Source: Hymenobacter montanus
GTDB lineage: Bacteria; Bacteroidota; Bacteroidia; Cytophagales; Hymenobacteraceae
DNA length: 64,000 nucleotides
Direction of reading: 5' to 3'
Assembly: GCF_014699115.1 (NCBI RefSeq)
Contig: NZ_JACXAD010000002.1
Location: 186,001 to 250,000, forward strand
Below the pieces are notes generated by a model that saw nothing but the letters and a program-made list of their open reading frames with translations, was not told where the DNA came from and did not search any database. The position numbers and the translations under genes were made by a program. Positions 1-64,000 of the stretch are shown one piece after another (the stretch's first letter is position 1; each line of letters begins with the position of its first letter).

Positions 1-1052
1 CCTGCCTGGAGCGGGACCTGCGCCCCATGCTCACCCTCTACCACTGGGACTTGCCGAGCGCTTTGCAGGCCCGCGGGGGCTGGGCCAACCGCAGCATCGT
101 GGGCTGGTTTTCGGACTACGTCCAGCTCGTGGCCCGTCGCCTCGGCGACCGGGTGCCGCACTGGGCGGTGCTCAACGAGCCGATGGTGTTTGTGGGGGCC
201 GGGCACCTGCTCGGCGTGCACGCGCCGGGCCGGCGGCACCTGGGCGCCTTTCTCGCGGCGGCCCACCATGCTACGCTGGCCCAGGCCGAGGGGGCCCGAG
301 CCCTGCGGGCCGGGCTGCCCGAGCCCGCGCAAATCGGCACGACGTTTTCGTGTTCCTACCTCACGCCGTACCGGCCCGGCCACGCCTCCGACGAAGCTGC
401 CACCCGCCGCGCCGACGCCCTGTTGAACCGGTTTTTCGTGGAGCCGACCCTGGGGCTGGGCTACCCCGTGGCCGAGCTGCCCGCCCTGCGCTGGCTGCTG
501 GACCGCTACCAAAAGCCCGGCGACGAGCAGCGCATGAAGTTCGATTTTGACTTTTGGGGCGTGCAGAACTATACCCGGGAGGTGGTGCGCTTCTCGCCCT
601 GGCTGCCCCTGCAATGGGCCACCCTGGTGCCCGCCAAGCTCCGCAAGGTGCCCTACACCGACATGGGCTGGGAGGTATACCCCGAGTCGCTCTACCACAT
701 GCTGAAGCAGTTCGCCGCCTATCCCAACGCGCCCCGGCTTATCGTGACGGAAAGCGGCTCGGCCTTTCCCGACCAGTGCCAGGGTCGGCGCGTGGCCGAC
801 CCGGCCCGCCGCGCCTTTCTGCAGGCCGCCCTTGGCCAGGTGCTGCGCGCCCGCCGCGCGGGCGTCGACGTGGCAGGCTACTTTCCCTGGAGCCTGACCG
901 ACAACTTCGAATGGGCCGAAGGCTACGGCCCGCGCTTCGGGCTGATTCACATTGACTACGAAACCCAGCAGCGAACAGTAAAAGATTCGGGCCGCTGGTA
1001 CCAGGCGTTTCTAAACGGAACCCCGGCCGAAGCACCGCAAGCGCCGTTGTAG
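1..1052 (+). CDS. GH1 family beta-glucosidase (5' end outside the window)
   Basis: Hydrolyses terminal beta-glycosidic bonds by the retaining GH1 mechanism. The frame is open from base 3, before the first internal Met at base 27, so the gene begins upstream and about 350 C-terminal residues are visible. Seen: the GH1 strand LYHWDLP followed by GGW, the acid/base motif LNEP, the nucleophile motif VTESG (usually TENG in this family), and the late active-site segment PWSLTDNFEW with YGPRFGLIHIDY. The N-terminal third of the barrel, including any signal peptide, cannot be judged. The TAG stop lies in the left arm of a dispersed palindrome (see 1050-1112), and the next gene is convergent. The family call is firm; the natural substrate is not. 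Confidence 0.93.
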   Translation, partial: CLERDLRPMLTLYHWDLPSALQARGGWANRSIVGWFSDYVQLVARRLGDRVPHWAVLNEPMVFVGAGHLLGVHAPGRRHLGAFLAAAHHATLAQAEGARALRAGLPEPAQIGTTFSCSYLTPYRPGHASDEAATRRADALLNRFFVEPTLGLGYPVAELPALRWLLDRYQKPGDEQRMKFDFDFWGVQNYTREVVRFSPWLPLQWATLVPAKLRKVPYTDMGWEVYPESLYHMLKQFAAYPNAPRLIVTESGSAFPDQCQGRRVADPARRAFLQAALGQVLRARRAGVDVAGYFPWSLTDNFEWAEGYGPRFGLIHIDYETQQRTVKDSGRWYQAFLNGTPAEAPQAPL

Positions 1053-1112
1053 CGCGGACTCTGGGAGTCCGCGCCTGGGTTTGCGCGGACGCGGACTCCC
1101 AGAGTCCGCGCT
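1050..1112. repeat. Inverted-repeat pair, GCGCGGACT family
   Basis: The 23-base arm at 1051-1073 is exactly complementary to 1090-1112, and each arm is itself nearly palindromic (AGTCC/GGACT). The repeat lies between two convergent genes and supplies the TAG stop of the GH1 gene. A related single unit overlaps the stop of carB at 37762. It could act as a bidirectional terminator or as a REP-like element; there is no T-tract. Confidence 0.75.
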
Positions 1113-1145
1113 ACTGCAGGCTGTTGAGTATTAGTGGTCAGCCGC

Positions 1146-2612
1146 TTACTTGGTGATGACCAGCTTGGCCGTTTTCGCGGTCTTGCGGCCTTGCACGGTC
1201 ACCAGGAACAATCCCTGGGGCAAGTCATGCACCGGTAAGGTTACGGTCTTCACTCTCGGAGTGAGTTGAACTGACTGGCTGGTAAAAAGCTTGCCGGCCA
1301 TATCCCTCATGTGAACCTGAACGACGGCTTCCGATTCAAAGCCGGCGAGGTCAATGCTCACGGCCTGGGTGGCCGGATTGGGATGCACCGGCAACGCCTG
1401 GCTAGCCTGTTTTTCCCTCGCTGCTATCGTGCCCAGCACTACCGGGCCGGTTAGCTGATACACCTGCACCGCTTGCGGAAGTAAAGTACCCGAAAGGGTA
1501 TTGCCCGACAGCGAGAGCGTAGCTGGCATCCTGGAAAACAGGGAGGTGATCGGCCCGCCATACCCCGAAGGAATAGCCAGCGAAACCGTTTTAGCGTTGG
1601 AGTAGGAGGTATTCACCACCACCACGTAACAAGCCGTATTGTCTGTCCAGTAAGAAGCAATCAGTTGCTGATCGCCTGTATTCACCCTGGTTAAAGCTCC
1701 ATTCATCAGCGCTCCTTCCAGGGTTGCAACATCGGTGCGGAGGGCTTTGAACTCATTCCACAAGGCGGGCTGGTTATCCTTCAAATCAAAGGAGAAATCA
1801 TAGCTGATGACTCCTTTGATCCCCGCGGCCAGGCCGGAGTAAAGCATGTTTCGTAACTCGCTTACGGTCGGGTAGCGGGGGGTGTTGGACAGATCACCCC
1901 AGTTGAACGTTTGCAAATGCATAATCATTGGGCGGTTCACCAAGGCGGCGCTCTGTACGTAACCCAGCGTACGCAGGTAGGTTTGGGTGAGGGCCGTGCC
2001 GGCCGTCCAGTCGGAATAGCGGTGAAAGCCTATTGGATAACACTGATAACCCGACGCATCGGCAATCGCGGTATAGGCATTGGCTTGGTTTCTACACGAT
2101 GTATTCCAGCCCGTTAGGGTTAAAAAGGTAAGGTGGCTATCGTCATAGCTTTTAACGCCTGCCTGGAGTTGGGCAAGGTAGTCCAGGGGATAAGTCCCAT
2201 TATCGCTATCATCGGTTAGTATATAGCCAAATGTAGCGGGATAAGTTTTGTACTTCTGTGGCGCATAAAGAATGGTAGGATCATTGGAAACGCTCCCATT
2301 AGTAACACTGATCAGAATTTTGAAATGGTCACTATCAGCAATACGCAGCAGGTTATTTATCGCTTCCCGAGCGCCTGGGGTGCCATCGTCTGCCACGGTT
2401 GAAATATTAAATCCCGCGGCAATCATATCACTTAACGCCTGGATTTGGCTTGCTCTAGGCTCCGTGTAAGGGATGGAATAAGCACCAAAAGGAAAGAAGG
2501 GCTGCCCGTTAACCAGGATTGTTCCATCCGAGCGTATGCTCGAGGTGGACTGGCCCAAAGCCATCGTAGTAACCGCAATACTAAAAACGAGTAATGGAAA
2601 CAATCTTTTCAT
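1146..2612 (-). CDS. Secreted TIM-barrel-like protein with T9SS sorting domain
   Basis: Predicted secreted protein of 488 residues. The start is placed at MKRLFPLLVFS, a clean Sec signal peptide ending ALGQ; an upstream in-frame Met would spoil it. The mature N-terminus has the pattern G-x-PFFPFGAYS, followed by barrel-like segments (YILTDDSDNGTYPLDYL, GVISYDFSFDL), as seen in glycosidase-like proteins, though I see no unambiguous catalytic pair. The last ~85 residues (VHPNPATQAVSIDL to KLVITK) form a type A T9SS sorting domain, so the protein should be exported by type IX secretion and anchored or released at the surface. It is clearly less GC-rich than the GH1 gene it faces, which suggests transfer. 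Exact activity unknown. Confidence 0.8.
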   Translation of the reverse strand: MKRLFPLLVFSIAVTTMALGQSTSSIRSDGTILVNGQPFFPFGAYSIPYTEPRASQIQALSDMIAAGFNISTVADDGTPGAREAINNLLRIADSDHFKILISVTNGSVSNDPTILYAPQKYKTYPATFGYILTDDSDNGTYPLDYLAQLQAGVKSYDDSHLTFLTLTGWNTSCRNQANAYTAIADASGYQCYPIGFHRYSDWTAGTALTQTYLRTLGYVQSAALVNRPMIMHLQTFNWGDLSNTPRYPTVSELRNMLYSGLAAGIKGVISYDFSFDLKDNQPALWNEFKALRTDVATLEGALMNGALTRVNTGDQQLIASYWTDNTACYVVVVNTSYSNAKTVSLAIPSGYGGPITSLFSRMPATLSLSGNTLSGTLLPQAVQVYQLTGPVVLGTIAAREKQASQALPVHPNPATQAVSIDLAGFESEAVVQVHMRDMAGKLFTSQSVQLTPRVKTVTLPVHDLPQGLFLVTVQGRKTAKTAKLVITK

Positions 2613-3468
2613 AGCTTTAATTAAAAAAAATAAATAAAACAATTGGTCGTGCGGCTAATGGTGAATGTGCCCTGATCAAGCGCTGGTTCCGAAGCGTCTG
2701 GGTCTGTGACCAAGATGCCCGCTGAAACATTCCACAATGGTGACATACATCGGCTTCATTGGAGTTGGTTTGTTTATACTTATCCTGTTGACTGACAAAT
2801 GGTTGAAAATGAGTGATGATGTTGGAGTAATGATAAAATATTTATTGTTATATGTATTGATATATTCATGAATTTTGCGCCTGATTTCTATTGTCTGTAC
2901 CTCTTTGAGGTTTTCTTATAGATAGCCCCGTGTTAGGTAGATGTCCAAAAGATACAAATAAATTTTTAGAATGATCTGACTTTTTGGAAAAAATCTTTTA
3001 GCATACAAACTCGTGGGATAACCATTAATTAAGATTTCGGATATGATATGCCCGATATCTATTTCGATTTATTCACTCACCCCTGCCTTACTATTTTAGG
3101 CAAAAAAGATTAACACTTTAGGATGTGCCGAATGAACTAGCTGGCTGGTGAGGCTGAAACGAACTGGTGGGGCTCCACCCGCCGCGGGCACCGATAAAGA
3201 ACCAATAAAGAGGTCGGAGAATCCACTAAAGGGCGCGAAGTCAGCAAATCAAATTGCTGGTGGGTCTTGCTGGTGAGGACGTAGAGGTAGCGGCTGGCCA
3301 AATCGTTTATGGTGGCCCCTTGAGTCGGCGTAATAGAAAAATTGGGCGCGGCGCTAAAAATGGAGAAATACGGTGGCTTAGCTGTTTTAAACAGTGCACA
3401 AACCTACTTCGCTACGGCAGCCCTGACGGCTGGGGTGCTACATTCGGGCTCCGTTTCCTCGTTGCCGT
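2613..3468. other. Intergenic, AT-rich, with a possible gene remnant
   Basis: The part next to the secreted-protein gene is strongly AT-rich and holds no recognisable gene. On the minus strand, about 3137-3401 is an open stretch of roughly 85 codons without a start codon; it includes ATINDLASRYLYVLTSKT. It may be the tail of a decayed gene, but I do not recognise it. No strong promoter was found for hen1; TACATTCG at about 3439 is only near-consensus. Confidence 0.4.
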
Positions 3469-5034
3469 ATGCTTCTCACCATCTCCACCACCCACCAGCC
3501 GGCCACCGACCTCGGCTACCTGCTCCATAAAAACCCGGCTCGCCTGCAAAGCGTGGAAATCACCGGTGGCCAGGCCCACGTGTTTTACCCCGAGGCCACC
3601 GCCGCGCGCTGCACCGCCGCCCTGCTGCTCGACCTCGACCCGGTGGGCCTAGTGCGCGGCCGGGGCCCCGGCGGCCCCGATGGCTTCGCGCTGGAGCAGT
3701 ACGTCAACGACCGGCCCTACGTGGCCTCGTCGTTCCTGAGCGTGGCGCTGAGCAAAGCCTTTGGGACGGCTATGAACGGCACCTGCAAAGACCGGCCAAC
3801 CCTGGCCGCGCAGCCCCTGCCGCTGGCGGCGAAGGTGGCCGTGGTGTCGGCCCCCGGCCCCGACTGGCCACGGCGTCTGTTCGAGCCCTTAGGGTACGCG
3901 GTGGAAGTCGACTCCACCTTGCTCGACCCCACCCGGCCCGAATGGGGCGACAGCTCTTATTACACCCTCACGCTGCGCCACGAAGCCGTTCGCCTGAGCG
4001 ACTTGCTTACCCACCTCTACGTGCTGCTGCCGGTGCTCGACGACGACAAGCACTACTACATCGACCAGCAGGAAGCCGACAAGCTGCTGCACCGCGGCGG
4101 CGCCTGGCTGCCTCAGCACCCCGAGCGCGGCTTTATTACGCGCCGCTACTTGCGGTACCTGGCGGGCATCGTAAACCCCACGCTGGCCCGGCTAATGGAG
4201 GGCGAAGAGCTGGACGCACCCACCGAGGTGCCCACCGAAACCTCACCCCCTGACCCGGCAACTGCTTTACCCGCGGAGTCCGCACGAGAGGGGGCACCGG
4301 AAATGCTCCTGGCACAATCGCCAGACTCTTCCTCTCCATCGGACTTTGCGCATAAAGCAGCTGCGGGGCCAGGGAGCGAGGGGCCCGTGGAGCACGACCG
4401 CAAGCTCAGCCTCCACGACCAGCGCCTCCAACAAGTGGCCCACGAAATCTACCAGCTGGCCCCCAAGCGGGTGCTCGACCTGGGCTGCGGCGAAGGCAAG
4501 CTGCTGCGGCTGCTCCTGCGCCAGCCGAAAATCGAGTACATCCTGGGCATGGACGTGGCCCACCAGGCCCTGGCCCGCGCCGCGGCCCGCCTGCACCTTG
4601 ACGAGATGCCCCCGCGCCAGCGCGCCCGGCTCGACCTTATTCAGGGCTCGCTGCTCTACCGCGACGACCGCCTCGCCGGTTTCGACGCGGCGGCCCTGGT
4701 CGAAGTCATCGAGCACCTCGATGAAAACCGCCTCGCTGCACTCGAAGTCGTGGTGTTTGGCCACGCCCGACCGGGGCACGTATTCGTCACCACGCCCAAC
4801 GCGGAGTATAACCAGCTCTTCGAGAAGCTGGATGCCGGCGAGTTCCGTCACGCCGACCACCGCTTCGAGTGGTCGCGCGCCGAGTTCGCCGCCTGGGCGG
4901 CGGGGGTGGCGGAGCGCCACGGGTATCAGGTGCGGATGGTGGGCATGGGCGAGGAGGTAGAAGGCGTGGGGTCCCCTTCGCAGATGGCGGTGTTTAGGTT
5001 AGGGTCGGAGGTTACTCCTGATACTGATAAATGA
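3469..5034 (+). CDS. hen1: Bacterial Hen1, 3'-terminal RNA ribose 2'-O-methyltransferase
   Basis: Methylates the 2'-OH at the 3' end of broken RNA before Pnkp seals it, so that the repaired junction resists re-cleavage. The product has 521 residues: an N-terminal Hen1-specific domain (MLLTISTTHQPATDLGYLLH, ALEQYVNDRPYVASSF), then a SAM methyltransferase with motif I VLDLGCGEGKLL. The metal-binding motif is EVIEHL (E412, E415, H416) with RHADHRFEW (H461/H464). Residues ~258-306 are a low-complexity linker encoded by a palindromic repeat that recurs in pnkp. The last ~90 codons are duplicated downstream (5702-5975). It overlaps the convergent orphan gene by 23 bases. pnkp, normally its neighbour, is displaced by about 2.8 kb. 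Confidence 0.94.
   Translation: MLLTISTTHQPATDLGYLLHKNPARLQSVEITGGQAHVFYPEATAARCTAALLLDLDPVGLVRGRGPGGPDGFALEQYVNDRPYVASSFLSVALSKAFGTAMNGTCKDRPTLAAQPLPLAAKVAVVSAPGPDWPRRLFEPLGYAVEVDSTLLDPTRPEWGDSSYYTLTLRHEAVRLSDLLTHLYVLLPVLDDDKHYYIDQQEADKLLHRGGAWLPQHPERGFITRRYLRYLAGIVNPTLARLMEGEELDAPTEVPTETSPPDPATALPAESAREGAPEMLLAQSPDSSSPSDFAHKAAAGPGSEGPVEHDRKLSLHDQRLQQVAHEIYQLAPKRVLDLGCGEGKLLRLLLRQPKIEYILGMDVAHQALARAAARLHLDEMPPRQRARLDLIQGSLLYRDDRLAGFDAAALVEVIEHLDENRLAALEVVVFGHARPGHVFVTTPNAEYNQLFEKLDAGEFRHADHRFEWSRAEFAAWAAGVAERHGYQVRMVGMGEEVEGVGSPSQMAVFRLGSEVTPDTDK
4241..4385. repeat. Palindromic element inserted in frame in hen1
   Basis: Starts TCACCCCCTGACCC and ends with an inverted version of itself: the reverse complement of 4342-4383 repeats the left arm, including CTGCTTTATGCGCA in place of CTGCTTTACCCGCG. 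It encodes about 48 residues rich in Pro, Ser, Ala and Glu at the boundary between the N-terminal and methyltransferase domains, without interrupting the frame. The same family lies in frame in pnkp (8522-8646); shorter, less similar relatives precede carB and carA. Confidence 0.75.
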
Positions 5035-5617
5035 AGCGACGGCCCCGCATCAGGTGCGCGCTTCTGCGGGCCAGAATTAATTTTTCTGCCGGAAAAACCT
5101 GCTCAATAGCAATCGTGTCGCTACTATCAATTATGCTTCCCAAATTAGCTACGAGGGCAATATAAAAATTGTCCAGACCATTGGAGTGCATAAGGTTTGG
5201 TTCTGCGGCAAACTCTTTAGGACCGTATATAACCGGCCCTTCTGCCAGATAACTATAATATTTCTGTATATGCCCCGTGCTGTCAACGATGTACTTATCC
5301 TCAATGTCGAATTCGAGGTCCTGTACTTTGAAGGAGCACGCATAAGGGCCAGCTTGTAGAAATTCTTCAACGATATTATCGCACTTGGCATTATTTGGAC
5401 TTAGGTCTTCGTCTAGCACTTGATATTTAGCTACTAACCGGGCCGTAATAGGCAGCTTGGTATCAGGCTGTGTAGTACACCTTGTAGGCAGCTTGGTATC
5501 GGGCTGTGCAGTACACCTTGTAGGCAGCTTGGTATCGGGCTGTGCAGTACAACTTGTAAGTCTCAACGCGATTATCAAACCAAATAATACCTGCTTGGGT
5601 GCGGAATAAAAAATCAT
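5012..5617 (-). CDS. Putative lipoprotein with three 12-residue repeats
   Basis: Unrecognised protein of 201 residues, convergent with hen1. The N-terminus (LFGLIIALRLTSC) reads as a signal peptide with lipobox L-T-S-C. It is followed directly by three copies of C-T-A-Q-P-D-T-K-L-P-T-R, so each unit brings another Cys after the lipidation site. The remaining ~150 residues are acidic and probably globular, with no family I recognise. The gene is much more AT-rich than hen1 and sits between the true hen1 3' end and its duplicate, which indicates acquired DNA. An immunity-like or envelope role is only a guess. Confidence 0.6.
   Translation of the reverse strand: MIFYSAPKQVLFGLIIALRLTSCTAQPDTKLPTRCTAQPDTKLPTRCTTQPDTKLPITARLVAKYQVLDEDLSPNNAKCDNIVEEFLQAGPYACSFKVQDLEFDIEDKYIVDSTGHIQKYYSYLAEGPVIYGPKEFAAEPNLMHSNGLDNFYIALVANLGSIIDSSDTIAIEQVFPAEKLILARRSAHLMRGRRFIYQYQE
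5451..5558. repeat. 36-bp tandem repeat, three units
   Basis: Units at 5451-5486, 5487-5522 and 5523-5558 start GGCAGCTTGGTATC and differ by one to three bases. They lie inside the lipoprotein gene, in frame (12 codons each), just after the lipobox. Confidence 0.9.
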
Positions 5618-5701
5618 CTTTGGGCGTTGGCGTTCCAGGAGTCTTTATCCGGAAATCTATGATGAAGATAATGAGCTTTGTATCAAAGAAGCTGAAGACG
5701 C

Positions 5702-5975
5702 GACGACCGCCTCGCCGCACTCGAAGCCGTGGTGTTCGGGTACGCCCGGCCGGGGCACGTATTCGTCACCACGCCCAACGCGGAGTATAACCAGCTCTTC
5801 GAGAAGCTGGATGCCGGTGAATTCCGTCACGCCGACCACCGCTTCGAGTGGTCGCGCGCCGAGTTCGCCGCCTGGGCGGCGGGGGTGGCGGAGCGCCACG
5901 GGTATCGGGTGCGGATGGTGGGGATGGGCGAGGAGGTAGAAGGCGTGGGGGCCCCTTCGCAGCTGGCGGTGTTTA
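5702..5975 (+). pseudogene. Detached second copy of the hen1 3' end
   Basis: Corresponds base for base, without gaps, to 4723-4996 of hen1 at an offset of 979. I count 12 mismatches in the 268 bases from 5708. It encodes RLAALEAVVFGYARPGH through the H-x-x-H metal region to the hen1 C-terminus and then runs into unrelated sequence up to a stop at 6025. It lacks the N-terminal domain, SAM motif I and the EVIEH motif, so it cannot be active. Its end coincides with the stop codon of the next orphan gene on the minus strand. It most likely arose by recombination of a foreign hen1-plus-neighbour segment into this locus. Confidence 0.92.
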
Positions 5976-6890
5976 ATCTAAAACAGTCATACTCTCCTGA
6001 GAAAACTCTTCTTCATCGTCTTTAGGACGAAAGTTAACCATTTTATTATATGGTAATTTCTCCGCGAATCCAGATAGAGCCTCATCAAATTTAATTGAGT
6101 TAAAGATGTCATGCAGTCGATTTACATCGGCTGGATGAATTATTTTTCCTGCGTCAGAATCACGAATGAAATTTTCAAAATGCGCTTGAAACGTCTTTGT
6201 TGAAATGAGCCCTGACTCTTCAACCTTCTCAAACAACTTCTGGTATCTTTTGACGAGGAAGTAATAATCTACCTGCGGTACCTGAATAGGTAAACTTTCA
6301 GGCCATACTGCTATAGTAATAATGCGCCTGTCGGCAATAGCCTGAAAAACCATGACCTTCGGGACAAAGTATTCACTGCCCAATTGCGCTTGGATTCGCC
6401 TTCTATTGAAATTGTGTTTCCATACCGCGTTTGATGCAGGGAGTGGGTAATAATTGAACTCTGATTTCCCGTAATATTGGGCAGAAATTCGAGCGTTAAT
6501 CTCCGACCAGTTTTTGTAGAGTTCGCCTTTTGCTGGTTGCATTAGATACTCTTCAGTTTGAGGATTCAAAACATAAAGGCCAAGGTCGCCAATCATTTGA
6601 TCAACGAACAAGAAGGCCTCTTGACCAAAGAAATCAGGACGTATAAAATTTAGGTTAAAGCTGAATCTAGTGTCATCAAAATCAGGGTAAATCTCTGAAT
6701 TAGTTGTCTCTGGGTCAGTTTCAGGTTTGTTTAAATCAAATGAGAAATAAACTTCCGTGTCGTCATTCTCATAGAACCACTGGTTTTCCTGCTCGTTGGC
6801 CGGGCACAGGTTAGCTGTTAAATAAATACTAATGTCCTTTTCGGAAGTTTGTTGGGTTTTATGCTTAAAGAAATAGAGGTCGTAGCTCAT
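5973..6890 (-). CDS. Uncharacterised protein in the hen1-pnkp interval
   Basis: Protein of 305 residues starting MSYDLYFFKHKTQQTSEKD. This N-terminus recalls small families of unknown function often found among accessory and immunity-type genes, but I cannot assign one with certainty. It has no signal peptide or membrane segment and is rich in aromatic and acidic residues. The DNA is distinctly AT-rich against the GC-rich hen1 and pnkp. Its TAA stop lies within the last bases of the duplicated hen1 tail, so this gene plus the tail behaves like one inserted unit. A role linked to RNA damage or defence is inferred from position only. Confidence 0.75.
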   Translation of the reverse strand: MSYDLYFFKHKTQQTSEKDISIYLTANLCPANEQENQWFYENDDTEVYFSFDLNKPETDPETTNSEIYPDFDDTRFSFNLNFIRPDFFGQEAFLFVDQMIGDLGLYVLNPQTEEYLMQPAKGELYKNWSEINARISAQYYGKSEFNYYPLPASNAVWKHNFNRRRIQAQLGSEYFVPKVMVFQAIADRRIITIAVWPESLPIQVPQVDYYFLVKRYQKLFEKVEESGLISTKTFQAHFENFIRDSDAGKIIHPADVNRLHDIFNSIKFDEALSGFAEKLPYNKMVNFRPKDDEEEFSQESMTVLD

Positions 6891-6932
6891 CTTGCGCTGG
6901 GTTCCTATGGATGTGTTTTGTCGGGGTTGTTA

Positions 6933-7049
6933 TCACTGTTTATGCCTATTCAACGTCCAGTTGAATTTCTTTTGCACCTCCGGTTTCAGGGTGGTGAAGA
7001 ACTCCAGGTAGAAGCGGTAGAATACGCTGCGGATAAACTCATCGGCCAT
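6933..7049 (-). pseudogene. Remnant of a HigB/RelE-type toxin
   Basis: A 38-codon reading frame starting MADEFIRSVFYRFYLEFF and ending QKKFNWTLNRHKQ. The pattern FYLxFFxxLKPEVQKKFxWTL matches the N-terminus of Gp49-like/HigB toxins, which normally run to about 110 residues. The frame stops just after this segment, so the toxin core is missing. The assignment rests on pattern recognition alone. Confidence 0.5.
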
Positions 7050-7214
7050 GCTCCGAAGTTAATGGATTAGCTAACAATCTCTAAGCAGAAGCATACCTTC
7101 ATCCACCCGTGGGAAGTCTTCAAATTCGGCCAGGTCGGTAGCCGTCGCGTCCGTCAAGACTGGTCAAGTCCGGCTTTCGGGAGTTAAAGCGTGGTATTTA
7201 TCCATACGGATAAC
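7050..7214. other. Short gap with a reading-frame tail
   Basis: On the minus strand, 7074-7163 is an open 29-codon tail (VLTDATATDLAEFEDFPRVD, then GMLLLRDC and a stop) preceded by a stop codon. It looks like the end of a lost gene. Together with the toxin remnant it shows that this interval has gained and lost several genes. Confidence 0.4.
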
Positions 7215-7763
7215 TTACTCCTCGTTAATTCTCTGGGCTATTAATTGACGTTGAGACCTGCTTTCCCGTTTGTGCCTTTCAGCCTTTAATTGCTTCGCAT
7301 AGCTATTACTATCAGTAAAGAACCATAGGTCCCCTATTTCAGCTAGGGGAGAGCCTTGCCTGATCATCACTCCATTGAGATGGCACGTGTCATAGCCGCA
7401 AAGGTGCTTTGAGTAGATGCCAAAATTTCGATGGTTCAATCTTTTGCTTTTCCAGATTTTCTGCTGGTTGGTTCGGATGTTTTCCCAGGCCTGGTCTTCA
7501 TCCGCCTTGGTTAGTTGCTGGCCCAGCGTATTTACCGCAAAATACGTTTGAGGGTCTTTCAATTGCAGGAAGTCAAACGTTTTCGGAAACGCCGCAATGG
7601 CGACCTGCCGCAACGCCACTTTCTGTTCCAGGCTCAGCTTGGTGGTTTCTACGATGGAGCGAAATAGCCCGAGGGTGTTGAAATCGGTGAACTTCTTATG
7701 GTTCTCAATCAGGTGCAAATATTCGCCGTAGCTGAGCGTGCTGAATGGCTTGCCGACTTTCAT
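7215..7763 (-). CDS. Uncharacterised 182-residue protein divergent from pnkp
   Basis: Soluble, basic protein starting MKVGKPFSTLSYGEYLHLIE. It has a helical N-terminal half with many Leu, Lys and Gln, then a segment GYDTCHLNGVMIRQGSPLAE with the only two Cys close together (CGYDTC), and a highly charged C-terminus (KRESRSQRQLIAQRINEE). I do not recognise the family. Its start is 67 bases from the divergent pnkp start, so the two could share a control region. Base composition is intermediate between pnkp and the AT-rich cargo. It could be a dedicated partner of the locus or just another passenger. Confidence 0.65.
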   Translation of the reverse strand: MKVGKPFSTLSYGEYLHLIENHKKFTDFNTLGLFRSIVETTKLSLEQKVALRQVAIAAFPKTFDFLQLKDPQTYFAVNTLGQQLTKADEDQAWENIRTNQQKIWKSKRLNHRNFGIYSKHLCGYDTCHLNGVMIRQGSPLAEIGDLWFFTDSNSYAKQLKAERHKRESRSQRQLIAQRINEE

Positions 7764-7830
7764 AATAGTTTTTACTAGTAGCTATTTGTGCCTAATCTTG
7801 TACTCGCCCGTCGTATATCGGGCCTGATTT

Positions 7831-10593
7831 ATGCCCCAAGATACCCTCAAAGTCCCGGAACTCTCCCTTATCCTCCTCATTGGCAGTACGGGGGCGGGCA
7901 AGTCCACGTTTGCCCGGCGCCTGTTCCAGCTCCCGGAAATCGTGTCGTCGGATTCCTGCCGGGGCCTGGTGGCCAACGATGAAAACGACCAATCGGCCAG
8001 TGGCGACGCCTTTGAGCTACTGTACTATCTCGTGGCCAAGCGCTTGAAGCGTGGACTGCTCACCGTGGTGGATGCCACCAACGTGCAGGAAGAGGCCCGC
8101 AAGCCCCTGGTGGCCCTGGCCCGGCAGCACCACGTGCTGCCCGTGGCGATAGTGCTCGACGTGCCCGACGCCGTAGCCCACGAGCGCAACGCCCTGCGCC
8201 CCGAGCGGCGGCACATGGGCCCGCACGTGGTGGCCCGCCACCGCCAGCAGCTGCGCAAGAGCCTGCGCCATCTCAAGCAGGAGGGCTTTCGGCACATCCA
8301 CCTCCTGCGCGGGGTAGCGGAGGTGGAAGCCGTGCAAGGCATTGTGCGCGAGCGCCTCTACAACAACCGCCAGGAGGAAACCGGTCCCTTCGACATCATC
8401 GGTGACGTGCACGGCTGCTACGAGGAGCTGGTGCTGCTACTGGAGAAACTGGGCTATAAAGTGATAGAGGAGCCGATCAATGACGCGCGGGACTTGGGCG
8501 TGCGGGTGGTGGCGCCACTGGCTTCACCCCCTGACCCCGCATCTGCTTTATGCGCAGAGTCCGGGGGCGAGGGGGCACCGGCCATGCTGCCGACAGAATC
8601 GGCTGGCTCCCCATCTCTGAAGGAGAGGGGGCCGGGGGGTGAGGCCCGCCGCAAGGCCATCTTCCTCGGCGACTTGGTCGACCGCGGGCCGGCCTCGCCC
8701 AAGGTTCTGCGCCTGGTGATGAGCATGGTAAAATCGGGGGACGCCCTGTGTGTGCCGGGCAACCACGACATCAAGCTTTTGCGCCACCTCAAAGGCAAGA
8801 ACGTGGCCGTGAAGCATGGTTTCGCCGAAACGTTGGCCCAGCTGGCTGCCGAGCCGGCCGCATTTGCCGGGTCGGTGCAGGAGTTCCTCGATGGCCTGGT
8901 GAGCCACTACGTGCTCGACGGGGGCAAGCTGGTGGTGGCCCACGCCGGCCTCACCGAAGCCATGCAGGGCCGGGGCTCGGGTGCCGTGCGGGCCTTCGCG
9001 CTGTTTGGCGAGACCACCGGCGAAATCGACGAGTTCGGCCTGCCCGTGCGCTACGAGTGGGCCCGCGAATACCGGGGCCGGGCCATGGTGGTGTACGGCC
9101 ACACGCCGGTGCCCGATCCCGAATGGCTGAATCACACCATCGACATCGACACCGGCTGCGTGTTCGGGGGGCGCCTCACGGCCCTGCGCTACCCCGAACG
9201 CGAGCTCGTGGCCGTGCCCGCCGCGCAGGTCTACTGCGAGCCCGTCCGCCCCCTCAACTACCGCGCCTTCCAGCTGCAAGCCCAAAGCCAGAGCCCCCCA
9301 GGCACCGAGCACCAGGCACCAGGCACCAACGCCCAGCAGGAGCACGACGACCTGCTCGACATCCGCGACGTGACGGGCAAGCAGTTTATTGAAACGCGCC
9401 TGATGCGCGGGGTCACCGTCCGGGAGGAAAATGCGGTGGCAGCCCTGGAGGTGATGAGCCGGTTTGCTCTGCCCCCCAAGTGGCTGCTGTACCTGCCGCC
9501 CACCATGGCGCCCACCGAAACTTCGGCGCTGCCCGATTTGCTCGAACACCCCACCGAGGCCTTTGCCTATTACCACAAGCTGGGCGTGGAGCGCGTGGTG
9601 TGCGAGGAAAAACACATGGGCAGCCGGGTAGTCGTGGTGTTGGGCCGCGACGAAGCGGCCATTCAGCGCCGCCTCGGGCTAGTGGGCGAGGGCCAGGGCA
9701 AGTGCTACACCCGCACCGGGCGCAACTTCTTCACCGATGCGGCCCTGGAAACGGCCTTCCTGGTGCGCCTGCGCGATGCCCTGAGCACGGCCAACTTCTG
9801 GGAGCGATTCGATACCGACTGGGTGTGCCTCGATGCCGAGCTGCTACCCTGGTCGGCCAAGGCGCAGGAGCTGATTAAAAGCCAGTACGCCGCCGTGGCC
9901 GCCGCGGCCAACGCGGCGCTGCCCCAGGTCGAAGCCGTGCTGGCCGCAGCCGCCGCCCGCGACCTCGACGGTGCCGACGCCCTGCTGGCGCGCACGACTG
10001 CCCGCCGCCAGGCCGCCACCCACTACGCCGACGCGTACCGCCGCTACTGCTGGCCCGTGCACGGCCTGGACGACCTGCGCCTGGCGCCCTTCCACCTGCT
10101 GGCCACGGAAGGCCGCACTTATTTCGACCGCGACCACGCCTGGCACATGGAAACCCTGCGCACCCTCGCCCTGGCCGACCCTGGCCTACTCCGCGCCACG
10201 CCCTACCGGGTGGTGCCCTTGGCCGACCCGGCCGAAGTAGAAGCCGCCATTCAGTGGTGGACCGACCTGACCGCCGCCGGGGGCGAGGGCATGGTGGTGA
10301 AGCCCTACGATTTCGTGCCCCAGGGCAAAGGGGGCCTCCTCCAGCCCGCGCTCAAGTGCCGGGGCCGCGAGTACCTGCGCATTATCTACGGACCCGATTA
10401 CCTGCTGCCTGGCAACCTCGACCGCCTGCGCCAGCGCAACGTGAAAGCCAAGCGCACCCTCGCCCTGCGCGAGTTCGCCCTCGGGGTGGAGGGCCTGGAG
10501 CGCTTCGTGGCCGGGCAGCCCCTGCGCCGGGTGCACCAGTGCGTGTTCGGCGTGCTCGCCCTGGAAAGTGAGGCAGTGGACCCGCGGCTGTAA
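7831..10593 (+). CDS. pnkp: Bacterial Pnkp: polynucleotide kinase-phosphatase-RNA ligase
   Basis: End-healing and sealing enzyme for cleaved RNA, acting with Hen1. The 920 residues show all three modules. Kinase: P-loop GSTGAGKST (residues 18-26). Metallophosphatase: D188-IIGDVHGC, FLGDLVDRGP (D281), GNHD (N311-D313), HAGL and YGHTP. Ligase: nucleophile motif EEKHMGS with Lys594, and later EGMVVKPYD. Two low-complexity stretches break the usual sequence: residues ~231-272, encoded by the same palindromic repeat as in hen1, and ~485-505, a PGTEHQAPGT-type stretch. Both keep the frame and all motifs, so the enzyme is probably active. The family is about 850-870 residues, which fits the extra length. 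Confidence 0.96.
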   Translation: MPQDTLKVPELSLILLIGSTGAGKSTFARRLFQLPEIVSSDSCRGLVANDENDQSASGDAFELLYYLVAKRLKRGLLTVVDATNVQEEARKPLVALARQHHVLPVAIVLDVPDAVAHERNALRPERRHMGPHVVARHRQQLRKSLRHLKQEGFRHIHLLRGVAEVEAVQGIVRERLYNNRQEETGPFDIIGDVHGCYEELVLLLEKLGYKVIEEPINDARDLGVRVVAPLASPPDPASALCAESGGEGAPAMLPTESAGSPSLKERGPGGEARRKAIFLGDLVDRGPASPKVLRLVMSMVKSGDALCVPGNHDIKLLRHLKGKNVAVKHGFAETLAQLAAEPAAFAGSVQEFLDGLVSHYVLDGGKLVVAHAGLTEAMQGRGSGAVRAFALFGETTGEIDEFGLPVRYEWAREYRGRAMVVYGHTPVPDPEWLNHTIDIDTGCVFGGRLTALRYPERELVAVPAAQVYCEPVRPLNYRAFQLQAQSQSPPGTEHQAPGTNAQQEHDDLLDIRDVTGKQFIETRLMRGVTVREENAVAALEVMSRFALPPKWLLYLPPTMAPTETSALPDLLEHPTEAFAYYHKLGVERVVCEEKHMGSRVVVVLGRDEAAIQRRLGLVGEGQGKCYTRTGRNFFTDAALETAFLVRLRDALSTANFWERFDTDWVCLDAELLPWSAKAQELIKSQYAAVAAAANAALPQVEAVLAAAAARDLDGADALLARTTARRQAATHYADAYRRYCWPVHGLDDLRLAPFHLLATEGRTYFDRDHAWHMETLRTLALADPGLLRATPYRVVPLADPAEVEAAIQWWTDLTAAGGEGMVVKPYDFVPQGKGGLLQPALKCRGREYLRIIYGPDYLLPGNLDRLRQRNVKAKRTLALREFALGVEGLERFVAGQPLRRVHQCVFGVLALESEAVDPRL
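8522..8646. repeat. Palindromic element inserted in frame in pnkp
   Basis: The left arm TCACCCCCTGACCCCGCATC, then CTGCTTTATGCGCAGAGTCC, matches the element in hen1 closely. The right end GGGGCCGGGGGGTGA is the inverted form of TCACCCCCCGGCCCC, also present before carA. It encodes ~42 residues between the first phosphatase motif (GDVHG) and the second (GDLVDRG), a surface-loop position. Confidence 0.78.
9285..9345. repeat. Short CAGGCACC-type repeat inside pnkp
   Basis: Three successive GCACCAGGCACC-like units encode a PGTEHQAPGT-type stretch between the phosphatase and ligase modules. Direct repeats of this type are usually intergenic; here they keep the frame. Confidence 0.55.
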
Positions 10594-11835
10594 CCAAATA
10601 AGGTTAAAAGTAACCCTGAAAGAGAAGCAAACCCATGAAAAGTAAGCTTGTATTTTTCTTTTTACTTTTTCTAGCCATACGGGAGTGTAGTTAGCCTGAT
10701 AACAGGATGAATAAATACATCTTACTCGTAGAAATTTCTAGTCACAACCAATTATTTGCCTAGCTTGGTTTTAATGAATCTGGATTTCTATGGTATTGGG
10801 GGAAAAAGAGAAATAGTATGTATTACTACTGCTAATACCAAGCTTAACTAAGGTTAACTGGATTGAAGAAAAAGATTGATTTGGAAGTGCCGTTTGCCAG
10901 GCGGGGCTATGTCCCTGCGAGCAAATTGGGCGCGTCTGGTTGAAGCGCAGTACTTGGCGCAGGTCGTCGGTCAGGGCTTCGAACACCGACGTCGCGCCAG
11001 CGGGTCCACTGCTGGTAGCAGGTGGCTCAGAACGGCAAATCGTGGGCAATTAGCGCCAAGTGTCGTCCGCGCGCACCACGTAGGGCAAGCCGTTAAACAA
11101 CGCCCGCAGCGGATAGGGCCCTCTGAGCCTGAGTCCTCGCGAACGAGCCGTAAATACGGGGAAAAAGGCCCAGTAGTCATCAGTAGGGTCACTCGGATAA
11201 GCGCGGCGGGTAGCTTCCATACCCACTAACTCCGCTCATTAGGTCCATGACACCATCCGGCCCACCTCATTCAGTAGGACTACCTACGTGGAAGGTTTTA
11301 AACCTAAATTAGAAAGGTGTTCACTTAAGGCAGTTTCTGATTGGGAAAGGATGAAAGTACGAGTTAAATGGCCGATCTTCTGGTTTGATCATTCGTTAAT
11401 CCGTACTTTGAATGTAGTGCTTTAAGAATAATTAATCTGCAAGAAGATACTAGAGGCTAAAAATTTTGAGTATCTTTTCACTATCAGTAACAATAGGGCC
11501 TCAAATCAAGGTGTTATAAATATTCCTAAAATAAGTATTTGTTGCACGATTGCCAATTTTGTAGACAAAATCATTTTTTGGTATAGTTAAATAGATCATA
11601 TGATCTAATAAAACTACTGCATTTTAAAATAGCATGAGTTGCTAATGATGGTTTGGTGGGGAGATTGAATATCAAGCCATTACAGTACTCATGCTCGATT
11701 TAAGTTACACCTAATGGTACCGCCTATTGTGGGCGGGCAGAAGGTATGGTAGCGGACAAATTAATTACTCACCTTAAAAAAACATCTTATTCTTTCTGAT
11801 TCAATACAACCCGTAAACTAACACAAACAATAGTT
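10594..11835. other. Long AT-rich intergenic region
   Basis: Apart from the decayed IS5-type transposase at 10880-11220, I see no gene in these ~1.2 kb. The stretch 11280-11835 is strongly AT-rich and leads into the AT-rich secreted-protein gene, so the border of the acquired segment may lie near 11250. Confidence 0.5.
10880..11220 (-). pseudogene. Decayed IS5-family (DUF4096-type) transposase, N-terminal part
   Basis: Reads MEATRRAYPSDPTDDYWAFF, then YPLRALFNGLPYVVRADDTW and a TAA stop at 11050-11052. After a frame change come HDLPF, another stop, ATCYQQWTRWRDVGV, another frame change and FEALTDDLRQVLR. The order matches the N-terminal domain of IS5-type transposases (YPSDLTDxxW, PLRxxLNxxFYVxRTGCxWR, LPHDLPxWxxxYxxFxRWR). 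The DDE catalytic core is missing and no terminal repeats were found, so it is dead. Confidence 0.85.
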
Positions 11836-14800
11836 ATGAAAACAATATCTCTCTTCAAGTGGTGTCTAAAAACCATCGTAATCACCTCTCTCTTTTTAAT
11901 AGTTGATATTTCCTTAGCGCAGACCTTACCGGGAACCTATTTCATCCATTGGGGAGGCAATACCGGGGAGAACTGGGACAACCATGTACAGATCACTCTT
12001 GATGGAATGTATGTAGCCCCGGATGGTCGGGTATACACCAATTCCAATTGGGATGAGTCGGCCCATCAGGCCAGCATATATAAGGACGGCAAGTTCGTTT
12101 CCCAACTGGAGCATCCATCGTACGGCCACTATCAGTCCGATGCCGTGGGAAATGCCACCCATATCTTTATAAACTTCTTTAATGGAGACCTAAGCGTTAG
12201 ACCAGCGGGAATAAGACGGTATAATTTAAATGGAGAGACCGCGCCCTTTCGAACGGTGGCCACCCCCACCTATGCCGATGACGGCAGCTTTCTGGCCGTG
12301 AACCAGAAAGGGGTTCATGGCCTTGCCATTGTGGGCAGTGAGCTATTCGCTGGCGATCCGGAGGCGGGATTGATAAAAGTATACGATACGAATACCCTGT
12401 CGTTTCTACGCTCATTTGCTTATCAAAACCCTTATCGGATTGTTGCGGCCCCGGACAACACCCTGTGGTTTTTGCAAGATTCTACCTCAAAAATTCAGCA
12501 CTATGATATTAACGGCAACTTTCTGGGCCAGGAGATCAACAGTGTAGCGAAGCCTTCATGCATGGCCTTTGACCGATCCGGCAGGATGCTTATCGGGGAC
12601 CGAGGACCCGACCAGGATATCAAAATATACGCTAATGTAAATACGAATCCCGTGCTTATGGGCACATTTGGCGTGAGAGGTGGCATTCTCGCTTTGCCAA
12701 ACCCGGGCGAGACGGGTCCGCTAAGGTTTCATAACCCGATTGGTATAGGGGTCGATAGGGAAGGCAATATTTATGTGGGATGCAACGGCGCCGGTACGGT
12801 CATCGAAAGCTATAAGCCGGATGGCACCCGGCGGAACTGGAAAGTGGAAGGACTGGTGTTTGAGCACGGGGCGGATGCCGATGAAATGAGTGATGCGGCC
12901 GATTACTATACCCAAGAGGAACATATGGAAATGGATTTTTCCAAACCTGCCGGTCAAAGCGTCACCTACAAAGGGTTTACCAAAAACAGTTTTAAATACC
13001 CGGAGGATGCCAGGGATAATACCGGCTACAATGTGGGCAGCGGTATGGTGAGGTATATCGCGGGCAAGAAGATTCTGTTTGTGACCGACCAGGGCGGTGG
13101 CATGTTTGCTATCTACCGTTTTAATAAAGAAACTGACGGGGAAATTGCCATCCCGTCCGGTTTCTTCGCCGGTAGCTATATAAATAGCAGGTGGCCAAAT
13201 TTCCAACCCTTCCGTCCCGACTGGCAAACGTTTCCCGGGTATAACCTGGCCGGGTGGATCTGGAGAGATTCGAATGGTAATGGAAAGTTCGATGCCAATG
13301 AATACGTGAAAATAGCGAATAATGTCTCCTGGCCGTGGGAAGGTATTTCAATAGACCGTAGAGGGGACATTTGGACTTGCAAAGATGCGAGCGTATCCCA
13401 TTTCAAATGTCAGGGACTGGACAGTTTCGGCAATCCTATTTGGGATTTTGAACATGCTGAGACCCATAACATTCAAGGATTTACGAAGCTGTGTAGGGTA
13501 GAATATGATGCTGAGAAAGATGTAATGTACTTATCGGGCTACACGGCAGCATTACCTTATGTAGAGCCCTACTGGGGCTTGGTCGGTCGAGTACTCAAAA
13601 GGTATAACCAATGGAGTCTCAATTGGCAGTCAAGCACTCCCCCTACCGCTTGGCAAACTAACCTGACATTTGTACCTGCCAGTGCTGCGGATAATAAAGT
13701 TTCAAAGTCAATGACCATTGCTGGTGATTACATATTCGTTGCTGTTTTTGCCGCTCCGTACATCGAAGTGTACAGCGCGGTTACTGGTGTTTTTTTAGGC
13801 CGGCTAAACCCCTCTACGCGTATCTATGGTCAGGATATTGACTCTTATTACGGCATCCATGCCTATAAAAAGAGGAATGGCCAGTATGTGGTATACTGGG
13901 GTGAGTATTTCTCGGCCAAGACGATTATTTACGTGTGGAACCCAACCATACCGGCCGGATGGAAGGCTGAGTCTAGTTGCCGAAGCACCACCCTGTCGTG
14001 GGGTGCGCCCATTGAAGGCAACCCGGAAGGCTACAATATTTACCGGTCCTTCTCCCAGGCCGGCAGCTATCAGAAAATTAATAATAGCTTGATAACTGGG
14101 GCTAGCTTTACCGACAATTCCCTGGAAAACGGGAAGGAATATTTTTATAAAATCGTGCCGGTTACCAGAGGTGCCGAAGGGCTAATCTCGGAGGCGCTAA
14201 AAGCGGTGGCCGGAAACGTGGCGCTCTATAAACCAGCCCGTCAATCAAGCACCCCGGATGAGGGACGCAACGCGGAACTGGCTACCGATGGCATAACAAC
14301 CAATAGCATCACCTTCGACAGCGTGTTCTTTTCTCCCACTCATACCTATAGCCCCTACGCGCTACATGCATGGTGGCAGACCGACTTAGGCAGGAGTTTT
14401 CCTATCGACAGCATTACCGTTTGGTACAGAACGAATTGCTGTAGGCCTGGCGAGTACAGCATCTTTCTGTCCGAGACCCCTTTCTTATCGAACGACCTCA
14501 CGACTACCAGGAATCAAGCGGGAGTAAGCACAACAACGGTCGTTACTAATGGATTTGCGGGCATAAAGCAGAACACCTCCATCAACAGACGGGGAAGGTA
14601 CCTGAGGCTTCAATTGAATTACTCGGACCCGTTGGAACTGATTGAAGTGCAAGTGTGGAATTCTTGTAGCCCTACCGTACTTAGCAGTGTGTCTGCGAAC
14701 CGGGAGGATAATCTATTTTTATATCCTAATCCAGCCTCCAGCGAAGTTAGGCTCGGTGTAAAGCTAACGAAGCCGTCAGCAGTTAAAATTGCAATTACCG

Positions 14801-14955
14801 ACATGGTCGGAAGAACCATAATGGAGTTTAGTGAATTCCACAGACAGTCTTTCAATAAGCAGCTTGACCTATCTAAACTTGCAGTAGGTATTTACATGGT
14901 GAATGTAACCATAGACAATGTAACCTCAAAAGGCAAGCTGCTGGAGGTAAGATGA
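11836..14955 (+). CDS. Large secreted beta-propeller/FN3/discoidin protein with T9SS domain
   Basis: Product of 1,039 residues. The signal peptide ends SLAQ at about residue 30. Residues ~35-700 hold NHL/SMP-like propeller repeats (YVAPDGRVYTNSN, IGIGVDREGNIYVGCNGAG, ISIDRRGDIWTC), including a calcium-loop-like DSNGNGKFDANEY. A fibronectin type III domain follows (TTLSWGAPIEGNPEGYNIYR), then an F5/8 type C-like carbohydrate-binding domain (NVALYKPARQSS, WWQTDLGRSFPIDSITVWYR). A type A T9SS sorting domain closes the protein (LFLYPNPASSEVRLGV to KGKLLEVR). It probably works at the surface on a polysaccharide or as a binding scaffold. It is much more AT-rich than neighbouring core genes, like the secreted gene at 1146-2612, and stands alone. 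Confidence 0.85.
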   Translation: MKTISLFKWCLKTIVITSLFLIVDISLAQTLPGTYFIHWGGNTGENWDNHVQITLDGMYVAPDGRVYTNSNWDESAHQASIYKDGKFVSQLEHPSYGHYQSDAVGNATHIFINFFNGDLSVRPAGIRRYNLNGETAPFRTVATPTYADDGSFLAVNQKGVHGLAIVGSELFAGDPEAGLIKVYDTNTLSFLRSFAYQNPYRIVAAPDNTLWFLQDSTSKIQHYDINGNFLGQEINSVAKPSCMAFDRSGRMLIGDRGPDQDIKIYANVNTNPVLMGTFGVRGGILALPNPGETGPLRFHNPIGIGVDREGNIYVGCNGAGTVIESYKPDGTRRNWKVEGLVFEHGADADEMSDAADYYTQEEHMEMDFSKPAGQSVTYKGFTKNSFKYPEDARDNTGYNVGSGMVRYIAGKKILFVTDQGGGMFAIYRFNKETDGEIAIPSGFFAGSYINSRWPNFQPFRPDWQTFPGYNLAGWIWRDSNGNGKFDANEYVKIANNVSWPWEGISIDRRGDIWTCKDASVSHFKCQGLDSFGNPIWDFEHAETHNIQGFTKLCRVEYDAEKDVMYLSGYTAALPYVEPYWGLVGRVLKRYNQWSLNWQSSTPPTAWQTNLTFVPASAADNKVSKSMTIAGDYIFVAVFAAPYIEVYSAVTGVFLGRLNPSTRIYGQDIDSYYGIHAYKKRNGQYVVYWGEYFSAKTIIYVWNPTIPAGWKAESSCRSTTLSWGAPIEGNPEGYNIYRSFSQAGSYQKINNSLITGASFTDNSLENGKEYFYKIVPVTRGAEGLISEALKAVAGNVALYKPARQSSTPDEGRNAELATDGITTNSITFDSVFFSPTHTYSPYALHAWWQTDLGRSFPIDSITVWYRTNCCRPGEYSIFLSETPFLSNDLTTTRNQAGVSTTTVVTNGFAGIKQNTSINRRGRYLRLQLNYSDPLELIEVQVWNSCSPTVLSSVSANREDNLFLYPNPASSEVRLGVKLTKPSAVKIAITDMVGRTIMEFSEFHRQSFNKQLDLSKLAVGIYMVNVTIDNVTSKGKLLEVR

Positions 14956-15204
14956 CCCTTATAGCATTTTCGCGAGCCGTTTACCCTCTCCCAACGGGTA
15001 GCTCATAGTAGCTAGCGGCAGTGGTCCACCTAGTTCTGGGCAGCCGCGCTGGTAATTCGGTCGACGGCTTGCTGCAAGGACGCTTCCAGACGCTTCACAA
15101 GAGCAACTGGCCCGGGCGTAGCGTGAGGCGGCAACTCGTGGTCCTTTCATGGGCCCGCCGGTTGGTGGCGGGCCCCATGAAAGGACCACCTATGCTTAGT
15201 TGAG
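14956..15204. other. Intergenic with short open tail
   Basis: Holds the perfect hairpin described at 15138-15189. On the minus strand, 15030-15134 is an open tail of ~34 codons (ALVKRLEASLQQAVDRITSA, then AAQN and a stop) that looks like the end of a lost gene. No intact gene. Confidence 0.4.
15138..15189. repeat. Perfect 22-bp inverted repeat with 8-bp spacer
   Basis: The arms (15138-15159 and 15168-15189) begin and end GTGGTCCTTTCATGGG / CCCATGAAAGGACCAC. The stem is GC-rich and has no T-tract. It may be a dispersed palindromic element or the end of a lost mobile element; it lies just beyond the end of the dead antitoxin gene. Confidence 0.6.
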
Positions 15205-15494
15205 TCATCTCTCTACGCTGAAGCTCACCTTCGCATTCGGCGCCGTACATTACCGTTCCCAAAACGTGCGTCAGTCAGGCTGTTTTCTAACCTGGAGATT
15301 TGGGCTTCTTGCACGCCCGCTAGTGCCCCAAGCGGTGGCTACGTCAGGTTGCGTTGCAGGCCAGCTTTTTTGATGGCTTTACCAAGGAGGTCAAGGCGTA
15401 GCTCATCTTAAAAGGCATCACGCTTGGGCGTGCCGATGGGGCCGATGTGCTCATCAATAGCTTCATTGGCTTCATCCAGCGAATAGAATTTCAT
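15205..15494 (-). pseudogene. Dead HigA-type XRE antitoxin
   Basis: Starts MKFYSLDEANEAIDEHIGPI, then GTPKRDAF, an in-frame TAA (15408-15410), DELRLDLLGKAIKKAGLQRN, LT and a TAG (15339-15341), GALAGVQEAQISRLENSLTD, ARFGN. After a frameshift it ends LNAKVSFSVER. This follows the HigA layout: the N-terminal segment, then the helix-turn-helix LTQEELGxLxGVQKAQISxLEN. Two stops and a frameshift make it non-functional. Its toxin should lie just upstream (15495-15657), where nothing clear remains. Confidence 0.85.
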
Positions 15495-15657
15495 CCGCTG
15501 TTTTCATCGCTATTTGGCTGTCCGGCCAAAATGGATTCTACAAATTTGTTCAGCTCTGCTGGACTTAGCTTGCGGTGTTAGGTGCTGGCTATTGTCGCGC
15601 CGCTCCTGGCAGAAGCAACTTGCTTTCGCAGTCGGGACGTAATTCAGGCCATTAAGC

Positions 15658-16545
15658 TCAATCCTTCAGCAAAGAAGTTAGTCGGGCTATCTCCTGCGGA
15701 TACGCCTTTACCCGGCTCGTCGCCACGTACAGCTTATTGACGGCCGGCGCCGCCTCGGGCCACAACTGCTGCAGGCGCTTTTGATGGAGCGCGTCAGCAC
15801 ACAAGAAGTCCGACACCACGCTCACGCCCCGGCCCAGGGATAGCGCGGCGACAATGGCATTCAAATCGGGTATGACCAGCTGCGGTACCAGCGTCGGACG
15901 TTTGCCGAAATTTTCCCGCCAGAACCGGCGAATCAGCGCCAGATCGCTCCCGTAGGCGTACCAATTCTGAGCCAGGAGCCAGGCCTCGGCGGCCATAAGG
16001 TCGTGCGTGGCCACGGCCGCTTGTAGGGGGGCCGCATCCAGGGCCGGGCCGGCTACCAGCACCAGCGTTTCCGTGAGGAGCTCTTCAAATACCACGTCGT
16101 ATTTGTTGGGCTTTTGAGTGGCCACTACCCAGTGCAGCTCGCCTTTCTCGAGGGCGGCCAGCAGATTTTCGGTTAGCCCGAAGGTTACGTTGATCGGGAA
16201 ATCCAGGCCGTGCAGGCGCGGCGCCAACACCTGCGAAAAGAATTCGTGCGGTACCCCGATATGGAGGGTCGGCTTAAGGCGGAGGGCGCTTTTTTTAAAG
16301 TCGCGCTCCACCTTTTCCAGCTGCTCGAGCGGTTCGACCAGTTGAGTATACAGCAGCTTGCCGGCCTCGGTGGCCGCGATTCGGCGGCCGGCCCGCTCGA
16401 AGAGGCGCGTGCCCATGTAGCTCTCCAGCGACGCCAGGTGCTGGCTGACATTGGGTTGGCTGATGAACAGCTCCTGCGCCGCGGCCGTCAGGGAGCCTTG
16501 GCGATAGATCGCCTTGAACGTACGATACCATTCCAGATTCAACAT
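15658..16545 (-). CDS. LysR-family transcriptional regulator
   Basis: 295-residue regulator. The start is ATG in MLNLEWYRTF; an upstream in-frame TTG adds only three residues. Residues ~1-60 form the winged helix-turn-helix (FKAIYRQGSLTAAAQELFIS, QPNVSQHLASLE, GTRLFERAGRRIAATEAG). The rest is the periplasmic-binding-like effector domain. It is divergent from the monooxygenase gene with ~125 bases between the starts. That is the usual LysR arrangement and suggests control of the monooxygenase/DJ-1/SMP-30 group. The ligand cannot be read from the sequence. Confidence 0.92.
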   Translation of the reverse strand: MLNLEWYRTFKAIYRQGSLTAAAQELFISQPNVSQHLASLESYMGTRLFERAGRRIAATEAGKLLYTQLVEPLEQLEKVERDFKKSALRLKPTLHIGVPHEFFSQVLAPRLHGLDFPINVTFGLTENLLAALEKGELHWVVATQKPNKYDVVFEELLTETLVLVAGPALDAAPLQAAVATHDLMAAEAWLLAQNWYAYGSDLALIRRFWRENFGKRPTLVPQLVIPDLNAIVAALSLGRGVSVVSDFLCADALHQKRLQQLWPEAAPAVNKLYVATSRVKAYPQEIARLTSLLKD

Positions 16546-16669
16546 ACCCCGCAAATAGACGGATAATCCATAAATTTATTTATCCGACGTGATAAAACGC
16601 CTTATTTTTCTTTGGCAAAATAGGGCCGGAACTTTGAGTATGCCCGCCCCTCAGGGTTGGTCAAAGATC

Positions 16670-16981
16670 ATGAAAGAAGACCCTCGCATCTGCTTGACCG
16701 TGCACTACTGGGCGCAGAGCGGCCGCAGTGCCGAAGTAATAGCGTTCCTGCGTATGGTCGCGCTTGGCAACGCCCAGGAGCCTGGCATGCTGGATTTTCA
16801 GGTATACCAAGCCGAATGCGACCCGCACCGCATTCTCGTCTACGAGGTCTTTGTCGATCAGGCCGGGCTCGATGCGCACCGGGCCAGCGACCACTACGAT
16901 ACTTACGTGCGCGGTGGGGTCTTCCCGCTGCTGCGCGAGCGAACGGTAGAGGCTTACCGACCGGCCTTTTACCAGCCATAA
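16670..16981 (+). CDS. Antibiotic biosynthesis monooxygenase (ABM) family protein
   Basis: 103 residues when started at MKEDPRICLTVHY; an in-frame ATG at 16640 would add ten. The ferredoxin-like ABM fold is indicated by ICLTVHYWAQSGRSAEVIAF, the central EPGMLDFQVYQAECDPH, YEVFVDQAGLDAHRASDHY and the aromatic tail. Such small dimeric proteins oxidise quinols or degrade other small aromatics without cofactors. It is the first gene divergent from the LysR regulator and likely its target. Substrate unknown. Confidence 0.85.
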   Translation: MKEDPRICLTVHYWAQSGRSAEVIAFLRMVALGNAQEPGMLDFQVYQAECDPHRILVYEVFVDQAGLDAHRASDHYDTYVRGGVFPLLRERTVEAYRPAFYQP

Positions 16982-17158
16982 AATTCCTTATAGCAACCCA
17001 TAAAACACATGATTTTAGGGTCGTGCAGGCGGCTCGTAGGTTTGTTCCGTCAAAGCACCGGTTGGGCAATTGATTAGCTGCGTTGGGGACGCCCGACGTG
17101 GCAGCAGCTCCCCAGTGCCCTTGCAGTTTTTCCTTTCACACCTTTACAACTCTTCGCT

Positions 17159-17851
17159 ATGAGTTCCGCCCGCGTATTGTTTGTCGTCACCAGCCACGGC
17201 CAGAAAGGCGACACCGGCCAGCCCACCGGCTATTACCTGCCCGAAGTGGCGCATCCCTGGGCCATTCTTACTGATCTGGGATATGACATTGATTTTGTCA
17301 GCCCCCAGGGCGGCCAGCCGCCGGCCGATGGGGTCAACCTCACCGACCCGGTGAATGCCCGTTTCGTGGCCGATGCCGTGGCTCAGCAGAAAATCAACAA
17401 CTCCCTCACCCCAGCCCGCGTGGTGCCCAGCCGGTACGCGGCCATTTACTACGCCGGCGGCCACGGCACCATGTGGGACTTCGCCGAAAACGAGGAGCTG
17501 GCCCGCATTGCCGGCCACATCTATGACCGGGGCGGCATCGTAGGCGCGGTTTGCCACGGCCCGGCCGGGCTGGTCAACATCCGCCTCGCTAACGGCGAGC
17601 TCCTGGTTAAGGGCAAAGTGGTATCGTCGTTTACCGACGAGGAAGAGGCAGCGGTGAAACTCGACCACGTAGTGCCTTTCCTGCTCGAAACCCGCCTCAA
17701 GGAGTTGGGAGCCATCCACCGCAAGTCGCCCAACTTCCAGGCGCACGTAGAGGTGGCGGAACGGCTGGTGACCGGCCAGAACCCGGCTTCCGCGCCGGGG
17801 GTGGGGGAAGCCCTGGCGAAGCTGCTGGCCCAAGTGTCGGTACCGGCTTAA
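17159..17851 (+). CDS. DJ-1/PfpI-family protein, Hsp31-like
   Basis: 230-residue cytoplasmic protein. The N-terminus MSSARVLFVVTSH with PTGYYLPEVAHPW, the GGHGTMWDF turn and the nucleophile elbow GAVCHGPAGL (Cys132, His133) match class I Hsp31/YhbO-like members. These act on methylglyoxal and related aldehydes as glutathione-independent glyoxalases or protein deglycases. The end (RLVTGQNPASAPGVGEALAK) is also typical. With the next gene it forms a pair of paralogues. An aldehyde-detoxifying role is inferred from family and neighbours. Confidence 0.9.
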   Translation: MSSARVLFVVTSHGQKGDTGQPTGYYLPEVAHPWAILTDLGYDIDFVSPQGGQPPADGVNLTDPVNARFVADAVAQQKINNSLTPARVVPSRYAAIYYAGGHGTMWDFAENEELARIAGHIYDRGGIVGAVCHGPAGLVNIRLANGELLVKGKVVSSFTDEEEAAVKLDHVVPFLLETRLKELGAIHRKSPNFQAHVEVAERLVTGQNPASAPGVGEALAKLLAQVSVPA

Positions 17852-17961
17852 GTACCCTCCATCGGGCGCGAACGCCGGATAAGCAGGCCGCCTGGTACGG
17901 TTTAGTTATGATTGCCGGGCCGGTTGTTCCGACAACCGGCCCACTACCACCTATTCCTTTC

Positions 17962-18873
17962 ATGAAAAAGCTATTGTATTTGCCGGGCCTGCTGCTGTTG
18001 CTGGTGGGTTGTTCCGGTTCCGGGGTGTCCGACAGGGGTGGGGCGGCTAAAACGACGGCTACTCCTGTGAGTGCCAGCGCTAAAGGCCAAGTGTTGGTGG
18101 TGTTGTCGAGTGCGCGGGAAATTGCCTTGCGCGATGGCAAAACGTACCCCACCGGCTATTACCTCAATGAGCTAATGACGCCCGTCGAGGCCATCATCAA
18201 GGCCGGCTATGAGCCGGTGTTTGCCAACCCCCAGGGCAACGCGGTTCCGGCCGACGAGCATTCCTTGTCGGCGGACTACTTTGGCAAAGACACCAGCCGC
18301 TACCGCCGCATGCTGCAGCTGCGGGCAAGCCTGCCGCAGCTGCAACGCCCCCGGCGGCTAGCCGAGGTAGTGCAAGATGGGCTAAGCACCTACCGGGGGG
18401 TGTTTTTCCCCGGCGGCCACGCCCCCATGGCTGACTTGCTCAGCGACCCAGCGGTGGGCCAGGTGCTGCGGTACTTTCACGCCCAGCACCGGCCGACTGC
18501 TCTAATCTGCCACGCGCCCATCGCGCTGCTGGCGGCCAATCCGAAAGCCCCGGCGTTCCGGGCGGCTTTGGTGGCTAACAAGCCGACGCAACGCTTGGCC
18601 GAGGGCTGGCCTTACCGGGGCTATCGGATGACGATCTTTTCCACCAACGAGGAGCAAGTAGCCGAGGGCGGGCAGCTCGGTGGGCGGATGCTGTTTTACC
18701 CGGAAGCTGCCTTACGGGCCGCGGGCGGCCAGGTCCAGATTGCCCAGGAGTGGTCGGCCAACGTGGTGCAGGACCGGGAGCTGATTACCGGTCAGAACCC
18801 GTTCAGCGACGACCGCTTGAGCCAGCTCTTCGTGGAGGCACTCCGCGCCGAACCTGCTTCGGCGGGCCTATAA
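17962..18873 (+). CDS. DJ-1/PfpI-family lipoprotein
   Basis: 303 residues starting at MKKLLYLPGLLLLLVGCSGS, a lipoprotein signal with lipobox LVGC; an in-frame ATG 54 bases upstream would place 18 polar residues before it. The mature part is a DJ-1/PfpI domain: YPTGYYLNELMTPVEAIIKA, the GGHAPMADL turn, LICHAPIALL with nucleophile Cys183, and the ending ELITGQNPFSDDRLSQLF. It is the envelope-anchored paralogue of the preceding cytoplasmic gene. Such a compartment split could protect both sides of the inner membrane from reactive aldehydes; that is inference. Confidence 0.9.
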   Translation: MKKLLYLPGLLLLLVGCSGSGVSDRGGAAKTTATPVSASAKGQVLVVLSSAREIALRDGKTYPTGYYLNELMTPVEAIIKAGYEPVFANPQGNAVPADEHSLSADYFGKDTSRYRRMLQLRASLPQLQRPRRLAEVVQDGLSTYRGVFFPGGHAPMADLLSDPAVGQVLRYFHAQHRPTALICHAPIALLAANPKAPAFRAALVANKPTQRLAEGWPYRGYRMTIFSTNEEQVAEGGQLGGRMLFYPEAALRAAGGQVQIAQEWSANVVQDRELITGQNPFSDDRLSQLFVEALRAEPASAGL

Positions 18874-18941
18874 AAAGTAAGAATTCAGCTGCCGGCTGAC
18901 TGGCAGCGTCGCTTCTCAAAAACTTCAGTACCCTCAGAACC

Positions 18942-19913
18942 ATGAAATTTCACTCCCGTCAGTGGCTGGCAGGCTTCGCCTTGCTGTTCAGCAGCGCCGC
19001 CCACGGCCAGTCCATCCCGTTTTCGTCTAAAGAGCTTTACCCGGAAGGCATTGCGTACAACCCCGCTGCCAACGCCTTTTTCGTCAGCTCATTGCACTAT
19101 GGCACCATCGGCCAGGTAGACCGCCGCGGCACCTATAAACCCATTATCCAGGATGAAGCGTTGGTATCGACCACTGGGCTGGCCGTGGATGCCAAGCGTA
19201 ACCGGCTTCTAGTATGCGTGGCCGACCCCGGCGTCTCGACCCGAACGGACCAGGCCACGCAGGGCAAGCTGGCGAAGCTGGCCATCTATAGCCTGAAAAC
19301 CGGCCGGCGTACCGCCCTGATTGACTTAGGCAGCCTGGGCGCGGGCGGCCACTTCGCCAACGACGTGGCCGTTGCGCCCGACGGAACGGCCTACGTCACC
19401 GACAGCTTCTCGCCCCAGATCTGGCAGGTCACTCCCGCGGGTAAAGCGTCGGTGCTGGTGCGCAACGACGCGTTTGCGGGCGAGGGCTTCAACCTCAATG
19501 GCATTGTGTACCACCCGGCGGGCTTCCTGCTGGTGGCTAAGTCGAGCGATGGCAAGCTGTTTAAAATTGACCTGCGCCACCCCGAACGCCCCGAACCCGT
19601 GGCTACCGCGGCCTTGCCGGGCGTTGATGGGCTCGTCCTTAACGACCGCAATGAATTGCTGGCGATTCAGAACGGCAGCGACAGCGGCCAAATTAGCCAG
19701 CTTACTACGGCCGACAATTGGGCTACGGCTACCGCGCAGGGCACGGCGCGCAGCGAAAAGACCTTTCCGACCACCGGCAGCTTGGTGCAGGGCCGCTATT
19801 ACGTCCTCAATGCCAAGGCGAACGAGCTATTTGACCCTAAGGCAGTCCGCACGTCGGATTTTCTAATTCAGCAAGTGCAGTTTGGTGGTAATGCTTCCGG
19901 CCGCACCAATTAA
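18942..19913 (+). CDS. Secreted SMP-30/gluconolactonase-like propeller protein
   Basis: 323 residues with signal peptide (RQWLAGFALLFSSAAHGQS). The propeller repeats read YPEGIAYNPAANAFFVSS, TTGLAVDAKRNRLLVCVAD, FANDVAVAPDGTAYVTDSFS and FNLNGIVYHPAGFLLVAKSS, as in SMP-30/gluconolactonase/LRE-like six-bladed propellers. Metal-ligand positions are plausible but not proven. It is the last gene of the group opposite the LysR regulator, 68 bases after the DJ-1 lipoprotein. It might hydrolyse a lactone or act as a sensor; the substrate is unknown. Confidence 0.82.
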   Translation: MKFHSRQWLAGFALLFSSAAHGQSIPFSSKELYPEGIAYNPAANAFFVSSLHYGTIGQVDRRGTYKPIIQDEALVSTTGLAVDAKRNRLLVCVADPGVSTRTDQATQGKLAKLAIYSLKTGRRTALIDLGSLGAGGHFANDVAVAPDGTAYVTDSFSPQIWQVTPAGKASVLVRNDAFAGEGFNLNGIVYHPAGFLLVAKSSDGKLFKIDLRHPERPEPVATAALPGVDGLVLNDRNELLAIQNGSDSGQISQLTTADNWATATAQGTARSEKTFPTTGSLVQGRYYVLNAKANELFDPKAVRTSDFLIQQVQFGGNASGRTN

Positions 19914-20275
19914 TAATCCAACATTTTCTAAGCGGCGGTTTGCCTTAGCTGCTGCAACAGTTGCTGCCCTAGAACTTAGAACCTAGAACTGAGAACCTCG
20001 CCTTTTTAGCCCCAAGCTGGCTCTTTTTTCGGTCTAAGAGGCTATTTGAGTACCTAAAAACGGTCATGCTCGATCTGGCGTCCGCTGGTCGAAGCAGGAC
20101 GTTCAAAAGTGATTTTTTATTAACTCAAACAGTTTCCAAGTTCTAAGCTCTAAAAGCCAGTGGAGCCAGACTGCTTGGTGATGCGGTTATTTTTTGCGGG
20201 TACTTAGCCAGGGCCAACAGGGTGGGGCAGCGGCTCGGGGTACTTTTGTGGAGTCCGCCGCAACCTACACTGCTT
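19914..20275. other. Intergenic with dispersed short repeats
   Basis: Contains CTAGAACTTAGAACCTAGAA-type reiterations near 19969 and a GGTCATGCTCGAT...GGTCGAAGCAGGAC unit near 20064, related to the GTCATGCTGAGCGGAG family seen at 41098 and 45582. TACTTTTG at 20241-20248 fits a Bacteroidota -7 box, 28 bases before the next start, but no matching -33 TTG was seen. Confidence 0.4.
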
Positions 20276-21055
20276 ATGCTCCCCCGAATCCAGACGGCTT
20301 TGGCCGAACTTGAAACCACCCGCAGCCTCCGCATCCTGTACGCCTGTGAGTCGGGCAGCCGGGCCTGGGGCTTTCCGTCGACCGATTCCGACTACGACGT
20401 GCGCTTCGTTTATTGCCACCCGGCCGACTGGTACCTGACGCTGGACGAAAGCCCCGACACCCTCGACTTTGCCGTGAACGATGACCTGGACCTGGCCGGC
20501 TGGGAGCTGCGCAAGGCCCTGCGCCTGCTGCGAGGCAGCAACGCCGCCCTGTTTGAGTGGCTGCAGTCGCCGGTGGTGTACCACGAGGCGCTGGATTTTC
20601 GGGCCCGGCTGGCGCCCCTCTTGCCGGCGGCCTTCAGCCCCAGAGCCGGCCTGCACCACTACCTGGGCCAGCTCCGGCGCGGGGTAGCAGAGGACCTGGC
20701 CGGGGAAGAAGTACGGCTGAAACGGCTGTTCTACGCCCTGCGCTCGGCCCTGGCCGCCCGCTGGATTCGGGAGCGCGGCACCCTACCCCCCATGGCGCTG
20801 GCGCCGCTGCGGGCGGTGCTGCCGGCCGCCTTAGGGGCTGAGGTCGACCAGTTGCTAGCCGCCAAAGCCACGGCCGACGAGAAAACGCTGGTGCCCGTGC
20901 CGTTGGCGCTGGCCGAGTTTCTGCGGGCGGAATTTGCGGCCGGGACGGCGGCGCGCGACACGCTGCCGGTGCCCCGCGCCGGCCACGTGGCACCGGCGTT
21001 GGACCAGGAGTTCCGGGGTTTATTGAGTGAGGCATTCAGTTCGTCGCAGCCCTAG
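20276..21055 (+). CDS. RlaP/YcgL-like nucleotidyltransferase, copy 1
   Basis: 259 residues from MLPRIQTALAELE; the frame is open further upstream but without the family pattern. The polymerase-beta active site is clear: YACESGSRAWGFPSTDSDYD (G27-S28 motif, D39 and D41 carboxylates), then VRFVYCHPADWYL and FAVNDDLDLAGWELRKAL. This is the COG3541 layout, found with RNA ligases in RNA-repair operons (RlaP, RNA ligase-associated polymerase-beta protein). The next gene is a second member of the family. Likely task: adding a nucleotide to damaged RNA ends; the chemistry is not established from sequence. Confidence 0.87.
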   Translation: MLPRIQTALAELETTRSLRILYACESGSRAWGFPSTDSDYDVRFVYCHPADWYLTLDESPDTLDFAVNDDLDLAGWELRKALRLLRGSNAALFEWLQSPVVYHEALDFRARLAPLLPAAFSPRAGLHHYLGQLRRGVAEDLAGEEVRLKRLFYALRSALAARWIRERGTLPPMALAPLRAVLPAALGAEVDQLLAAKATADEKTLVPVPLALAEFLRAEFAAGTAARDTLPVPRAGHVAPALDQEFRGLLSEAFSSSQP

Positions 21056-21245
21056 CTCTTCCCACAGCTCATTATGCCGTTCGGAGCGTTTGGCGGGCAT
21101 CGTTGGGAAGGCCGTTGATTGCCAGCACACCCGAGCGGGTTCATTTGGGCTGGCTTGCTGCAGCATCGGCTCGGCAGAACCGCGCTTTATACATTTACGG
21201 CTACCGGGGCATTTTACAACGTTTACTGCTGCCCGGGCATTTCGT

Positions 21246-22328
21246 ATGACCATTGCCGACCTGCGCCGCCAGAACCTTATTCTCTTCGAAGCCATCAGTG
21301 GCAGCCGGGCGTACGGGACCAACTTGCCGCATTCCGATACCGACCTCAAGGGCGTGTTCGTGCTGCCCGAAGACCAGTTTTTCGGGCTTGATTACGTGCC
21401 GCAGGTAGCCAACGACACCAACGACGAGGTGTTTTATGAGCTGCGCCGCTTCGTGGAGCTGTTGCTGAAAAACAACCCTACCGTGCTCGAGCTGTTGGGC
21501 ACGCCCGCCGACTGCATCGTTTACCAGCACCCGCTGTTCGCGCTGTTTCAAGGCCCGGCTTTCCTGTCCCGGCTCTGCCGCCAGAGCTTTGCCGAGTACG
21601 CCGTGGCGCAAATTCGTAAAGCCAAGGGGCTGAACAAGAAAATCAACCATCCCGAGCCGCCGGCCCGCAAATCGGTGCTGGACTTTTGCTACGTGACAGT
21701 GGGAGCGGGGGCCCAGCCGGTAGCCACCTGGCTGGCCCGGCAGGGCTACGAAGCCGCGCGCTGTGGCCTGGCTAAAGTGCCGCACCTAACCGACTTGTAC
21801 GCCCTGTTCGTCGATGCTACGCCCGAGCGCGGCCACGGCTACCGGGGCCTCGTGCGCGACCCCGAGACCTCGCAGGACGTGCTGCTTTCTGCCGTGCCCA
21901 AAGGCGAGGTGCCAGTGGCATACTTGTCGTTCAACCGCAATGGCTACAGCACCTATTGCCGCGTGTTTCGCGAGTATTGGGAGTGGGTGGAAAAGCGCAA
22001 TGCCGAGCGCTACCAGAATACCGTACAGCACGGCAAAAACTACGACGCTAAAAACATGCTGCACGTGTTCCGCCTGCTACAAATGGCCGAAGAGATTGCC
22101 ACTACCGGCCAGCTGCACGTGCGCCGCCCGAACCGGGAATTTCTGCTGCAAATCCGGCGCGGCGAATTTGACTACGCCGACCTGGTGGCCGAAGCCGAGC
22201 AACTGGTCGAGCGGGTCGAAGCCGCCTTTGCGGCCTCAGCCCTGCCCGAAGCGCCGAACCGAGCTGCGGCGGAAGAGCTCCTGCGCCGGGTGCGCCGCGA
22301 GTTTTACCGCCGCTCAGCGCCGGGCTAG
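21246..22328 (+). CDS. RlaP/YcgL-like nucleotidyltransferase, copy 2
   Basis: 360 residues from MTIADLRRQNLILFEAISGS. The frame runs 73 codons further upstream, but that part has no family features. Active-site motif GSRAYGTNLPHSDTDLKGVF with two Asp; then QVANDTNDEVFYELRRFVEL, NNPTVLELLGTP and KNMLHVFRLLQMAEEIATTG, all typical of COG3541. It is longer than copy 1 by a C-terminal helical region. The pair with copy 1 (190-base gap), hen1/pnkp upstream and rtcB at the end of the window support an RNA-repair role. A possible weak terminator (CCCGGCAGGGGCG and a T-run) follows. Confidence 0.88.
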   Translation: MTIADLRRQNLILFEAISGSRAYGTNLPHSDTDLKGVFVLPEDQFFGLDYVPQVANDTNDEVFYELRRFVELLLKNNPTVLELLGTPADCIVYQHPLFALFQGPAFLSRLCRQSFAEYAVAQIRKAKGLNKKINHPEPPARKSVLDFCYVTVGAGAQPVATWLARQGYEAARCGLAKVPHLTDLYALFVDATPERGHGYRGLVRDPETSQDVLLSAVPKGEVPVAYLSFNRNGYSTYCRVFREYWEWVEKRNAERYQNTVQHGKNYDAKNMLHVFRLLQMAEEIATTGQLHVRRPNREFLLQIRRGEFDYADLVAEAEQLVERVEAAFAASALPEAPNRAAAEELLRRVRREFYRRSAPG

Positions 22329-22485
22329 CCCAATCCGAACCCGGCAGGGGCGTTTTTTATGGGTTCGAAAACTCCTTTACTCAGCAGCCCCTGATAGAAT
22401 AAAAGATTCATTACAATCCTTTACTCGTAAATAACGACCATAAGCCACCACTGAGATTGTTGGTCTGCAAGTAGTACAACTTTGG

Positions 22486-23598
22486 TTAATCCAAATCCAC
22501 GAGTAACTCCAGCCCTTGCTTGCGGCGTAAGGCCGGGGGAATATGGCTCAAAGGGTTGCGACGAGCATCCAGCCGTTTGAGTTGGGGCAAGGCCGCTAAG
22601 CTCTCGGGTAAGGTTTGCAACTGGTTATCAGCGCAATCGATTTTTTCTAACTGGTGTAGCTGGCCCAAGCCTTCCGGCAGGGATTGCAGGTGGTTAGAAA
22701 AGCACGAGAGCGTTTGCAGGTTGTGTAACTTTCCCACGCTTTCCGGCAGGGCTTGCAGTTGGTTATCCGCGCAAATGAGTTCTCGCAATTTAGCTAATCC
22801 ACCCAGGCTTTTAGGCAGGGTTTTCAGTTGGTTAGAAGAACAAATGAACCTTTTCAGATTGTGTAATCCGGCTAAGTTTTCGGGTAGGGCTTGTAGTTGG
22901 TTACGAGCGCAATCGAGTAGTAGCAAGTTATGTAACCCACCCAGCCTTTCGGGCAGGGCTCTTAATTGATTGGAGTAGCAAATGAGCGAGTGCAAATTGT
23001 ATAAGACTGCCAGGCTTTCCGGTAGGGCTTGTAGTTGGTTACGAGCGCAATTAAGCTCTTGCAACCTGTGTAACGCGCCTAGACCTTCGGGCAGGGCTTG
23101 TAGGCGGTTCCGAAAGCAAATAAGCCTTTGCAAGCTGTGCAGTTCTCCCAGGCTTTCGGGCAGGGCTTGCAGTTGATTCTTAGCGCAAAAGAGTTCTTGC
23201 AAATGCCGCAGCTTTCCCAGGTTTTTGGGCAGGGCCTGGAGGTAGTTCTTATAGGAATGAATCCTTCGCAAGTTCTGCAACTCTCCCAGACTTTCGGGCA
23301 ATGTGGTAAGTTCGGTTTCTATCTCCAGTTGGGTAAGTTGGAATAGCTCAGTAAGGCCAAAGGCATCCAGCATAATGCTAGTGCTCCTAAAAGCGAGTTG
23401 GTAAAGGGGTAGCAAGCTGCCCAAATACTGTTGGAAAGCGGCTGGATTGCCTAACTCCTCGGCTAAAAGCAAGGCGTACTGAATATTATCCTCTTCTCCT
23501 GAGCGCACCAACTGGATCAGTTCGGCTACCTGACCGGCAAGGGTGTCTGAGCCGGAAAGGGAATCCTGATCGGAAGGAGACGTTTTGTCAGGAATCAT
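22486..23598 (-). CDS. Leucine-rich-repeat protein, 11 repeats
   Basis: 370 residues from MIPDKTSPSDQDSLSGSDTL. An acidic head (AGQVAELIQLVRSGEEDNIQ) is followed by a short helical region and eleven 23-residue repeats of the form LPESLGxLxxLxxLxCxxNQLQA. A cap closes the protein (LKRLDARRNPLSHIPPALRR). The Cys in xLxCxxNQL recurs in every repeat except the first and last. There is no signal peptide or catalytic domain. It is a paralogue of the gene at 23710. LRR solenoids bind proteins; the partner is unknown. Confidence 0.9.
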   Translation of the reverse strand: MIPDKTSPSDQDSLSGSDTLAGQVAELIQLVRSGEEDNIQYALLLAEELGNPAAFQQYLGSLLPLYQLAFRSTSIMLDAFGLTELFQLTQLEIETELTTLPESLGELQNLRRIHSYKNYLQALPKNLGKLRHLQELFCAKNQLQALPESLGELHSLQRLICFRNRLQALPEGLGALHRLQELNCARNQLQALPESLAVLYNLHSLICYSNQLRALPERLGGLHNLLLLDCARNQLQALPENLAGLHNLKRFICSSNQLKTLPKSLGGLAKLRELICADNQLQALPESVGKLHNLQTLSCFSNHLQSLPEGLGQLHQLEKIDCADNQLQTLPESLAALPQLKRLDARRNPLSHIPPALRRKQGLELLVDLD

Positions 23599-23709
23599 AG
23601 CTAGGCTGATGAGTTCATATACGGATGAGTTGATCGCCCCTGCCTTCAATCCTTCATTTTCTCCCTGCGGGGTGGTCCGACGTTTCGGTGAGGGGGCTTT
23701 AGTCGCTTA

Positions 23710-25173
23710 TCACTTTCGTTGATCTACCAGTAATTTCAATCCTGGCTTTTGACGTAAGGCCGGGGGGATATGGGTGAGGGGATTGGCACGGGCGTCCAGC
23801 CGTTTGAGTTGAGGCAATGCGGCTAAGCTTTCGGGCAGGACTTGTAGGTTGTTGTTGTGACACCTGAACTCCTTCAAATTGTGTAATTCTCCCAAGCTCT
23901 CCGGTAAAGCTTGTAGCTGATTAGCAGCGCAATAGAGCCATCCCAAGTTTTGTAGTAACCCGATGCTTTCGGGTAAGGATTGTAGCTGGTTAGAAGGGCA
24001 GAAGAGCAATTGCAACTGGTGTAGCTGGCCTAAGCTTTCCGGCAAGGCTTTCAGTTGGGTATTCTCGCAAATGAGCTTTTTCAATTGATGGAGCTGTCCC
24101 AAGCTTTCCGGCAAGGCTTGTAGTGGGTTATTACTGCAATTGAGCCATTCTAGGTTGTGTAACGCTCCCAGGCTTTCCGGTAAGGAGGTCAATTGGTTAA
24201 ATACGCAATCAAGTTCTTTCAAATTTCGTAACGCTCCCAGGCTTTCGGGTAAAGCTTGGAGCTGGTTACCAGCGCAATTGAGCCATTGCAATTGGGGTAG
24301 CCCGCCCAGGCTCTCGGGTAAGGCTTGTAACCGGTTGGAAGCGCACTTGAGCGATTGCAAGTTGGGGAGCTTGCCTAGCCCTTCGGGCAGGACTTGTAGC
24401 TGGTTAGAATCGCAATTGAGCCATTGCAGTTGGGGTAGCTCGCCCAGGTTTTCGGGTAAAGCTTGTAGTTGATTATTCTCGCAATAGAGCGCTTCTAGGT
24501 TGGGTAGCTGCCCGATGCTGTCCGGTAATGCTTGTAGTTGGTTATCAGCGCAATGAAGCCATTTCAAGTGGGATAGCTCGCCCAGCCACTCGGGGAGGGC
24601 CGGTAGCTGGTTGTGATCGCAATAAAGCAATTGCAGGTTCTGTAGCTGCCTTATGCTTTCCGGTAAGGCTTGTAGTTGGTTACGAGAGCAATGGAGCCAT
24701 TCCAAGTTTTGAAGCTGTCCCAGGCTTTCGGGCAGGGCTTGTAATTGATTACGAACGCAATCGAGCCTTTTCAGATTGTACAATCCAGCTATGCTCTCGG
24801 GCAGGGCTCGTAGTTGGTTATTATAGCAACTGAGCTCTTGTAAGTTATATAACTCCCCCAGGTTTTCGGGCAAGGCAGTAAGTTTCTTTTCCGGAACCTT
24901 TAGTTGGGTAAGTTGGAATAGCTGAGTCAGGGCCGGGGCATCCCACTTCTTTCGCCGGCGCCCAAAAGCGAGGTGGTAAAGGGGCAGCAAGCTGTCCAAG
25001 TATTGCTGGAAAGGGGCAGGATTGGCTAATTCCTTGGCTAAGCGCAGCGCTCGTTGGATGTGAGCCTCCTTCCCCGAGCGTACTAATTGGATCAACTCGG
25101 CTACTTGCCCGGCGAAGGCGGTTGAGCCAAAAGGGGAATCTTGCGCTGAAGGAGCTTCTTGATCGGGAGCCAT
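23710..25173 (-). CDS. Leucine-rich-repeat protein, 16 repeats
   Basis: 487 residues from MAPDQEAPSAQDSPFGSTAF. Same plan as its downstream neighbour: head AGQVAELIQLVRSGKEAHIQ, a helical linker, then sixteen 23-residue repeats (ALPESLGxLxxLxWLxCxxNQLQ) and the cap LKRLDARANPLTHIPPALRQ. The two genes are 111 bases apart on the same strand and probably co-transcribed. They differ mainly in repeat number, as expected from unequal recombination. A remnant of a third cap lies upstream at 25252-25345. Confidence 0.9.
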   Translation of the reverse strand: MAPDQEAPSAQDSPFGSTAFAGQVAELIQLVRSGKEAHIQRALRLAKELANPAPFQQYLDSLLPLYHLAFGRRRKKWDAPALTQLFQLTQLKVPEKKLTALPENLGELYNLQELSCYNNQLRALPESIAGLYNLKRLDCVRNQLQALPESLGQLQNLEWLHCSRNQLQALPESIRQLQNLQLLYCDHNQLPALPEWLGELSHLKWLHCADNQLQALPDSIGQLPNLEALYCENNQLQALPENLGELPQLQWLNCDSNQLQVLPEGLGKLPNLQSLKCASNRLQALPESLGGLPQLQWLNCAGNQLQALPESLGALRNLKELDCVFNQLTSLPESLGALHNLEWLNCSNNPLQALPESLGQLHQLKKLICENTQLKALPESLGQLHQLQLLFCPSNQLQSLPESIGLLQNLGWLYCAANQLQALPESLGELHNLKEFRCHNNNLQVLPESLAALPQLKRLDARANPLTHIPPALRQKPGLKLLVDQRK

Positions 25174-25251
25174 AGGGAGAAAGAGCGGGCGAACCGTGAG
25201 ACGGCTACAAGCTACCACCAAGATACTCGTCTACAAGCAACTTACCACTTT

Positions 25252-25345
25252 GATCAATCCAGCGGTAATTCCACTCTTGGCTTGCGGCGGGTAAGCTGGG
25301 GGAATCTGCGTAAGGGGATTCTTAACAGGTATCCAGGCTTTTGCT
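25252..25345 (-). pseudogene. Remnant of a third LRR gene (C-terminal cap)
   Basis: Reads NPLTQIPPAYPPQAKSGITA, then GLI, against NPLTHIPPALRQKPGLKLLV in the intact gene. The DNA also resembles the 3' end of the neighbouring LRR genes. No repeats remain, so the array once had at least three members. Confidence 0.7.
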
Positions 25346-25498
25346 TTTCCCCTCCCAACTCCCTGCCCATCGACTAGTATAGTAGGTTGAGGCCCCAGCC
25401 GGAACGACCTCAAGTACCGATTGGAAAACGACAATGGATAAAAGATAAGCCCTGCGTAACAACTCTCAGGAATCGCTGCAACTCCGGTCGGCTAAAAA

Positions 25499-25544
25499 AA
25501 ATGTATCACAAGTTTCAATAATTATTGAAACTTGTGATACATTT
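25499..25544. promoter_or_regulatory. 46-bp perfect palindrome overlapping a promoter-like -7 box
   Basis: Bases 25499-25544 equal their own reverse complement, with half-site TGTATCACAAGTTTCAATAA. TACATTTG at 25538-25545 matches the Bacteroidota -7 consensus TAnnTTTG and would start transcription near 25552, about 58 bases before the TIGR01777 gene. A canonical -33 TTG at the right distance is not evident. Best read as an operator for a dimeric or tetrameric repressor, perhaps the GbsR/MarR protein two genes downstream; a cruciform or terminator role is less likely. Confidence 0.7.
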
Positions 25545-25609
25545 GACCCGTCTAGCGGGAACAAGCCGGAACCGGCCGACTGGTTATCACCCTAAGCGAG
25601 CAGGAGCGT

Positions 25610-26527
25610 ATGAACAAGCCCAAAATGGTTATCGCTGGTGGCAATGGGTTCCTGGGTGCTCACCTCCGCGCTCACTTCACCCGCCTGGGGTACCGGGTGG
25701 TCGTCATCAGTCGGGGTGGGGCGGCGGGGCCCGCTAACTTCCACTGGGATGCCCGCACCCTGGGCCCCTGGGCCGCTGAGCTGGAAGGAGCGGCCATCCT
25801 CGTCAACATGGCCGGCCGCAGCGTCGACTGCCGCTACAGCGCGGCCAACAAGCGCGAAATCATCGCCAGCCGCGTGGAGAGTACCCGCGTGCTGGGCCAG
25901 GCCGTGGCCACCTGCGCTACGCCGCCGCAAGTCTGGGTCAACTCCTCCACAGCCACCATTTACGCCGACACCCGGGGCGACCAGCCCGCCAATACCGAAG
26001 CGACGGGCGTTATCGGAACAGAATTTTCGGAAGGAGTGGCCACGGCCTGGGAAGCCGCGTTCGCGGCCGGTGCCACGCCCGGCACCCGCCAGGTAGCCTT
26101 GCGCACGGCCATCGTGCTGGGGCGCGACGGCGGGGCTTTTCCGGTGATGGCCAAGCTGGCCAAGTGGGGCCTGTGCACGCCCCAGGGCAGTGGTCAGCAG
26201 TGGGTGAGCTGGCTGCACGTAGCGGATTTTTGCCGCGCCGTGGAGTTTCTGGCCACCCAAACCGACGAAGCGGGCGCCTTCAACCTGTGCGCGCCGCACC
26301 CGCTGCCGAACCGGGAGTTCAACGCGCTGCTGGGCCGTCGGCTGCGCCCGCTCGTTCGCCTGCCCCAGCCGGAATGGCTGCTGGAGATCGGGGCCTTCTT
26401 GCTGCGGACCGAAACTGAATTAATCCTCAAAAGCCGCAAGGTGTATCCGCAACGGCTGCTGGCCCTGGGCTTTGAGTTCCAACACCCCACCTGCGCGTCG
26501 GCCCTGGAAAGCCTGCTCGGCGCCTAA
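25610..26527 (+). CDS. TIGR01777-family NAD(P)-dependent epimerase/oxidoreductase
   Basis: 305 residues. The Rossmann start is MVIAGGNGFLGAHL, followed by LVNMAGRSVDCRYSAANKRE, RVESTRVLGQAV, WVNSSTATIYADT and a late LRTAIVLGRDGGAFPVMAKL. The C-terminal DUF1731-type domain ends with LLKSR-like LILKSRKVYPQRLLALGFEF. It belongs to the extended SDR proteins related to YfcH and SDR39U1, whose substrates are unknown. It is followed after 12 bases by the GbsR gene and preceded by a perfect palindrome, so the pair is probably one autoregulated operon. Confidence 0.92.
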   Translation: MNKPKMVIAGGNGFLGAHLRAHFTRLGYRVVVISRGGAAGPANFHWDARTLGPWAAELEGAAILVNMAGRSVDCRYSAANKREIIASRVESTRVLGQAVATCATPPQVWVNSSTATIYADTRGDQPANTEATGVIGTEFSEGVATAWEAAFAAGATPGTRQVALRTAIVLGRDGGAFPVMAKLAKWGLCTPQGSGQQWVSWLHVADFCRAVEFLATQTDEAGAFNLCAPHPLPNREFNALLGRRLRPLVRLPQPEWLLEIGAFLLRTETELILKSRKVYPQRLLALGFEFQHPTCASALESLLGA

Positions 26528-26539
26528 CCTACCTGCCTC

Positions 26540-27076
26540 GTGAATCCGACCGACCACATTCCGCCCGTACTCACCCTGGCCGAGGCCAAAGCGCAGTTTG
26601 TGCACACCTGGGGCGTATCCGGGGCGAACTGGGGGGTGAGCAAGACCCTGGCCCAGGTGCACGCCCTGCTGCTGGTGAGCCCCGGCGCCCTGAGCACCGA
26701 AGACCTCATGGAGCAGCTGAAAATCTCGCGCGGCAACGCGAGCATGACGGTGCGCGAGCTGCTCGATATGGGGTTGGTTTATAAGGAGCTACGCCCTGGC
26801 GAGCGCCGGGAGTACTTCATCGCCGAAAAAGACATGCTGCAGGTTACGCGCTGCATCATCCGGGTTCGTAAGCGCCGCGAGCTCGACCAGATGAAACGTT
26901 CGCTCGACCAGCTGGCTAACCTCCCCGGCGACCCGGCCGATGCGGAGTACCGTGCCTTCCACGCCACGCTCACGGATATTCAGCAGCTCGCCACGGTGTC
27001 GGACAAGCTGCTCACCCGACTCATGCAGGCCGAGCGCAGCTGGTTCTGGGACAAGTTTATCAAGCTCTTCACGTGA
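26540..27076 (+). CDS. GbsR/MarR-family transcriptional regulator
   Basis: 178 residues starting at GTG (VNPTDHIPPVLTLAEAKAQF). The winged helix-turn-helix covers residues ~25-95: GVSKTLAQVHALLLVSPGAL, STEDLMEQLKISRGNASMTV, RELLDMGLVYKEL, then the wing GERREYFIAEKDM. The C-terminal helices should dimerise. It is encoded 12 bases after the TIGR01777 gene. The palindrome at 25499 is the obvious candidate operator; this is inference. A usual MarR site is ~20 bp, so the longer palindrome could bind two dimers. Confidence 0.92.
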   Translation: MNPTDHIPPVLTLAEAKAQFVHTWGVSGANWGVSKTLAQVHALLLVSPGALSTEDLMEQLKISRGNASMTVRELLDMGLVYKELRPGERREYFIAEKDMLQVTRCIIRVRKRRELDQMKRSLDQLANLPGDPADAEYRAFHATLTDIQQLATVSDKLLTRLMQAERSWFWDKFIKLFT

Positions 27077-27545
27077 TAAAACGCACTGCCCGGCCCCGGC
27101 CATGAGCTTACGCGATAAACCAGCGAAAAAGACCCGCTCAGGTCAGCAATGCCCTGGTGGAACAGGGGCTTAGGCTGGGTAGACAGTTGCTAAACAAACG
27201 GTCCGTCGGAGTTGGTCGACGCCTCGCTCCCGACCGATTGAAACCCCATCGAAGCAGGAAAGATGCTGTGACCAGCTTCGCAGATATCCCTTTTACTACT
27301 TTTTACCAACTGACCAAAGACCCTGGCGGGGCCGGCACGGTATTGTTTTAGTGTCGGAATACCCGGGCTATCCGTGGCCATCGTGCTTTTCCCTGACGGA
27401 TTTCCATTCCCGATGCTGGTAATGGGCTTCGCGTTGGGTGAGGTAATTCTGGTAGGACTTAGTAGAGGGATGTGAATTAGAGGAACATGCCCGGCGGTCG
27501 GCTCGGCCGCTATTTTTTCAGTCCAAGTAGTTATTCTGCTGAATT
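27077..27545. other. Intergenic, no gene recognised
   Basis: About 470 bases between the GbsR gene and the membrane SRPBCC gene. A minus-strand stretch near 27360-27470 reads open (SYQNYLTQREAHYQHREWKS) but has no start and no recognised family. No clear promoter or terminator. Confidence 0.35.
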
Positions 27546-28637
27546 ATGGAGCCTTTCGCGCAACACCCCGACCCCGATCCCTCAGATCCCCGGCCCACAA
27601 CCCCACCGCCCCCCGGCGACGCTGACCCTCATGCCGTAAAATCATTTGCCTCTTGGGCAGAGCTACGCGCTAACCCCTGGGCCTGCGCCGTCCTGGCCGT
27701 TCTCGCCACCGGTTTGTTAGGCTGCGGCCTGATGTGGCTGTCGGTGGGCCTTTACGAATCGTACAGCTGGGTAGTGTTTTGCCTGTCGCCGGGCATCAGC
27801 AGTTGCTTGGCGGTCATGCTGAACCATTGGGCCCGGCCGACGGCTAGCCGGCGCCTCTGGTCCGTGGCAGGGGCTGTAGTGGGGGTGATGGCCGTCGCAG
27901 TGTCGCTGCTCCTGCTGCTCGCCTCCGGGGGCGAGGGCGTAATCTGCGTGCTGATGGCGTTGCCCTTTGCTATTGTTATCGCCCTGCTCGGGGCGATGCT
28001 TGGTGAAGTACTGGTGAGCGCGGCCGGCCCCACACGTCCGCTGCCCATGCTCATGATCGTGCTGCTCTACCCGGCGGCCCAGGAATACGAGGTGCGCCAC
28101 CCCGAGCCGGCCGCGCCCCGGCGGGTAACCACCCAGCTCACCGTAAATGCCCCGCCCGCCGCTGTGTGGGCCGCCCTGCTGCAGCCGGTGGACTATCCGG
28201 CCGCCACGGGCTGGTTTCGGGCGGGGGTGGTATACCCGACCCGCACCGCCTTTGCCCTGGATACCGCCACGGGTCGGCCCACGCTGGTGTGTAATTACTC
28301 GCAGGGCAGGGCCCGCCTGCCGGTGGTGGACTGGCAGCCGGGCCGCTCGCTCACGTTTGCCGTACCCGCGCCCGACATGCCGGCGCCCATGCGCGAGCTG
28401 AGCCCGTACCCACAGATTCACGCGCCGCACTTGCACGGGTACTTTCAGGTCGACAGCGGCACGTTCCGGCTGCGGCCCCTGCCGGGTGGCCGCACGCTGT
28501 TGGAGGCCCGCACGGTGTATCGCCACGCCATTGGGCCCCGCGCTTACTGGGAGCTATGGTCGGATTACCTGCTCGATGCCATGCACACCCGGGTGCTGGC
28601 TACCCTGAAAGCTAAAGCCGAAAACGCGCATGACTAG
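27546..28637 (+). CDS. Membrane protein with C-terminal SRPBCC domain
   Basis: 363 residues. A proline-rich cytoplasmic head (residues 1-40) is followed by four hydrophobic segments (about 45-70, 75-95, 104-126, 130-155) and a fifth shorter one near 168. A soluble SRPBCC/START-like domain covers ~185-355: TTQLTVNAPPAAVWAALLQP at its start, VVDWQPGRSLTF in the middle and GRTLLEARTVYRHAIGP near the end. Such domains bind hydrophobic ligands or change their chemistry. The stop overlaps the start of the methyltransferase gene by eight bases, so the two are translationally coupled and may act on the same lipid-like molecule. Confidence 0.85.
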   Translation: MEPFAQHPDPDPSDPRPTTPPPPGDADPHAVKSFASWAELRANPWACAVLAVLATGLLGCGLMWLSVGLYESYSWVVFCLSPGISSCLAVMLNHWARPTASRRLWSVAGAVVGVMAVAVSLLLLLASGGEGVICVLMALPFAIVIALLGAMLGEVLVSAAGPTRPLPMLMIVLLYPAAQEYEVRHPEPAAPRRVTTQLTVNAPPAAVWAALLQPVDYPAATGWFRAGVVYPTRTAFALDTATGRPTLVCNYSQGRARLPVVDWQPGRSLTFAVPAPDMPAPMRELSPYPQIHAPHLHGYFQVDSGTFRLRPLPGGRTLLEARTVYRHAIGPRAYWELWSDYLLDAMHTRVLATLKAKAENAHD

Positions 28638-29364
28638 CCCGGTAACCGCGGCCCCGGCGCCGCCCCGCTACCAGCCGGCGCAAGTACGGGCGTTGTTTGA
28701 TGCGATGGCCCTCACCTACGGCTGGGGTGGGTGGCTCTCGGGGGGCTTGCTCAAACGCTGGCGCCGCCGGCTGGCCCAGGCCCTGCGCGGGCCCGCCACC
28801 GGCCCCGTTTGGGTAGTGGACCTGATGGCCGGCGGGGCCGACCTCTGGCCCGCGCTACACCAGCGGTTCGGTCCCCGCCTGCGCTTGGCCGCCGTCGATT
28901 TTTCGGCGCCCATGCTGGCCCGGGCCGCCGCCCACGGCGCCGGTGGGCAACTGGACCTGTACCACGCCGATGCGCTGGCTACGCCGCTCCCGGCCGGCCA
29001 GGCCACGGTGGTTACCTGCGCGTTTGGCCTGAAAACCCTGTTGCCGGCCCAATACCCGGCCCTGACCGCCGAGGCGGCCCGTCTGCTGCGGCCCGGCGGC
29101 GAAGTCGCCCTGGTAGAGTTCGTGCTGCCCGACTCCGGTTGGCGGCGCCGGCTTGCTCAGCAGTACATGGCCCTGCTGATGCCCCTGCTGGGCTGGCTGC
29201 AGCCCGCGGCCCGCGTCCACGCCGAACTGCCCCTCTACGCCAGCGCGGGCCCTGATTGGCCGGCACTAGGGCGGGCGTTGCGGCAGATGGGCTTCCGGCA
29301 AGTGCGGCAGCGGCGCCTGTGGCCCGGCTACGCGGTGCTGATAACGGCTGTCAAACCCGGATAA
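28630..29364 (+). CDS. Class I SAM-dependent methyltransferase (UbiE-like)
   Basis: 244 residues. After YQPAQVRALFDAMALTYGWG comes motif I VWVVDLMAGGADLWPAL, an acidic loop LRLAAVDFSAPMLARA, post-I DLYHADALATPLPAGQATVV and motif III LLRPGGEVALVEFVLPDSGW. This order resembles UbiE/MenG quinone and lipid methyltransferases. The glycine motif is unusual (LMAGGAD instead of LGxGxG). It overlaps the SRPBCC gene by eight bases. It is probably not the housekeeping menaquinone enzyme, because neither partner suggests that pathway; the substrate is unknown. Confidence 0.85.
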   Translation: MTSPVTAAPAPPRYQPAQVRALFDAMALTYGWGGWLSGGLLKRWRRRLAQALRGPATGPVWVVDLMAGGADLWPALHQRFGPRLRLAAVDFSAPMLARAAAHGAGGQLDLYHADALATPLPAGQATVVTCAFGLKTLLPAQYPALTAEAARLLRPGGEVALVEFVLPDSGWRRRLAQQYMALLMPLLGWLQPAARVHAELPLYASAGPDWPALGRALRQMGFRQVRQRRLWPGYAVLITAVKPG

Positions 29365-29723
29365 TGAATTAATTAACCGATGATTACACCACGCGAGGTA
29401 CTTTCCTACTGGTTCCGGCGGCCCTGTGGGACTGGTCGTAGGCGATGTCTGGGGCGTTGAGTTGCCATCTCGCCCGACCCGAGCGAGGTGCCGTTCCCGG
29501 CCGAGGTCAGGCGGTTGCGGGGGCCTCGCAACCGGTCTCGTTAGGGGGCAGGGCCAGAGTGAAGGCTCCGAAGTGAGGGCTCCGACCATCCCGCAACCGA
29601 CTTGGGGTTTGAGGTTAGGCCACGTACAGTTCATCAAACGAATACTTGATTAAAAGCATAAAAGCAGGGCCAGCGTTTTTCCGGCTCTGCGCGTGCTTTC
29701 GTTAGGCAGCTCTAGACCGCATG
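29365..29723. other. Intergenic, no gene recognised
   Basis: Between the methyltransferase and the terminator of the convergent protease gene. Open frames here have no family pattern and look like chance in GC-rich DNA. Confidence 0.4.
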
Positions 29724-29754
29724 AAAAAGCTCCCGGTTTCGCAGGAGCCTTTTC
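29724..29754 (-). terminator. Intrinsic terminator of the M43 protease gene
   Basis: On the minus strand GGCTCC and GGGAGC pair around the loop TGCGAAACC, followed by TTTTTC. It lies 35 bases past the stop of the protease gene. Confidence 0.7.
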
Positions 29755-29788
29755 GTTTGGGCCAACCCGTAACAATCCCGGGTGTTCC

Positions 29789-31480
29789 TTACTCGGTTTG
29801 GATGGCCAGGCGTTGCACGAAGTGTTGTCCGGCGTTGGTGGTTTCCACTACGTACAGGCCCGGCTTCGACAGTTGCTGCTGCAGCCGGTAGGTGGTGTGC
29901 CAACCGGCGGCGTCGCGTCGTTGCCCAAGCTGCTCCAAAGCCACTGCTTGCCCTTGGCTATTGCGCACGGTGGGCGGCTCGGCGGGCAGAGCCGGGGAGA
30001 GGAGGGTAAACCCGGTGGCCGGGGCCGGGTTGGGGTAGATCTGCAGCCCGGTGGTGGCCGGGGCCGGGCCTACCTCCGCCGCCTCCCGGAGTTCGGTACT
30101 GAAATACTTGGTCATCGCGTTGCTGCCGCAGCTATTCGTTACGGTGAGGGTGACGGCGTACCGGCTATTGGGCTGGAGGAACAAGCCATTGAGGCACACT
30201 TTGCCTACCATTCCGCTGCCCGACCCAAGTACCCCTGGGCCCACGGGCTCGTTAAGGCTGTCGACCGGCGTAAGCGAATACTGGTAGCTGGTTTCGGCAA
30301 AGCTGCCGCGGCCGTCCAGCACCACGGGGCAAAACAACTGGGCCTTTGGGCCGATGGGCACGTATTCCGGCATGGTAAAGAAGGCGTTGGGCGGCTGACA
30401 GCCCCCGCAGCTATAGTAGTCGTAGTAGTCGCCAATCAAATTCTCCAGGGCCGTGCTGATTTGGCACGGGGTCATGGCGAGGTGCTGCCCGTAGTCCATC
30501 AAGTTATTACCTTCGTCGGGCCTGATCCCCCCGGGCGTATCGGCACAGTTGTCGCCCGAGAACGGGTGGGCCAGGTTGAGCAGGTGTCCAAGCTCGTGGT
30601 TTAGCGCCGCGCCAAAGCTCCACGCTACATCCGGGTCAACCCCGTTGTTGCGCGCCCGGCTGATGAGGTGCACCCGCCAGATATTGCCTAGCTTGATCCA
30701 GTTGTTGTTGATTCTAAAGCCGAGGGCGGCGGCCCCGCCTGTGTTGTAAATCCAACGGGGGGAATCCGGGGTAATGGACGGCTTGGTTACCTGACCCATC
30801 AGAAAGACGTTAATCTCATTGGTTTTGTTTATGCCAAACTGGTTAAACTGGGCCGGATTTAGCACCCCGTCCGGGTATTGGTACCAGTCTTCCGGGTTAT
30901 ATCTATACAGGCTGTCGTCGCGGTGGAAGTACACCCCGCCCAGCACGTAGTTCAGTGGCTTGGGCAGATTGGGCGTGGTATTGCCCACCGGCAGCTGCAT
31001 TGGGGGGTTAATCCCCATTTGCGCAATGGCTGCCGCGACGATGTCCTCGGCAAACTGGTAGCCGTTGTAGCGGGCCTCGGGCGCCAGATAGGGCAGGGGC
31101 TGCCCAACCGGACCATTGCCAGTGGTTTCCAGCCATTGGCTGCCGCTTTGCCAGTCGGCCGCGGTGGCACTGCCACCGTCATTTTCTTCGTTGAAGTTGC
31201 CCGTCCCGGAGCCGTTGAGCAGGTAGTGAATGTTAATTTTAATGAAGTACGGTGGGGCGCACGCCGGTAAGACGAGGTCCGGCGCGGGGCGCGATGGGGC
31301 GGGGTTCTTCCAGTGGGCCCCGGGGGTGGGCGCTAGAGCCCCAATGCACTCGTACGGAAGAGCGGGTTGGGACTGGGCCCGGACCGGCGAGCAACCGCCC
31401 CATGAAAGGGCCGTCAGGGCGAGCGAATAGAACAGTTGTTTGGTAGACAAAAGGGCTGTCCTACAAAGGAAAGGAGACAT
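29789..31480 (-). CDS. Secreted M43-type zinc metalloprotease with T9SS domain
   Basis: 563 residues with a signal region ending PVRAQ (about residue 36). The catalytic site is HELGHLLNLAH near residue 294, the extended HExxHxxGxxH form with Leu-Asn replacing the usual Gly position; FSGDNCADTPG follows, as in pappalysin-like (M43) proteases. The Met-turn is expected at NLMDYGQHLAMT. A PKD-like region (VVLDGRGSFAETSYQYSLTP) comes next, and a T9SS sorting domain ends the protein (LQIYPNPAPATGFTLLSP to RLAIQTE). It should be secreted through the outer membrane to degrade protein. Start assigned to the ATG at 31480. Confidence 0.88.
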   Translation of the reverse strand: MSPFLCRTALLSTKQLFYSLALTALSWGGCSPVRAQSQPALPYECIGALAPTPGAHWKNPAPSRPAPDLVLPACAPPYFIKINIHYLLNGSGTGNFNEENDGGSATAADWQSGSQWLETTGNGPVGQPLPYLAPEARYNGYQFAEDIVAAAIAQMGINPPMQLPVGNTTPNLPKPLNYVLGGVYFHRDDSLYRYNPEDWYQYPDGVLNPAQFNQFGINKTNEINVFLMGQVTKPSITPDSPRWIYNTGGAAALGFRINNNWIKLGNIWRVHLISRARNNGVDPDVAWSFGAALNHELGHLLNLAHPFSGDNCADTPGGIRPDEGNNLMDYGQHLAMTPCQISTALENLIGDYYDYYSCGGCQPPNAFFTMPEYVPIGPKAQLFCPVVLDGRGSFAETSYQYSLTPVDSLNEPVGPGVLGSGSGMVGKVCLNGLFLQPNSRYAVTLTVTNSCGSNAMTKYFSTELREAAEVGPAPATTGLQIYPNPAPATGFTLLSPALPAEPPTVRNSQGQAVALEQLGQRRDAAGWHTTYRLQQQLSKPGLYVVETTNAGQHFVQRLAIQTE

Positions 31481-32283
31481 CTGGTAGAAAAATTTGGGTA
31501 AGAAGTTCGTTTGCTGGGTTACTAGGGTGTTCGGGTTAGCGCTGTTGCATGGGAAAGAGGGAAAAGAGGGTGAAAATGAGCTGCATACGGACGCGAACTA
31601 GCCGCCAGGACCAGCGCGCCTCCCTGGCAGAAAACAAAAAGGGCCATTGACGGCTCGAATCAGCTGCCCCGGAATAATGCAAAGAGGGGTATCGAGGCCA
31701 GGTACCCTGTCAGGTGGGAACCGCGCGGCCCCGGGCAGGATGCGCAGATGAATCCTGACCTCCACGCAACCGGAGGCGGCGACAGGGGAACGGGTAGACC
31801 GTATACCATAGGGAGCCAGTATGGACATAAGGTGAGCAGTATAGAGTGCGTACCATCATATCCTACTACTATTTACCTACCTTAAAGTTCTTCTTTCAGG
31901 TGATAAACTTTCCCACGAACTAAGCCATTGAGCAGGGCAGTAGCGAACAGAGTATCCTGGAGGGAACTGCCAGTCTGGGCCGAACGGAGTAGGCGCCTTG
32001 CTCTTGTCATGAAGCTCACTTCATCAACCCGACAACCAGCGCCACGACCAAGCCCCCTTCGTGCGGAAGCACTACGCCAGGCTCCGCAAAGCACTGCGGC
32101 GCTGGCGGCCGCTCGTGCCCTAAACCTCAACCCGAAGCGGTTCTACCGCGGGCAGTAGGAAGCCCAAACCCCGGTCGTGGCCCCACTAGCAGCGGCCCTG
32201 AATTGGAAACCGAGCTGAGCCACGCCCCAAGGCCCGCTGCCAGCCGTAGGCTACCCATACCTTCGTCCAATAAGCTTGCTCAC
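31481..32283. other. Intergenic, possible decayed sequence
   Basis: About 800 bases without a convincing gene. A minus-strand tail ending near 31885 (SLQDTLFATALLNGLVRGKV, then YHLKEEL and a stop) and a plus-strand piece near 32060 (FVRKHYARLRKALRRWRPLV, then P and a stop) read like protein but match nothing I know. Confidence 0.35.
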
Positions 32284-32316
32284 AAAAAAGCCCCGGGCCA
32301 TCAAGGCGCCGGGGCA
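32284..32316 (-). terminator. Intrinsic terminator of the 32340 gene
   Basis: On the minus strand GCCCCGGCG pairs with the GGGGC end of GGCCCGGGGC and is followed by TTTTTTG, 24 bases past the stop of the gene at 32340. Confidence 0.75.
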
Positions 32317-32339
32317 TTGTGTGGTCAAAGAAAAAAACG

Positions 32340-32831
32340 CTATTTGAACTTGCGGTGCACCGCCTTAAGGTCGTGCTTGATTTGTTTCTGAGCGGTTTTG
32401 CGGTAGGCCTTGAGCCGCTGCTTGCGGGCCACTACAATTACCTTGGCATTGCTGAGATTAGTAGTCGATTTTGTGATGGAGGAGTTTAGGATTAGCGTTT
32501 CATCGGCGTAGCCGGCGTAGGTCACCCGGGCTCGCAACGGCCCCGAGTGAGCGGGTACCACAAACTCAAACTCGCCGGCGGCGTTGGTCACCGCCATCTG
32601 CTTCGTGCTGGTCAGGATGACCACCGCCCCGGGTAAGGGGCCGGACGGATTGGTGATTTTGCCCGACAACACCATGCGTCCTTCCCCCCGGGGCGAAGGG
32701 CCCCGACTGCTTTTGTCGGATTGATCGGCCAATGCTTTGGTATAGGCAGCCTGGGCCGGAACCTTGCCCGCAAGAAATGACAATAAGAAAACCAAAAATA
32801 ATGTACAAGCGGGGGAGGAGAAGAAACGCAT
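32340..32831 (-). CDS. Secreted carboxypeptidase-regulatory-like (CnaB-type) domain protein
   Basis: 163 residues. The signal peptide ends PAQA near residue 28. After a polar linker (SSRGPSPRGEGR) comes one beta-sandwich of the carboxypeptidase-regulatory type: VLSGKITNPSGPLPGAVVIL, TSTKQMAVTNAAGEFEFVVP, RARVTYAGYADETLIL. The C-terminus is strongly basic (KQRLKAYRKTAQKQIKHDLK). In Bacteroidota such domains usually head TonB-dependent receptors; here it stands alone. The linker DNA (CCTTCCCCCCGGGGCGAAGG) is palindromic and may be another small in-frame repeat. Confidence 0.75.
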   Translation of the reverse strand: MRFFSSPACTLFLVFLLSFLAGKVPAQAAYTKALADQSDKSSRGPSPRGEGRMVLSGKITNPSGPLPGAVVILTSTKQMAVTNAAGEFEFVVPAHSGPLRARVTYAGYADETLILNSSITKSTTNLSNAKVIVVARKQRLKAYRKTAQKQIKHDLKAVHRKFK

Positions 32832-32881
32832 AACTATTGTCGGTATTAGATTTGTCTTGTTTAACAGGGCGAATGTACATA

Positions 32882-33124
32882 CTATATCTCTGAAATTCTA
32901 CTCCCTAGCTTAATTATTCTACTAACAATTGCGAACAAGGCTTGGCGCTGGGTGAGCGGCTGATTTTGCCGCTGCGAGGACTCCAATAACCGGCTGAAGC
33001 GTCCAATCCTGGAGCTTCCGAAGCTAGCCGTTTTCGCTGCTGTTTTCCTTCGCGGCGGTTGGCCAACCTCGAATTGAAATTGCTTAAAAAGCAGCTCGGC
33101 GGTTTGTTTTAGTCTTTCGACCAT
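32882..33124 (-). CDS. Possible small hypothetical protein
   Basis: 80 residues (MVERLKQTAELLFKQFQFEV to IIKLGSRISEI). The helical, amphipathic pattern with several Gln and Arg is protein-like, and the composition is moderate GC, so it is not simply a shadow. No domain, no neighbour in an operon. It could also be a decayed fragment. Confidence 0.35.
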   Translation of the reverse strand: MVERLKQTAELLFKQFQFEVGQPPRRKTAAKTASFGSSRIGRFSRLLESSQRQNQPLTQRQALFAIVSRIIKLGSRISEI

Positions 33125-33467
33125 TTCCCTAACCTTGCCAGCCCTGCCCCCGTGAGCAACGACGAACCAAGTAAGGCTATAATCCCGCTGGAGGGCTGAT
33201 ATGCCAAGCGGAATATCGGTTCTCGGCCTTGGGCTTTCCCCAGGATGCGGCTACCATCTGCCGAATGCGTAGGTCAGACCGGCGCTCGGCTGCGGTAGTA
33301 GCCGGCAAAAGCCACTTGGACCGGGGAGCGTTCAACCACCGTTTACCCTTTCGGCTGCGCATACCGGCCCGCGATGCTGATATTTGCTACCAGCCTGAGC
33401 TGCGGGTGGCCGCGTATCCTGAAAAGCCAGCCATGCTAGGGCAATCTTCCACGCTATTTCTACCTTC
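33125..33467. other. Intergenic, no gene recognised
   Basis: About 340 bases between the small hypothetical and the SBBP-repeat gene, with no clear element. The last ~30 bases should carry the leader of the SBBP gene. Confidence 0.35.
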
Positions 33468-35219
33468 ATGAAAACATGCTTACTCGCTGGTCTCCTCACC
33501 AGCGCGGCGCTACGGCCAGCCCAGGCCCAGACGTTTCAATGGAACCAGCCGGCGGGCGGCCCGGCGGCCGACGAAGGCCGCAGCGTGGCCGTTGATGGCG
33601 CGGGAAATGCTTACGTAGCCGGTCTGTTCCGGGGCACGGCCACGTTCGGGCCCACCGATATGGGGCAGGTTACGCTCACAAGCACGGCTCCCGCCTCGGG
33701 CACCGCCCCCACCGCCGACGTATTCCTGGCTAAGTATGCGCCCTCCGGCGCGCTGCTGTGGGCGCACCGCGGTGGAGGGCCCGGCAACGAAGAGGCCGGC
33801 GGCGTCGCCCTCGACCCCCAGGGCGGGGCTTACGTCATCGGCTCCTTCTCCGGCGCGGCCAGCTTTGGGTCGACGGGGCCGAGTACCGTGCCCGTGCTGA
33901 CCAGCGCCGGCGCCGACGACATTTTTCTGGTGAAGTACGATGCGGCGGGCACCCTGCTTTGGGGCGTAAGCATTGGTAGTGCCAGCACCTCGGCCGAAAG
34001 TGGCTACGCCGTGGCCACCGATTCGGTGGGTAACGCCTACATCACCGGTGAGTTTCGGGATACGCCCACCCTGGGGGGCGGCAGCGCGACCCTCACCAGT
34101 GCGGGCAACACCGACGTGCTCATTGCCAAGTATAGCCCGGCCGGCTCGCTGCTCTGGGCCCGACGCGGCGGCGCGACGGAGGCGGACGTCGGGCGCGCCA
34201 TTGCCGTGGACCGCGCCGGAGCCTGCCTGGTCACGGGGTCGTTTCGGGGCCGGGCCACGTTTGACGGCGCGGCTGGCCGCCCCCCGCTCATCGTGCGGGC
34301 CGGCTCCACCTCGGCCGACGTGTTCGTGGTGAAGTACGATGCCGAGGGCACGCCGCTCTGGGGCCGTGTGGGCTACGGGCCGGGCATAAAAATCGGCCGT
34401 GGCATCTGCACCGACCGGCGCAAGGACATCTACCTAATGACGTACTTCAACGACGCGTTGACCCTCCGCAGCACGCCCACCGACTCGGTGCAATTGACAA
34501 CTACGGCCGGCAACCGCGACGTCGTAGTAGTAAAATATTCGCCCCAGGGCACCATTCAGTGGACGCGCCCGGCTGGTGGGCCGGGCCTTGACACGGGCAT
34601 CAACATCGCGGCCGACAACCAGAACAACATCTACGCGCTTAGCTACTTCCAGGCAACCATCAGCTTCCCGGCCGGCACGCCCACCGGCCCGGCGCAGAGC
34701 GCGACTTCGGCCGGCTCCTCCGATGCCATCATCGCCTCGTACTCGGCGGCTGGCGCCCTGCGTTGGATCCGCCGCCTCGGCGGCCCCGCTGACGACCTGT
34801 GCTACGGCGTGGCGCCCGATAATGCTGGCAACGTGCTACTGACGGGCTACTTCACCGGTGGGCCCTTCACCGCCGACGGCAGTCTGCCGCTGTTCACGCA
34901 GCCCAGCAACGTCCGCGATATTTTCGTGGCCCGGCTCCAGAACACCATCACCAGCACCCGCCGCGCCGAGCTGGCTGCCAACCTGCGTGCCTGGCCCAAT
35001 CCTACCACCGATGGGCTCCACCTGCGCCTGGCCTCGCGCCGCCCCGCCACCGCCACGCTGCTCGACGCGCTGGGCCGCCCGCTGCGTACCGTTTCGCTCA
35101 TCCCCGACGGCTCTGGCCAACGCGCGGAAGTGCCCCTAGCTACTCAGCCGCCGGGACTTTACCTGGTGCGCATCGACAGCGAAGGTGCCTCCGCCACGGT
35201 GCGCGTAACCAAGCAGTAG
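33468..35219 (+). CDS. Secreted SBBP-type beta-propeller protein with T9SS domain
   Basis: 583 residues. Signal peptide MKTCLLAGLLTSAAL to PAQAQ. About eight repeats follow, each reading roughly 'LWARxGGGxxxDxGxAxAVDxxGNAYVTGxFxGxATFG', for example VAVDGAGNAYVAGLFRGTAT and ALDPQGGAYVIGSFSGAASF, with VFLAKYAPSGALLWA-like strands between. This is the SBBP (seven-bladed propeller-like) repeat. The end (LRAWPNPTTDGLHLRLASRR to TVRVTKQ) is a T9SS sorting domain. It should be displayed or released at the surface; the ligand is unknown. It is GC-rich like the core genes. Confidence 0.87.
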   Translation: MKTCLLAGLLTSAALRPAQAQTFQWNQPAGGPAADEGRSVAVDGAGNAYVAGLFRGTATFGPTDMGQVTLTSTAPASGTAPTADVFLAKYAPSGALLWAHRGGGPGNEEAGGVALDPQGGAYVIGSFSGAASFGSTGPSTVPVLTSAGADDIFLVKYDAAGTLLWGVSIGSASTSAESGYAVATDSVGNAYITGEFRDTPTLGGGSATLTSAGNTDVLIAKYSPAGSLLWARRGGATEADVGRAIAVDRAGACLVTGSFRGRATFDGAAGRPPLIVRAGSTSADVFVVKYDAEGTPLWGRVGYGPGIKIGRGICTDRRKDIYLMTYFNDALTLRSTPTDSVQLTTTAGNRDVVVVKYSPQGTIQWTRPAGGPGLDTGINIAADNQNNIYALSYFQATISFPAGTPTGPAQSATSAGSSDAIIASYSAAGALRWIRRLGGPADDLCYGVAPDNAGNVLLTGYFTGGPFTADGSLPLFTQPSNVRDIFVARLQNTITSTRRAELAANLRAWPNPTTDGLHLRLASRRPATATLLDALGRPLRTVSLIPDGSGQRAEVPLATQPPGLYLVRIDSEGASATVRVTKQ

Positions 35220-35340
35220 CCTGGATTTGCTAACGTCGGTCGGGACGGGCCATTGTGCCGAGTTTGGCGACTAGTGCAGTTTTTGGGTTCGTGGACACCT
35301 GCTCTTACTTCTCCGCACTGTAGTTTGTAGCACTCCCCCC

Positions 35341-35492
35341 AAAGGAAGTGGGTCGGTTAAGTGTAGGCGCAATCCTCCGCAATCTCGCCCCGGTGGTTGG
35401 CCCATCTCAAGCACGGCAAAGTCGTGCTTGTTCGCTCGCAGGCGGAATAAAGTCAACGGCACGTCAATGTGGTTGTTGAGGTTACCCACCAC
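35341..35492 (-). pseudogene. murF fragment
   Basis: Reads VVGNLNNHIDVPLTLFRLRA, NKHDFAVLEMG and, after a frameshift, NHRGEIAEDCAYT, a stop and PTHF. This matches the MurF centre (GNLNNHIGVPLTLL, FAVIEMGANHxGEIxxLCxxxxPTH). Only ~50 codons remain, so it cannot be the functional ligase, which must be elsewhere. The flanking DNA (35220-35340, 35493-35560) holds no gene. Confidence 0.8.
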
Positions 35493-35560
35493 ATACGCTA
35501 AACTGTATTAGCAGCTATGATTTCTCCCTTCTCATCTTAAGCTGAGAAATTTCGTTCCCG

Positions 35561-36403
35561 TCAAGGGTTGCAATAGTTGCAATACATCGGGTCTTCGACG
35601 GTTTTTTTATGCGGATACAATTCTTCGGTTGTGTACTGACAATACCGGCAAACGTAAATGTAGCTTACGATCGAATTGGTCGGTAAACCACACAAACTGC
35701 ATGCTAATCCTCTTTTAGCATCTGTGGGTCCGAAGCCCGGCTTGCTGCATTGGGGGCAGGTAGAATTTATTTTGCTTATTAATTTATGGGTTGCCGCTTC
35801 AATTACCTTCATCCGGGAGGGGTTGTACAATGCCCTCATATCCGTTTCAGCGTAGACGGAATTAGAGATATTTATCAGGCTATAAAATGCTTTTTTTAAT
35901 TGTTTTACATCCGTAATGCCTTTAATAACATCGTGGTTATCATCTTTTTTTCTGCGAAGGATTAGGCCGTGAGATGGGAATTGAGCGGAAAGAGCAAAAT
36001 CCAAAAGCTCTTCTTCCGTTTTAACCTCTCGGCCGTTAAAGTTCGTTTCGGTACTCAATTCCCTCACTATAATTTCGAAATTATTCTTTTTGTCAATGAA
36101 AATTAGCAGCTCGTCATCGGCACTTACGAAAAACATGGAGGGGTGAGGCCCAAAAGAGCCTTCGCTTGCTACGCCCAAATCGCAATCAGCTAGTTCCATT
36201 GCCATCAGGCATTTGCGCCTGGCGGTTGCCACCGGGTCAAGCGCGCGCGCTATCTCCCCCGTAAAAGTGCCCAAGACATCAGTGTCTAAGTCTTCCGCTG
36301 CAAAGCAGCTCACTCCTAATGCTGCTTCTAACAGCGGCGCAATCACCTTTTCCTTGCGGTGCTTCGTGGCGATGACAAGTTTCCGGTTGCTGAAAAAATG
36401 CAT
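35561..36403 (-). CDS. Uncharacterised zinc-ribbon protein (DUF6671-like)
   Basis: 280 residues starting MHFFSNRKLVIATKHRKEKV. N-terminal two thirds: mixed alpha/beta with DLDTDVLGTFTGEIAR, SEGSFGPHPSMFFVSADDEL and a regular helical part (KQLKKAFYSLINISNS). C-terminal third: four C-x-x-C knuckles (CPQC, CSLC, CRYC, CNYC), enough for two zinc ribbons. The family name is from memory. It is AT-rich and follows the Sua5-type gene by 26 bases on the same strand, so the two probably form one operon. Together they suggest a nucleic-acid or tRNA-related role. Confidence 0.75.
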   Translation of the reverse strand: MHFFSNRKLVIATKHRKEKVIAPLLEAALGVSCFAAEDLDTDVLGTFTGEIARALDPVATARRKCLMAMELADCDLGVASEGSFGPHPSMFFVSADDELLIFIDKKNNFEIIVRELSTETNFNGREVKTEEELLDFALSAQFPSHGLILRRKKDDNHDVIKGITDVKQLKKAFYSLINISNSVYAETDMRALYNPSRMKVIEAATHKLISKINSTCPQCSKPGFGPTDAKRGLACSLCGLPTNSIVSYIYVCRYCQYTTEELYPHKKTVEDPMYCNYCNP

Positions 36404-36429
36404 TGGTATCTGGTGATATTAGCAGTGAT

Positions 36430-37389
36430 TCATTTTTTGGTTGCCCGTTCTAAGCGGTCGTTTATTGATTTTCCCAAGCCAACATCGGGCAAGCGCTCAG
36501 CAATAATTATATCCAGATTTAGTTTGTCTAAGAGATGCAAAGCAGCGTATAAATTAGCGGCGGCTTCTTTTAAGTCAGCATTCTGCGATAATACTTCCTG
36601 ATGCACTACTTGGGGAGCATCTACTTTATCGCAAAAAAGCAGTAGGCCGATTTTTTTATCTGAAAACGATTTGATAGCCTCTTCTACATTCGCTGCCAGA
36701 TAAGTAGTGGTCGTAGGCGCATAATGCCTCGCAAGCATGCCTGGTGCCTCAGGAGCAGCCTCACTCTTGTTTTTAATGGCAATAGGTCCCACTACTTTTT
36801 CTATCTCGTCAAGCGAAATTGCGCCCAACCTATACACAACCGGTTCATCGTGTTCAAATCCGATAATGGTTGACTCGATGCCATTCTGGCAACTCCCTCC
36901 ATCAAGAACCATCTGGAGCTTATTGCCAAAATATTCTTCCACATGCCTTGCCGTGGTTGGGCTGATGCAGCCAAAAGGATTTGCGCTGGGCGCAGCCAGG
37001 GGGAAATTTAATTGTTCTAATAAAGCCAAGGTTACGGGATGATTCGGGATTCTTACCGCCACCGAGTCTTTGCCAGCGGTGATTAAATCAGGTACCTGGG
37101 GTTTTTTCTTTAACACCATTGTCAAAGAACCTGGCCAAAAAGTATTCGCCAACAACCGGGCTTTGCTGGGAACGTGACTAACAAATTCGTCGAGCTGATG
37201 GATGCTGTGAATATGAACGATTAGCGGGTTGAATAAGGGGCGATTTTTCATTGCAAAAATCTTGCGAACAGCTTTTTCACTGTAGATATTGCCCGCCAGG
37301 CCGTAAACAGTTTCCGTCGGTATAGCAACTAGCTCTTCCTTATTTAGAATTTCAACCGCCTTTTGAATGTCTTTGGAGATGATGTTCAT
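36430..37389 (-). CDS. Sua5/TsaC-type threonylcarbamoyladenylate synthase
   Basis: 319 residues. The YrdC fold (residues ~1-200) is clear: IPTETVYGLAGNIYSEKAVR, KIFAMKNRPLFNPLIVHI, FWPGSLTMVLKK, DSVAVRIPNHP, LAAPSANPFGCISPT and ESTIIGF. The C-terminal Sua5 domain is indicated by EAPGMLARHYAPTTTTYL and KKIGLLLFCDK. It makes threonylcarbamoyl-AMP for the t6A37 modification of ANN-decoding tRNAs. It is more AT-rich than core genes of the window and is paired with a zinc-ribbon gene. It may therefore be an acquired copy rather than the only synthase of the cell; this needs the whole genome to decide. Confidence 0.92.
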   Translation of the reverse strand: MNIISKDIQKAVEILNKEELVAIPTETVYGLAGNIYSEKAVRKIFAMKNRPLFNPLIVHIHSIHQLDEFVSHVPSKARLLANTFWPGSLTMVLKKKPQVPDLITAGKDSVAVRIPNHPVTLALLEQLNFPLAAPSANPFGCISPTTARHVEEYFGNKLQMVLDGGSCQNGIESTIIGFEHDEPVVYRLGAISLDEIEKVVGPIAIKNKSEAAPEAPGMLARHYAPTTTTYLAANVEEAIKSFSDKKIGLLLFCDKVDAPQVVHQEVLSQNADLKEAAANLYAALHLLDKLNLDIIIAERLPDVGLGKSINDRLERATKK

Positions 37390-37782
37390 TAATTTGTTTT
37401 TCTAATTCAGAGCCTGTTAAAAATCAGCGAACCCTAATGTTTTGAAATACCTTACGCGGCTTTGAAAGGGCCTTTTGCCGCTGCAGGCTTACTTAGCTGA
37501 CTGTGAAGAATAGCCGTTTCTGGCCTATTCAAGCAGGGCAAGCATTCAGAAGCTCTAAATCTAGCAGGCTCTTAGAGCGTGTAGGGGAAGTAGTAGAGCT
37601 GCCTCTTAAACGACCTGCTCTAGCTGGCTTCGACAAGCTCAGCAGGATCGTTCGGGGACTTTCCCTACACGCTCTTAGGGCTTTTTGTTGCAATCGGGTA
37701 CGGTTGGAGCTTCAGTTCCCAACGCTCTGGTAAGTCTGGGCTTTGCGTAATGTCGAGCCAGGCGCGGACTGCAAAGTCCGCG
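37390..37782. other. Intergenic with dispersed repeats
   Basis: An inverted pair around 37573-37590 and 37660-37677 (AGCGTGTAGGGGAAGT / ACTTTCCCTACACGCT) encloses GGCTTCGACAAGCTCAGCAG, a form of the GCTGAGC..GTCGAAGC family. A 22-bp palindrome follows (37762-37783, listed separately). No gene. Confidence 0.5.
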
Positions 37783-37785
37783 CTA
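37762..37785. repeat. Palindrome at the carB stop, GCGCGGACT family
   Basis: GCGCGGACT-GCAA-AGTCCGCGC. Read on the minus strand, carB ends TAGCGCGGACT, exactly as the GH1 gene ends at 1050. The palindrome therefore begins in the carB stop codon. Confidence 0.75.
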
Positions 37786-40700
37786 CATTGCCTTGTACTC
37801 GTTCCAGCTCTTGATTTTCAAGTCCTTCATTTCCAGCGTGCAGAAGGCTTGAATAAACGCCTTGGCTAGCCGTGCGTTGGTGAGCAGCGGGACGCCGGAA
37901 TCCACGGCGGTACGACGGATTTTGTAGTCATTATCCAACTCGCCTTTGGAGAGGTTCTTCGGGATATTAATTACCAGGTCGATTTTCTTTTCCTTTAAAT
38001 ACGTCAGCACGTTGGGCTCCTGTAGTTCGTCGGGCCAGTAGAGCAGGCTGCTGGGCACGCGGTTTTCGGCGAAGAAGCGGTGGGTACCCTGGGTGGCGTA
38101 GAGGGTGTAGCCCCGTTTCGCCAACTGCTGGGAGGCCGCGAGCAAGGCCACTTTCGAGGTGATGGGGCCGCCGGAAATCAGCACCGATTTCTGCGGGATT
38201 TTGTAGCCCACGCTCAGCATGGATTTCAGCAGGGCCTCCTCGGCGGTGTCGCCCAGGCAGCCTACTTCGCCGGTGGATACCATGTCGACGCGCATCACGG
38301 GGTCGGCGCCGGGCAGGCGGGTGAAGGAGAACTGCGGGGCCTTCACGCCCACGAAGGGCAGGTCGTAGACCCGCTCGCTTTCGTCGCGGGCGACTTGCTG
38401 GCCCAGCAGCACCTGGGTGGCCTTTTTGATGAGGTTGTTGCCGGATATTTTCGACACGAAGGGGTAGCTGCGGGAGGCGCGCAGGTTGCACTCGATCACC
38501 CGGATTTCGCCGTTCTTTTCCAGAAACTGGATGTTGAACGGGCCGCTGATCTGGTAGCGCTTGGCTATTTTTTCGGCGATGATTTTCAGCTTGCGGATGG
38601 TGCCCACGTACACCCGTTGGGGCGGGTAGTACATGGTGGCGTCGCCGGAGTGCACGCCGGCAAACTCCACGTGCTCGGAAATGGCGTAGCTCACAATCGC
38701 GCCCTTATCGGCCACCGCGTCCAACTCAATTTCCTTGGCTTCCTGGATAAACTCCGACACTACGACCGGGTATTCGGCGCTCACGGCCTTGGCGGCTTTC
38801 AGGAATTGCTCCAGCTCGAAGTTGTTAGAGACCACGTTCATCGCGGCGCCCGACAGCACGTAGCTGGGCCGGATGAGCACCGGGAAACCGACTTCCTGCA
38901 CAAACGCAATCATGGCCTCGAGCGAAGTCAGCTCTTTCCAGCGGGGCTGCGCGATGCCCAGCTCGTCCATGATGCGGGAAAACTTGTGGCGGTTCTCGGC
39001 TTCGTCGATGCTGGCCGCGGTGGTACCGAGAATGGGCGCGTGGGCTTGCTCCAGGCGGGTGGCTAAGTTGTTGGGGATCTGGCCGCCGGTGCTCAGAATC
39101 ACGCCGCCGGGCTGCTCGAAATCCAGAATGTCCATCACCCGCTCAAAGCTCAGCTCCTCGAAGTAGAGCCGGTCGCTCACGTCGTAATCGGTCGAAACGG
39201 TTTCGGGGTTGTAGTTGATGAGGATGGTTTTGTAGCCCTGCTCAGCCGCCGTTTGCACGGCCTGCACGCCGCACCAGTCGAACTCGACCGACGAGCCGAT
39301 GCGGTACACGCCCGAGCCCAGCACGGCGATGGACTTGGCCGTTTCGCGGGCCAGGTCGTTTTCCGTGCCGTGGTAGGTGGTGTAGAGGTAGTTGGTTTTG
39401 GCCGGAAATTCGGCGGCCAGCGTATCAATCTGCTTCACCACGGGCCGCACGCCCAGGGCCTTGCGGCGAGCGCGCACCAGCAGCTCATCGGCCTTCACGT
39501 CGCCCTCGCCCAGCAGCAGCACGGCAATCTGCTGGTCCGAGAAGCCGGCTTTCTTGACCTCGCGCAGCAGATTGGTTTCCAGAGCGTCCAGGCCGGTGGC
39601 GCGGCCGGCGGCCAGCTGCTGGCCCAGCTCGAAAATGGTGAACAGGCGTTGCAAAAACCAGTGGTCAATTTTCGTCAGCTGGTGGACCTGCTCCAGCGTG
39701 TAGCCGGCCTCGAAGGCGTTGTTGATGGCGAAGATGCGCTCCTCGTTGGGCTCGCTTAGCAGTTGGTCAATCGTGTCTTGGTCCACGTTCTCGGGCCGGT
39801 TGGCCACGAAGCCGCGCTTGCCGGTGTCGAGCATCCGCAGGCCCTTCTGGATGGCTTCTTCGAACGATTTTCCGATGGCCATCACCTCGCCCACGCTCTT
39901 CATGGCCGAGCCAATCTGGCGGTTCACGCCCGAGAATTTGCCCAGGTCCCAGCGCGGCAGCTTCACCACCACGTAGTCCAGAGCGGGCTCGAAAAAGGCC
40001 GAAGTGGTCTGCGTCACGCTGTTTTTCAGCTCGGCCAGCGAGTAGCCCAGGCTCAGCTTGGCGGCCACGAAGGCCAGCGGGTAGCCCGTCGCCTTCGAGG
40101 CCAGCGCCGACGAGCGCGAGAGGCGGGCGTTCACCTCAATCACGCGATAATCTTCGGAAACGGGGTCGAGGGCGTACTGAATGTTGCACTCGCCCACGAT
40201 GCCCAGGTGCCGGATGGTTTTAATGCCGATGCTGCGCAGCTTGTGGTACTCGCGGTTGCTCAGCGTCTGCGACGGGGCCACCACGATGCTCTCGCCGGTG
40301 TGGATGCCGATGGGGTCGAAGTTTTCCATGTTGCAGACCGTGATGCAGTTATCAAACTGGTCGCGCACCACTTCGTACTCTACTTCCTTCCAGCCCTTCA
40401 GCGATTCTTCCACCAGAATCTGGTCCGAAGTCGTGAACGCCTGCCGGGCCAGGGCGCGCAGCTCGTCCATGTTATTGGCGAAGCCGCTGCCCAGTCCGCC
40501 CAGGGCAAAGGCGGCCCGCACGATGATGGGGAAGCCGATGGTTTCGCCGGCGGCCAGCGCGCCCTCCATGGTCGTCACGGCCACGCTGCGGGCCGTGAGC
40601 ACGCCAATCTGGTCGAGCTTGTCCTTGAAAATATCCCGGTCCTCGGTGTCGATGATGCTCTGCACGGGCGTGCCCAGCACCTGCACGTTATACTGCTCGA

Positions 40701-41013
40701 ACACGCCGGCGCGGTACAGGGCCACGGCGCAGTTCAGGGCTGTTTGGCCGCCAAACGCCACCAGGATGCCATCGGGCCGCTCCTTTTTGATGACCTCCTC
40801 CACGAAGTAGGGCGTCACGGGCAGGAAGTACACGTCGTCGGCCATGCCTTCGGAGGTCTGCACGGTGGCAATATTGGGGTTGATGAGGATGGTGCGGATG
40901 CCTTCCTCCTTCAGCGCCTTGAGGGCCTGCGAGCCGGAATAATCGAACTCCCCGGCCTCGCCAATTTTGAGGGCGCCGGAACCAAGGATGAGTACTTTGT
41001 TGGGTTTGTTCAT
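37783..41013 (-). CDS. carB: Carbamoyl-phosphate synthase, large subunit
   Basis: Makes carbamoyl phosphate from ammonia (delivered by CarA), bicarbonate and two ATP. The 1,076 residues show the full duplicated ATP-grasp plan: KVLILGSGALKIGEAGEFDY at the start of the first half, KSIAVLGSGVYRIGSSVEFD at the start of the second, VIEVNARLSRSSALASKATG and VIECNLRASRSYPFVSKISG as matching ATP-site segments. The allosteric domain is C-terminal (KVALLAASQQLAKRGYTLYA, NRVPSSLLY). Starting with MNKPNKVLI. It follows the 166-residue orphan and carA in the pyrimidine/purine block, so CarA and CarB are made from neighbouring genes. Stop overlaps a dispersed palindrome. Confidence 0.98.
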   Translation of the reverse strand: MNKPNKVLILGSGALKIGEAGEFDYSGSQALKALKEEGIRTILINPNIATVQTSEGMADDVYFLPVTPYFVEEVIKKERPDGILVAFGGQTALNCAVALYRAGVFEQYNVQVLGTPVQSIIDTEDRDIFKDKLDQIGVLTARSVAVTTMEGALAAGETIGFPIIVRAAFALGGLGSGFANNMDELRALARQAFTTSDQILVEESLKGWKEVEYEVVRDQFDNCITVCNMENFDPIGIHTGESIVVAPSQTLSNREYHKLRSIGIKTIRHLGIVGECNIQYALDPVSEDYRVIEVNARLSRSSALASKATGYPLAFVAAKLSLGYSLAELKNSVTQTTSAFFEPALDYVVVKLPRWDLGKFSGVNRQIGSAMKSVGEVMAIGKSFEEAIQKGLRMLDTGKRGFVANRPENVDQDTIDQLLSEPNEERIFAINNAFEAGYTLEQVHQLTKIDHWFLQRLFTIFELGQQLAAGRATGLDALETNLLREVKKAGFSDQQIAVLLLGEGDVKADELLVRARRKALGVRPVVKQIDTLAAEFPAKTNYLYTTYHGTENDLARETAKSIAVLGSGVYRIGSSVEFDWCGVQAVQTAAEQGYKTILINYNPETVSTDYDVSDRLYFEELSFERVMDILDFEQPGGVILSTGGQIPNNLATRLEQAHAPILGTTAASIDEAENRHKFSRIMDELGIAQPRWKELTSLEAMIAFVQEVGFPVLIRPSYVLSGAAMNVVSNNFELEQFLKAAKAVSAEYPVVVSEFIQEAKEIELDAVADKGAIVSYAISEHVEFAGVHSGDATMYYPPQRVYVGTIRKLKIIAEKIAKRYQISGPFNIQFLEKNGEIRVIECNLRASRSYPFVSKISGNNLIKKATQVLLGQQVARDESERVYDLPFVGVKAPQFSFTRLPGADPVMRVDMVSTGEVGCLGDTAEEALLKSMLSVGYKIPQKSVLISGGPITSKVALLAASQQLAKRGYTLYATQGTHRFFAENRVPSSLLYWPDELQEPNVLTYLKEKKIDLVINIPKNLSKGELDNDYKIRRTAVDSGVPLLTNARLAKAFIQAFCTLEMKDLKIKSWNEYKAM

Positions 41014-41020
41014 TTCGTGT

Positions 41021-41133
41021 TACCCCACCCCCCGGCCCCCTCCGGGAGAGGGGGAGCCAGACGATTTGTGGGTTTGTGTTTTATGTGGATTTTAGAATGT
41101 CATGCTGAGCGGAGCGCAGTGAAGTCGAAGCGC
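41021..41133. repeat. Two dispersed repeats upstream of carB
   Basis: ACCCCACCCCCCGGCCCC through GGGAGAGGGGGAGCC (41021-41058) is a short form of the element seen in frame in hen1 and pnkp. GTCATGCTGAGCGGAGCGCA (41098) with GTGAAGTCGAAGC belongs to the GTCATGCTGAGC/GTCGAAGC family, also at 45582-45612. Confidence 0.6.
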
Positions 41134-41174
41134 CTCTACCGCTTCGTTGGAGTCAGGCTTCCCAGGTTTCTAAA

Positions 41175-41675
41175 TCAATGGTCAGTCAAATGCAACTTAT
41201 TTGCAAACTCTTCGCTGATATTCAGGAACAGCTTATTGAACGAGGAAGTACAGTCGCCAATTTTCTGGCCATCAGAATTTCTAAATTGAATTGTCCAAGA
41301 AATGTCTACGGTTTCAACTTCGCCTACCAACCTCGCTCTTAGCCCATTTTGGAAAGTGATTATTAGAGTGCCCTCGTTCTCTTCTTCTATATCCTGAACT
41401 ATGGCCTGAGTTAATAAGCCCATCAAAAAGACTCTGGCGGGCTCTTCCGGTCCGTTATTGTTTTCTATATTGAACGGGGCTGACTGCACCCATTTATTCC
41501 ATTCAGTCTTGTCCGCTAATTCAATTTCGCTAAGAATAAGATAGGCGCTGATATCAAGATGGTCATTAAATAATTCACACTCAAAGGCAGTGATGTAATA
41601 AGTGAACTTTGCATAATAGGTGCCGGAAAGCGCAGCTTTCAGTACTTTAAGTATCTCGCTTTTATCCGTTATCAT
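41175..41675 (-). CDS. AT-rich orphan gene between carA and carB
   Basis: 166 residues starting MITDKSEILKVLKAALSGTY. Soluble and acidic, mixed alpha/beta, with no catalytic motif or family I recognise (ITAFECELFNDHLDISAYLI, LLTQAIVQDIEEENEGTLII). It starts 12 bases after the carA stop, so it is translated from the same message. The base composition is far more AT-rich than either neighbour, which suggests a recent insertion into the carA-carB pair. It could be an immunity-type or stress passenger; a role in pyrimidine synthesis is not supported by sequence. Confidence 0.65.
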   Translation of the reverse strand: MITDKSEILKVLKAALSGTYYAKFTYYITAFECELFNDHLDISAYLILSEIELADKTEWNKWVQSAPFNIENNNGPEEPARVFLMGLLTQAIVQDIEEENEGTLIITFQNGLRARLVGEVETVDISWTIQFRNSDGQKIGDCTSSFNKLFLNISEEFANKLHLTDH

Positions 41676-41687
41676 GGTTGGTAAAGC

Positions 41688-42782
41688 CTATTTGACTTTT
41701 GTAGCCTTATACTCCGCCACCGCTTTCAAAAAGTCGTCAAACAGATACTCCGTGTCCTCCGGCCCACCGGCGGCTTCGGGGTGAAACTGGGTGGAGAAAA
41801 ACGGCTTCGTCTGGTGCTTGATGCCTTCGCAGGTGCCGTCGTTCAGGTTCTCGAACAGCATGCTCCACTCGGCGGGGAGCGTCGCGGTATCCACCGCGAA
41901 GCCGTGGTTCTGGCTGGTGATGTAGCAGCGCTGGGTGCCGGTGAGCTTCACGGGCTGGTTGTGGCTGCGGTGGCCGTATTTCAGCTTGAAGGTGTCGCCG
42001 CCCGCCGCCAGGCCCATGAGCTGGCTGCCCAGGCAGATGCCGAAGATGGGCTTGTCCTGGGCCAGGGCCTTTTGCAGGTGCCGGATGGTAGCCGCGCACA
42101 TTTTGGGGTCGCCGGGGCCGTTGCTCAGGAACAGGCCGTCGTAGTCGAGGGCCGTGAAATCGTAGTCCCAGGGCACGCGAATCAGCTCCACGTCGCGTTC
42201 CAGGAAGCAGCGGATGATGTTGGTTTTGGTGCCGCAGTCCACCAGCACGATTTTGTGCTGGCCGCTACCGTAGTGCCGGATGCCGGCCGGGCTCACCTGG
42301 GCCACCAGGTTGTCGAGGTTGGGGTCGTGGAAGGGCACGTCGTCCTCGGCCACGATTTTGCCCAGCAGGGCGCCGTTCTCGCGCAGCTTCTTGGTGAGCA
42401 TGCGGGTGTCGACGCCGCAGATGCCGGGGATGTTGTATTCCTTCAGCCAGTCGCCCAGGCTTTTGGCGGCGTTCCAGTGGCTGTGCTCCTCGGAGTAGTA
42501 GTTCACCACCAGCCCGGCAATGTGAATCTTGTCGGACTCGAAAATCTTCGAAATCGACTCGTAGAGCTCCTCGCCGGGCACGCCGTAGTTGCCCACCATG
42601 GGGGTGGTGAGCACCAGAATCTGGCCCGCAAAGGACGGGTCGGTGAGGTTTTCGGGGTAGCCCGTCATGGCCGTGCTGAACACCACCTCGCCCGCAGCAG
42701 AGGTAAAGGCCCCGAAGGATTCGCCTTCGATGGAGGTGCCGTCTTCGAGAATGAGTTTTACGGTTTTTACTGCTTGGGTCAT
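41688..42782 (-). CDS. carA: Carbamoyl-phosphate synthase, small (glutaminase) subunit
   Basis: Releases ammonia from glutamine for CarB. The 364 residues have the N-terminal CarA domain (VKLILEDGTSIEGESFGAFT, GEVVFSTAMTGYPENLTDPS, FAGQILVLTTPMVGNYGV, CGVDTRMLTKKLRENGALLG). The class I amidotransferase domain follows: FLSNGPGDPKMC, the nucleophile elbow FGICLGSQLMGLAAGG and the His/Glu pair in FFSTQFHPEAAGGPEDTEYL. Start at MTQAVKTVK. A short copy of the palindromic repeat family lies directly upstream. Confidence 0.98.
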   Translation of the reverse strand: MTQAVKTVKLILEDGTSIEGESFGAFTSAAGEVVFSTAMTGYPENLTDPSFAGQILVLTTPMVGNYGVPGEELYESISKIFESDKIHIAGLVVNYYSEEHSHWNAAKSLGDWLKEYNIPGICGVDTRMLTKKLRENGALLGKIVAEDDVPFHDPNLDNLVAQVSPAGIRHYGSGQHKIVLVDCGTKTNIIRCFLERDVELIRVPWDYDFTALDYDGLFLSNGPGDPKMCAATIRHLQKALAQDKPIFGICLGSQLMGLAAGGDTFKLKYGHRSHNQPVKLTGTQRCYITSQNHGFAVDTATLPAEWSMLFENLNDGTCEGIKHQTKPFFSTQFHPEAAGGPEDTEYLFDDFLKAVAEYKATKVK

Positions 42783-42796
42783 GTTCTGGTGGTTTG

Positions 42797-42854
42797 CCTC
42801 ACCCCCCGGCCCCCTTCCCTCGCTTGATGCGCGACATGGTGGAGAGGGGGAGCC
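42797..42854. repeat. Short palindromic repeat upstream of carA
   Basis: CCTCACCCCCCGGCCCC, then CTTGATGCGCGACATGGTGG and AGAGGGGGAGCC. The outer parts match the ends of the in-frame pnkp element in inverted order, which links intergenic and coding copies of one family. Confidence 0.65.
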
Positions 42855-43004
42855 GCGGCGGCACGGCTGGGAATGATAAATGTTAAAAGTGGTACCGGTG
42901 TTGTCAAGTCCTGGGCGATAGCTGGGGTATCTGGCCTAAGTTGCGGACTATCAGCTGAATGGTCGGGCGCGTGAATGTGCGAAATAGCGCTTTTTTAATT
43001 TCTG

Positions 43005-43553
43005 TCAACTGCTTCGCTTGGGGTGGCTAGACTGGGTGTACTGGCTCATCAGATCCTTTAGGTCTTGGGCATCAAGCTGGGCTAGCCGGCCGCCCTGAAA
43101 ATCCGGGTTGTGCGTCACTTCCTGATGCAGAAAGTCGGGGCCTGAATAAGCCTGCATGGCAGCATCGTCGGCAAACTCCATTTCGGCCAGTACTAAGCCC
43201 CGTAGGTTGCCTTCAAAAACGTCGATGCCCAACTCCCCGGCGGCCATGAGCAGATTGTAGCGGCGCTTGCAAATGGAAGCTCCACCGAGTAGCCGCATCA
43301 ACTCAAACTCGGCCGCTGAGAGGTAGAGCGTTGTGGTTTGAGTATGCGTGAGGGGCGTAGCTGCGGGGCGCACCTTTTGGGTGAGCTTGCGTACCAGCAC
43401 TGTGCCTGCCGCATCGCGCACCTCACGGAGCCGCAGCGTACCGTGGGGCAGGTACCAATCATTGATGCAGCGGAAATGAGTGCTTGTGCTCACCGCGTTG
43501 GGCAAGACCAACAGTAAGAAGCGCCGCTCCCGCTCGATGTATCCGTATTTCAC
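43005..43553 (-). CDS. CYTH-domain (triphosphate tunnel metalloenzyme-like) protein
   Basis: 182 residues. The N-terminal signature IERERRFLL corresponds to the E-x-E-x-K/R motif of CYTH enzymes, followed by IxxxYLP-like INDWYLPHGTLRLREVRD and the basic strand VLVRKLTQK. Later come ICKRRYNLL and the acidic LAEMEFADDAAMQAYSGPDF. The family hydrolyses or cyclises triphosphates (inorganic triphosphate, thiamine triphosphate or ATP) in a charged beta-tunnel. It lies between carA and purK on the same strand, but ~220 bases from carA and ~160 from purK, so co-transcription is possible, not certain. Confidence 0.85.
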   Translation of the reverse strand: MKYGYIERERRFLLLVLPNAVSTSTHFRCINDWYLPHGTLRLREVRDAAGTVLVRKLTQKVRPAATPLTHTQTTTLYLSAAEFELMRLLGGASICKRRYNLLMAAGELGIDVFEGNLRGLVLAEMEFADDAAMQAYSGPDFLHQEVTHNPDFQGGRLAQLDAQDLKDLMSQYTQSSHPKRSS

Positions 43554-43712
43554 GATGCAATTTGATGAATTCAGGCCCCGCTTACCTGATCTAAGTTGCG
43601 GAGTATAATAAGATTAGAACTAACTCCTGGCTTGATAGTCCGCAGCTTGGGTTAGCAAGCAGCCAGCCCAGGCGCAGCGGCTATCTGCTTGGTCAAGAGC
43701 AGATAAAGGCAG

Positions 43713-44963
43713 CTAGATGTCGTCCAGCCCCGGCAAGCCGAGCAAATCAGCGGCGCGGCGCGCCACGGTTTTGACCCTGGCGACATCCGGGCCGGTGATG
43801 GTGAGGTGGCCCATCTTGCGGCCGGCGCGGGCGTGCAGCTTGCCGTACAGGTGCAGGTGCGTTCCCGGCAGGCTCAGCACGCTGGGCCAGTCCGGCTCAC
43901 GCAGCTGCCCGCTGCCGTCAAACCACACCTCGCCCAGCAGGTTAAGCATGATGGCCGGGGAATGCTGGCGCGGCGGCGGCAAGGGCAAGCCCGCCATGGC
44001 GCGGACCTGCAGGTCAAACTGCGACACATCGCAGGCGTCCAGGGTGTAGTGGCCGCTGTTGTGCGGGCGCGGGGCCATCTCGTTGACCACCAGGCCGCCG
44101 TGCTCGCTGCCGTCGTCCACCACAAAAAACTCGACGCACAGCACCCCGACATAGCCAATATGCTGCGCTAGTGAAACCGCGGCCTCGCGGGCCCTATTTG
44201 CCAGGTCTGGCGGCATATTTCCTTCGTACGCGTGGGTCACGGCCAAAATGCCATCGACGTGCACGTTGCGCTGCGGGGCGAAGCTGACGACTTGCCCGTC
44301 CCAGCCGCGCGCCACCAGCACCGAGCACTCGGCGGTTAGCGGCAGCATCTTTTCCAGCACGCAGGCGGCGCTGCCCAACTCCGCCCAGGCGGCGGCCAAC
44401 TCAATGGCGGTCTTGACGCGGACTTGGCCCTTGCCGTCGTAGCCCAGGCGCGTGGTTTTCAGGATGCCGGGCAGCAAGTCAGGCCGGTCGTTCTGCACGG
44501 CTTGCAGCTGGGCCGGCGTTTCAATCACCGCATAGGGCGCGCAGCTCACCCCGGATAGGTCAGCGCAGGCTGCGAAGAGAGCTTTTTCCTCGATGCGGTT
44601 TTGGGCAATGCCCACCACGGCCGCGCCCGGCGCCACGGGTCGGGTCAGTGCCAGCGTTTGCAGGGCCTGGGCGGGCACGTTTTCAAACTCGGTGGTGATG
44701 GCCTGGCACAGTTGAGCCAGTTGCGCCAGCCCGGCCGGGTCGTTGTAGTCGGTCCGGATGTGGTGGTGGCTTACCCGCCCGGCCGGGCTTTGCGCGTCGG
44801 GCTCCAGCACGGCGGTGAAGTAACCCAGGCGCTGGGCGGCATGCACAAACATCCGGCCTAGCTGGCCGCCCCCCAGCACCCCCAGGGTAGCCCGCTGGCC
44901 CGCGGCGTCCTCACTGCCCGGGAAAACCGGGATCATGGCCGCAACGTGAATACCGGCGCTCAT
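43713..44963 (-). CDS. purK: N5-carboxyaminoimidazole ribonucleotide synthase
   Basis: Carboxylates AIR with ATP and bicarbonate; PurE then rearranges the product to CAIR. The 416 residues form an ATP-grasp enzyme: [20 protein letters not shown] at the N-terminus, [92 protein letters not shown] and [16 protein letters not shown]. Start ATG overlaps the purE stop in an ATGA, so the two are translationally coupled. The first ~25 residues look like an extension; a later start is possible but would break the coupling. Confidence 0.96.
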
Positions 44964-45487
44964 ACGGGCAGCGTCATGGCGCGAGCGGCTTCGGTTTGTT
45001 CGGCGCGAAAGGCCCGCAGCTTGGTCGCCAGGCTCGGGTCGTGCAGCGCCAGCATGCTGACCGCGAACAGCGCGGCATTGGCCGCCCCGGCGTTGCCAAT
45101 CGCAAACGTGGCCACGGGCACCCCTTTGGGCATTTGCACGATGCTGTGCAGCGAGTCCACCCCCTGCAAATGGCGGCTGGTCACCGGTACCCCCAGCACG
45201 GGCAGCGGGGTTTTGGCGGCCATCATGCCCGGCAGGTGGGCGGCCCCACCCGCGCCGGCGATGATGGCCTGCAAGCCGCGCGGGCCGGCTTGTTCGGCGT
45301 AGGCAAATAAGTCGTCGGGCATGCGGTGGGCCGACACCACGCGCGCTTCATGGGCCACGCCAAAGTGCGCGAGCATCTGTACGGCGTGCTGCATGGTGTC
45401 CCAGTCGCTGCTGGAGCCCATGACCACGCCGACCAGGGGATTGCCCGGGGCGGCGCTGGGGGTGTCGGAGGTTGAGAGGGTACTCAT
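44960..45487 (-). CDS. purE: N5-carboxyaminoimidazole ribonucleotide mutase
   Basis: 175 residues, class I PurE. Motifs: [20 protein letters not shown] at the phosphate site, [18 protein letters not shown] with the catalytic His, [40 protein letters not shown] and [19 protein letters not shown]. It forms octamers in the family. It overlaps purK by four bases (ATGA). Confidence 0.97.
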
Positions 45488-45581
45488 GGATGGGCCTTGT
45501 GGATGGGGTTAGGCAGCCCCTGATGGTCGAAAAAACGTGATTTCGGGCGTGCTATCCGAAAAGTAAGAACTGCTCAAAAGG

Positions 45582-45614
45582 GCGGTCATACTGAGCGGAG
45601 TCGAAGTATGACGG
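45582..45614. repeat. Dispersed GTCATACTGAGCGGAGTCGAAG unit
   Basis: GGTCATACTGAGCGGAG followed by TCGAAGTATGAC; the ends GTCATAC and GTATGAC are complementary. Same family as the copy at 41098. It lies just downstream of pyrC, between pyrC and purE. Confidence 0.6.
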
Positions 45615-45631
45615 ACGACAGGCTCTTCTAC

Positions 45632-46909
45632 TCAGCGCTCCAGCAGGATTTCCGTACCCAGAATCACCAGGTCTACCCGGCCTTTCAACGTCTGGTCGAT
45701 GAAGGGCGTGTTCTGGGATTTGGATTTCATGAACTCCCGCGTGAAGGTTGTTTCCGCTTCGGGATCGAACAAGACGCACTCGGCTTGTTGGCCGACTTCG
45801 ATGGCGGCTACCGGCAGGCCCATCAGGCGGCGGGGCTCCGCCGAATAGCGTTTCACCACCAAGTCCCACCCGAATTTTCCGGGCCGCACGAAGTGGTGAT
45901 AGAGCGACACCAGGGCCGTATCCAGGCCGGTGATGCCATTGGGCGCGCTGATGAAATCCTGGGATTTTTCGAACGGCGTGTGCGGCGCGTGGTCCGTGGC
46001 AATGAGGTCGAATACGCCTTCGATGAGCCCTTCGAGCAGGGCATCACAATCGGCCTGCGTCCGCAGCGGTGGGTTCATTTTATAGTTCGTGTCGTAGTCG
46101 CCGATGTGCTCGTCGGTGAACAGCAGGTGGTGCGGGGCCACTTCGGCCGTGACCCGCACGTCGCCGCGCGATTTCCACCAGCGGATGGTTTCCATGCCGA
46201 GCTTGCTGGAAACGTGCTGGATGTGCACGTGCGCGCCCGCCGCGTGGGCCAGGCGGATGTCGCGGTCGATGATGATTTCCTCCGCGCAGGCCGGCGAGCC
46301 CTTGATGCCGAGCCGGTAACTCATCACTCCTTCGTTCAGGGCGCGCGGCCCGGCCAGCTCCGGCACCTCGCAGTGGCTGGCGAAAAACATCCCAAACTCG
46401 GTGGCGTACTGCATCGCGCGCAGCAGCACCGCCGGGTCGGCCGTGGTGTCGCCATCGTCGGTGAGCATTTTCACCCCGAGCTCGCGCATGCCCTCAATTT
46501 CCGCCAGTTCCTTGCCCTGGCGGTCCTTGGTGACGCAGCCGGAGGTGTACACCGGGATGCGGGACCGGTCCTTGGCGTTTTCCAGCACGGTGGCCACCGC
46601 CGTCGCCGAGTCGAGAGCCGGGCGGGTGTTGGGCATCATGACCACCCCGGTAACGCCGCCGTTGATGGCCGCCTCGCTCCCCGTGGTGATGGTTTCCTTA
46701 TTCTCAAATCCCGGTGCGCGAAAATGGACGTGGGCATCAAACATGCCCGGCATAAGTACGCGACCACGCGCGTCGATGACGCGGGCGCCCTTGGGAACGG
46801 TCAGGTTGCTGCCGATGTCCTGAATTTTTCCTTCGACAATCAGGACATCGCCCTCGAGCAGCACGGGTGAATTTTCGGAGGCGATGCGGGCATTTTGAAG
46901 GAGAATCAT
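45632..46909 (-). CDS. pyrC: Dihydroorotase
   Basis: 425 residues from MILLQNARI; an in-frame ATG 27 bases upstream adds nine residues without family similarity. Closes carbamoyl-aspartate to dihydroorotate. Zinc-site motifs of the amidohydrolase fold: FDAHVHFRAPGFENKETITT, a second-shell SEAAINGGVTGVVMMPNTRP, VTAEVAPHHLLFTDEHI, and IATDHAPHTPFEKS with the catalytic Asp. The typical carboxylated Lys would be near YTSGCVTKDRQGKEL. Co-directional with pyrB upstream and purE downstream. Confidence 0.96.
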   Translation of the reverse strand: MILLQNARIASENSPVLLEGDVLIVEGKIQDIGSNLTVPKGARVIDARGRVLMPGMFDAHVHFRAPGFENKETITTGSEAAINGGVTGVVMMPNTRPALDSATAVATVLENAKDRSRIPVYTSGCVTKDRQGKELAEIEGMRELGVKMLTDDGDTTADPAVLLRAMQYATEFGMFFASHCEVPELAGPRALNEGVMSYRLGIKGSPACAEEIIIDRDIRLAHAAGAHVHIQHVSSKLGMETIRWWKSRGDVRVTAEVAPHHLLFTDEHIGDYDTNYKMNPPLRTQADCDALLEGLIEGVFDLIATDHAPHTPFEKSQDFISAPNGITGLDTALVSLYHHFVRPGKFGWDLVVKRYSAEPRRLMGLPVAAIEVGQQAECVLFDPEAETTFTREFMKSKSQNTPFIDQTLKGRVDLVILGTEILLER

Positions 46910-46988
46910 GAAGTGATAATTTCGGTAAACTGGCAAGAATTAGTGAAGGTGTAAAGTAGGAAGCGGAGTCAGCCGCCGCGCCCGACGG

Positions 46989-47972
46989 TCAGGGCATAAC
47001 CACCGGCGAGCTAGCCCGCTGCCGGGCGGCGTAGGTCGATTCCTGCCGCGGGAATTCCCCACCCGGCGTGAGCCAGTCGAGCACGGCCATGCGAATGGAA
47101 ATGCCGTTTTCGACCTGGTTGGTGATCAGGCTGCGCTCGTAGTCCATAACGGCGTCGCAGAGCTCGACCCCCCGGTTCACGGGGCCGGGGTGCATGATGT
47201 AGAGACCGCGGTCGCGGATTTCCGCCAGCCGGGTGTTGGTGATGCCGTACACCCGGTGGTATTCGCGCACGCTGGGAAAAAACTGCACGTCCTGGCGCTC
47301 CAGCTGCACGCGGAGCAGGTACACCACATCGGGCGCCCAGGCCATGGCCGCCTCGTAGTCGGTGAAGCGGCGAATGCTTGCCGGGACGTACTTGGGCACC
47401 AGGGAACCCGGGCCGAGGTAGGCGACCTCGATGCCCAGCTTTTGCAGCAGGGTGCTGGTGGAGCGCGCGACCCGGGAGTGGAGAATATCCCCAATGATGA
47501 GGACCTTCTTGCCCCGGGGGTCGGGAAATTTCTCCTTGATGGTGAAGGCGTCCAGCAGGGCCTGGGTCGGGTGTTCATGCGCCCCGTCGCCGGCGTTGAT
47601 GACCGACGCCGTGGTTTGGCGGGCAATCATGCCGGGTAGGCCCGAGTGACTATGGCGGACGACGATGTAGTCGGTGCGCATGGCCTGGAGCGTCTCGATG
47701 GTTTCGCGAACCGACTCGCCCTTGGTGATGGAGGAATGGTCGACGTTGAAATTCGTTACCTCCGCCGAGAGGCGTTTGGCGGCAACCTCGAAGGAGGAGT
47801 GCGTCCGGGTGCTGGCCTCATAAAATAGCATGAGCACGGACTTGCCTTCGAGGGCGGGGATTTTTTTCACCGAACGGGTGAATAATTTTTTAAAAGACGT
47901 GGATTGGTCGAGCAGGAACTCGATTTCCTCACGGTGAAGGGATGCGATGTCGAGCAGGTCTTTACGTGCCAT
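46989..47972 (-). CDS. pyrB: Aspartate carbamoyltransferase, catalytic subunit
   Basis: 327 residues. Joins carbamoyl phosphate and aspartate, the first committed step of pyrimidine synthesis. Motifs: LLDIASLHREEIEFLLDQS, MLFYEASTRTHSSFEVAAKR (carbamoyl-phosphate loop), DYIVVRHSHSGLPG, INAGDGAHEHPTQALLDAFT, and YIMHPGPVNRGVEL. No regulatory subunit (PyrI) gene is adjacent. It is the first gene of the minus-strand nucleotide block; 208 bases upstream lies an intrinsic terminator and before that a hairpin chain and promoter. That is a plausible attenuation leader. Confidence 0.97.
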   Translation of the reverse strand: MARKDLLDIASLHREEIEFLLDQSTSFKKLFTRSVKKIPALEGKSVLMLFYEASTRTHSSFEVAAKRLSAEVTNFNVDHSSITKGESVRETIETLQAMRTDYIVVRHSHSGLPGMIARQTTASVINAGDGAHEHPTQALLDAFTIKEKFPDPRGKKVLIIGDILHSRVARSTSTLLQKLGIEVAYLGPGSLVPKYVPASIRRFTDYEAAMAWAPDVVYLLRVQLERQDVQFFPSVREYHRVYGITNTRLAEIRDRGLYIMHPGPVNRGVELCDAVMDYERSLITNQVENGISIRMAVLDWLTPGGEFPRQESTYAARQRASSPVVMP

Positions 47973-48180
47973 ACCAGAGTTGGGAAAAGTGAGGTCGTCG
48001 AGCTAAAACGGACAGGGTGAAGGCTTACCTGCCACTACCCATGCCGGAGCAACTGGCTGCCGGGGTGGGCCGAGGCGATGGCAGCCGCCCCGGTGGGGGA
48101 GAGGATGTTGGCGTCCAGGGGAGGTATGGGTTTGAGTTATGAATGGGCCGCGGGGCGGCAGCCGACGAACTCAATGGGCA

Positions 48181-48210
48181 TAAAAAAACCGTTTCGAAAT
48201 CCGAAACGGT
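48181..48210 (-). terminator. Intrinsic terminator upstream of pyrB
   Basis: Perfect 9-bp stem (ACCGTTTCG at 48188-48196 with CGAAACGGT at 48202-48210), 5-base loop and a run of seven T on the minus strand. No protein gene ends just upstream of it, so it must terminate either a small RNA or the pyr leader. Confidence 0.88.
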
Positions 48211-48353
48211 GGCGGGGCAATACCAAGGAAAAACAACGGAAATGCCAGCGGCAAAATCGGGAGAACCGATGGTGGCGAAGACCTTCCGGTCCACTCGCGG
48301 TTCCCTGCCGAGCAGGGTCCCACGCTTCATCAACAAGTTTTTTGGTTGAAGCA
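48181..48353 (-). ncRNA. Candidate structured RNA or pyr-operon leader
   Basis: Between a promoter-like site and a strong terminator lie five consecutive hairpins, listed in transcription order. H1 48324-48352: GCTTCAAC with GTTG(ATG)AAGC. H2 48303-48317: perfect 6-bp stem, 3-base loop. H3 48275-48298: GGAA tetraloop on a two-part stem. H4 48256-48270: 5 bp. H5 48243-48253: 4 bp. The length would be ~170 bases. It lacks the SRP RNA signature and I recognise no Rfam family. Either a stand-alone RNA or an attenuator leader of pyrB, which begins 208 bases beyond the terminator with no other promoter seen between. Confidence 0.6.
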
Positions 48354-48358
48354 TGAGG

Positions 48359-48387
48359 CAAAATTACGGCATTGTTACGCCCGGCAA
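48359..48387 (-). promoter_or_regulatory. Promoter before the hairpin RNA / pyr block
   Basis: On the minus strand TTG (48385-48387), 18 bases, then TAATTTTG (48359-48366), matching TTG-N~19-TAnnTTTG of Bacteroidota. Expected start near 48353, directly at the first hairpin. Confidence 0.6.
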
Positions 48388-49006
48388 TTCATCGGCAATG
48401 TTAATTTTTTTTCGCACCGCTTTTCGCAAGTTTTATTTTCGACCTAACAGGCTAAACGACGCACTTTTTGTCATTCTTTCTGCCATCAAAAAAATTGTGG
48501 CTCGCGTAACCCATTGCTTCGCAAGCACAATCCATCCTAACTTTGGCTCTTTATTCCGCAGCCTCGGCTGGCGGAAAGCAGGCCGTGCAGTTGCTACTAA
48601 ACCGTAGGGTGTGCCCATGACGAGGGGGAAGCACCCCAGTGGTACCCGGCTGCTTGACGAAGCAGGGGGCGTAGCCAAGTACGGCAGCTAGCGCAATGCG
48701 CAGCACCAGGGTGTTGTATAATTTCATCAAGAAGGCGGCGGGGCTGAGCCGCCGTTGCGGTGAAGGGCCCAGTTTATAATTCACTGAGTCGGGCCGTTAA
48801 TGTTTTTTAATGCCTTGTTCAGCTCGTTTTAATCTTCGACCGGCTCCTTTGCTGCCTGCTCCGGCCAGCAAACCCACTCTGGATGGGGCCAAGACAAGGC
48901 GGCCAATTGCCCCCTGACGCTCCTTCGCCCAGCGAACGCTGCTGGGCGCCCCACGCCTGCCTCACCTCCCAGGCCACGACTTGAACCCGGGGACATCATC
49001 ACCCCC
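48388..49006. other. Intergenic with a degenerate DUF389 tail
   Basis: No intact gene. At ~48548-48606 the plus strand reads SAASAGGKQAVQLLLN before the frame is lost, against RAGGKQAVQLLLTR at the end of the DUF389 gene (50780). The shared DNA is GGCGGAAAGCAGGCCGTGCA with its next ~12 bases. This is a copy of the DUF389 3' end, so the region is a recombination scar. Confidence 0.6.
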
Positions 49007-49279
49007 ATGCCCGTGACCTCGTACGAACGACTGCGCATCTTGCACCGGTCCCTGCTCCGCCAGCCGCCAAGTGAGGCGGCGTTGCGCAAGCTGCTGGCGA
49101 GTTTGCCCGCTTACCTCGACAACATCATCCGCATCCGGCCCGCGTTGGAGACCGAAATCGACTACGGCCGGCAGCAGCTGCAGCGAATACAGCGGCGCAT
49201 CGCGCCCGGGCAGTTTGCCAACACGGAGGCAATAGCCCAGGGCCTGCACGAGGCCCTGGCTCCGTTGTTTGGCAGCTAA
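49007..49279 (+). CDS. Small helical hypothetical protein
   Basis: 90 residues starting MPVTSYERLRILHRSLLRQP. Predicted all-helical and basic, with no signal peptide or known motif (KLLASLPAYLDNIIRIRPAL, EIDYGRQQLQRIQRRIAPGQ). GC-rich with coherent codon use, so probably real. It precedes the DUF389 gene by ~140 bases on the same strand. Confidence 0.6.
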   Translation: MPVTSYERLRILHRSLLRQPPSEAALRKLLASLPAYLDNIIRIRPALETEIDYGRQQLQRIQRRIAPGQFANTEAIAQGLHEALAPLFGS

Positions 49280-49421
49280 AAAACGACGGGTAAGCTAAGG
49301 GCCGGGTACTTTTGGCGGCTCTTACCTTGCTTCCTCATCTGTGATTTGTGCTTGGTCGCACGCCTGCGACTGTTGTGCGGAAGGATGCGTATGGAGCGCA
49401 TTCACCAATGATTACTCTGCT

Positions 49422-50780
49422 ATGCTCGTGCGCCTTCTTCGCTGGCTTCGCCAGCGCTTCGACCTTTCCCATGACATGGCTGACCCGAACCACATCGTGG
49501 CCGGAGTAGAAGAAGGAATAGCCTTCCAAGGCACCAACCTGTGGGTGCTCATCTTCGCCATCCTGGTGGCTTCGGTGGGGCTCAACGTCAACTCTACGGC
49601 CGTCATCATCGGGGCCATGCTCATTTCCCCTCTCATGGGACCCATCGTGGGCATTGGCTTCGGGGCGGCCACGGCCGAGGTGGAGATGGTACACCGGGGA
49701 GTAAAAAACTTGTTCATCGCGGCGGGCATCAGCCTCTTGGTTTCGGCTCTGTATTTCCGGCTCACGCCGCTCACCGACGCGGGCTCCGAGCTGCTGGCCC
49801 GCACCCAACCCACGACGTGGGACGTACTTATTGCGCTGTTCGGTGGGGCGGCCGGTGCCGTGGGCCTCACCCGCCGCTCGCGGGGCAACACCATTCCCGG
49901 GGTGGCCATTGCCACGGCGCTGATGCCGCCGCTGTGCACGGCCGGCTACGGGCTGGCCACGGCCCATTGGAGCTACCTGTTCGGGGCGCTGTACCTGTTT
50001 TTTATCAACGGCGTGTTTATCAGCCTGGCGACGTTTCTGGTGGCCCGCATCCTGCCGCTGCCGCACCATACGTTCGTCAACCACCAGCGGGCCCGGCGGG
50101 TGCAGCTCACCATCTGGGCGGTGGCGCTGCTTACGGGGGGACCCAGCGTCTACCTCGCATCGCGCATCGTGCAACGCACGGTGTTTGCCCACAACGCCCA
50201 GCGCTTCGTGGACGAGCAGCTAAACTTGCCCGGTACGTTCGTGGTCACGCGCCGCATCGCAACGGATACGCGCACCATCAACGTGCTGCTGACTGGCGAG
50301 CCGCTCACGCGGGCGCAGTTGAACCGAGCCCGGAATAACCTGGCCCGCTACCGCCTGCCCAACGCCCAACTCACGGTGCGCCAAGGACTGGCGCAGCTGG
50401 ACTCGGCCGATGCCCAAACCATGCGCAACAGCCTGCTCGAAGACGTGCGCAGTCGCAATGAGCAGACGCTGGCCGGCTACGACGCCCGCTTGGCTCAACT
50501 CCAGCAGATGCTCACCCACCCCGACCACCCGGCCCTAACCGGGCTGCCCGCCGCCCCGGCCCTGCTGCGGGAATTGCAGGTCGAGCACCCGGCCGTGCGC
50601 CAACTGGGCCTGAGCCGCGTAGTGCGGCCGGCGGCCGATTCGCTGCGGGCCGATACAACCATCATCGTGTCGGTCCGCACCGCGCGGCCGCTGCCGGTAG
50701 CCGAGCAGCAGCGCCTGCGTCGGTGGCTAAGCTTGCGAGCCGGCGGGAAGCAGGCCGTGCAGTTGTTACTAACCCGGTAG
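49422..50780 (+). CDS. DUF389 (TIGR00341-like) membrane protein
   Basis: 452 residues from MLVRLLRWLRQRFDLSHDMA. An N-terminal amphipathic stretch is followed by six or so membrane segments with the family's conserved loops: GVEEGIAFQGTNLWVLIFAI, NSTAVIIGAMLISPLMGPIV, GIGFGAATAEVEMV, GVAIATALMPPLCTAGYGLA, LYLFFINGVFISLATFLV. The last ~200 residues are soluble and helical (ERRIA-like RIATDTRTINVLLTGEPLTR onward). The family's function is unknown; a transport role is suspected. A duplicated stub of its 3' end lies at 48548. Confidence 0.88.
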   Translation: MLVRLLRWLRQRFDLSHDMADPNHIVAGVEEGIAFQGTNLWVLIFAILVASVGLNVNSTAVIIGAMLISPLMGPIVGIGFGAATAEVEMVHRGVKNLFIAAGISLLVSALYFRLTPLTDAGSELLARTQPTTWDVLIALFGGAAGAVGLTRRSRGNTIPGVAIATALMPPLCTAGYGLATAHWSYLFGALYLFFINGVFISLATFLVARILPLPHHTFVNHQRARRVQLTIWAVALLTGGPSVYLASRIVQRTVFAHNAQRFVDEQLNLPGTFVVTRRIATDTRTINVLLTGEPLTRAQLNRARNNLARYRLPNAQLTVRQGLAQLDSADAQTMRNSLLEDVRSRNEQTLAGYDARLAQLQQMLTHPDHPALTGLPAAPALLRELQVEHPAVRQLGLSRVVRPAADSLRADTTIIVSVRTARPLPVAEQQRLRRWLSLRAGGKQAVQLLLTR

Positions 50781-50854
50781 CAGGGCTTTGCTCAGGCCTT
50801 CTTGCGGCGGAGGCCCCCGGTCGCCGGGCTTTCAGCTATTCGGCGCCGCCCCGT

Positions 50855-52258
50855 TTACTCCTGGGTCGGGCTGCCGGCCGGTCGCGGCGCCGGCAGCGAG
50901 GACTCGGTCAGGGTCTCGCGCATAAAGCCCGCTTTCAGGTGCTCGTAGAAGGAATGCGGGTCGACGAGGGAGGCCACGGCCTGGGCCGTTATGCCGCTAA
51001 GCAGCAACTGGAAGATGGCCGAGTGGCGGTCCGTCATTTCCAGCACTAGAATAGCGGCCGTAAACGGGGAGCGCACCACGCCGGTTAGGAAGCTAACCAT
51101 GCTCACCAGAATCAGCAGGTTGCGGTCTTCCAGCGACACGCCTCCCAGCCGGCACAGCCCGTCGCCCAGCACGGCCCCGGCGCTGAGCGACGTGGCGAAG
51201 ATGCCGCCCGCCCCGCCGCCGCTGTAGCTCAGGGCCATGCCGGCAAAGCGCACCGGAAACAGGTACCAGGGCGTCTGCCCGTCATTCTGAAACAGTAGCC
51301 GGTTGATGATGGGCTTGCCCGTGCCCACGCCCTCCTGGCCCACGGCGTACGCCAGCCCGGCCAGCAGCAGGCCGCAGCCGGCTACCCAGGCCGCCTGCCG
51401 GCCCCAGGTCGTGAAGCGTTTGCGGTAATTACCCAGCCAGAGCAGCGCCTTCGCGAATACGGCGCCCGCCAGCCCGCAGATGACCGCCACCAGCGCCACC
51501 GTGGCCAGAAACCAACCGGCGTGGGAGGTAACCTTTGGAAAGCCCAGGTACAGGTACGGCCCCAGCAGCGACTGGGCCGTGAGGCCCGCCACAATGACGG
51601 CCGAAAACACGGCCATGCGAAAGCGGGCCATGTGCATCTGGGTCAGCTCTTCCACCACGAAGACGATGCCGCCGAGCGGAGTGTTGAAGGCGGCGGCCAA
51701 ACCGGCCGCCCCGCCCGTGACCAGTGCAATCTGCCGGGAGAGCTGCGGCCAGCCGGCGGGCTGCAGCTTATTGATAGCCCGAAAAATGGCCGCCGCAACC
51801 TGAATGGTGGGCCCCTCTCGCCCGATGACTCCGCCGCCCAGCAGCAGGGCCACGCTGCTCAGCACCTTTACGAAGGCCACCCGCAAGCTGAGCAGGTAGC
51901 CCGTGCGGTGGTGCTGGGCTGGGTTCGACAACTCGATGCCGGCCATAACCTGGGGAATGCCGCTGCCCCGTGCCGCCGGCGCCCAGCGTTGCACCAGCGC
52001 CCAGGATACCAGGAAAGCCAGTGGTGTGAGCCCGAAGGCCAGCAGCGGTTCCCGGCGGAGCCAGGCAAAACTGACCAGCTCGGCCCAGATAAACAGCCGT
52101 TCGTAGCCCACGGCTACCAGGCCCACCACCACGGAGGCAAACCAAAACGGGAAGCTCTGCAGGATAAGCCGGCGCACCCGGTCGGTATAGAGCCGTTGGA
52201 GGAGCTGCTGGTCCAGCCAGGCCAGGGCCTGGGCATAGCGCGAAGGGAAGAAGGGCAT
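50855..52258 (-). CDS. ClC-family chloride channel/exchanger
   Basis: 467 residues with ten or more hydrophobic segments. Selectivity motifs of ClC proteins in order: GSGIPQVMAG, GREGPTIQVAAAIF (the Glu in GREGP is the gating glutamate typical of H+/Cl- exchangers and most channels), FNTPLGGIVFVVEELTQ, GGGAGGIFATSLSAGAVLG and SFLTGVVRSPFTAAILVLEM. There is no C-terminal CBS pair. It is convergent with the DUF389 gene. Exchange or channel behaviour cannot be decided without the internal Glu position. Confidence 0.95.
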   Translation of the reverse strand: MPFFPSRYAQALAWLDQQLLQRLYTDRVRRLILQSFPFWFASVVVGLVAVGYERLFIWAELVSFAWLRREPLLAFGLTPLAFLVSWALVQRWAPAARGSGIPQVMAGIELSNPAQHHRTGYLLSLRVAFVKVLSSVALLLGGGVIGREGPTIQVAAAIFRAINKLQPAGWPQLSRQIALVTGGAAGLAAAFNTPLGGIVFVVEELTQMHMARFRMAVFSAVIVAGLTAQSLLGPYLYLGFPKVTSHAGWFLATVALVAVICGLAGAVFAKALLWLGNYRKRFTTWGRQAAWVAGCGLLLAGLAYAVGQEGVGTGKPIINRLLFQNDGQTPWYLFPVRFAGMALSYSGGGAGGIFATSLSAGAVLGDGLCRLGGVSLEDRNLLILVSMVSFLTGVVRSPFTAAILVLEMTDRHSAIFQLLLSGITAQAVASLVDPHSFYEHLKAGFMRETLTESSLPAPRPAGSPTQE

Positions 52259-52408
52259 CCGGGGGGAATAAGCGGGCAGGCAGGTCAGCCAATTCCCTCA
52301 GCACGGAGAGACAACGGGCTAACCTCAAGCAAGAAAACAAACTGGGAATGAAGCTGGGGTGAGTTCCCGGGTAGAGGTACGTTGAAAAACGTATAGGGGA
52401 CACCTCCT

Positions 52409-52711
52409 CTAGCAAATCCTCCTCGCCCAGCTTTTCTCAAAGCCGGTCACCTTGTCGTCGAGGCTGTCCAGTGCCGTGAGCAGCAGCACCGGCAGCTGCG
52501 GATAGTCGGCCCGGATTAAGCGGCACAGTTCAAATCCGTTGATGTAGGGCAGGTTCACATCTAAAATGACCAGGTCGTAGTACCCCTGCTGCACCAGCGA
52601 GAACCCCATGCGTCCATCGAAAGCCACGCTGAAGTCGTACCCCTCATTTTCGAAGCCTTTCCTGACAAACGAGGCCAGCTTGGGCTCGTCTTCCACCAAT
52701 AGTATTTTCAT
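52409..52711 (-). pseudogene. Truncated OmpR-type response regulator (receiver only)
   Basis: Receiver domain MKILLVEDEPKLASFVRKGF with the acidic pair, the phospho-Asp in LVILDVNLPYINGFEL, LLLTALDSLDDKVTGFE, then an abrupt KSWARRIC and a stop. In intact regulators GFEAGADDYLxKPF follows. Here GAGAAAAGCTGGG suggests a frameshift, since the next frame reads AGRGGFA. The DNA-binding domain and a partner kinase are missing. Confidence 0.8.
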
Positions 52712-53062
52712 TCAAGATAGCCTCAGAACCGAAGCGCAAGTATATCGGCTAATACCTCAGCCGCTACGGTTAGGTTGCTGGGGTAGCCTAAGGCGTTGTT
52801 GTTATACTTCACCAACGGCGAATATGGCTCGCAGATTAAAAGGTGAGCTACATGGATTCCTTGGGTATGCCAAACGACAGCCAAGTGGAGGCCGCAAAGG
52901 TTGAATCTGTAAGGCGGTCCAGCTGAAACGAGAGAGGGCAGTCTTATCTTCCACTGCCCATGACTGAGAAATTAAATCCCGGTGGCTTGCCCACCACCCG
53001 CAAGAAATGCACGCCGGCACTACGTACTTATCGAGCCCTGGCGCTAAAAAAGGTTACGCAGG
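52712..53062. other. Intergenic, no gene recognised
   Basis: Between the broken response regulator and the hairpin before the helicase gene. No open frame with protein-like features. Confidence 0.4.
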
Positions 53063-53109
53063 CCTTATCATTGATAGCCAATTTTACATACTGGCTATCA
53101 ATGATAAGG
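53063..53109. promoter_or_regulatory. Perfect 18-bp inverted repeat ending at the helicase start
   Basis: CCTTATCATTGATAGCCA (53063-53080) and its exact complement (53092-53109) enclose 11 bases. The right arm ends AAGG two bases before the ATG at 53112. In RNA the stem would pair this Shine-Dalgarno-like AAGG and hold the start codon at its foot. Likely a translation-control hairpin or an operator. Confidence 0.75.
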
Positions 53110-53111
53110 TA

Positions 53112-55028
53112 ATGAGTAACCGACTGTATCCTTCATGGGAGCAACTGGATAAAATGCACAACCCCCTGACTCCCGGGGAGAAGGCGTTAATTCGTTATTT
53201 AGACCAGCATCTTCCTTCGGATTTGCAGTGGAACGATAAAATGCCTCTTGCTCATTATGGGGGCTGGCTCATATTCGCCCAACCGTATTTCAACGGAACC
53301 CGACCCGATATAGTAATCCTCAACCCTTCGGTCGGAATGGTGATTTACGAGGTCAAGGATTGGGATTTAGAGCTTTACTCCTGGCGAAATGGTGAGTTTT
53401 GCGTTACCACACCAAAAGGATATCAAGTAGTAAAAAGCCCGCTGAAACAAGCTCGGCATTACCGCGAAAAACTCATCAGTCAGTTGGTGCCAGAAATAGG
53501 CGAACAATTGGACCGGGAACAAAAACAATCCAATCAGCCAAGCTTTGGCTTAATTAAAACGGCCGTCTACTTTCACAAGAGCACCACACTGACGGCTCAA
53601 ATAATGTTTGCCCCGCCCAAGCGAAAGGACCAAACCGACCACCAAGCATCTATTGACCGAGCTAAGTTTTTCAAGAATGAGCCAGTGTTTGGGTTCGACA
53701 GCCTGACCTCGTCTCAACTTAGTCAAATTGTTCCTGATGTTGCTCGTACCGGTAGCTCCTACTGGCAGCCTCGTTGGAATGCAGAGGTGATTTTTTGGAT
53801 GCGGCCGCCATATCATAGCATCGAGCAAGGCACCCCCCTTACGCTAAGAGGTAATCAATATAAGGTGGCAGAACCTCGCTCCGGCCATCATCGCGCCCGC
53901 GGAGTAGCTGGCAGCGGCAAAACGCAGGCGTTAGCATATCGTGCAGCCAAACTTGCTTCGCAGGACCACGAGGTGCTAATAATCACTTATAATATCACGC
54001 TCTGGCATTATATCCACGACATGATAAAACGTGCACCCTTCGCGTTTTCAATGGAGCGGTTTACTCTGGTTCATTTTCACGGCTTTTGCAAAGACCGTCT
54101 CAACGAGCTCGGCAAAAAATGGCCTGAATCAAAAGGGTACGATGATATTCAACAGTTCTTTCAGACAGGCGTACCTAATGCAGTTATTCAAGCCATAAAT
54201 AATGCATCAGAAGAATTAATAAAATCATTGCCTAAATACAGCGCGGTACTCATCGACGAAGGCCAAGATTATTATTTTGAATGGTACGAACTGCTTACTC
54301 AGTACTTCCTGGATTCTCGCGACGAGCTTCTTGTTGTTTGCGATAAAAAGCAGAATATCTATGAGCGAGAGTTGCTGTGGCTTGACAAACGAGGAAATCG
54401 TAGCGGCGGCCTAGACAAATTTCGTGAGAACTACATTGACCTGAAAACGTCTTACCGTCTTCCTCAATCGATCGCGGAAATTACAAATGAATTCAGCGTA
54501 ACCTTCAACCTTAACCAGGACCTTCGGGCTATAAAGTCAACTGAGCAGCTTACGCTCCTCAATACGCAGCATATTGTATGGCTCAATATCAAAACTTTCC
54601 AGTGGCTTGAATATATCTACTTTGCATTTCTGCGGCTCAAGCATGCTGAATATCATCCATCAGATATAGTAATATTGCTTCCATCTCACGAGCTTGGTTT
54701 TGAGGCTGTGGATTTCTTTAATCAGAAGAAAATTCAAGTCAATCACGTCTTCGAAAGGGAGGACGAAAAGGGCTTTCATCCGAATAAGAAGGCCTTTTGG
54801 CCCGGTGATAGCCGACTTAAAATGTCTACCATTCACAGTTTTAAGGGGTGGGAATTAAAGAATATTGTGCTATTTATTCCCGAACACGCCCCTGAGTCAA
54901 ATGCTCAGCTGCATAGTATTGTGTACACTGCGCTAACCCGAACCCGTGAGAATTTAATAGTACTGAATTCTAACCATCTCTATCAGGAGTTTGGCGAGAA
55001 CTTACCAAAACATTGGAATAAGCAGTAG
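53112..55028 (+). CDS. NERD-domain SF1 (UvrD-like) helicase
   Basis: 638 residues from MSNRLYPSWEQLDKMHNPLT; an open frame upstream would read through the perfect hairpin and is less likely. N-terminal NERD nuclease-like domain: PGEKALIRYLDQHLP, PDIVILNPSVGMVIYEVKDW (D and E-x-K of the core). SF1 helicase from ~residue 245: Walker A GVAGSGKT (264-271), DEGQDYYFEW Walker B, SYRLPQSIAEI, STIHSFKGWELKNIVLF and YTALTRTRENLIVL. Predicted to unwind and cut DNA or RNA. AT-rich, stands alone beside tRNA-Asp, so probably acquired; NERD helicases occur in defence islands, but no partner is present here. Confidence 0.9.
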   Translation: MSNRLYPSWEQLDKMHNPLTPGEKALIRYLDQHLPSDLQWNDKMPLAHYGGWLIFAQPYFNGTRPDIVILNPSVGMVIYEVKDWDLELYSWRNGEFCVTTPKGYQVVKSPLKQARHYREKLISQLVPEIGEQLDREQKQSNQPSFGLIKTAVYFHKSTTLTAQIMFAPPKRKDQTDHQASIDRAKFFKNEPVFGFDSLTSSQLSQIVPDVARTGSSYWQPRWNAEVIFWMRPPYHSIEQGTPLTLRGNQYKVAEPRSGHHRARGVAGSGKTQALAYRAAKLASQDHEVLIITYNITLWHYIHDMIKRAPFAFSMERFTLVHFHGFCKDRLNELGKKWPESKGYDDIQQFFQTGVPNAVIQAINNASEELIKSLPKYSAVLIDEGQDYYFEWYELLTQYFLDSRDELLVVCDKKQNIYERELLWLDKRGNRSGGLDKFRENYIDLKTSYRLPQSIAEITNEFSVTFNLNQDLRAIKSTEQLTLLNTQHIVWLNIKTFQWLEYIYFAFLRLKHAEYHPSDIVILLPSHELGFEAVDFFNQKKIQVNHVFEREDEKGFHPNKKAFWPGDSRLKMSTIHSFKGWELKNIVLFIPEHAPESNAQLHSIVYTALTRTRENLIVLNSNHLYQEFGENLPKHWNKQ

Positions 55029-55075
55029 AAACTCAGTGAAAACATACCAACACCAAGTCCTGCCTAAAGTAACTT

Positions 55076-55100
55076 TATCGCTCCTGCCAGGGGAGCGATA
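55076..55100. terminator. Possible terminator hairpin after the helicase gene
   Basis: TATCGCTCC and GGAGCGATA form a 9-bp stem with a short loop, 48 bases past the stop codon. No T-tract follows, so it could instead be a processing signal. Confidence 0.35.
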
Positions 55101-55146
55101 GCTGGGATAATGAAATCTGTCCCCGTTGGCGCCCCCGACAACAAAA

Positions 55147-55180
55147 AACGCCCTGTAAGTACTTGACTTACAGGGCGTTT
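55147..55180 (-). terminator. Intrinsic terminator downstream of tRNA-Asp
   Basis: ACGCCCTGTAAG and CTTACAGGGCGT form a perfect 12-bp stem, followed on the minus strand by TTTTTTG. It lies ~15 bases past the tRNA 3' end. Confidence 0.85.
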
Positions 55181-55194
55181 TCACAAACGATTCG

Positions 55195-55268
55195 CGGTCT
55201 GGACGGGACTCGAACCCGCGACCTCCGCCGTGACAGGGCGGCATTCTAACCAACTGAACTACCAAACC
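55195..55268 (-). tRNA. tRNA-Asp (GUC)
   Basis: Minus strand. The acceptor stem GGTTTGG pairs with CCAGACC (one G-T pair). The D arm is GTTCAGTTGGTTAGAAT. The anticodon stem is CCGCC/GGCGG with loop CTGTCAC, anticodon GTC. The T arm GCGGGTTCGAGTCCCGT follows, then discriminator G; CCA is not encoded. Transcription ends at the hairpin 15 bases downstream. Confidence 0.96.
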
Positions 55269-55556
55269 GTTTGCCGGACGAAAAACGCGACTGTTTTCCG
55301 TTTTGGTGCTGCAAAGGTAGGGGAGAAAAATCGCGGCCTGCAAGCCAGGGCCGAAGTTTTTTCTGAAAACCACCGGTAGGGGAGGCTTGAGGGTTGTTTT
55401 TCAGGGTGATTAATTTTTACGCCGCGCCCCAACGGCGGATGTTTTACCTTTGCGCCCCGCTTTGGCTCCGGCTCCTGGTGGCGGGTCGCCGGTTCTCGCC
55501 CGGCCCGCCGCCCGCCGTGATTCTACCCTTACTTCCATCTGAAAAGACCCTCGTTC

Positions 55557-56504
55557 ATGCTCCTCGATTTTGAACAACCCATTGCCGCCCTCGAAGGCAA
55601 GCTCCTCGAAATGCAAAAGCTGGCCGACGAGAGCGGCGTCGACGTGAACGAGGCCGTGGCGGCGCTGCAAGCCAAAATCAAAGCCCTCAAAAAGGAAACC
55701 TACGCCAACCTTACCCGCTGGCAGCGGGTGCAGCTTTCGCGCCACCCCGACCGACCCTACACCCTCGACTACATCGAGGGCATGACCTCCACCTTCGTGG
55801 AGCTGCACGGCGACCGCACCGTGGGCGACGACAAGGCCATGGTCGGCGGCTTCGGCGAGCTCGACGGCCAGACCGTGATGTTCGTGGGCCAGCAAAAGGG
55901 CCACAACACCAAGCAGCGGCAGTACCGCAATTTCGGCATGCCCAACCCCGAGGGCTACCGCAAGGCCCTGCGCCTGATGAAGCTGGCCGAGAAGTTCAAC
56001 GTGCCCGTGGTCACGCTCATCGACACGCCCGGCGCCTTCCCCGGCCTCGAGGCCGAGGAGCGAGGGCAGGGCGAGGCCATTGCCCGCAACCTCAAGGAGA
56101 TGTTCATGCTGAAGGTGCCGGTTATCTGCGTCATCATCGGCGAAGGCGCCAGCGGCGGGGCCCTGGGCATTGCCATCGGCGACCGGGTGCTGATGCTGGA
56201 AAACACCTGGTACTCGGTTATTTCGCCCGAGTCGTGCAGCAGTATCCTGTGGCGCAGCTGGGACTACAAGGAGCAGGCCGCCGAGGCCCTCAGGCTCACG
56301 GCCATCGACATGCACCGCGCCGGCCTGGTCGATGGCATCGTGAAAGAGCCCCTGGGCGGCGCCCACACCGCCCCCGAGCAAATGATTTCCACCCTGAAAA
56401 CCACCCTGCTCAAAACCCTGAAGGAGCTCAATACCATTCCCGCCGAGGACCGCATCAGCCAGCGCATCGACAAGTTCTCGGCAATGGGCGTAGTGGTGGA
56501 ATGA
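55557..56504 (+). CDS. accA: Acetyl-CoA carboxylase carboxyltransferase, alpha subunit
   Basis: 315 residues. Transfers the carboxyl group from carboxybiotin to acetyl-CoA for fatty-acid synthesis, with AccD. Features: N-terminal helical region ([20 protein letters not shown]), [100 protein letters not shown] and [17 protein letters not shown]. The full-length family pattern is intact. TACCTTTG at 55445-55452 fits a -7 box ~105 bases upstream, but no good -33 match was seen. Low-complexity AT repeats lie between it and the next gene. Confidence 0.97.
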
Positions 56505-56602
56505 AATTAAAAATTAGGAATTAAAAATTAAAAATAGACAGCGTGGTGTGATGCCCGCAATCATCCTTTTTAATTTTTCACTTTTAATTTTTAATTAATA
56601 AA
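56505..56602. repeat. AT-rich palindromic spacer between accA and the MBL gene
   Basis: AATTAAAAATTAAAAATAG and [24 protein letters not shown] arms face each other around a GC-containing centre. The same kind of repeat is at 59975-60048. No T-tract terminator; probably a dispersed element. Confidence 0.6.
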
Positions 56603-57451
56603 ATGACCATCCATACCCTCGACACCGGTTTGTTCAAGCTCGACGGCGGCGCCATGTTCGGCGTGGTGCCCAAGAGCATGTGGCAGAAGCTGAACCCGCC
56701 CGATGCCAACAACATGTGCACCTGGGCCCTGCGCTGCCTGCTGATTGAAGACGGTGGCCGGCTGCTGCTGATCGACAACGGCATCGGCGACAAGCAGGAC
56801 GAGAAGTTTCGCGGGCACTTCTACCTGCACGGCGACGATACCCTGGAAAAGTCGCTGCGGAAGCGGGGGTTCACCAGCGCCGACGTCACCGACGTTTTCC
56901 TCACCCACCTGCATTTCGACCACTGCGGGGGCTCGGTGCGGCGCCGGCCCGACGGGGGGCTGGAGCTGGCGTTTCCGAACGCGACGTACTGGAGCAACGA
57001 GGACCACTGGAACTGGGCCGTAACGCCCAACCCGCGCGAGAAAGCCAGCTTCCTGCGGGAAAACATCCTGCCCATCCAGGAAAGCGGCCACTTGCAGTTC
57101 GTGGAGGCGCAGGGGGGCGTGCCGGCTGCCCTGCCGCAGTTCGGCGAAATCATCCGGGCCGACGGGCACACCGAGAAGATGATGGTACCGCTGATGCGGT
57201 ATAAAGGCCGGACGCTGGCGTTCATGGCCGATCTGCTGCCTAGTGCCGGCCACATTCCGCTGCCCTACGTGATGAGCTACGACATGCGCCCGCTCGTTAC
57301 CATGGCTGAAAAGGGAGCCGTGCTCCGCCGTGCGGCCGACGAAAACTGGGTGCTGCTGCTCGAACACGACCCCACCCACGAAGCCTGCACCGTGCAGCAC
57401 ACCGACAAAGGCGTGCGCCTGGCCGAAACCCTGCGCCTGGCCGATTTGTAA
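56603..57451 (+). CDS. MBL-fold metallo-hydrolase
   Basis: 282 residues. The N-terminus is MTIHTLDTGLFKLDGGAMFG; the metal motif HLHFDHCGG sits near residue 105, with YLVDNGI-like LIDNGIGDKQDEKFRG before it. Later come ATYWSNEDHWNWAV and HIPLPYVMSYDMRPLVTMAE with the acidic metal ligand, then ENWVLLLEHDPTHEACTVQH. Two-zinc hydrolase; substrates in this branch include lactones and thioesters, and none can be named here. ~99 AT-rich bases separate it from accA on the same strand. Confidence 0.88.
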   Translation: MTIHTLDTGLFKLDGGAMFGVVPKSMWQKLNPPDANNMCTWALRCLLIEDGGRLLLIDNGIGDKQDEKFRGHFYLHGDDTLEKSLRKRGFTSADVTDVFLTHLHFDHCGGSVRRRPDGGLELAFPNATYWSNEDHWNWAVTPNPREKASFLRENILPIQESGHLQFVEAQGGVPAALPQFGEIIRADGHTEKMMVPLMRYKGRTLAFMADLLPSAGHIPLPYVMSYDMRPLVTMAEKGAVLRRAADENWVLLLEHDPTHEACTVQHTDKGVRLAETLRLADL

Positions 57452-57652
57452 GCCCGGAATTGGTTGTGGCGGCCGTTTTTGCGTATGGCGAAATGCGGGG
57501 GCCGCTTGCGGCCCGCCCGGCAACCAGTGTTCCCGAACCGAAGTAATTGGTTCACGAACATCGGCCGGGAGTAGGAGAGGGCTCCCCGGCCGCAACCGCT
57601 TACCATTCGGCCGGCTGCTTATTGCTGGCGGCGTCCTTAAACACCGAACAAC

Positions 57653-58417
57653 ATGGTCCAGCTTGGGTTGGCATTATCTGGGGGAGGAGCACGCGGGATT
57701 GCGCATTTGGGCGTGCTGGCCGCGCTCGACGAGCTGCAACTGCCGGTAGCCCAGCTGGCGGGCGTGAGCTCCGGGGCGATTGCGAGCGTGTTTTACGCGG
57801 CCGGCTTCGCCCCCCGCGAAGTGCTGCGCCTGCTGCTGTCCACCAACTTGTTTCGCCTGACCCGGCCGGCCTTCAGCCGGTTTGGCCTGCTGCACCTCGA
57901 TGCAGTGGCCGAGCTGATTACCCGGCAGTTGGGCTCCACGGCCAACTTCGAAGACCTGAGCCGGCCGCTTACGCTGGTGGCCACCGACCTGCTGGCCGGC
58001 GAGTCGGTCTACTTCAGCTCCGGGCCCCTGGTGCCGCCGCTGCTGGCCTCTTCGGCGGTGCCCATCGTGTACCGGCCCGTGGATTACCAGGGCCGGCAGC
58101 TGGTCGACGGCGGCCTGCTCAACAACTTGCCGGTGGAGCCCCTGCTGGGCCACGACGACCTGCGCGTGGTAGGCGTGCACTGCAACCCCGTCAACCCCGA
58201 AGCCCACATTCCCAACTTCCGGCGGCTGGTGGAGCGCACGCTGCAGCTGGCCATCAATGCCAACACGGCCGCCCGCAAAAGCCAGTGCCACCTGTTGCTC
58301 GAACCGCCCGAGCTGCGTCATTTCCGGCCCCTGAGCTACAAGCACGGAGCCGAGCTGTTCGACATCGGCTATCGCTACACCCTGGGCCAGGCCGCGGCCC
58401 TGCACGCGCTGTTTTAG
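57653..58417 (+). CDS. Patatin-like phospholipase
   Basis: 254 residues from MVQLGLALSGGGARG. The oxyanion box GGGARGIAHLGVLAAL is followed by the nucleophile elbow GVSSG (Ser39) and the DGG motif in LVDGGLLNNLPVEPLLGHDD. This is the bacterial patatin fold (ExoU/RssA-like) with lipid acyl-hydrolase activity. It has no signal peptide, so it likely acts in the cytoplasm or on the inner membrane. The next gene on the same strand, ~110 bases away, is a lysophosphatidate-type acyltransferase, so the two could remodel phospholipids together. Confidence 0.93.
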   Translation: MVQLGLALSGGGARGIAHLGVLAALDELQLPVAQLAGVSSGAIASVFYAAGFAPREVLRLLLSTNLFRLTRPAFSRFGLLHLDAVAELITRQLGSTANFEDLSRPLTLVATDLLAGESVYFSSGPLVPPLLASSAVPIVYRPVDYQGRQLVDGGLLNNLPVEPLLGHDDLRVVGVHCNPVNPEAHIPNFRRLVERTLQLAINANTAARKSQCHLLLEPPELRHFRPLSYKHGAELFDIGYRYTLGQAAALHALF

Positions 58418-58527
58418 CGCGCGTGGGCTGGCGCTTCGCCGACAGAGCCCATCTTTGTGCCTCGCTGCCGCGGTTTGCGAGCGAGTAACTCATTTCTCTT
58501 TCCCCTTAACTCATTCCTTACGCTCCG

Positions 58528-59100
58528 ATGCCCGCCCGCAAGACTTCTACTTTCTGGTACTACATGGCCAAATTCGTATTTTGGGTGGGCGGCTGGCACC
58601 TGGGCGAAATTGCCAACCCGGAAATCAGGAAAAGCATGATGATTGCGGCCCCGCACACCAGCAACTGGGATCTGATCATCGCCCGGGCCGCCTTCTACCT
58701 CATGGACGTGGACGTGCGCTTCACCGTGAAAAAGGAGTGGACCGAGCACTGGGCGCTCGGCTGGCTGGTGCGCGCCATTGGCGGCCTGCCCGTCGACCGC
58801 AGCAAAAACAACAGCCTCGTGGACGGCATGGTGAAGCTCTTCGACCAGCACGACGAGCTCGTCATCCTCATCACCCCGGAAGGTACCCGGGCCTACCAGC
58901 CGCGCTGGCGCAAGGGCTATTACTACGCCGCCCTGGGCGCGCACGTGCCCATCCGCCTGGGCTACCTCGATTACCGCCTCAAGGAAGCCGGCATTGGCGC
59001 TCCCGTGTACCCGACTGGCGACTACGAGGCCGACGAAGCCAAAATCAAGGCCTACTACCGCACCAAAACCGGGCGCTTTCCCGAGCAGGGCGTGCGTTAA
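58528..59100 (+). CDS. PlsC-like acyltransferase
   Basis: 190 residues. The acceptor/donor site motif is PHTSNWD (His43, Asp48, the HxxxxD form), followed by FTVKKEWTEHWALGWLVRAI, GGLPVDRSKNN, FDQHDELVILITPEGTR (the block III PEGTR) and KGYYYAALGAHVPIRLGYLD. The protein is shorter than full PlsC (about 240) but has all catalytic blocks. It probably acylates a lysophospholipid or related acceptor. The neighbouring patatin supplies a matching hydrolase. Confidence 0.92.
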   Translation: MPARKTSTFWYYMAKFVFWVGGWHLGEIANPEIRKSMMIAAPHTSNWDLIIARAAFYLMDVDVRFTVKKEWTEHWALGWLVRAIGGLPVDRSKNNSLVDGMVKLFDQHDELVILITPEGTRAYQPRWRKGYYYAALGAHVPIRLGYLDYRLKEAGIGAPVYPTGDYEADEAKIKAYYRTKTGRFPEQGVR

Positions 59101-59136
59101 CCCCGCGTGTTCGCCGGCTGGCCTTATCTTCCGGTC

Positions 59137-59661
59137 ATGGATAAATTAATCCCCCTATTCTGGATACTCTTTGCCATTGGCAGCGTCGTATTCCGCATAA
59201 TCAAAAAGATGCGGGAAAACAGCGTCCGCGAAAGCCAGGAGCGGCCCCGGCGCCCGGGTGGAGCGGTGCCCGAGCTGCCCAAGGCCACTTTCGAGGAACT
59301 GCTCCGACAGATGCAGGCCCGCAACGCCCCCGCCCCGGCTCCGGTCGAACGTACTCCGGGGGGCCGTTCCATGCCGCACGAGGTAGCCCGCCCCGCGCAG
59401 TCGCAGGAACGAACCGTTCTGCGGCAAACTTCCCTGGAAGCACCCGCCACCGCCAAGCCGCACAATGCGCCCGCGCCCCCCGCCCGCCGGTCGTCGGGCC
59501 TGCCCCGGGCCTCGGCCAAGGCTCCCATACTGCCCCCGACTGGGCCCTCCGCCCCCGTCTCCACCCCGTCCGTGAACCAAACCGTGCGCCAGCTGCTGCG
59601 TCGGCCCGAAAGCGTGCGCGCGGCTTTTGTGCTCAGCGAGATACTGCAGCGCAAATACTAG
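59137..59661 (+). CDS. Small membrane-anchored Pro/Ala-rich protein
   Basis: 174 residues from MDKLIPLFWILFAIGSVVFR. One N-terminal transmembrane segment (LIPLFWILFAIGSVVFRIIK) is followed by a basic, unstructured-looking tail with many Pro, Arg, Ala and Ser (RPRRPGGAVPELPKATFEEL) and a compact C-terminal helix (VRQLLRRPESVRAAFVLSEI). No known domain. It follows the acyltransferase by 36 bases, so probably part of the same transcript, and may recruit or tether it. Confidence 0.7.
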   Translation: MDKLIPLFWILFAIGSVVFRIIKKMRENSVRESQERPRRPGGAVPELPKATFEELLRQMQARNAPAPAPVERTPGGRSMPHEVARPAQSQERTVLRQTSLEAPATAKPHNAPAPPARRSSGLPRASAKAPILPPTGPSAPVSTPSVNQTVRQLLRRPESVRAAFVLSEILQRKY

Positions 59662-60101
59662 CGCAGTTTCCAAGTCGGGGTAGTAAGCAGTTCCGTGTGC
59701 TTGTCGCCTGGCTCCCCTCCTGCGGCTGCGCGCATGAAACCAACTGGGGTCGTACCCGGTAGGGCCGGCTCCGTAGGCCCGGCGAGGTTTCAGCAGTTGC
59801 TCTCTTTATACTGACTTAAGAATCGTGCTTAGCCTATCCGGACGGACTTGCCCGACATCCTCTGTCCTAAGCCCGGGCGGCCCATTTTAGTGCTTATGCT
59901 ACTAGCCTTACGTGCAGCCGGCAAGAGGCTGTGCCGGTTTTGCTTGACCTAGAGCAGTTTTCGCATAGGAGAAGGAATTAAAAATTAAAAATGAAGAATT
60001 AAAAAATTGACCAACAGATTTTTAATTCTTCATTTTTAATTCCTAAAAAACGGTACACGGACTTGAGAACCGCTCTAGGTCTTGCTGTGGCTGCGTGAAG
60101 G
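59662..60101. other. Intergenic with dispersed and inverted repeats
   Basis: No gene. It holds a ~80-bp GC-rich repeat (59710-59790) that recurs inverted at 61612-61694, the AT-rich palindrome AGGAATTAAAAATTAAAAAT / TTTTTAATTCTTCATTTTTA near 59973-60046, and the segment GTACACGG..CTCTAGGTC (60053-60081), which recurs directly at 61703-61731. Confidence 0.6.
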
Positions 60102-61406
60102 CTACCGCAGCGGCGTAGGCAACTTAAAGAAGTAGATACGGTTAACATCGACTTTACCTGTAGCGGGCAGGGTCTTAGGAGCGAAGCTGTTAGCTCCATT
60201 GTCTACCACCCCAAAGTCGTCGTCATTCGACACGGCTAGCAAGTCCCGGCCGATGAGGGCTAGGCCCTCGGCTTTGTCGTGCGGGTACACCGGGGAAGTA
60301 GCGGAAAGCAGGTCGAGCACCAACGTTTTCCTTACCGGCACCACGCCGGCGGCTGTCAGGCCCGCTGGGTCCTTCAGCTGCTCCACGGTCAGGCCGTTGT
60401 AGAGCTTGCCGCTGGTCGTGTTGGCGGCATCCGAAATATCCGTTGCGCCCGCCAGGTCAAACTGGTACACGCGCTTGAAGGTGGCCGGCGAGGTGCTGTT
60501 GCCGCCGTACAGCCCGTCGCGCTCCAGAGCCAGAAACGACGTGCTGCTGATGGCTGCAATCTCGCTGCAACCCGTCAGGCTGGCGTTTTCCATCAGGTAG
60601 GCATACTGCCGAGTAGCGCCGGTGGCGAGGTCAAACAGCAGGACGCGCAGCACCCTTGAACCGTTTACCGCCGCCGCCGAGGGGTTGTGGAGCGGCGATT
60701 GCATTAGGCCAACCAGCGTTTTGCCGTCGGGGGTGAGGGTGAGGCCCTCCATGCCCCGGTTCGGGCGACGGCGGGCCAGCACCAACGGCAGGGCCCGTCC
60801 ACCCTGCCCAGTGCCGAAGGGATTGATGCGTTCCAGCTGCTTGCCCGTCGCGTCGAAGTGGGCGATGTGCGGCCCGTATTCATCGCTTATCCAGAACGTG
60901 CCATCAGCGGCCAGCACCAGCCCTTCCGAATCGAGGCCGTCGGCGCTGGTACCCAGCAGTTGGCCGTTGATGTCGTAGGCAATTTCGCCGGTATTGCCCT
61001 GGCCAGTCGGGTTGGGCAGGCCCGTGAGGAGTTGGCCAGCAGCGTTCTTTAGCAGAATGGTTTGTTCCAGGACCAACTGATTGTCCTTCAGCCGGAACTT
61101 GCCAATTTGGGGCGTAAAATCCGCTTTGCCGAAGATAATAGAGCTGGCCGCGGTACCAGCAGCGTTAGGTCCGCGGTCGGTGAGCAAGTAAAAGACGCGG
61201 GCATCGTTCGGATCGGCCGCCAGCGCGGAGCCGAACCCCCCGTTGTAGAGCACCGTGCCATTGGGAGCCGTCGATAGCGTCCTGGGGCTAGCAGCCTCCG
61301 CATAGGCCGGGTAAGTTACCGCGGCATCCGGGGTCTCCTCATCCTTATGGCAGCCAGGGAAGACCATGCCGCCAGCCAGCAGGGCCAGTACGTATCGGTT
61401 AAGCAT
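60102..61406 (-). CDS. Phytase-like (esterase-like) lipoprotein
   Basis: 434 residues from MLNRYVLALLAGGMVFPGCH, a lipoprotein signal with a Cys at position 19; the upstream in-frame ATG adds six residues. It belongs to the esterase-like phytase family: AADPNDARVFYLLTDRGPNA (TDRG loop), LDSEGLVLAADGTFWISDEY (E-G-L and SDEYGP), MEGLTLTPDGKTLVGLMQSP, AISSTSFLALERDGLYGG and YPHDKAEGLALIGRDLLAVS. A calcium-dependent propeller with phosphatase or esterase activity is expected in the outer leaflet or periplasm. It is flanked by inverted copies of a dispersed repeat. Confidence 0.85.
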   Translation of the reverse strand: MLNRYVLALLAGGMVFPGCHKDEETPDAAVTYPAYAEAASPRTLSTAPNGTVLYNGGFGSALAADPNDARVFYLLTDRGPNAAGTAASSIIFGKADFTPQIGKFRLKDNQLVLEQTILLKNAAGQLLTGLPNPTGQGNTGEIAYDINGQLLGTSADGLDSEGLVLAADGTFWISDEYGPHIAHFDATGKQLERINPFGTGQGGRALPLVLARRRPNRGMEGLTLTPDGKTLVGLMQSPLHNPSAAAVNGSRVLRVLLFDLATGATRQYAYLMENASLTGCSEIAAISSTSFLALERDGLYGGNSTSPATFKRVYQFDLAGATDISDAANTTSGKLYNGLTVEQLKDPAGLTAAGVVPVRKTLVLDLLSATSPVYPHDKAEGLALIGRDLLAVSNDDDFGVVDNGANSFAPKTLPATGKVDVNRIYFFKLPTPLR

Positions 61407-61732
61407 TTTGCAAGAAATAGGCAAGGATTATTCTGCAAAGCTTGACCAGCTACATTACCTCATCATTGCGGAAAAGCTATTTTTTAGCGGGGAGCATCAG
61501 CGAAGCTTTCGACCGATCAGGCCACCGGAAAATAACTTTCGCCGCGGCGCCGAACGATTCTACACCTTAAAATAGCAGTTTTCAGCTCCGTGTACCGGGC
61601 GCAGCCGGGAAAACCTCACGAGACCCCTACGGGGCCAACCCTACCGGGTACGACCCCGGTTCGCGGGAGGCGCGAAGCCCCAAGAGGGGAGCCTGACGGC
61701 GGGTACACGGACCAGGAAACGGCTCTAGGTCA
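61407..61732. other. Intergenic with an inverted repeat copy
   Basis: 61585-61710 carries the second copy of the ~80-bp repeat inside terminal inverted sequences (CCGTGTACCGGGCG and CGGCGGGTACACGG), i.e. a small MITE-like element. The DNA ends in the GTACACGG..CTCTAGGTC segment. Confidence 0.55.
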
Positions 61733-61842
61733 CTAAAATTCTAGCCCCGTACCCAGCGCATCATCAGCGCTTTTGGTCATAAAATGGGCTTGGTAGCCAA
61801 TGGTCGTTTGAATGTTGCTATGCCGGTAAAGCTTCCGCGGCA
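61733..61842 (-). pseudogene. C-terminal tail of a tyrosine recombinase/integrase
   Basis: Reads RKLYRHSNIQTTIGYQAHFM, TKSADDALGTGLEF and a stop. The pattern xxLGHSNIQTTxxYxxxFxxKxxDxAL is the end of phage/transposon integrases, including the catalytic Tyr. Only ~35 codons remain and the arm-binding and core domains are missing. It ends next to the DUF4159 gene stop. Confidence 0.7.
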
Positions 61843-62505
61843 TCAATCCTGGGTCAGCGCGTAGGCTATCAGGTTGGCTCCCATGCGCAGGGCGGCCTCG
61901 TGCGTGGCGGGCGAGTCTTCGGGGTAGGTTCCCACGTCTTCCCAGCCGTTGCCGAGGTCGCACTCGTAGCTGTAGAAGCACACCAGGCGGCCCTTGTAGA
62001 GCAGGCCGAACCCTTGGGCCCGCTTGCCCTCGTGCTCGTGCACCTTGGGCAGGCCCTGCGGGAAAGCGTATTTCTGGTGGTAAATCGGGTGGGAGTAGGG
62101 CAGCTCCACGAATTCCAGCTCGGGGAATACCTTCTTCATCTCCGGACGAATGAATTTGTCGAGTCCGTAATTGTCGTCGATGTGCAGGAAGCCGCCGCCG
62201 GTGAGGTAGCGGCGCAGGTTTTTAGCCTCAGTGGCGGTGAAGCTCACGTTGCCGTGCCCGGTCATGTGCACGAAGGGGTAGGAGAGCAGCTCGGGGGCAT
62301 CGAGCTCCACGGTGGCCTCATCGGGGGCGATGTTGGTCTTCAGCGTCTGGTTGCAGAAGCTGATGAGGTTGGGCAGCGACGTTTTGTTGGCGTACCAGTC
62401 GCCCCCGCCGCCGTAGTGCAGCTTAGCTATTTTGAAGCTGTAGGTAGGCCCGGCCGCCGTGAGCGACAGCAGCAGCAGAGTGGCTAGGAGCAGGTGTTTG
62501 AGCAT
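61843..62505 (-). CDS. DUF4159 protein (secreted)
   Basis: 220 residues from MLKHLLLATLLLLSLTAAGP, a signal peptide; the upstream in-frame ATG adds twelve residues and would blur it. Mature part: YSFKIAKLHYGGGGDWYANK, LISFCNQTLKTNIAPDEATV, ELLSYPFVHMTGHGNVSFTA, NLRRYLTGGGFLHIDDNYGL, MKKVFPELEFVELPYSHPIY and KGRLVCFYSYECDLGNGWED. The GFLHIDDNYG and GH-G segments recall a ThuA/glutamine-amidotransferase-like fold. The family's function is unknown; it is often linked to gliding or to MoxR-type clusters in Bacteroidota, but no such gene lies here. Confidence 0.9.
   Translation of the reverse strand: MLKHLLLATLLLLSLTAAGPTYSFKIAKLHYGGGGDWYANKTSLPNLISFCNQTLKTNIAPDEATVELDAPELLSYPFVHMTGHGNVSFTATEAKNLRRYLTGGGFLHIDDNYGLDKFIRPEMKKVFPELEFVELPYSHPIYHQKYAFPQGLPKVHEHEGKRAQGFGLLYKGRLVCFYSYECDLGNGWEDVGTYPEDSPATHEAALRMGANLIAYALTQD

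Positions 62506-64000
<1,495 letters not shown>

Follow-up and report, generated by a model that had tools for sequence, protein, structure and literature searches.

The gap between the RNA-repair genes hen1 and pnkp is a gene-acquisition hotspot in Hymenobacter. In the window, a stretch of 64,000 nucleotides from Hymenobacter montanus, and in related genomes, variable cargo lies between these constant flanks, and leftover copies of hen1 and pnkp ends within the gap suggest that recombination with these gene ends as anchors probably brought in new pieces of DNA. We give a probability of roughly 0.7 to a reading of these sequences in which the hotspot would grow by one-sided homologous recombination at the hen1 3′ end or the pnkp 5′ end combined with illegitimate joining.

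When the best 80 of 256 loci were compared, 58 were found to be from Hymenobacter, with nearly all species represented by a single genome each. In 54 of the 58 Hymenobacter loci, the retrieved stretch contained pnkp 3′ of hen1 and in the same orientation. The gap was longer than 400 bp in 52 of the 54 Hymenobacter loci measured, whereas 20 of the 22 gaps in other bacteria did not exceed 174 bp. The expectation that Hen1 and Pnkp genes adjoin therefore holds outside Hymenobacter but fails within it, where cargo lies between them. In the loci compared with control pairs, hen1 directly beside pnkp was separated from it by more than 400 bp in 17 of 17, and conserved neighbour pairs of the same loci containing neither gene had gaps of that length in 0/16, 0/12, 1/10, 2/10 and 4/7. 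The outer flanks of both genes, 5′ of hen1 and 3′ of pnkp, varied too.

In the close clade (33 loci), 81 cargo ORFs of at least 95 aa were called mechanically, 66 of them on the strand opposite hen1, with a median GC of 0.46 vs 0.67. They formed 44 families, of which 28 occurred in one locus of that clade. No cargo family was shared by 12 of the 15 closest pairs (8 of 11 without pairs including L022 or L046, which have no counted cargo), and on the hen1 tree 12 of the 15 shared families require as many changes as they have carriers. The sole same-species close-clade pair compared, L006 and L008 (both labelled H. negativus, hen1 97.8% identical), had one of six families in common. Cargo clustering excluded the 22 loci from other bacteria, and L064, which has no ORF of 80 aa, was retained. 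The family counts omit ORFs shorter than 95 aa as well as F3 and F15, whose reading frames overlap the start of pnkp; L010, where pnkp is inverted, and L027, where it lies beyond the contig, stayed in the cargo counts despite their open intervals. The variable content of the gap bears out the original prediction of a hotspot. Moreover, the same three orphan genes did not recur everywhere: among the 57 other Hymenobacter loci, the 201-aa, 305-aa and 182-aa genes of the window were found in 0, 1 and 12, respectively.

The cargo was mixed in content, with toxin-antitoxin, Fic, nuclease-like and macro-domain genes, further genes for histidine kinase, GGDEF, TonB plug and TPR proteins, and many genes without a known family. 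Of 67 representatives chosen, 64 entered pooled scans, with 25 of 44 PADLOC and 25 of 69 Pfam families listed, and 40 of the 64 were scanned one by one against Pfam; the Pfam families assigned include Gp49, HTH_3, Fic and PIN_3. Seven of 20 proteins searched one by one with PADLOC had a match at an E-value of 1e-5 or better, and the 305-aa and 182-aa proteins of the window had no match at 1e-5 in that search. For ORFs outside these scans, HigB/HigA, glycosidase, RlaP-type, IS-type and ankyrin-like are presumptive names, some of them given by eye. As for the suggestion that the cargo is repair-linked or serves immunity or defence, several genes look like toxin-antitoxin or defence genes, and many belong to no known family.

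In the window, the predicted placement of hen1, of its repeated tail and of the opposite-strand ORF behind each tail copy was confirmed, and the 182-aa gene and pnkp were likewise placed (Table 1). The repeat is ungapped over 270 nt, with 12 mismatches at an offset of 979, and with a blastn E-value of 1e-122 it is not due to chance. Bases upstream of this match are also present in the distal copy, which is therefore a longer tail minus an in-frame 60 bp; read by eye, the deletion lies between two copies of ACCGCCTCGC (4667-4676 and 4727-4736). As foreseen, the 305-aa gene has its stop codon in the repeat, where it makes up the last three bases of the copy (5973-5975), and the cargo stretches are AT-rich, with a GC of approximately 0.40-0.46 vs 0.68 at the hen1 end.

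Table 1. Features of the hen1-pnkp gap and of a distant pnkp-associated gene in the window
Feature	Position	Strand	Remarks
hen1	3469-5034	+	intact, 521 aa; Pfam Hen1_L 1.2e-104 and methyltransferase domains
Repeated hen1 3′ end	4727-4996	+	258/270 identical to 5706-5975
201-aa cargo gene	5012-5617	-	stop codon overlaps hen1 end; no Pfam family
C-terminal piece of Gp49/HigB-type toxin gene	5618-5702	-	residues about 73-96; nucleotide alignment to L013 10529-10610
CGCG, 4-bp microhomology	5699-5702		common to HigB side and hen1 side of left joint; by eye
Displaced 5′-truncated hen1 tail	5699-5975	+	5699-5717 = 4660-4678; 5706-5975 = 4727-4996; 60-bp internal deletion
305-aa cargo gene	5973-6890	-	179 proteins at E ≤ 0.001, query included
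305-aa gene start to a pnkp start, ATGCC	6881-6946		aligns with L031 10146-10211; 10207 = L031 pnkp start
N-terminal piece of Gp49/HigB-type gene	6948-7049	-	residues 1-36; tblastn 81%, E 2e-15
Start remnant of Fic/DOC-type gene	7101-7205	-	tblastn 50%, E 6e-5
182-aa cargo gene, family F2	7215-7763	-	adjoins pnkp; 35/120 genus genomes at any place; 13/58 loci, window included
pnkp	7831-10593	+	intact, 920 aa; Pfam PNKP_ligase 2.4e-178, AAA_33, Metallophos
Relative of gene often 3′ of pnkp in clade	20267-21037	+	tblastn 74%, E 1e-109; 9.7 kb from pnkp

The 201-aa protein matched 23 proteins at E ≤ 0.001, query included, and its gene was found in one of 120 genus genomes, that of the window itself. 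The third predicted orphan was found, and the toxin-gene remnant noted along with it turned out to be two things, the Gp49/HigB pieces (the C-terminal one with a tblastn match of 58%, E 0.001, at 5628-5696) and the start of a Fic/DOC-type gene, of which L009 and L014 carry a full-length family member at the same place. The HigB pieces lie on either side of a "hen1 tail - 305 gene - pnkp ATG" segment, correctly ordered and on the correct strand, with residues 37-72 missing. At the N-terminal piece, homology to L013 extends to 7093, the base preceding the pnkp head copy of L013. The gene at 20267-21037, which we take to belong to the RlaP-type nucleotidyltransferases, has relatives that neighbour pnkp in 14 loci.

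Scars, that is displaced hen1 tails and/or pnkp heads, were found in 8 of the 58 Hymenobacter loci: hen1 tails in the window, L004, L006, L028 and L032, and pnkp heads in L004, L013, L014 and L058. In the other 50 loci a scar was looked for and none was detected; two matches were excluded, one in L038 (9423-9471) directly beside the hen1 end of that locus and one of 75 nt in inverted orientation in L032. Several scarred arrangements had unscarred counterparts in other loci. The tail-F22-F2-F4-pnkp order of L006 matches hen1-F22-F2-pnkp of L017, the F24-F16-F11-pnkp head order of L013 matches F24-F16-F11-pnkp of L032, and the head-F10-F2-pnkp order of L014 matches hen1-F10-F2-pnkp of L009. The 305-aa gene was present in 3 of 120 genus genomes, always adjoining a hen1 3′ end, which in the window is the displaced one. 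In H. armeniacus it lies between hen1 and pnkp; in H. psoromatis it is in two pieces, one beside hen1 and one beside pnkp, and apparently lay between the two until a rearrangement split it.

Based on these sequences, one end of incoming DNA would pair with hen1 at its conserved 3′ end, or with pnkp at its 5′ end, and the other would be joined illegitimately. Each event would spare the flanking gene and move the previous gene end and cargo farther from it. Scars and joints in the window suggest a two-step history, with one predicted homologous joint at the duplicated hen1 tail. In the first step, a "hen1 tail - 305 gene - pnkp ATG" segment would have entered by pairing with hen1, its right end being joined within a HigB-type gene already present next to a Fic-182-pnkp arrangement. 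In the second, a "hen1 tail - 201 gene - HigB piece" segment would have entered by the same pairing and been joined at CGCG to the resident hen1 near 4660, giving the present displaced tail. Illegitimate joints of the kind known from homology-facilitated illegitimate recombination are seen at the 4-bp CGCG and near 6947, where 0-2 bp of microhomology were read from the sequences. ComEC and DprA were present, but the same searches also matched 10/14 and 11/14 control genomes, E. coli included.

The predicted stepwise addition of "hen1 tail plus cargo" segments is thus supported by scars, unscarred counterparts and joints. Recombination in the hen1 3′ end fits the scars but is incomplete as an account, since pnkp heads are left too, the outer flanks vary and tail scars occur at other genes. 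An origin of the segments from related genomes is not supported: the displaced tail of the window is closest to its own hen1 (258/270, with the runner-up at 234/269). Moreover, the tails of cargo-sharing species showed no consistent rise in similarity, with all-pair percentiles of 0.85-0.95 for the 305 family, 0.02-0.89 for F14, 0.48-0.86 for F7, 0.22 for F25 and 0.00 for F22, so that transfer of tail plus cargo between sampled species is not supported.

Insertion of the "hen1 tail - 305 gene - pnkp ATG" segment as a single fragment that interrupted an intact resident HigB-type gene through two joints, both illegitimate, with the 201-aa gene arriving separately, is possible though rather unlikely. 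It accounts for the flanking HigB pieces with about as many illegitimate joints as the two-step history, and the percent identities of the two pieces, when compared, did not discriminate between event orders. However, it leaves the hen1-tail and pnkp-start bounds and the parental orientation of the segment unexplained unless pairing guided the fragment.

An internal segmental duplication of the hen1 tail, whose cargo was later replaced or decayed, would require no donor genome and would also give a displaced tail closest to its own hen1. This is improbable because unrelated genes follow the two tails, the scar-side cargo in L006, L013 and L014 corresponds to unscarred arrangements of other species, and the displaced tail of L004 is closer to hen1 of H. 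armeniacus (131/140) than to its own (125/137).

Equally doubtful is a co-selected RNA-damage and repair island, in which the cargo would be present since Hen1-Pnkp repair protects against it. A related and similarly doubtful reading is that the hen1-pnkp-nucleotidyltransferase cluster is a multi-slot acquisition island kept to collect RNA-damaging toxins and defence genes. The host repair enzymes would tolerate their damage, and gene ends rather than a recombinase would provide the landing sites. Gp49/HTH pairs and the Fic, macro-domain and nuclease-like genes agree with the co-selected island, as does the in vitro repair of ribotoxin-cleaved RNA by the Pnkp1-Rnl-Hen1 complex described in an excerpt of PMC4411300. 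The signalling, TonB plug and TPR genes and the many unknowns among the cargo argue against it, as do similar scars beside unrelated genes of the same genome.

These other scars came from a scan of 1.2 Mb of the window's genome, in which eight tail copies (at hen1, at a peroxiredoxin-like gene at C22:285551, at an MBL/rhodanese-like gene at C44:25433, two in C3, one in C6 and two in C16) and five head copies (one in C22, three in C11 and one in C6) were on the expected side, compared to seven wrong-side control matches (three tails and four heads). The C6 matches come from tandem paralogues, and paralogy with a common start accounts for at least two of the C11 pairs. In 380 kb of genome G078 there were one expected-side and six wrong-side matches, all in repeat families (sequences with 9-37 matches). 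Because of the paralogues, wrong-side matches and repeat families, the excess over control is modest and the scar counts are not a rate. Similar scars at other genes of the window's genome mean that the process is not unique to hen1.

Some prophages restore the gene end at their attachment site, leaving the old tail on the far side. Site-specific integration of elements that use the hen1 3′ end in this way is very improbable, even though an intact gene with a displaced tail is the expected picture and the junction in the window falls where the Hen1 core common to relatives ends (matches end at residue 508-521). The copies start at differing places (within the last 600 nt of hen1, at about 296 in the window, 377 in L028 and L032, 458 in L004 and 462 in L006, approximate since the queries differed), pnkp heads are duplicated as well, and one Y1 transposase but no integrase was present among the 25 of 69 Pfam families listed for the 64 representatives, 40 of which were scanned one by one.

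Minimal mobile elements of Neisseria were reportedly treated by Saunders and Snyder in 2002 and by Snyder in 2007. An excerpt of PMC3082526 describes them as two conserved genes with varying whole-gene cassettes between, few mobility genes and proposed movement by homologous recombination. The preferred reading, growth by one-sided recombination at gene ends, has much in common with them, as different whole-gene cassettes per genome (44 families in 33 loci) lie between two conserved genes with few mobility genes. Unlike in Neisseria, the comparison is between species, not strains, and the cassettes pile up and leave gene-end scars. The genes themselves are those of the bacterial Hen1-Pnkp RNA repair operon, which adjoin in other phyla and are split by cargo in Hymenobacter. 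In Rhs/CDI loci, orphan toxin tails are 3′ ends that have been displaced to a position behind an intact gene. The predicted likeness to them is loose: hen1 also has displaced 3′ ends 3′ of the intact gene, but its tail stays a conserved Hen1 tail with no swapped C-terminal toxin domain and immunity gene, and the cargo is encoded separately, mostly on the other strand. Rhs orphan 3′ regions are mentioned in the excerpted text of PMC5361080, which invokes homology-facilitated illegitimate recombination to explain how T6SS effector-immunity modules are displaced one after another in Vibrio cholerae. As far as that text goes, the two systems share a conserved upstream anchor, an illegitimate far joint, an older gene moved downstream and arrays of displaced genes; in Hymenobacter the proposed anchors are genes for RNA-repair enzymes, there is no replacement of an effector gene and pnkp heads are left.

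In the literature searched, there was no description of the locus and no paper naming both Hymenobacter and Hen1. The locus offers a stepwise readable record of the way in which genes lacking evident mobility functions enter a chromosome beside conserved gene ends, in which the scars give the relative order of insertions. Its location also singles out unassigned genes, among them the 305-aa family, as candidate toxin, immunity or defence genes.

Both hen1 (3469-5034) and pnkp (7831-10593) were complete in the window, and the near-identical, ungapped second copy of the hen1 3' end, at an offset of 979, was confirmed: 258 of 270 bases were identical between 4727-4996 and 5706-5975. The distal copy reached back to 5699 (5699-5717 = 4660-4678) and, as read from the sequence, was short of 60 bp (20 codons) between two ACCGCCTCGC copies; from its extension to 5699, it is a longer hen1 piece that lost 60 bp. 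The closest relative of this displaced tail was the window's own hen1. Elsewhere in these genes, the Hen1 linker (4243-4379) and the Pnkp linker (8520-8646) contained an in-frame dispersed repeat, 78% identical over 94 nt and with an inverted match too; a 127-base query matched the own genome 27 times, counting itself. The linker repeat resembles the palindromic elements that have inserted within Rickettsia coding sequences. Adjoining opposite-strand ORFs of 387 and 503 aa (22486-25221) carried 69-bp repeat units, leucine-rich-repeat-like by eye, and had similar N-terminal parts.

The named hen1 loci nearest to that of the window were from Hymenobacter. In the best 80 of 256 hen1 loci from species genomes together with the window (58 Hymenobacter loci, the window included), the hen1-pnkp gap exceeded 400 bp in 52 of the 54 measured Hymenobacter loci (69 and 75 bp in the remaining two), whereas 20 of the 22 gaps measured outside the genus were 15-174 bp (1183 and 5452 bp in the others). 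The expectation that Hen1 and Pnkp genes normally adjoin therefore held outside Hymenobacter and failed within it, indicating that adjacency was probably the original arrangement and that the gap was filled in Hymenobacter. In the 33-locus clade closest to the window, where hen1 sequences were on average 84% identical in pairwise comparison, mechanically called ORFs of at least 95 aa were counted as cargo. There were 81, 66 of them antisense to hen1, with a median GC of 0.46 compared to 0.67 for hen1, and they formed 44 families, 28 of which were confined to one locus within this clade. These findings, together with the gap sizes, bear out the original prediction of an insertion hotspot. Of the 15 pairs with the most similar hen1 (92.6-97.8% identity), 12 had no cargo in common; when the four of these 12 that contain L022 or L046, loci without counted cargo, were left out, this was true of 8 of 11. 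On the hen1 tree, the changes needed equaled the number of carriers for 12 of 15 shared families, and the commonest, F2 (the family of the window's 182-aa gene), required 9 changes for 12 carriers; these counts are inflated by 10 weak branches among the 32 inner ones. In a second Hymenobacter clade, where the gap was long as well (median 3260 bp, 23 loci), a large gene, F1, recurred in 18 loci, so cargo there is less random.

The cargo, for which repair-linked, immunity or defence genes had been suggested as possibilities, was mixed. Pfam families among 40 proteins scanned singly included VWA+NOV_C, macro, DUF3800, Fic, HTH_3, Gp49, GmrSD, DACNV, GGDEF and histidine kinase. Some of these (Fic, Gp49, macro) fit the suggestion; many of the proteins had no Pfam family. 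PADLOC gave a match for 7 of 20 singly scanned proteins; most of these matches were to general domains or to systems that are still candidates.

The window's 305-aa gene matched 179 proteins at E <= 0.001, mostly from Bacteroidota where named among the 120 listed, yet was carried by just 3 of 120 genus genomes. These were the genome of the window itself, that of H. armeniacus, with no other counted gene between hen1 and pnkp, and one taken as H. psoromatis. In the latter, its C-terminal part touched hen1 (1194244-1194522) and its N-terminal part (452522-453184) lay 740 kb away beside pnkp (453238-456015). A near-identical 125-aa ORF, IS-like by eye, was located near each piece, the copies being oppositely oriented; rearrangement between them would have split an older hen1-305-pnkp order. 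The 201-aa gene gave 23 matches, query included, and its homologues aligned over 76-80% of the protein; a search of 120 genus genomes detected it in the window's own alone. By eye, its product has a lipoprotein-like start before repeat units, PDTKLPTRCTAQ-like, encoded by three 36-bp tandem repeats (5449-5558).

The stretch from the start of the 305-aa gene to ATGCC (6942-6946) matched the H. armeniacus stretch running from the same gene to the pnkp start. Given this match, 5699-6946 can be read as an entire interval of the form 'hen1 tail - 305 gene - pnkp ATG'. Pieces of a toxin gene flank it (see table). At the left joint, CGCG was common to both source sequences, and on the right, homology to the locus L013 ended at 7093, the last base before that locus's own displaced pnkp 5' end. 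The Fic-then-F2 order beyond was also present in L009 and L014, there with a full Fic gene. Two rounds of recombination are the preferred reading; each would have been anchored in the hen1 3' end, and each right joint would be illegitimate. The chief competing reading, a single fragment inserted into HigB, would require roughly the same number of joints.

Gene remnants in the window and displaced gene tails elsewhere in the same genome
Feature	Coordinates	Remarks
Gp49/HigB-type toxin gene piece, residues about 73-96	5628-5696	left of 5699-6946 segment
Gp49/HigB-type toxin gene piece, residues 1-36	6948-7049	right of 5699-6946 segment
Fic remnant	7101-7205	after L013 homology, then F2
MBL/rhodanese-like gene	C44:25433-26812	displaced tail 22339-22965; 442 bp at 98.6% identity
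Peroxiredoxin-like gene	C22:285551-286015	tail 292918-293073
Convergent gene pair with HTH_17/PIN_3 pair between	C16, L153:8999-11895	gene junction duplicated around it

When native genes were masked, blastn found three kinds of gene end: a displaced hen1 3' end (window, L004, L006, L028, L032), a displaced pnkp 5' end (L004, L013, L014, L058) and, downstream of pnkp, a pnkp 3' end (L004, L006). Three scarred loci were readable against relatives (displaced ends in brackets): L006, [hen1 tail]-F22-F2-F4-pnkp, with the counterpart hen1-F22-F2-pnkp in L017; L013, F24-F16-F11-[pnkp head]-F10-F2-pnkp, with F24-F16-F11-pnkp in L032 and hen1-F10-F2-pnkp in L009; and L014, [pnkp head]-F10-F2-pnkp. L004 held two successive intervals, hen1-382 aa-[pnkp head]-F13-[hen1 tail]-macro domain gene-F2-pnkp, and its tail was identical to H. 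armeniacus at 131 of 140 positions compared to 125 of 137 for its own hen1. Such matches between scars and the unscarred orders of relatives support stepwise addition of hen1 tail plus cargo. The segments may have come from related genomes, but across the loci compared cargo sharing between species was not tracked by tail similarity. L028 (9765-11525) and L032 (9762-11522) had a histidine-kinase insertion in common right after hen1; behind the displaced hen1 tail, DUF3800 was present in L028 and TPR, HTH_3 and Gp49 genes in L032.

Tail scars also occurred at other genes of the own genome (see table), where a sample gave 13 expected-side and 7 wrong-side control matches. The direct repeats of the C16 gene junction measured 120 nt (88%) and 98 nt (77%). 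The MBL/rhodanese-like tail (G000:C44:22339-26812, L132-L133) was displaced by three ORFs with a GC of 0.30-0.44, one ankyrin-like by eye. No paper naming Hymenobacter together with Hen1 was found in the literature searched. Recombination of the kind preferred here, anchored on one side and illegitimate on the other, is proposed for T6SS immunity arrays of Vibrio cholerae (PMC5361080), minimal mobile elements have the same architecture as the hen1-pnkp locus (PMC3082526), and variable segments ascribed to illegitimate recombination are discussed (PMC2884548).

As controls, other gaps in the same loci were measured. Gaps above 400 bp were found in 17 of 17 cases where hen1 was directly beside pnkp, 11 of 14 between pnkp and the gene often following it (9.7 kb from pnkp in the window), 10 of 13 between hen1 and F2, 8 of 9 between a glycosidase-like gene and hen1, 5 of 11 between a 212-aa gene and hen1, and 1 of 10 between F2 and pnkp. 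Neighbour pairs without hen1 and pnkp gave 0 of 16, 0 of 12, 1 of 10 and 2 of 10, but one such pair ran counter to the pattern (4 of 7). These counts show that the variable part is the surroundings of the RNA-repair genes, beyond the single hen1-pnkp gap. As a guess, RNA repair may be linked to the toxicity of the cargo.
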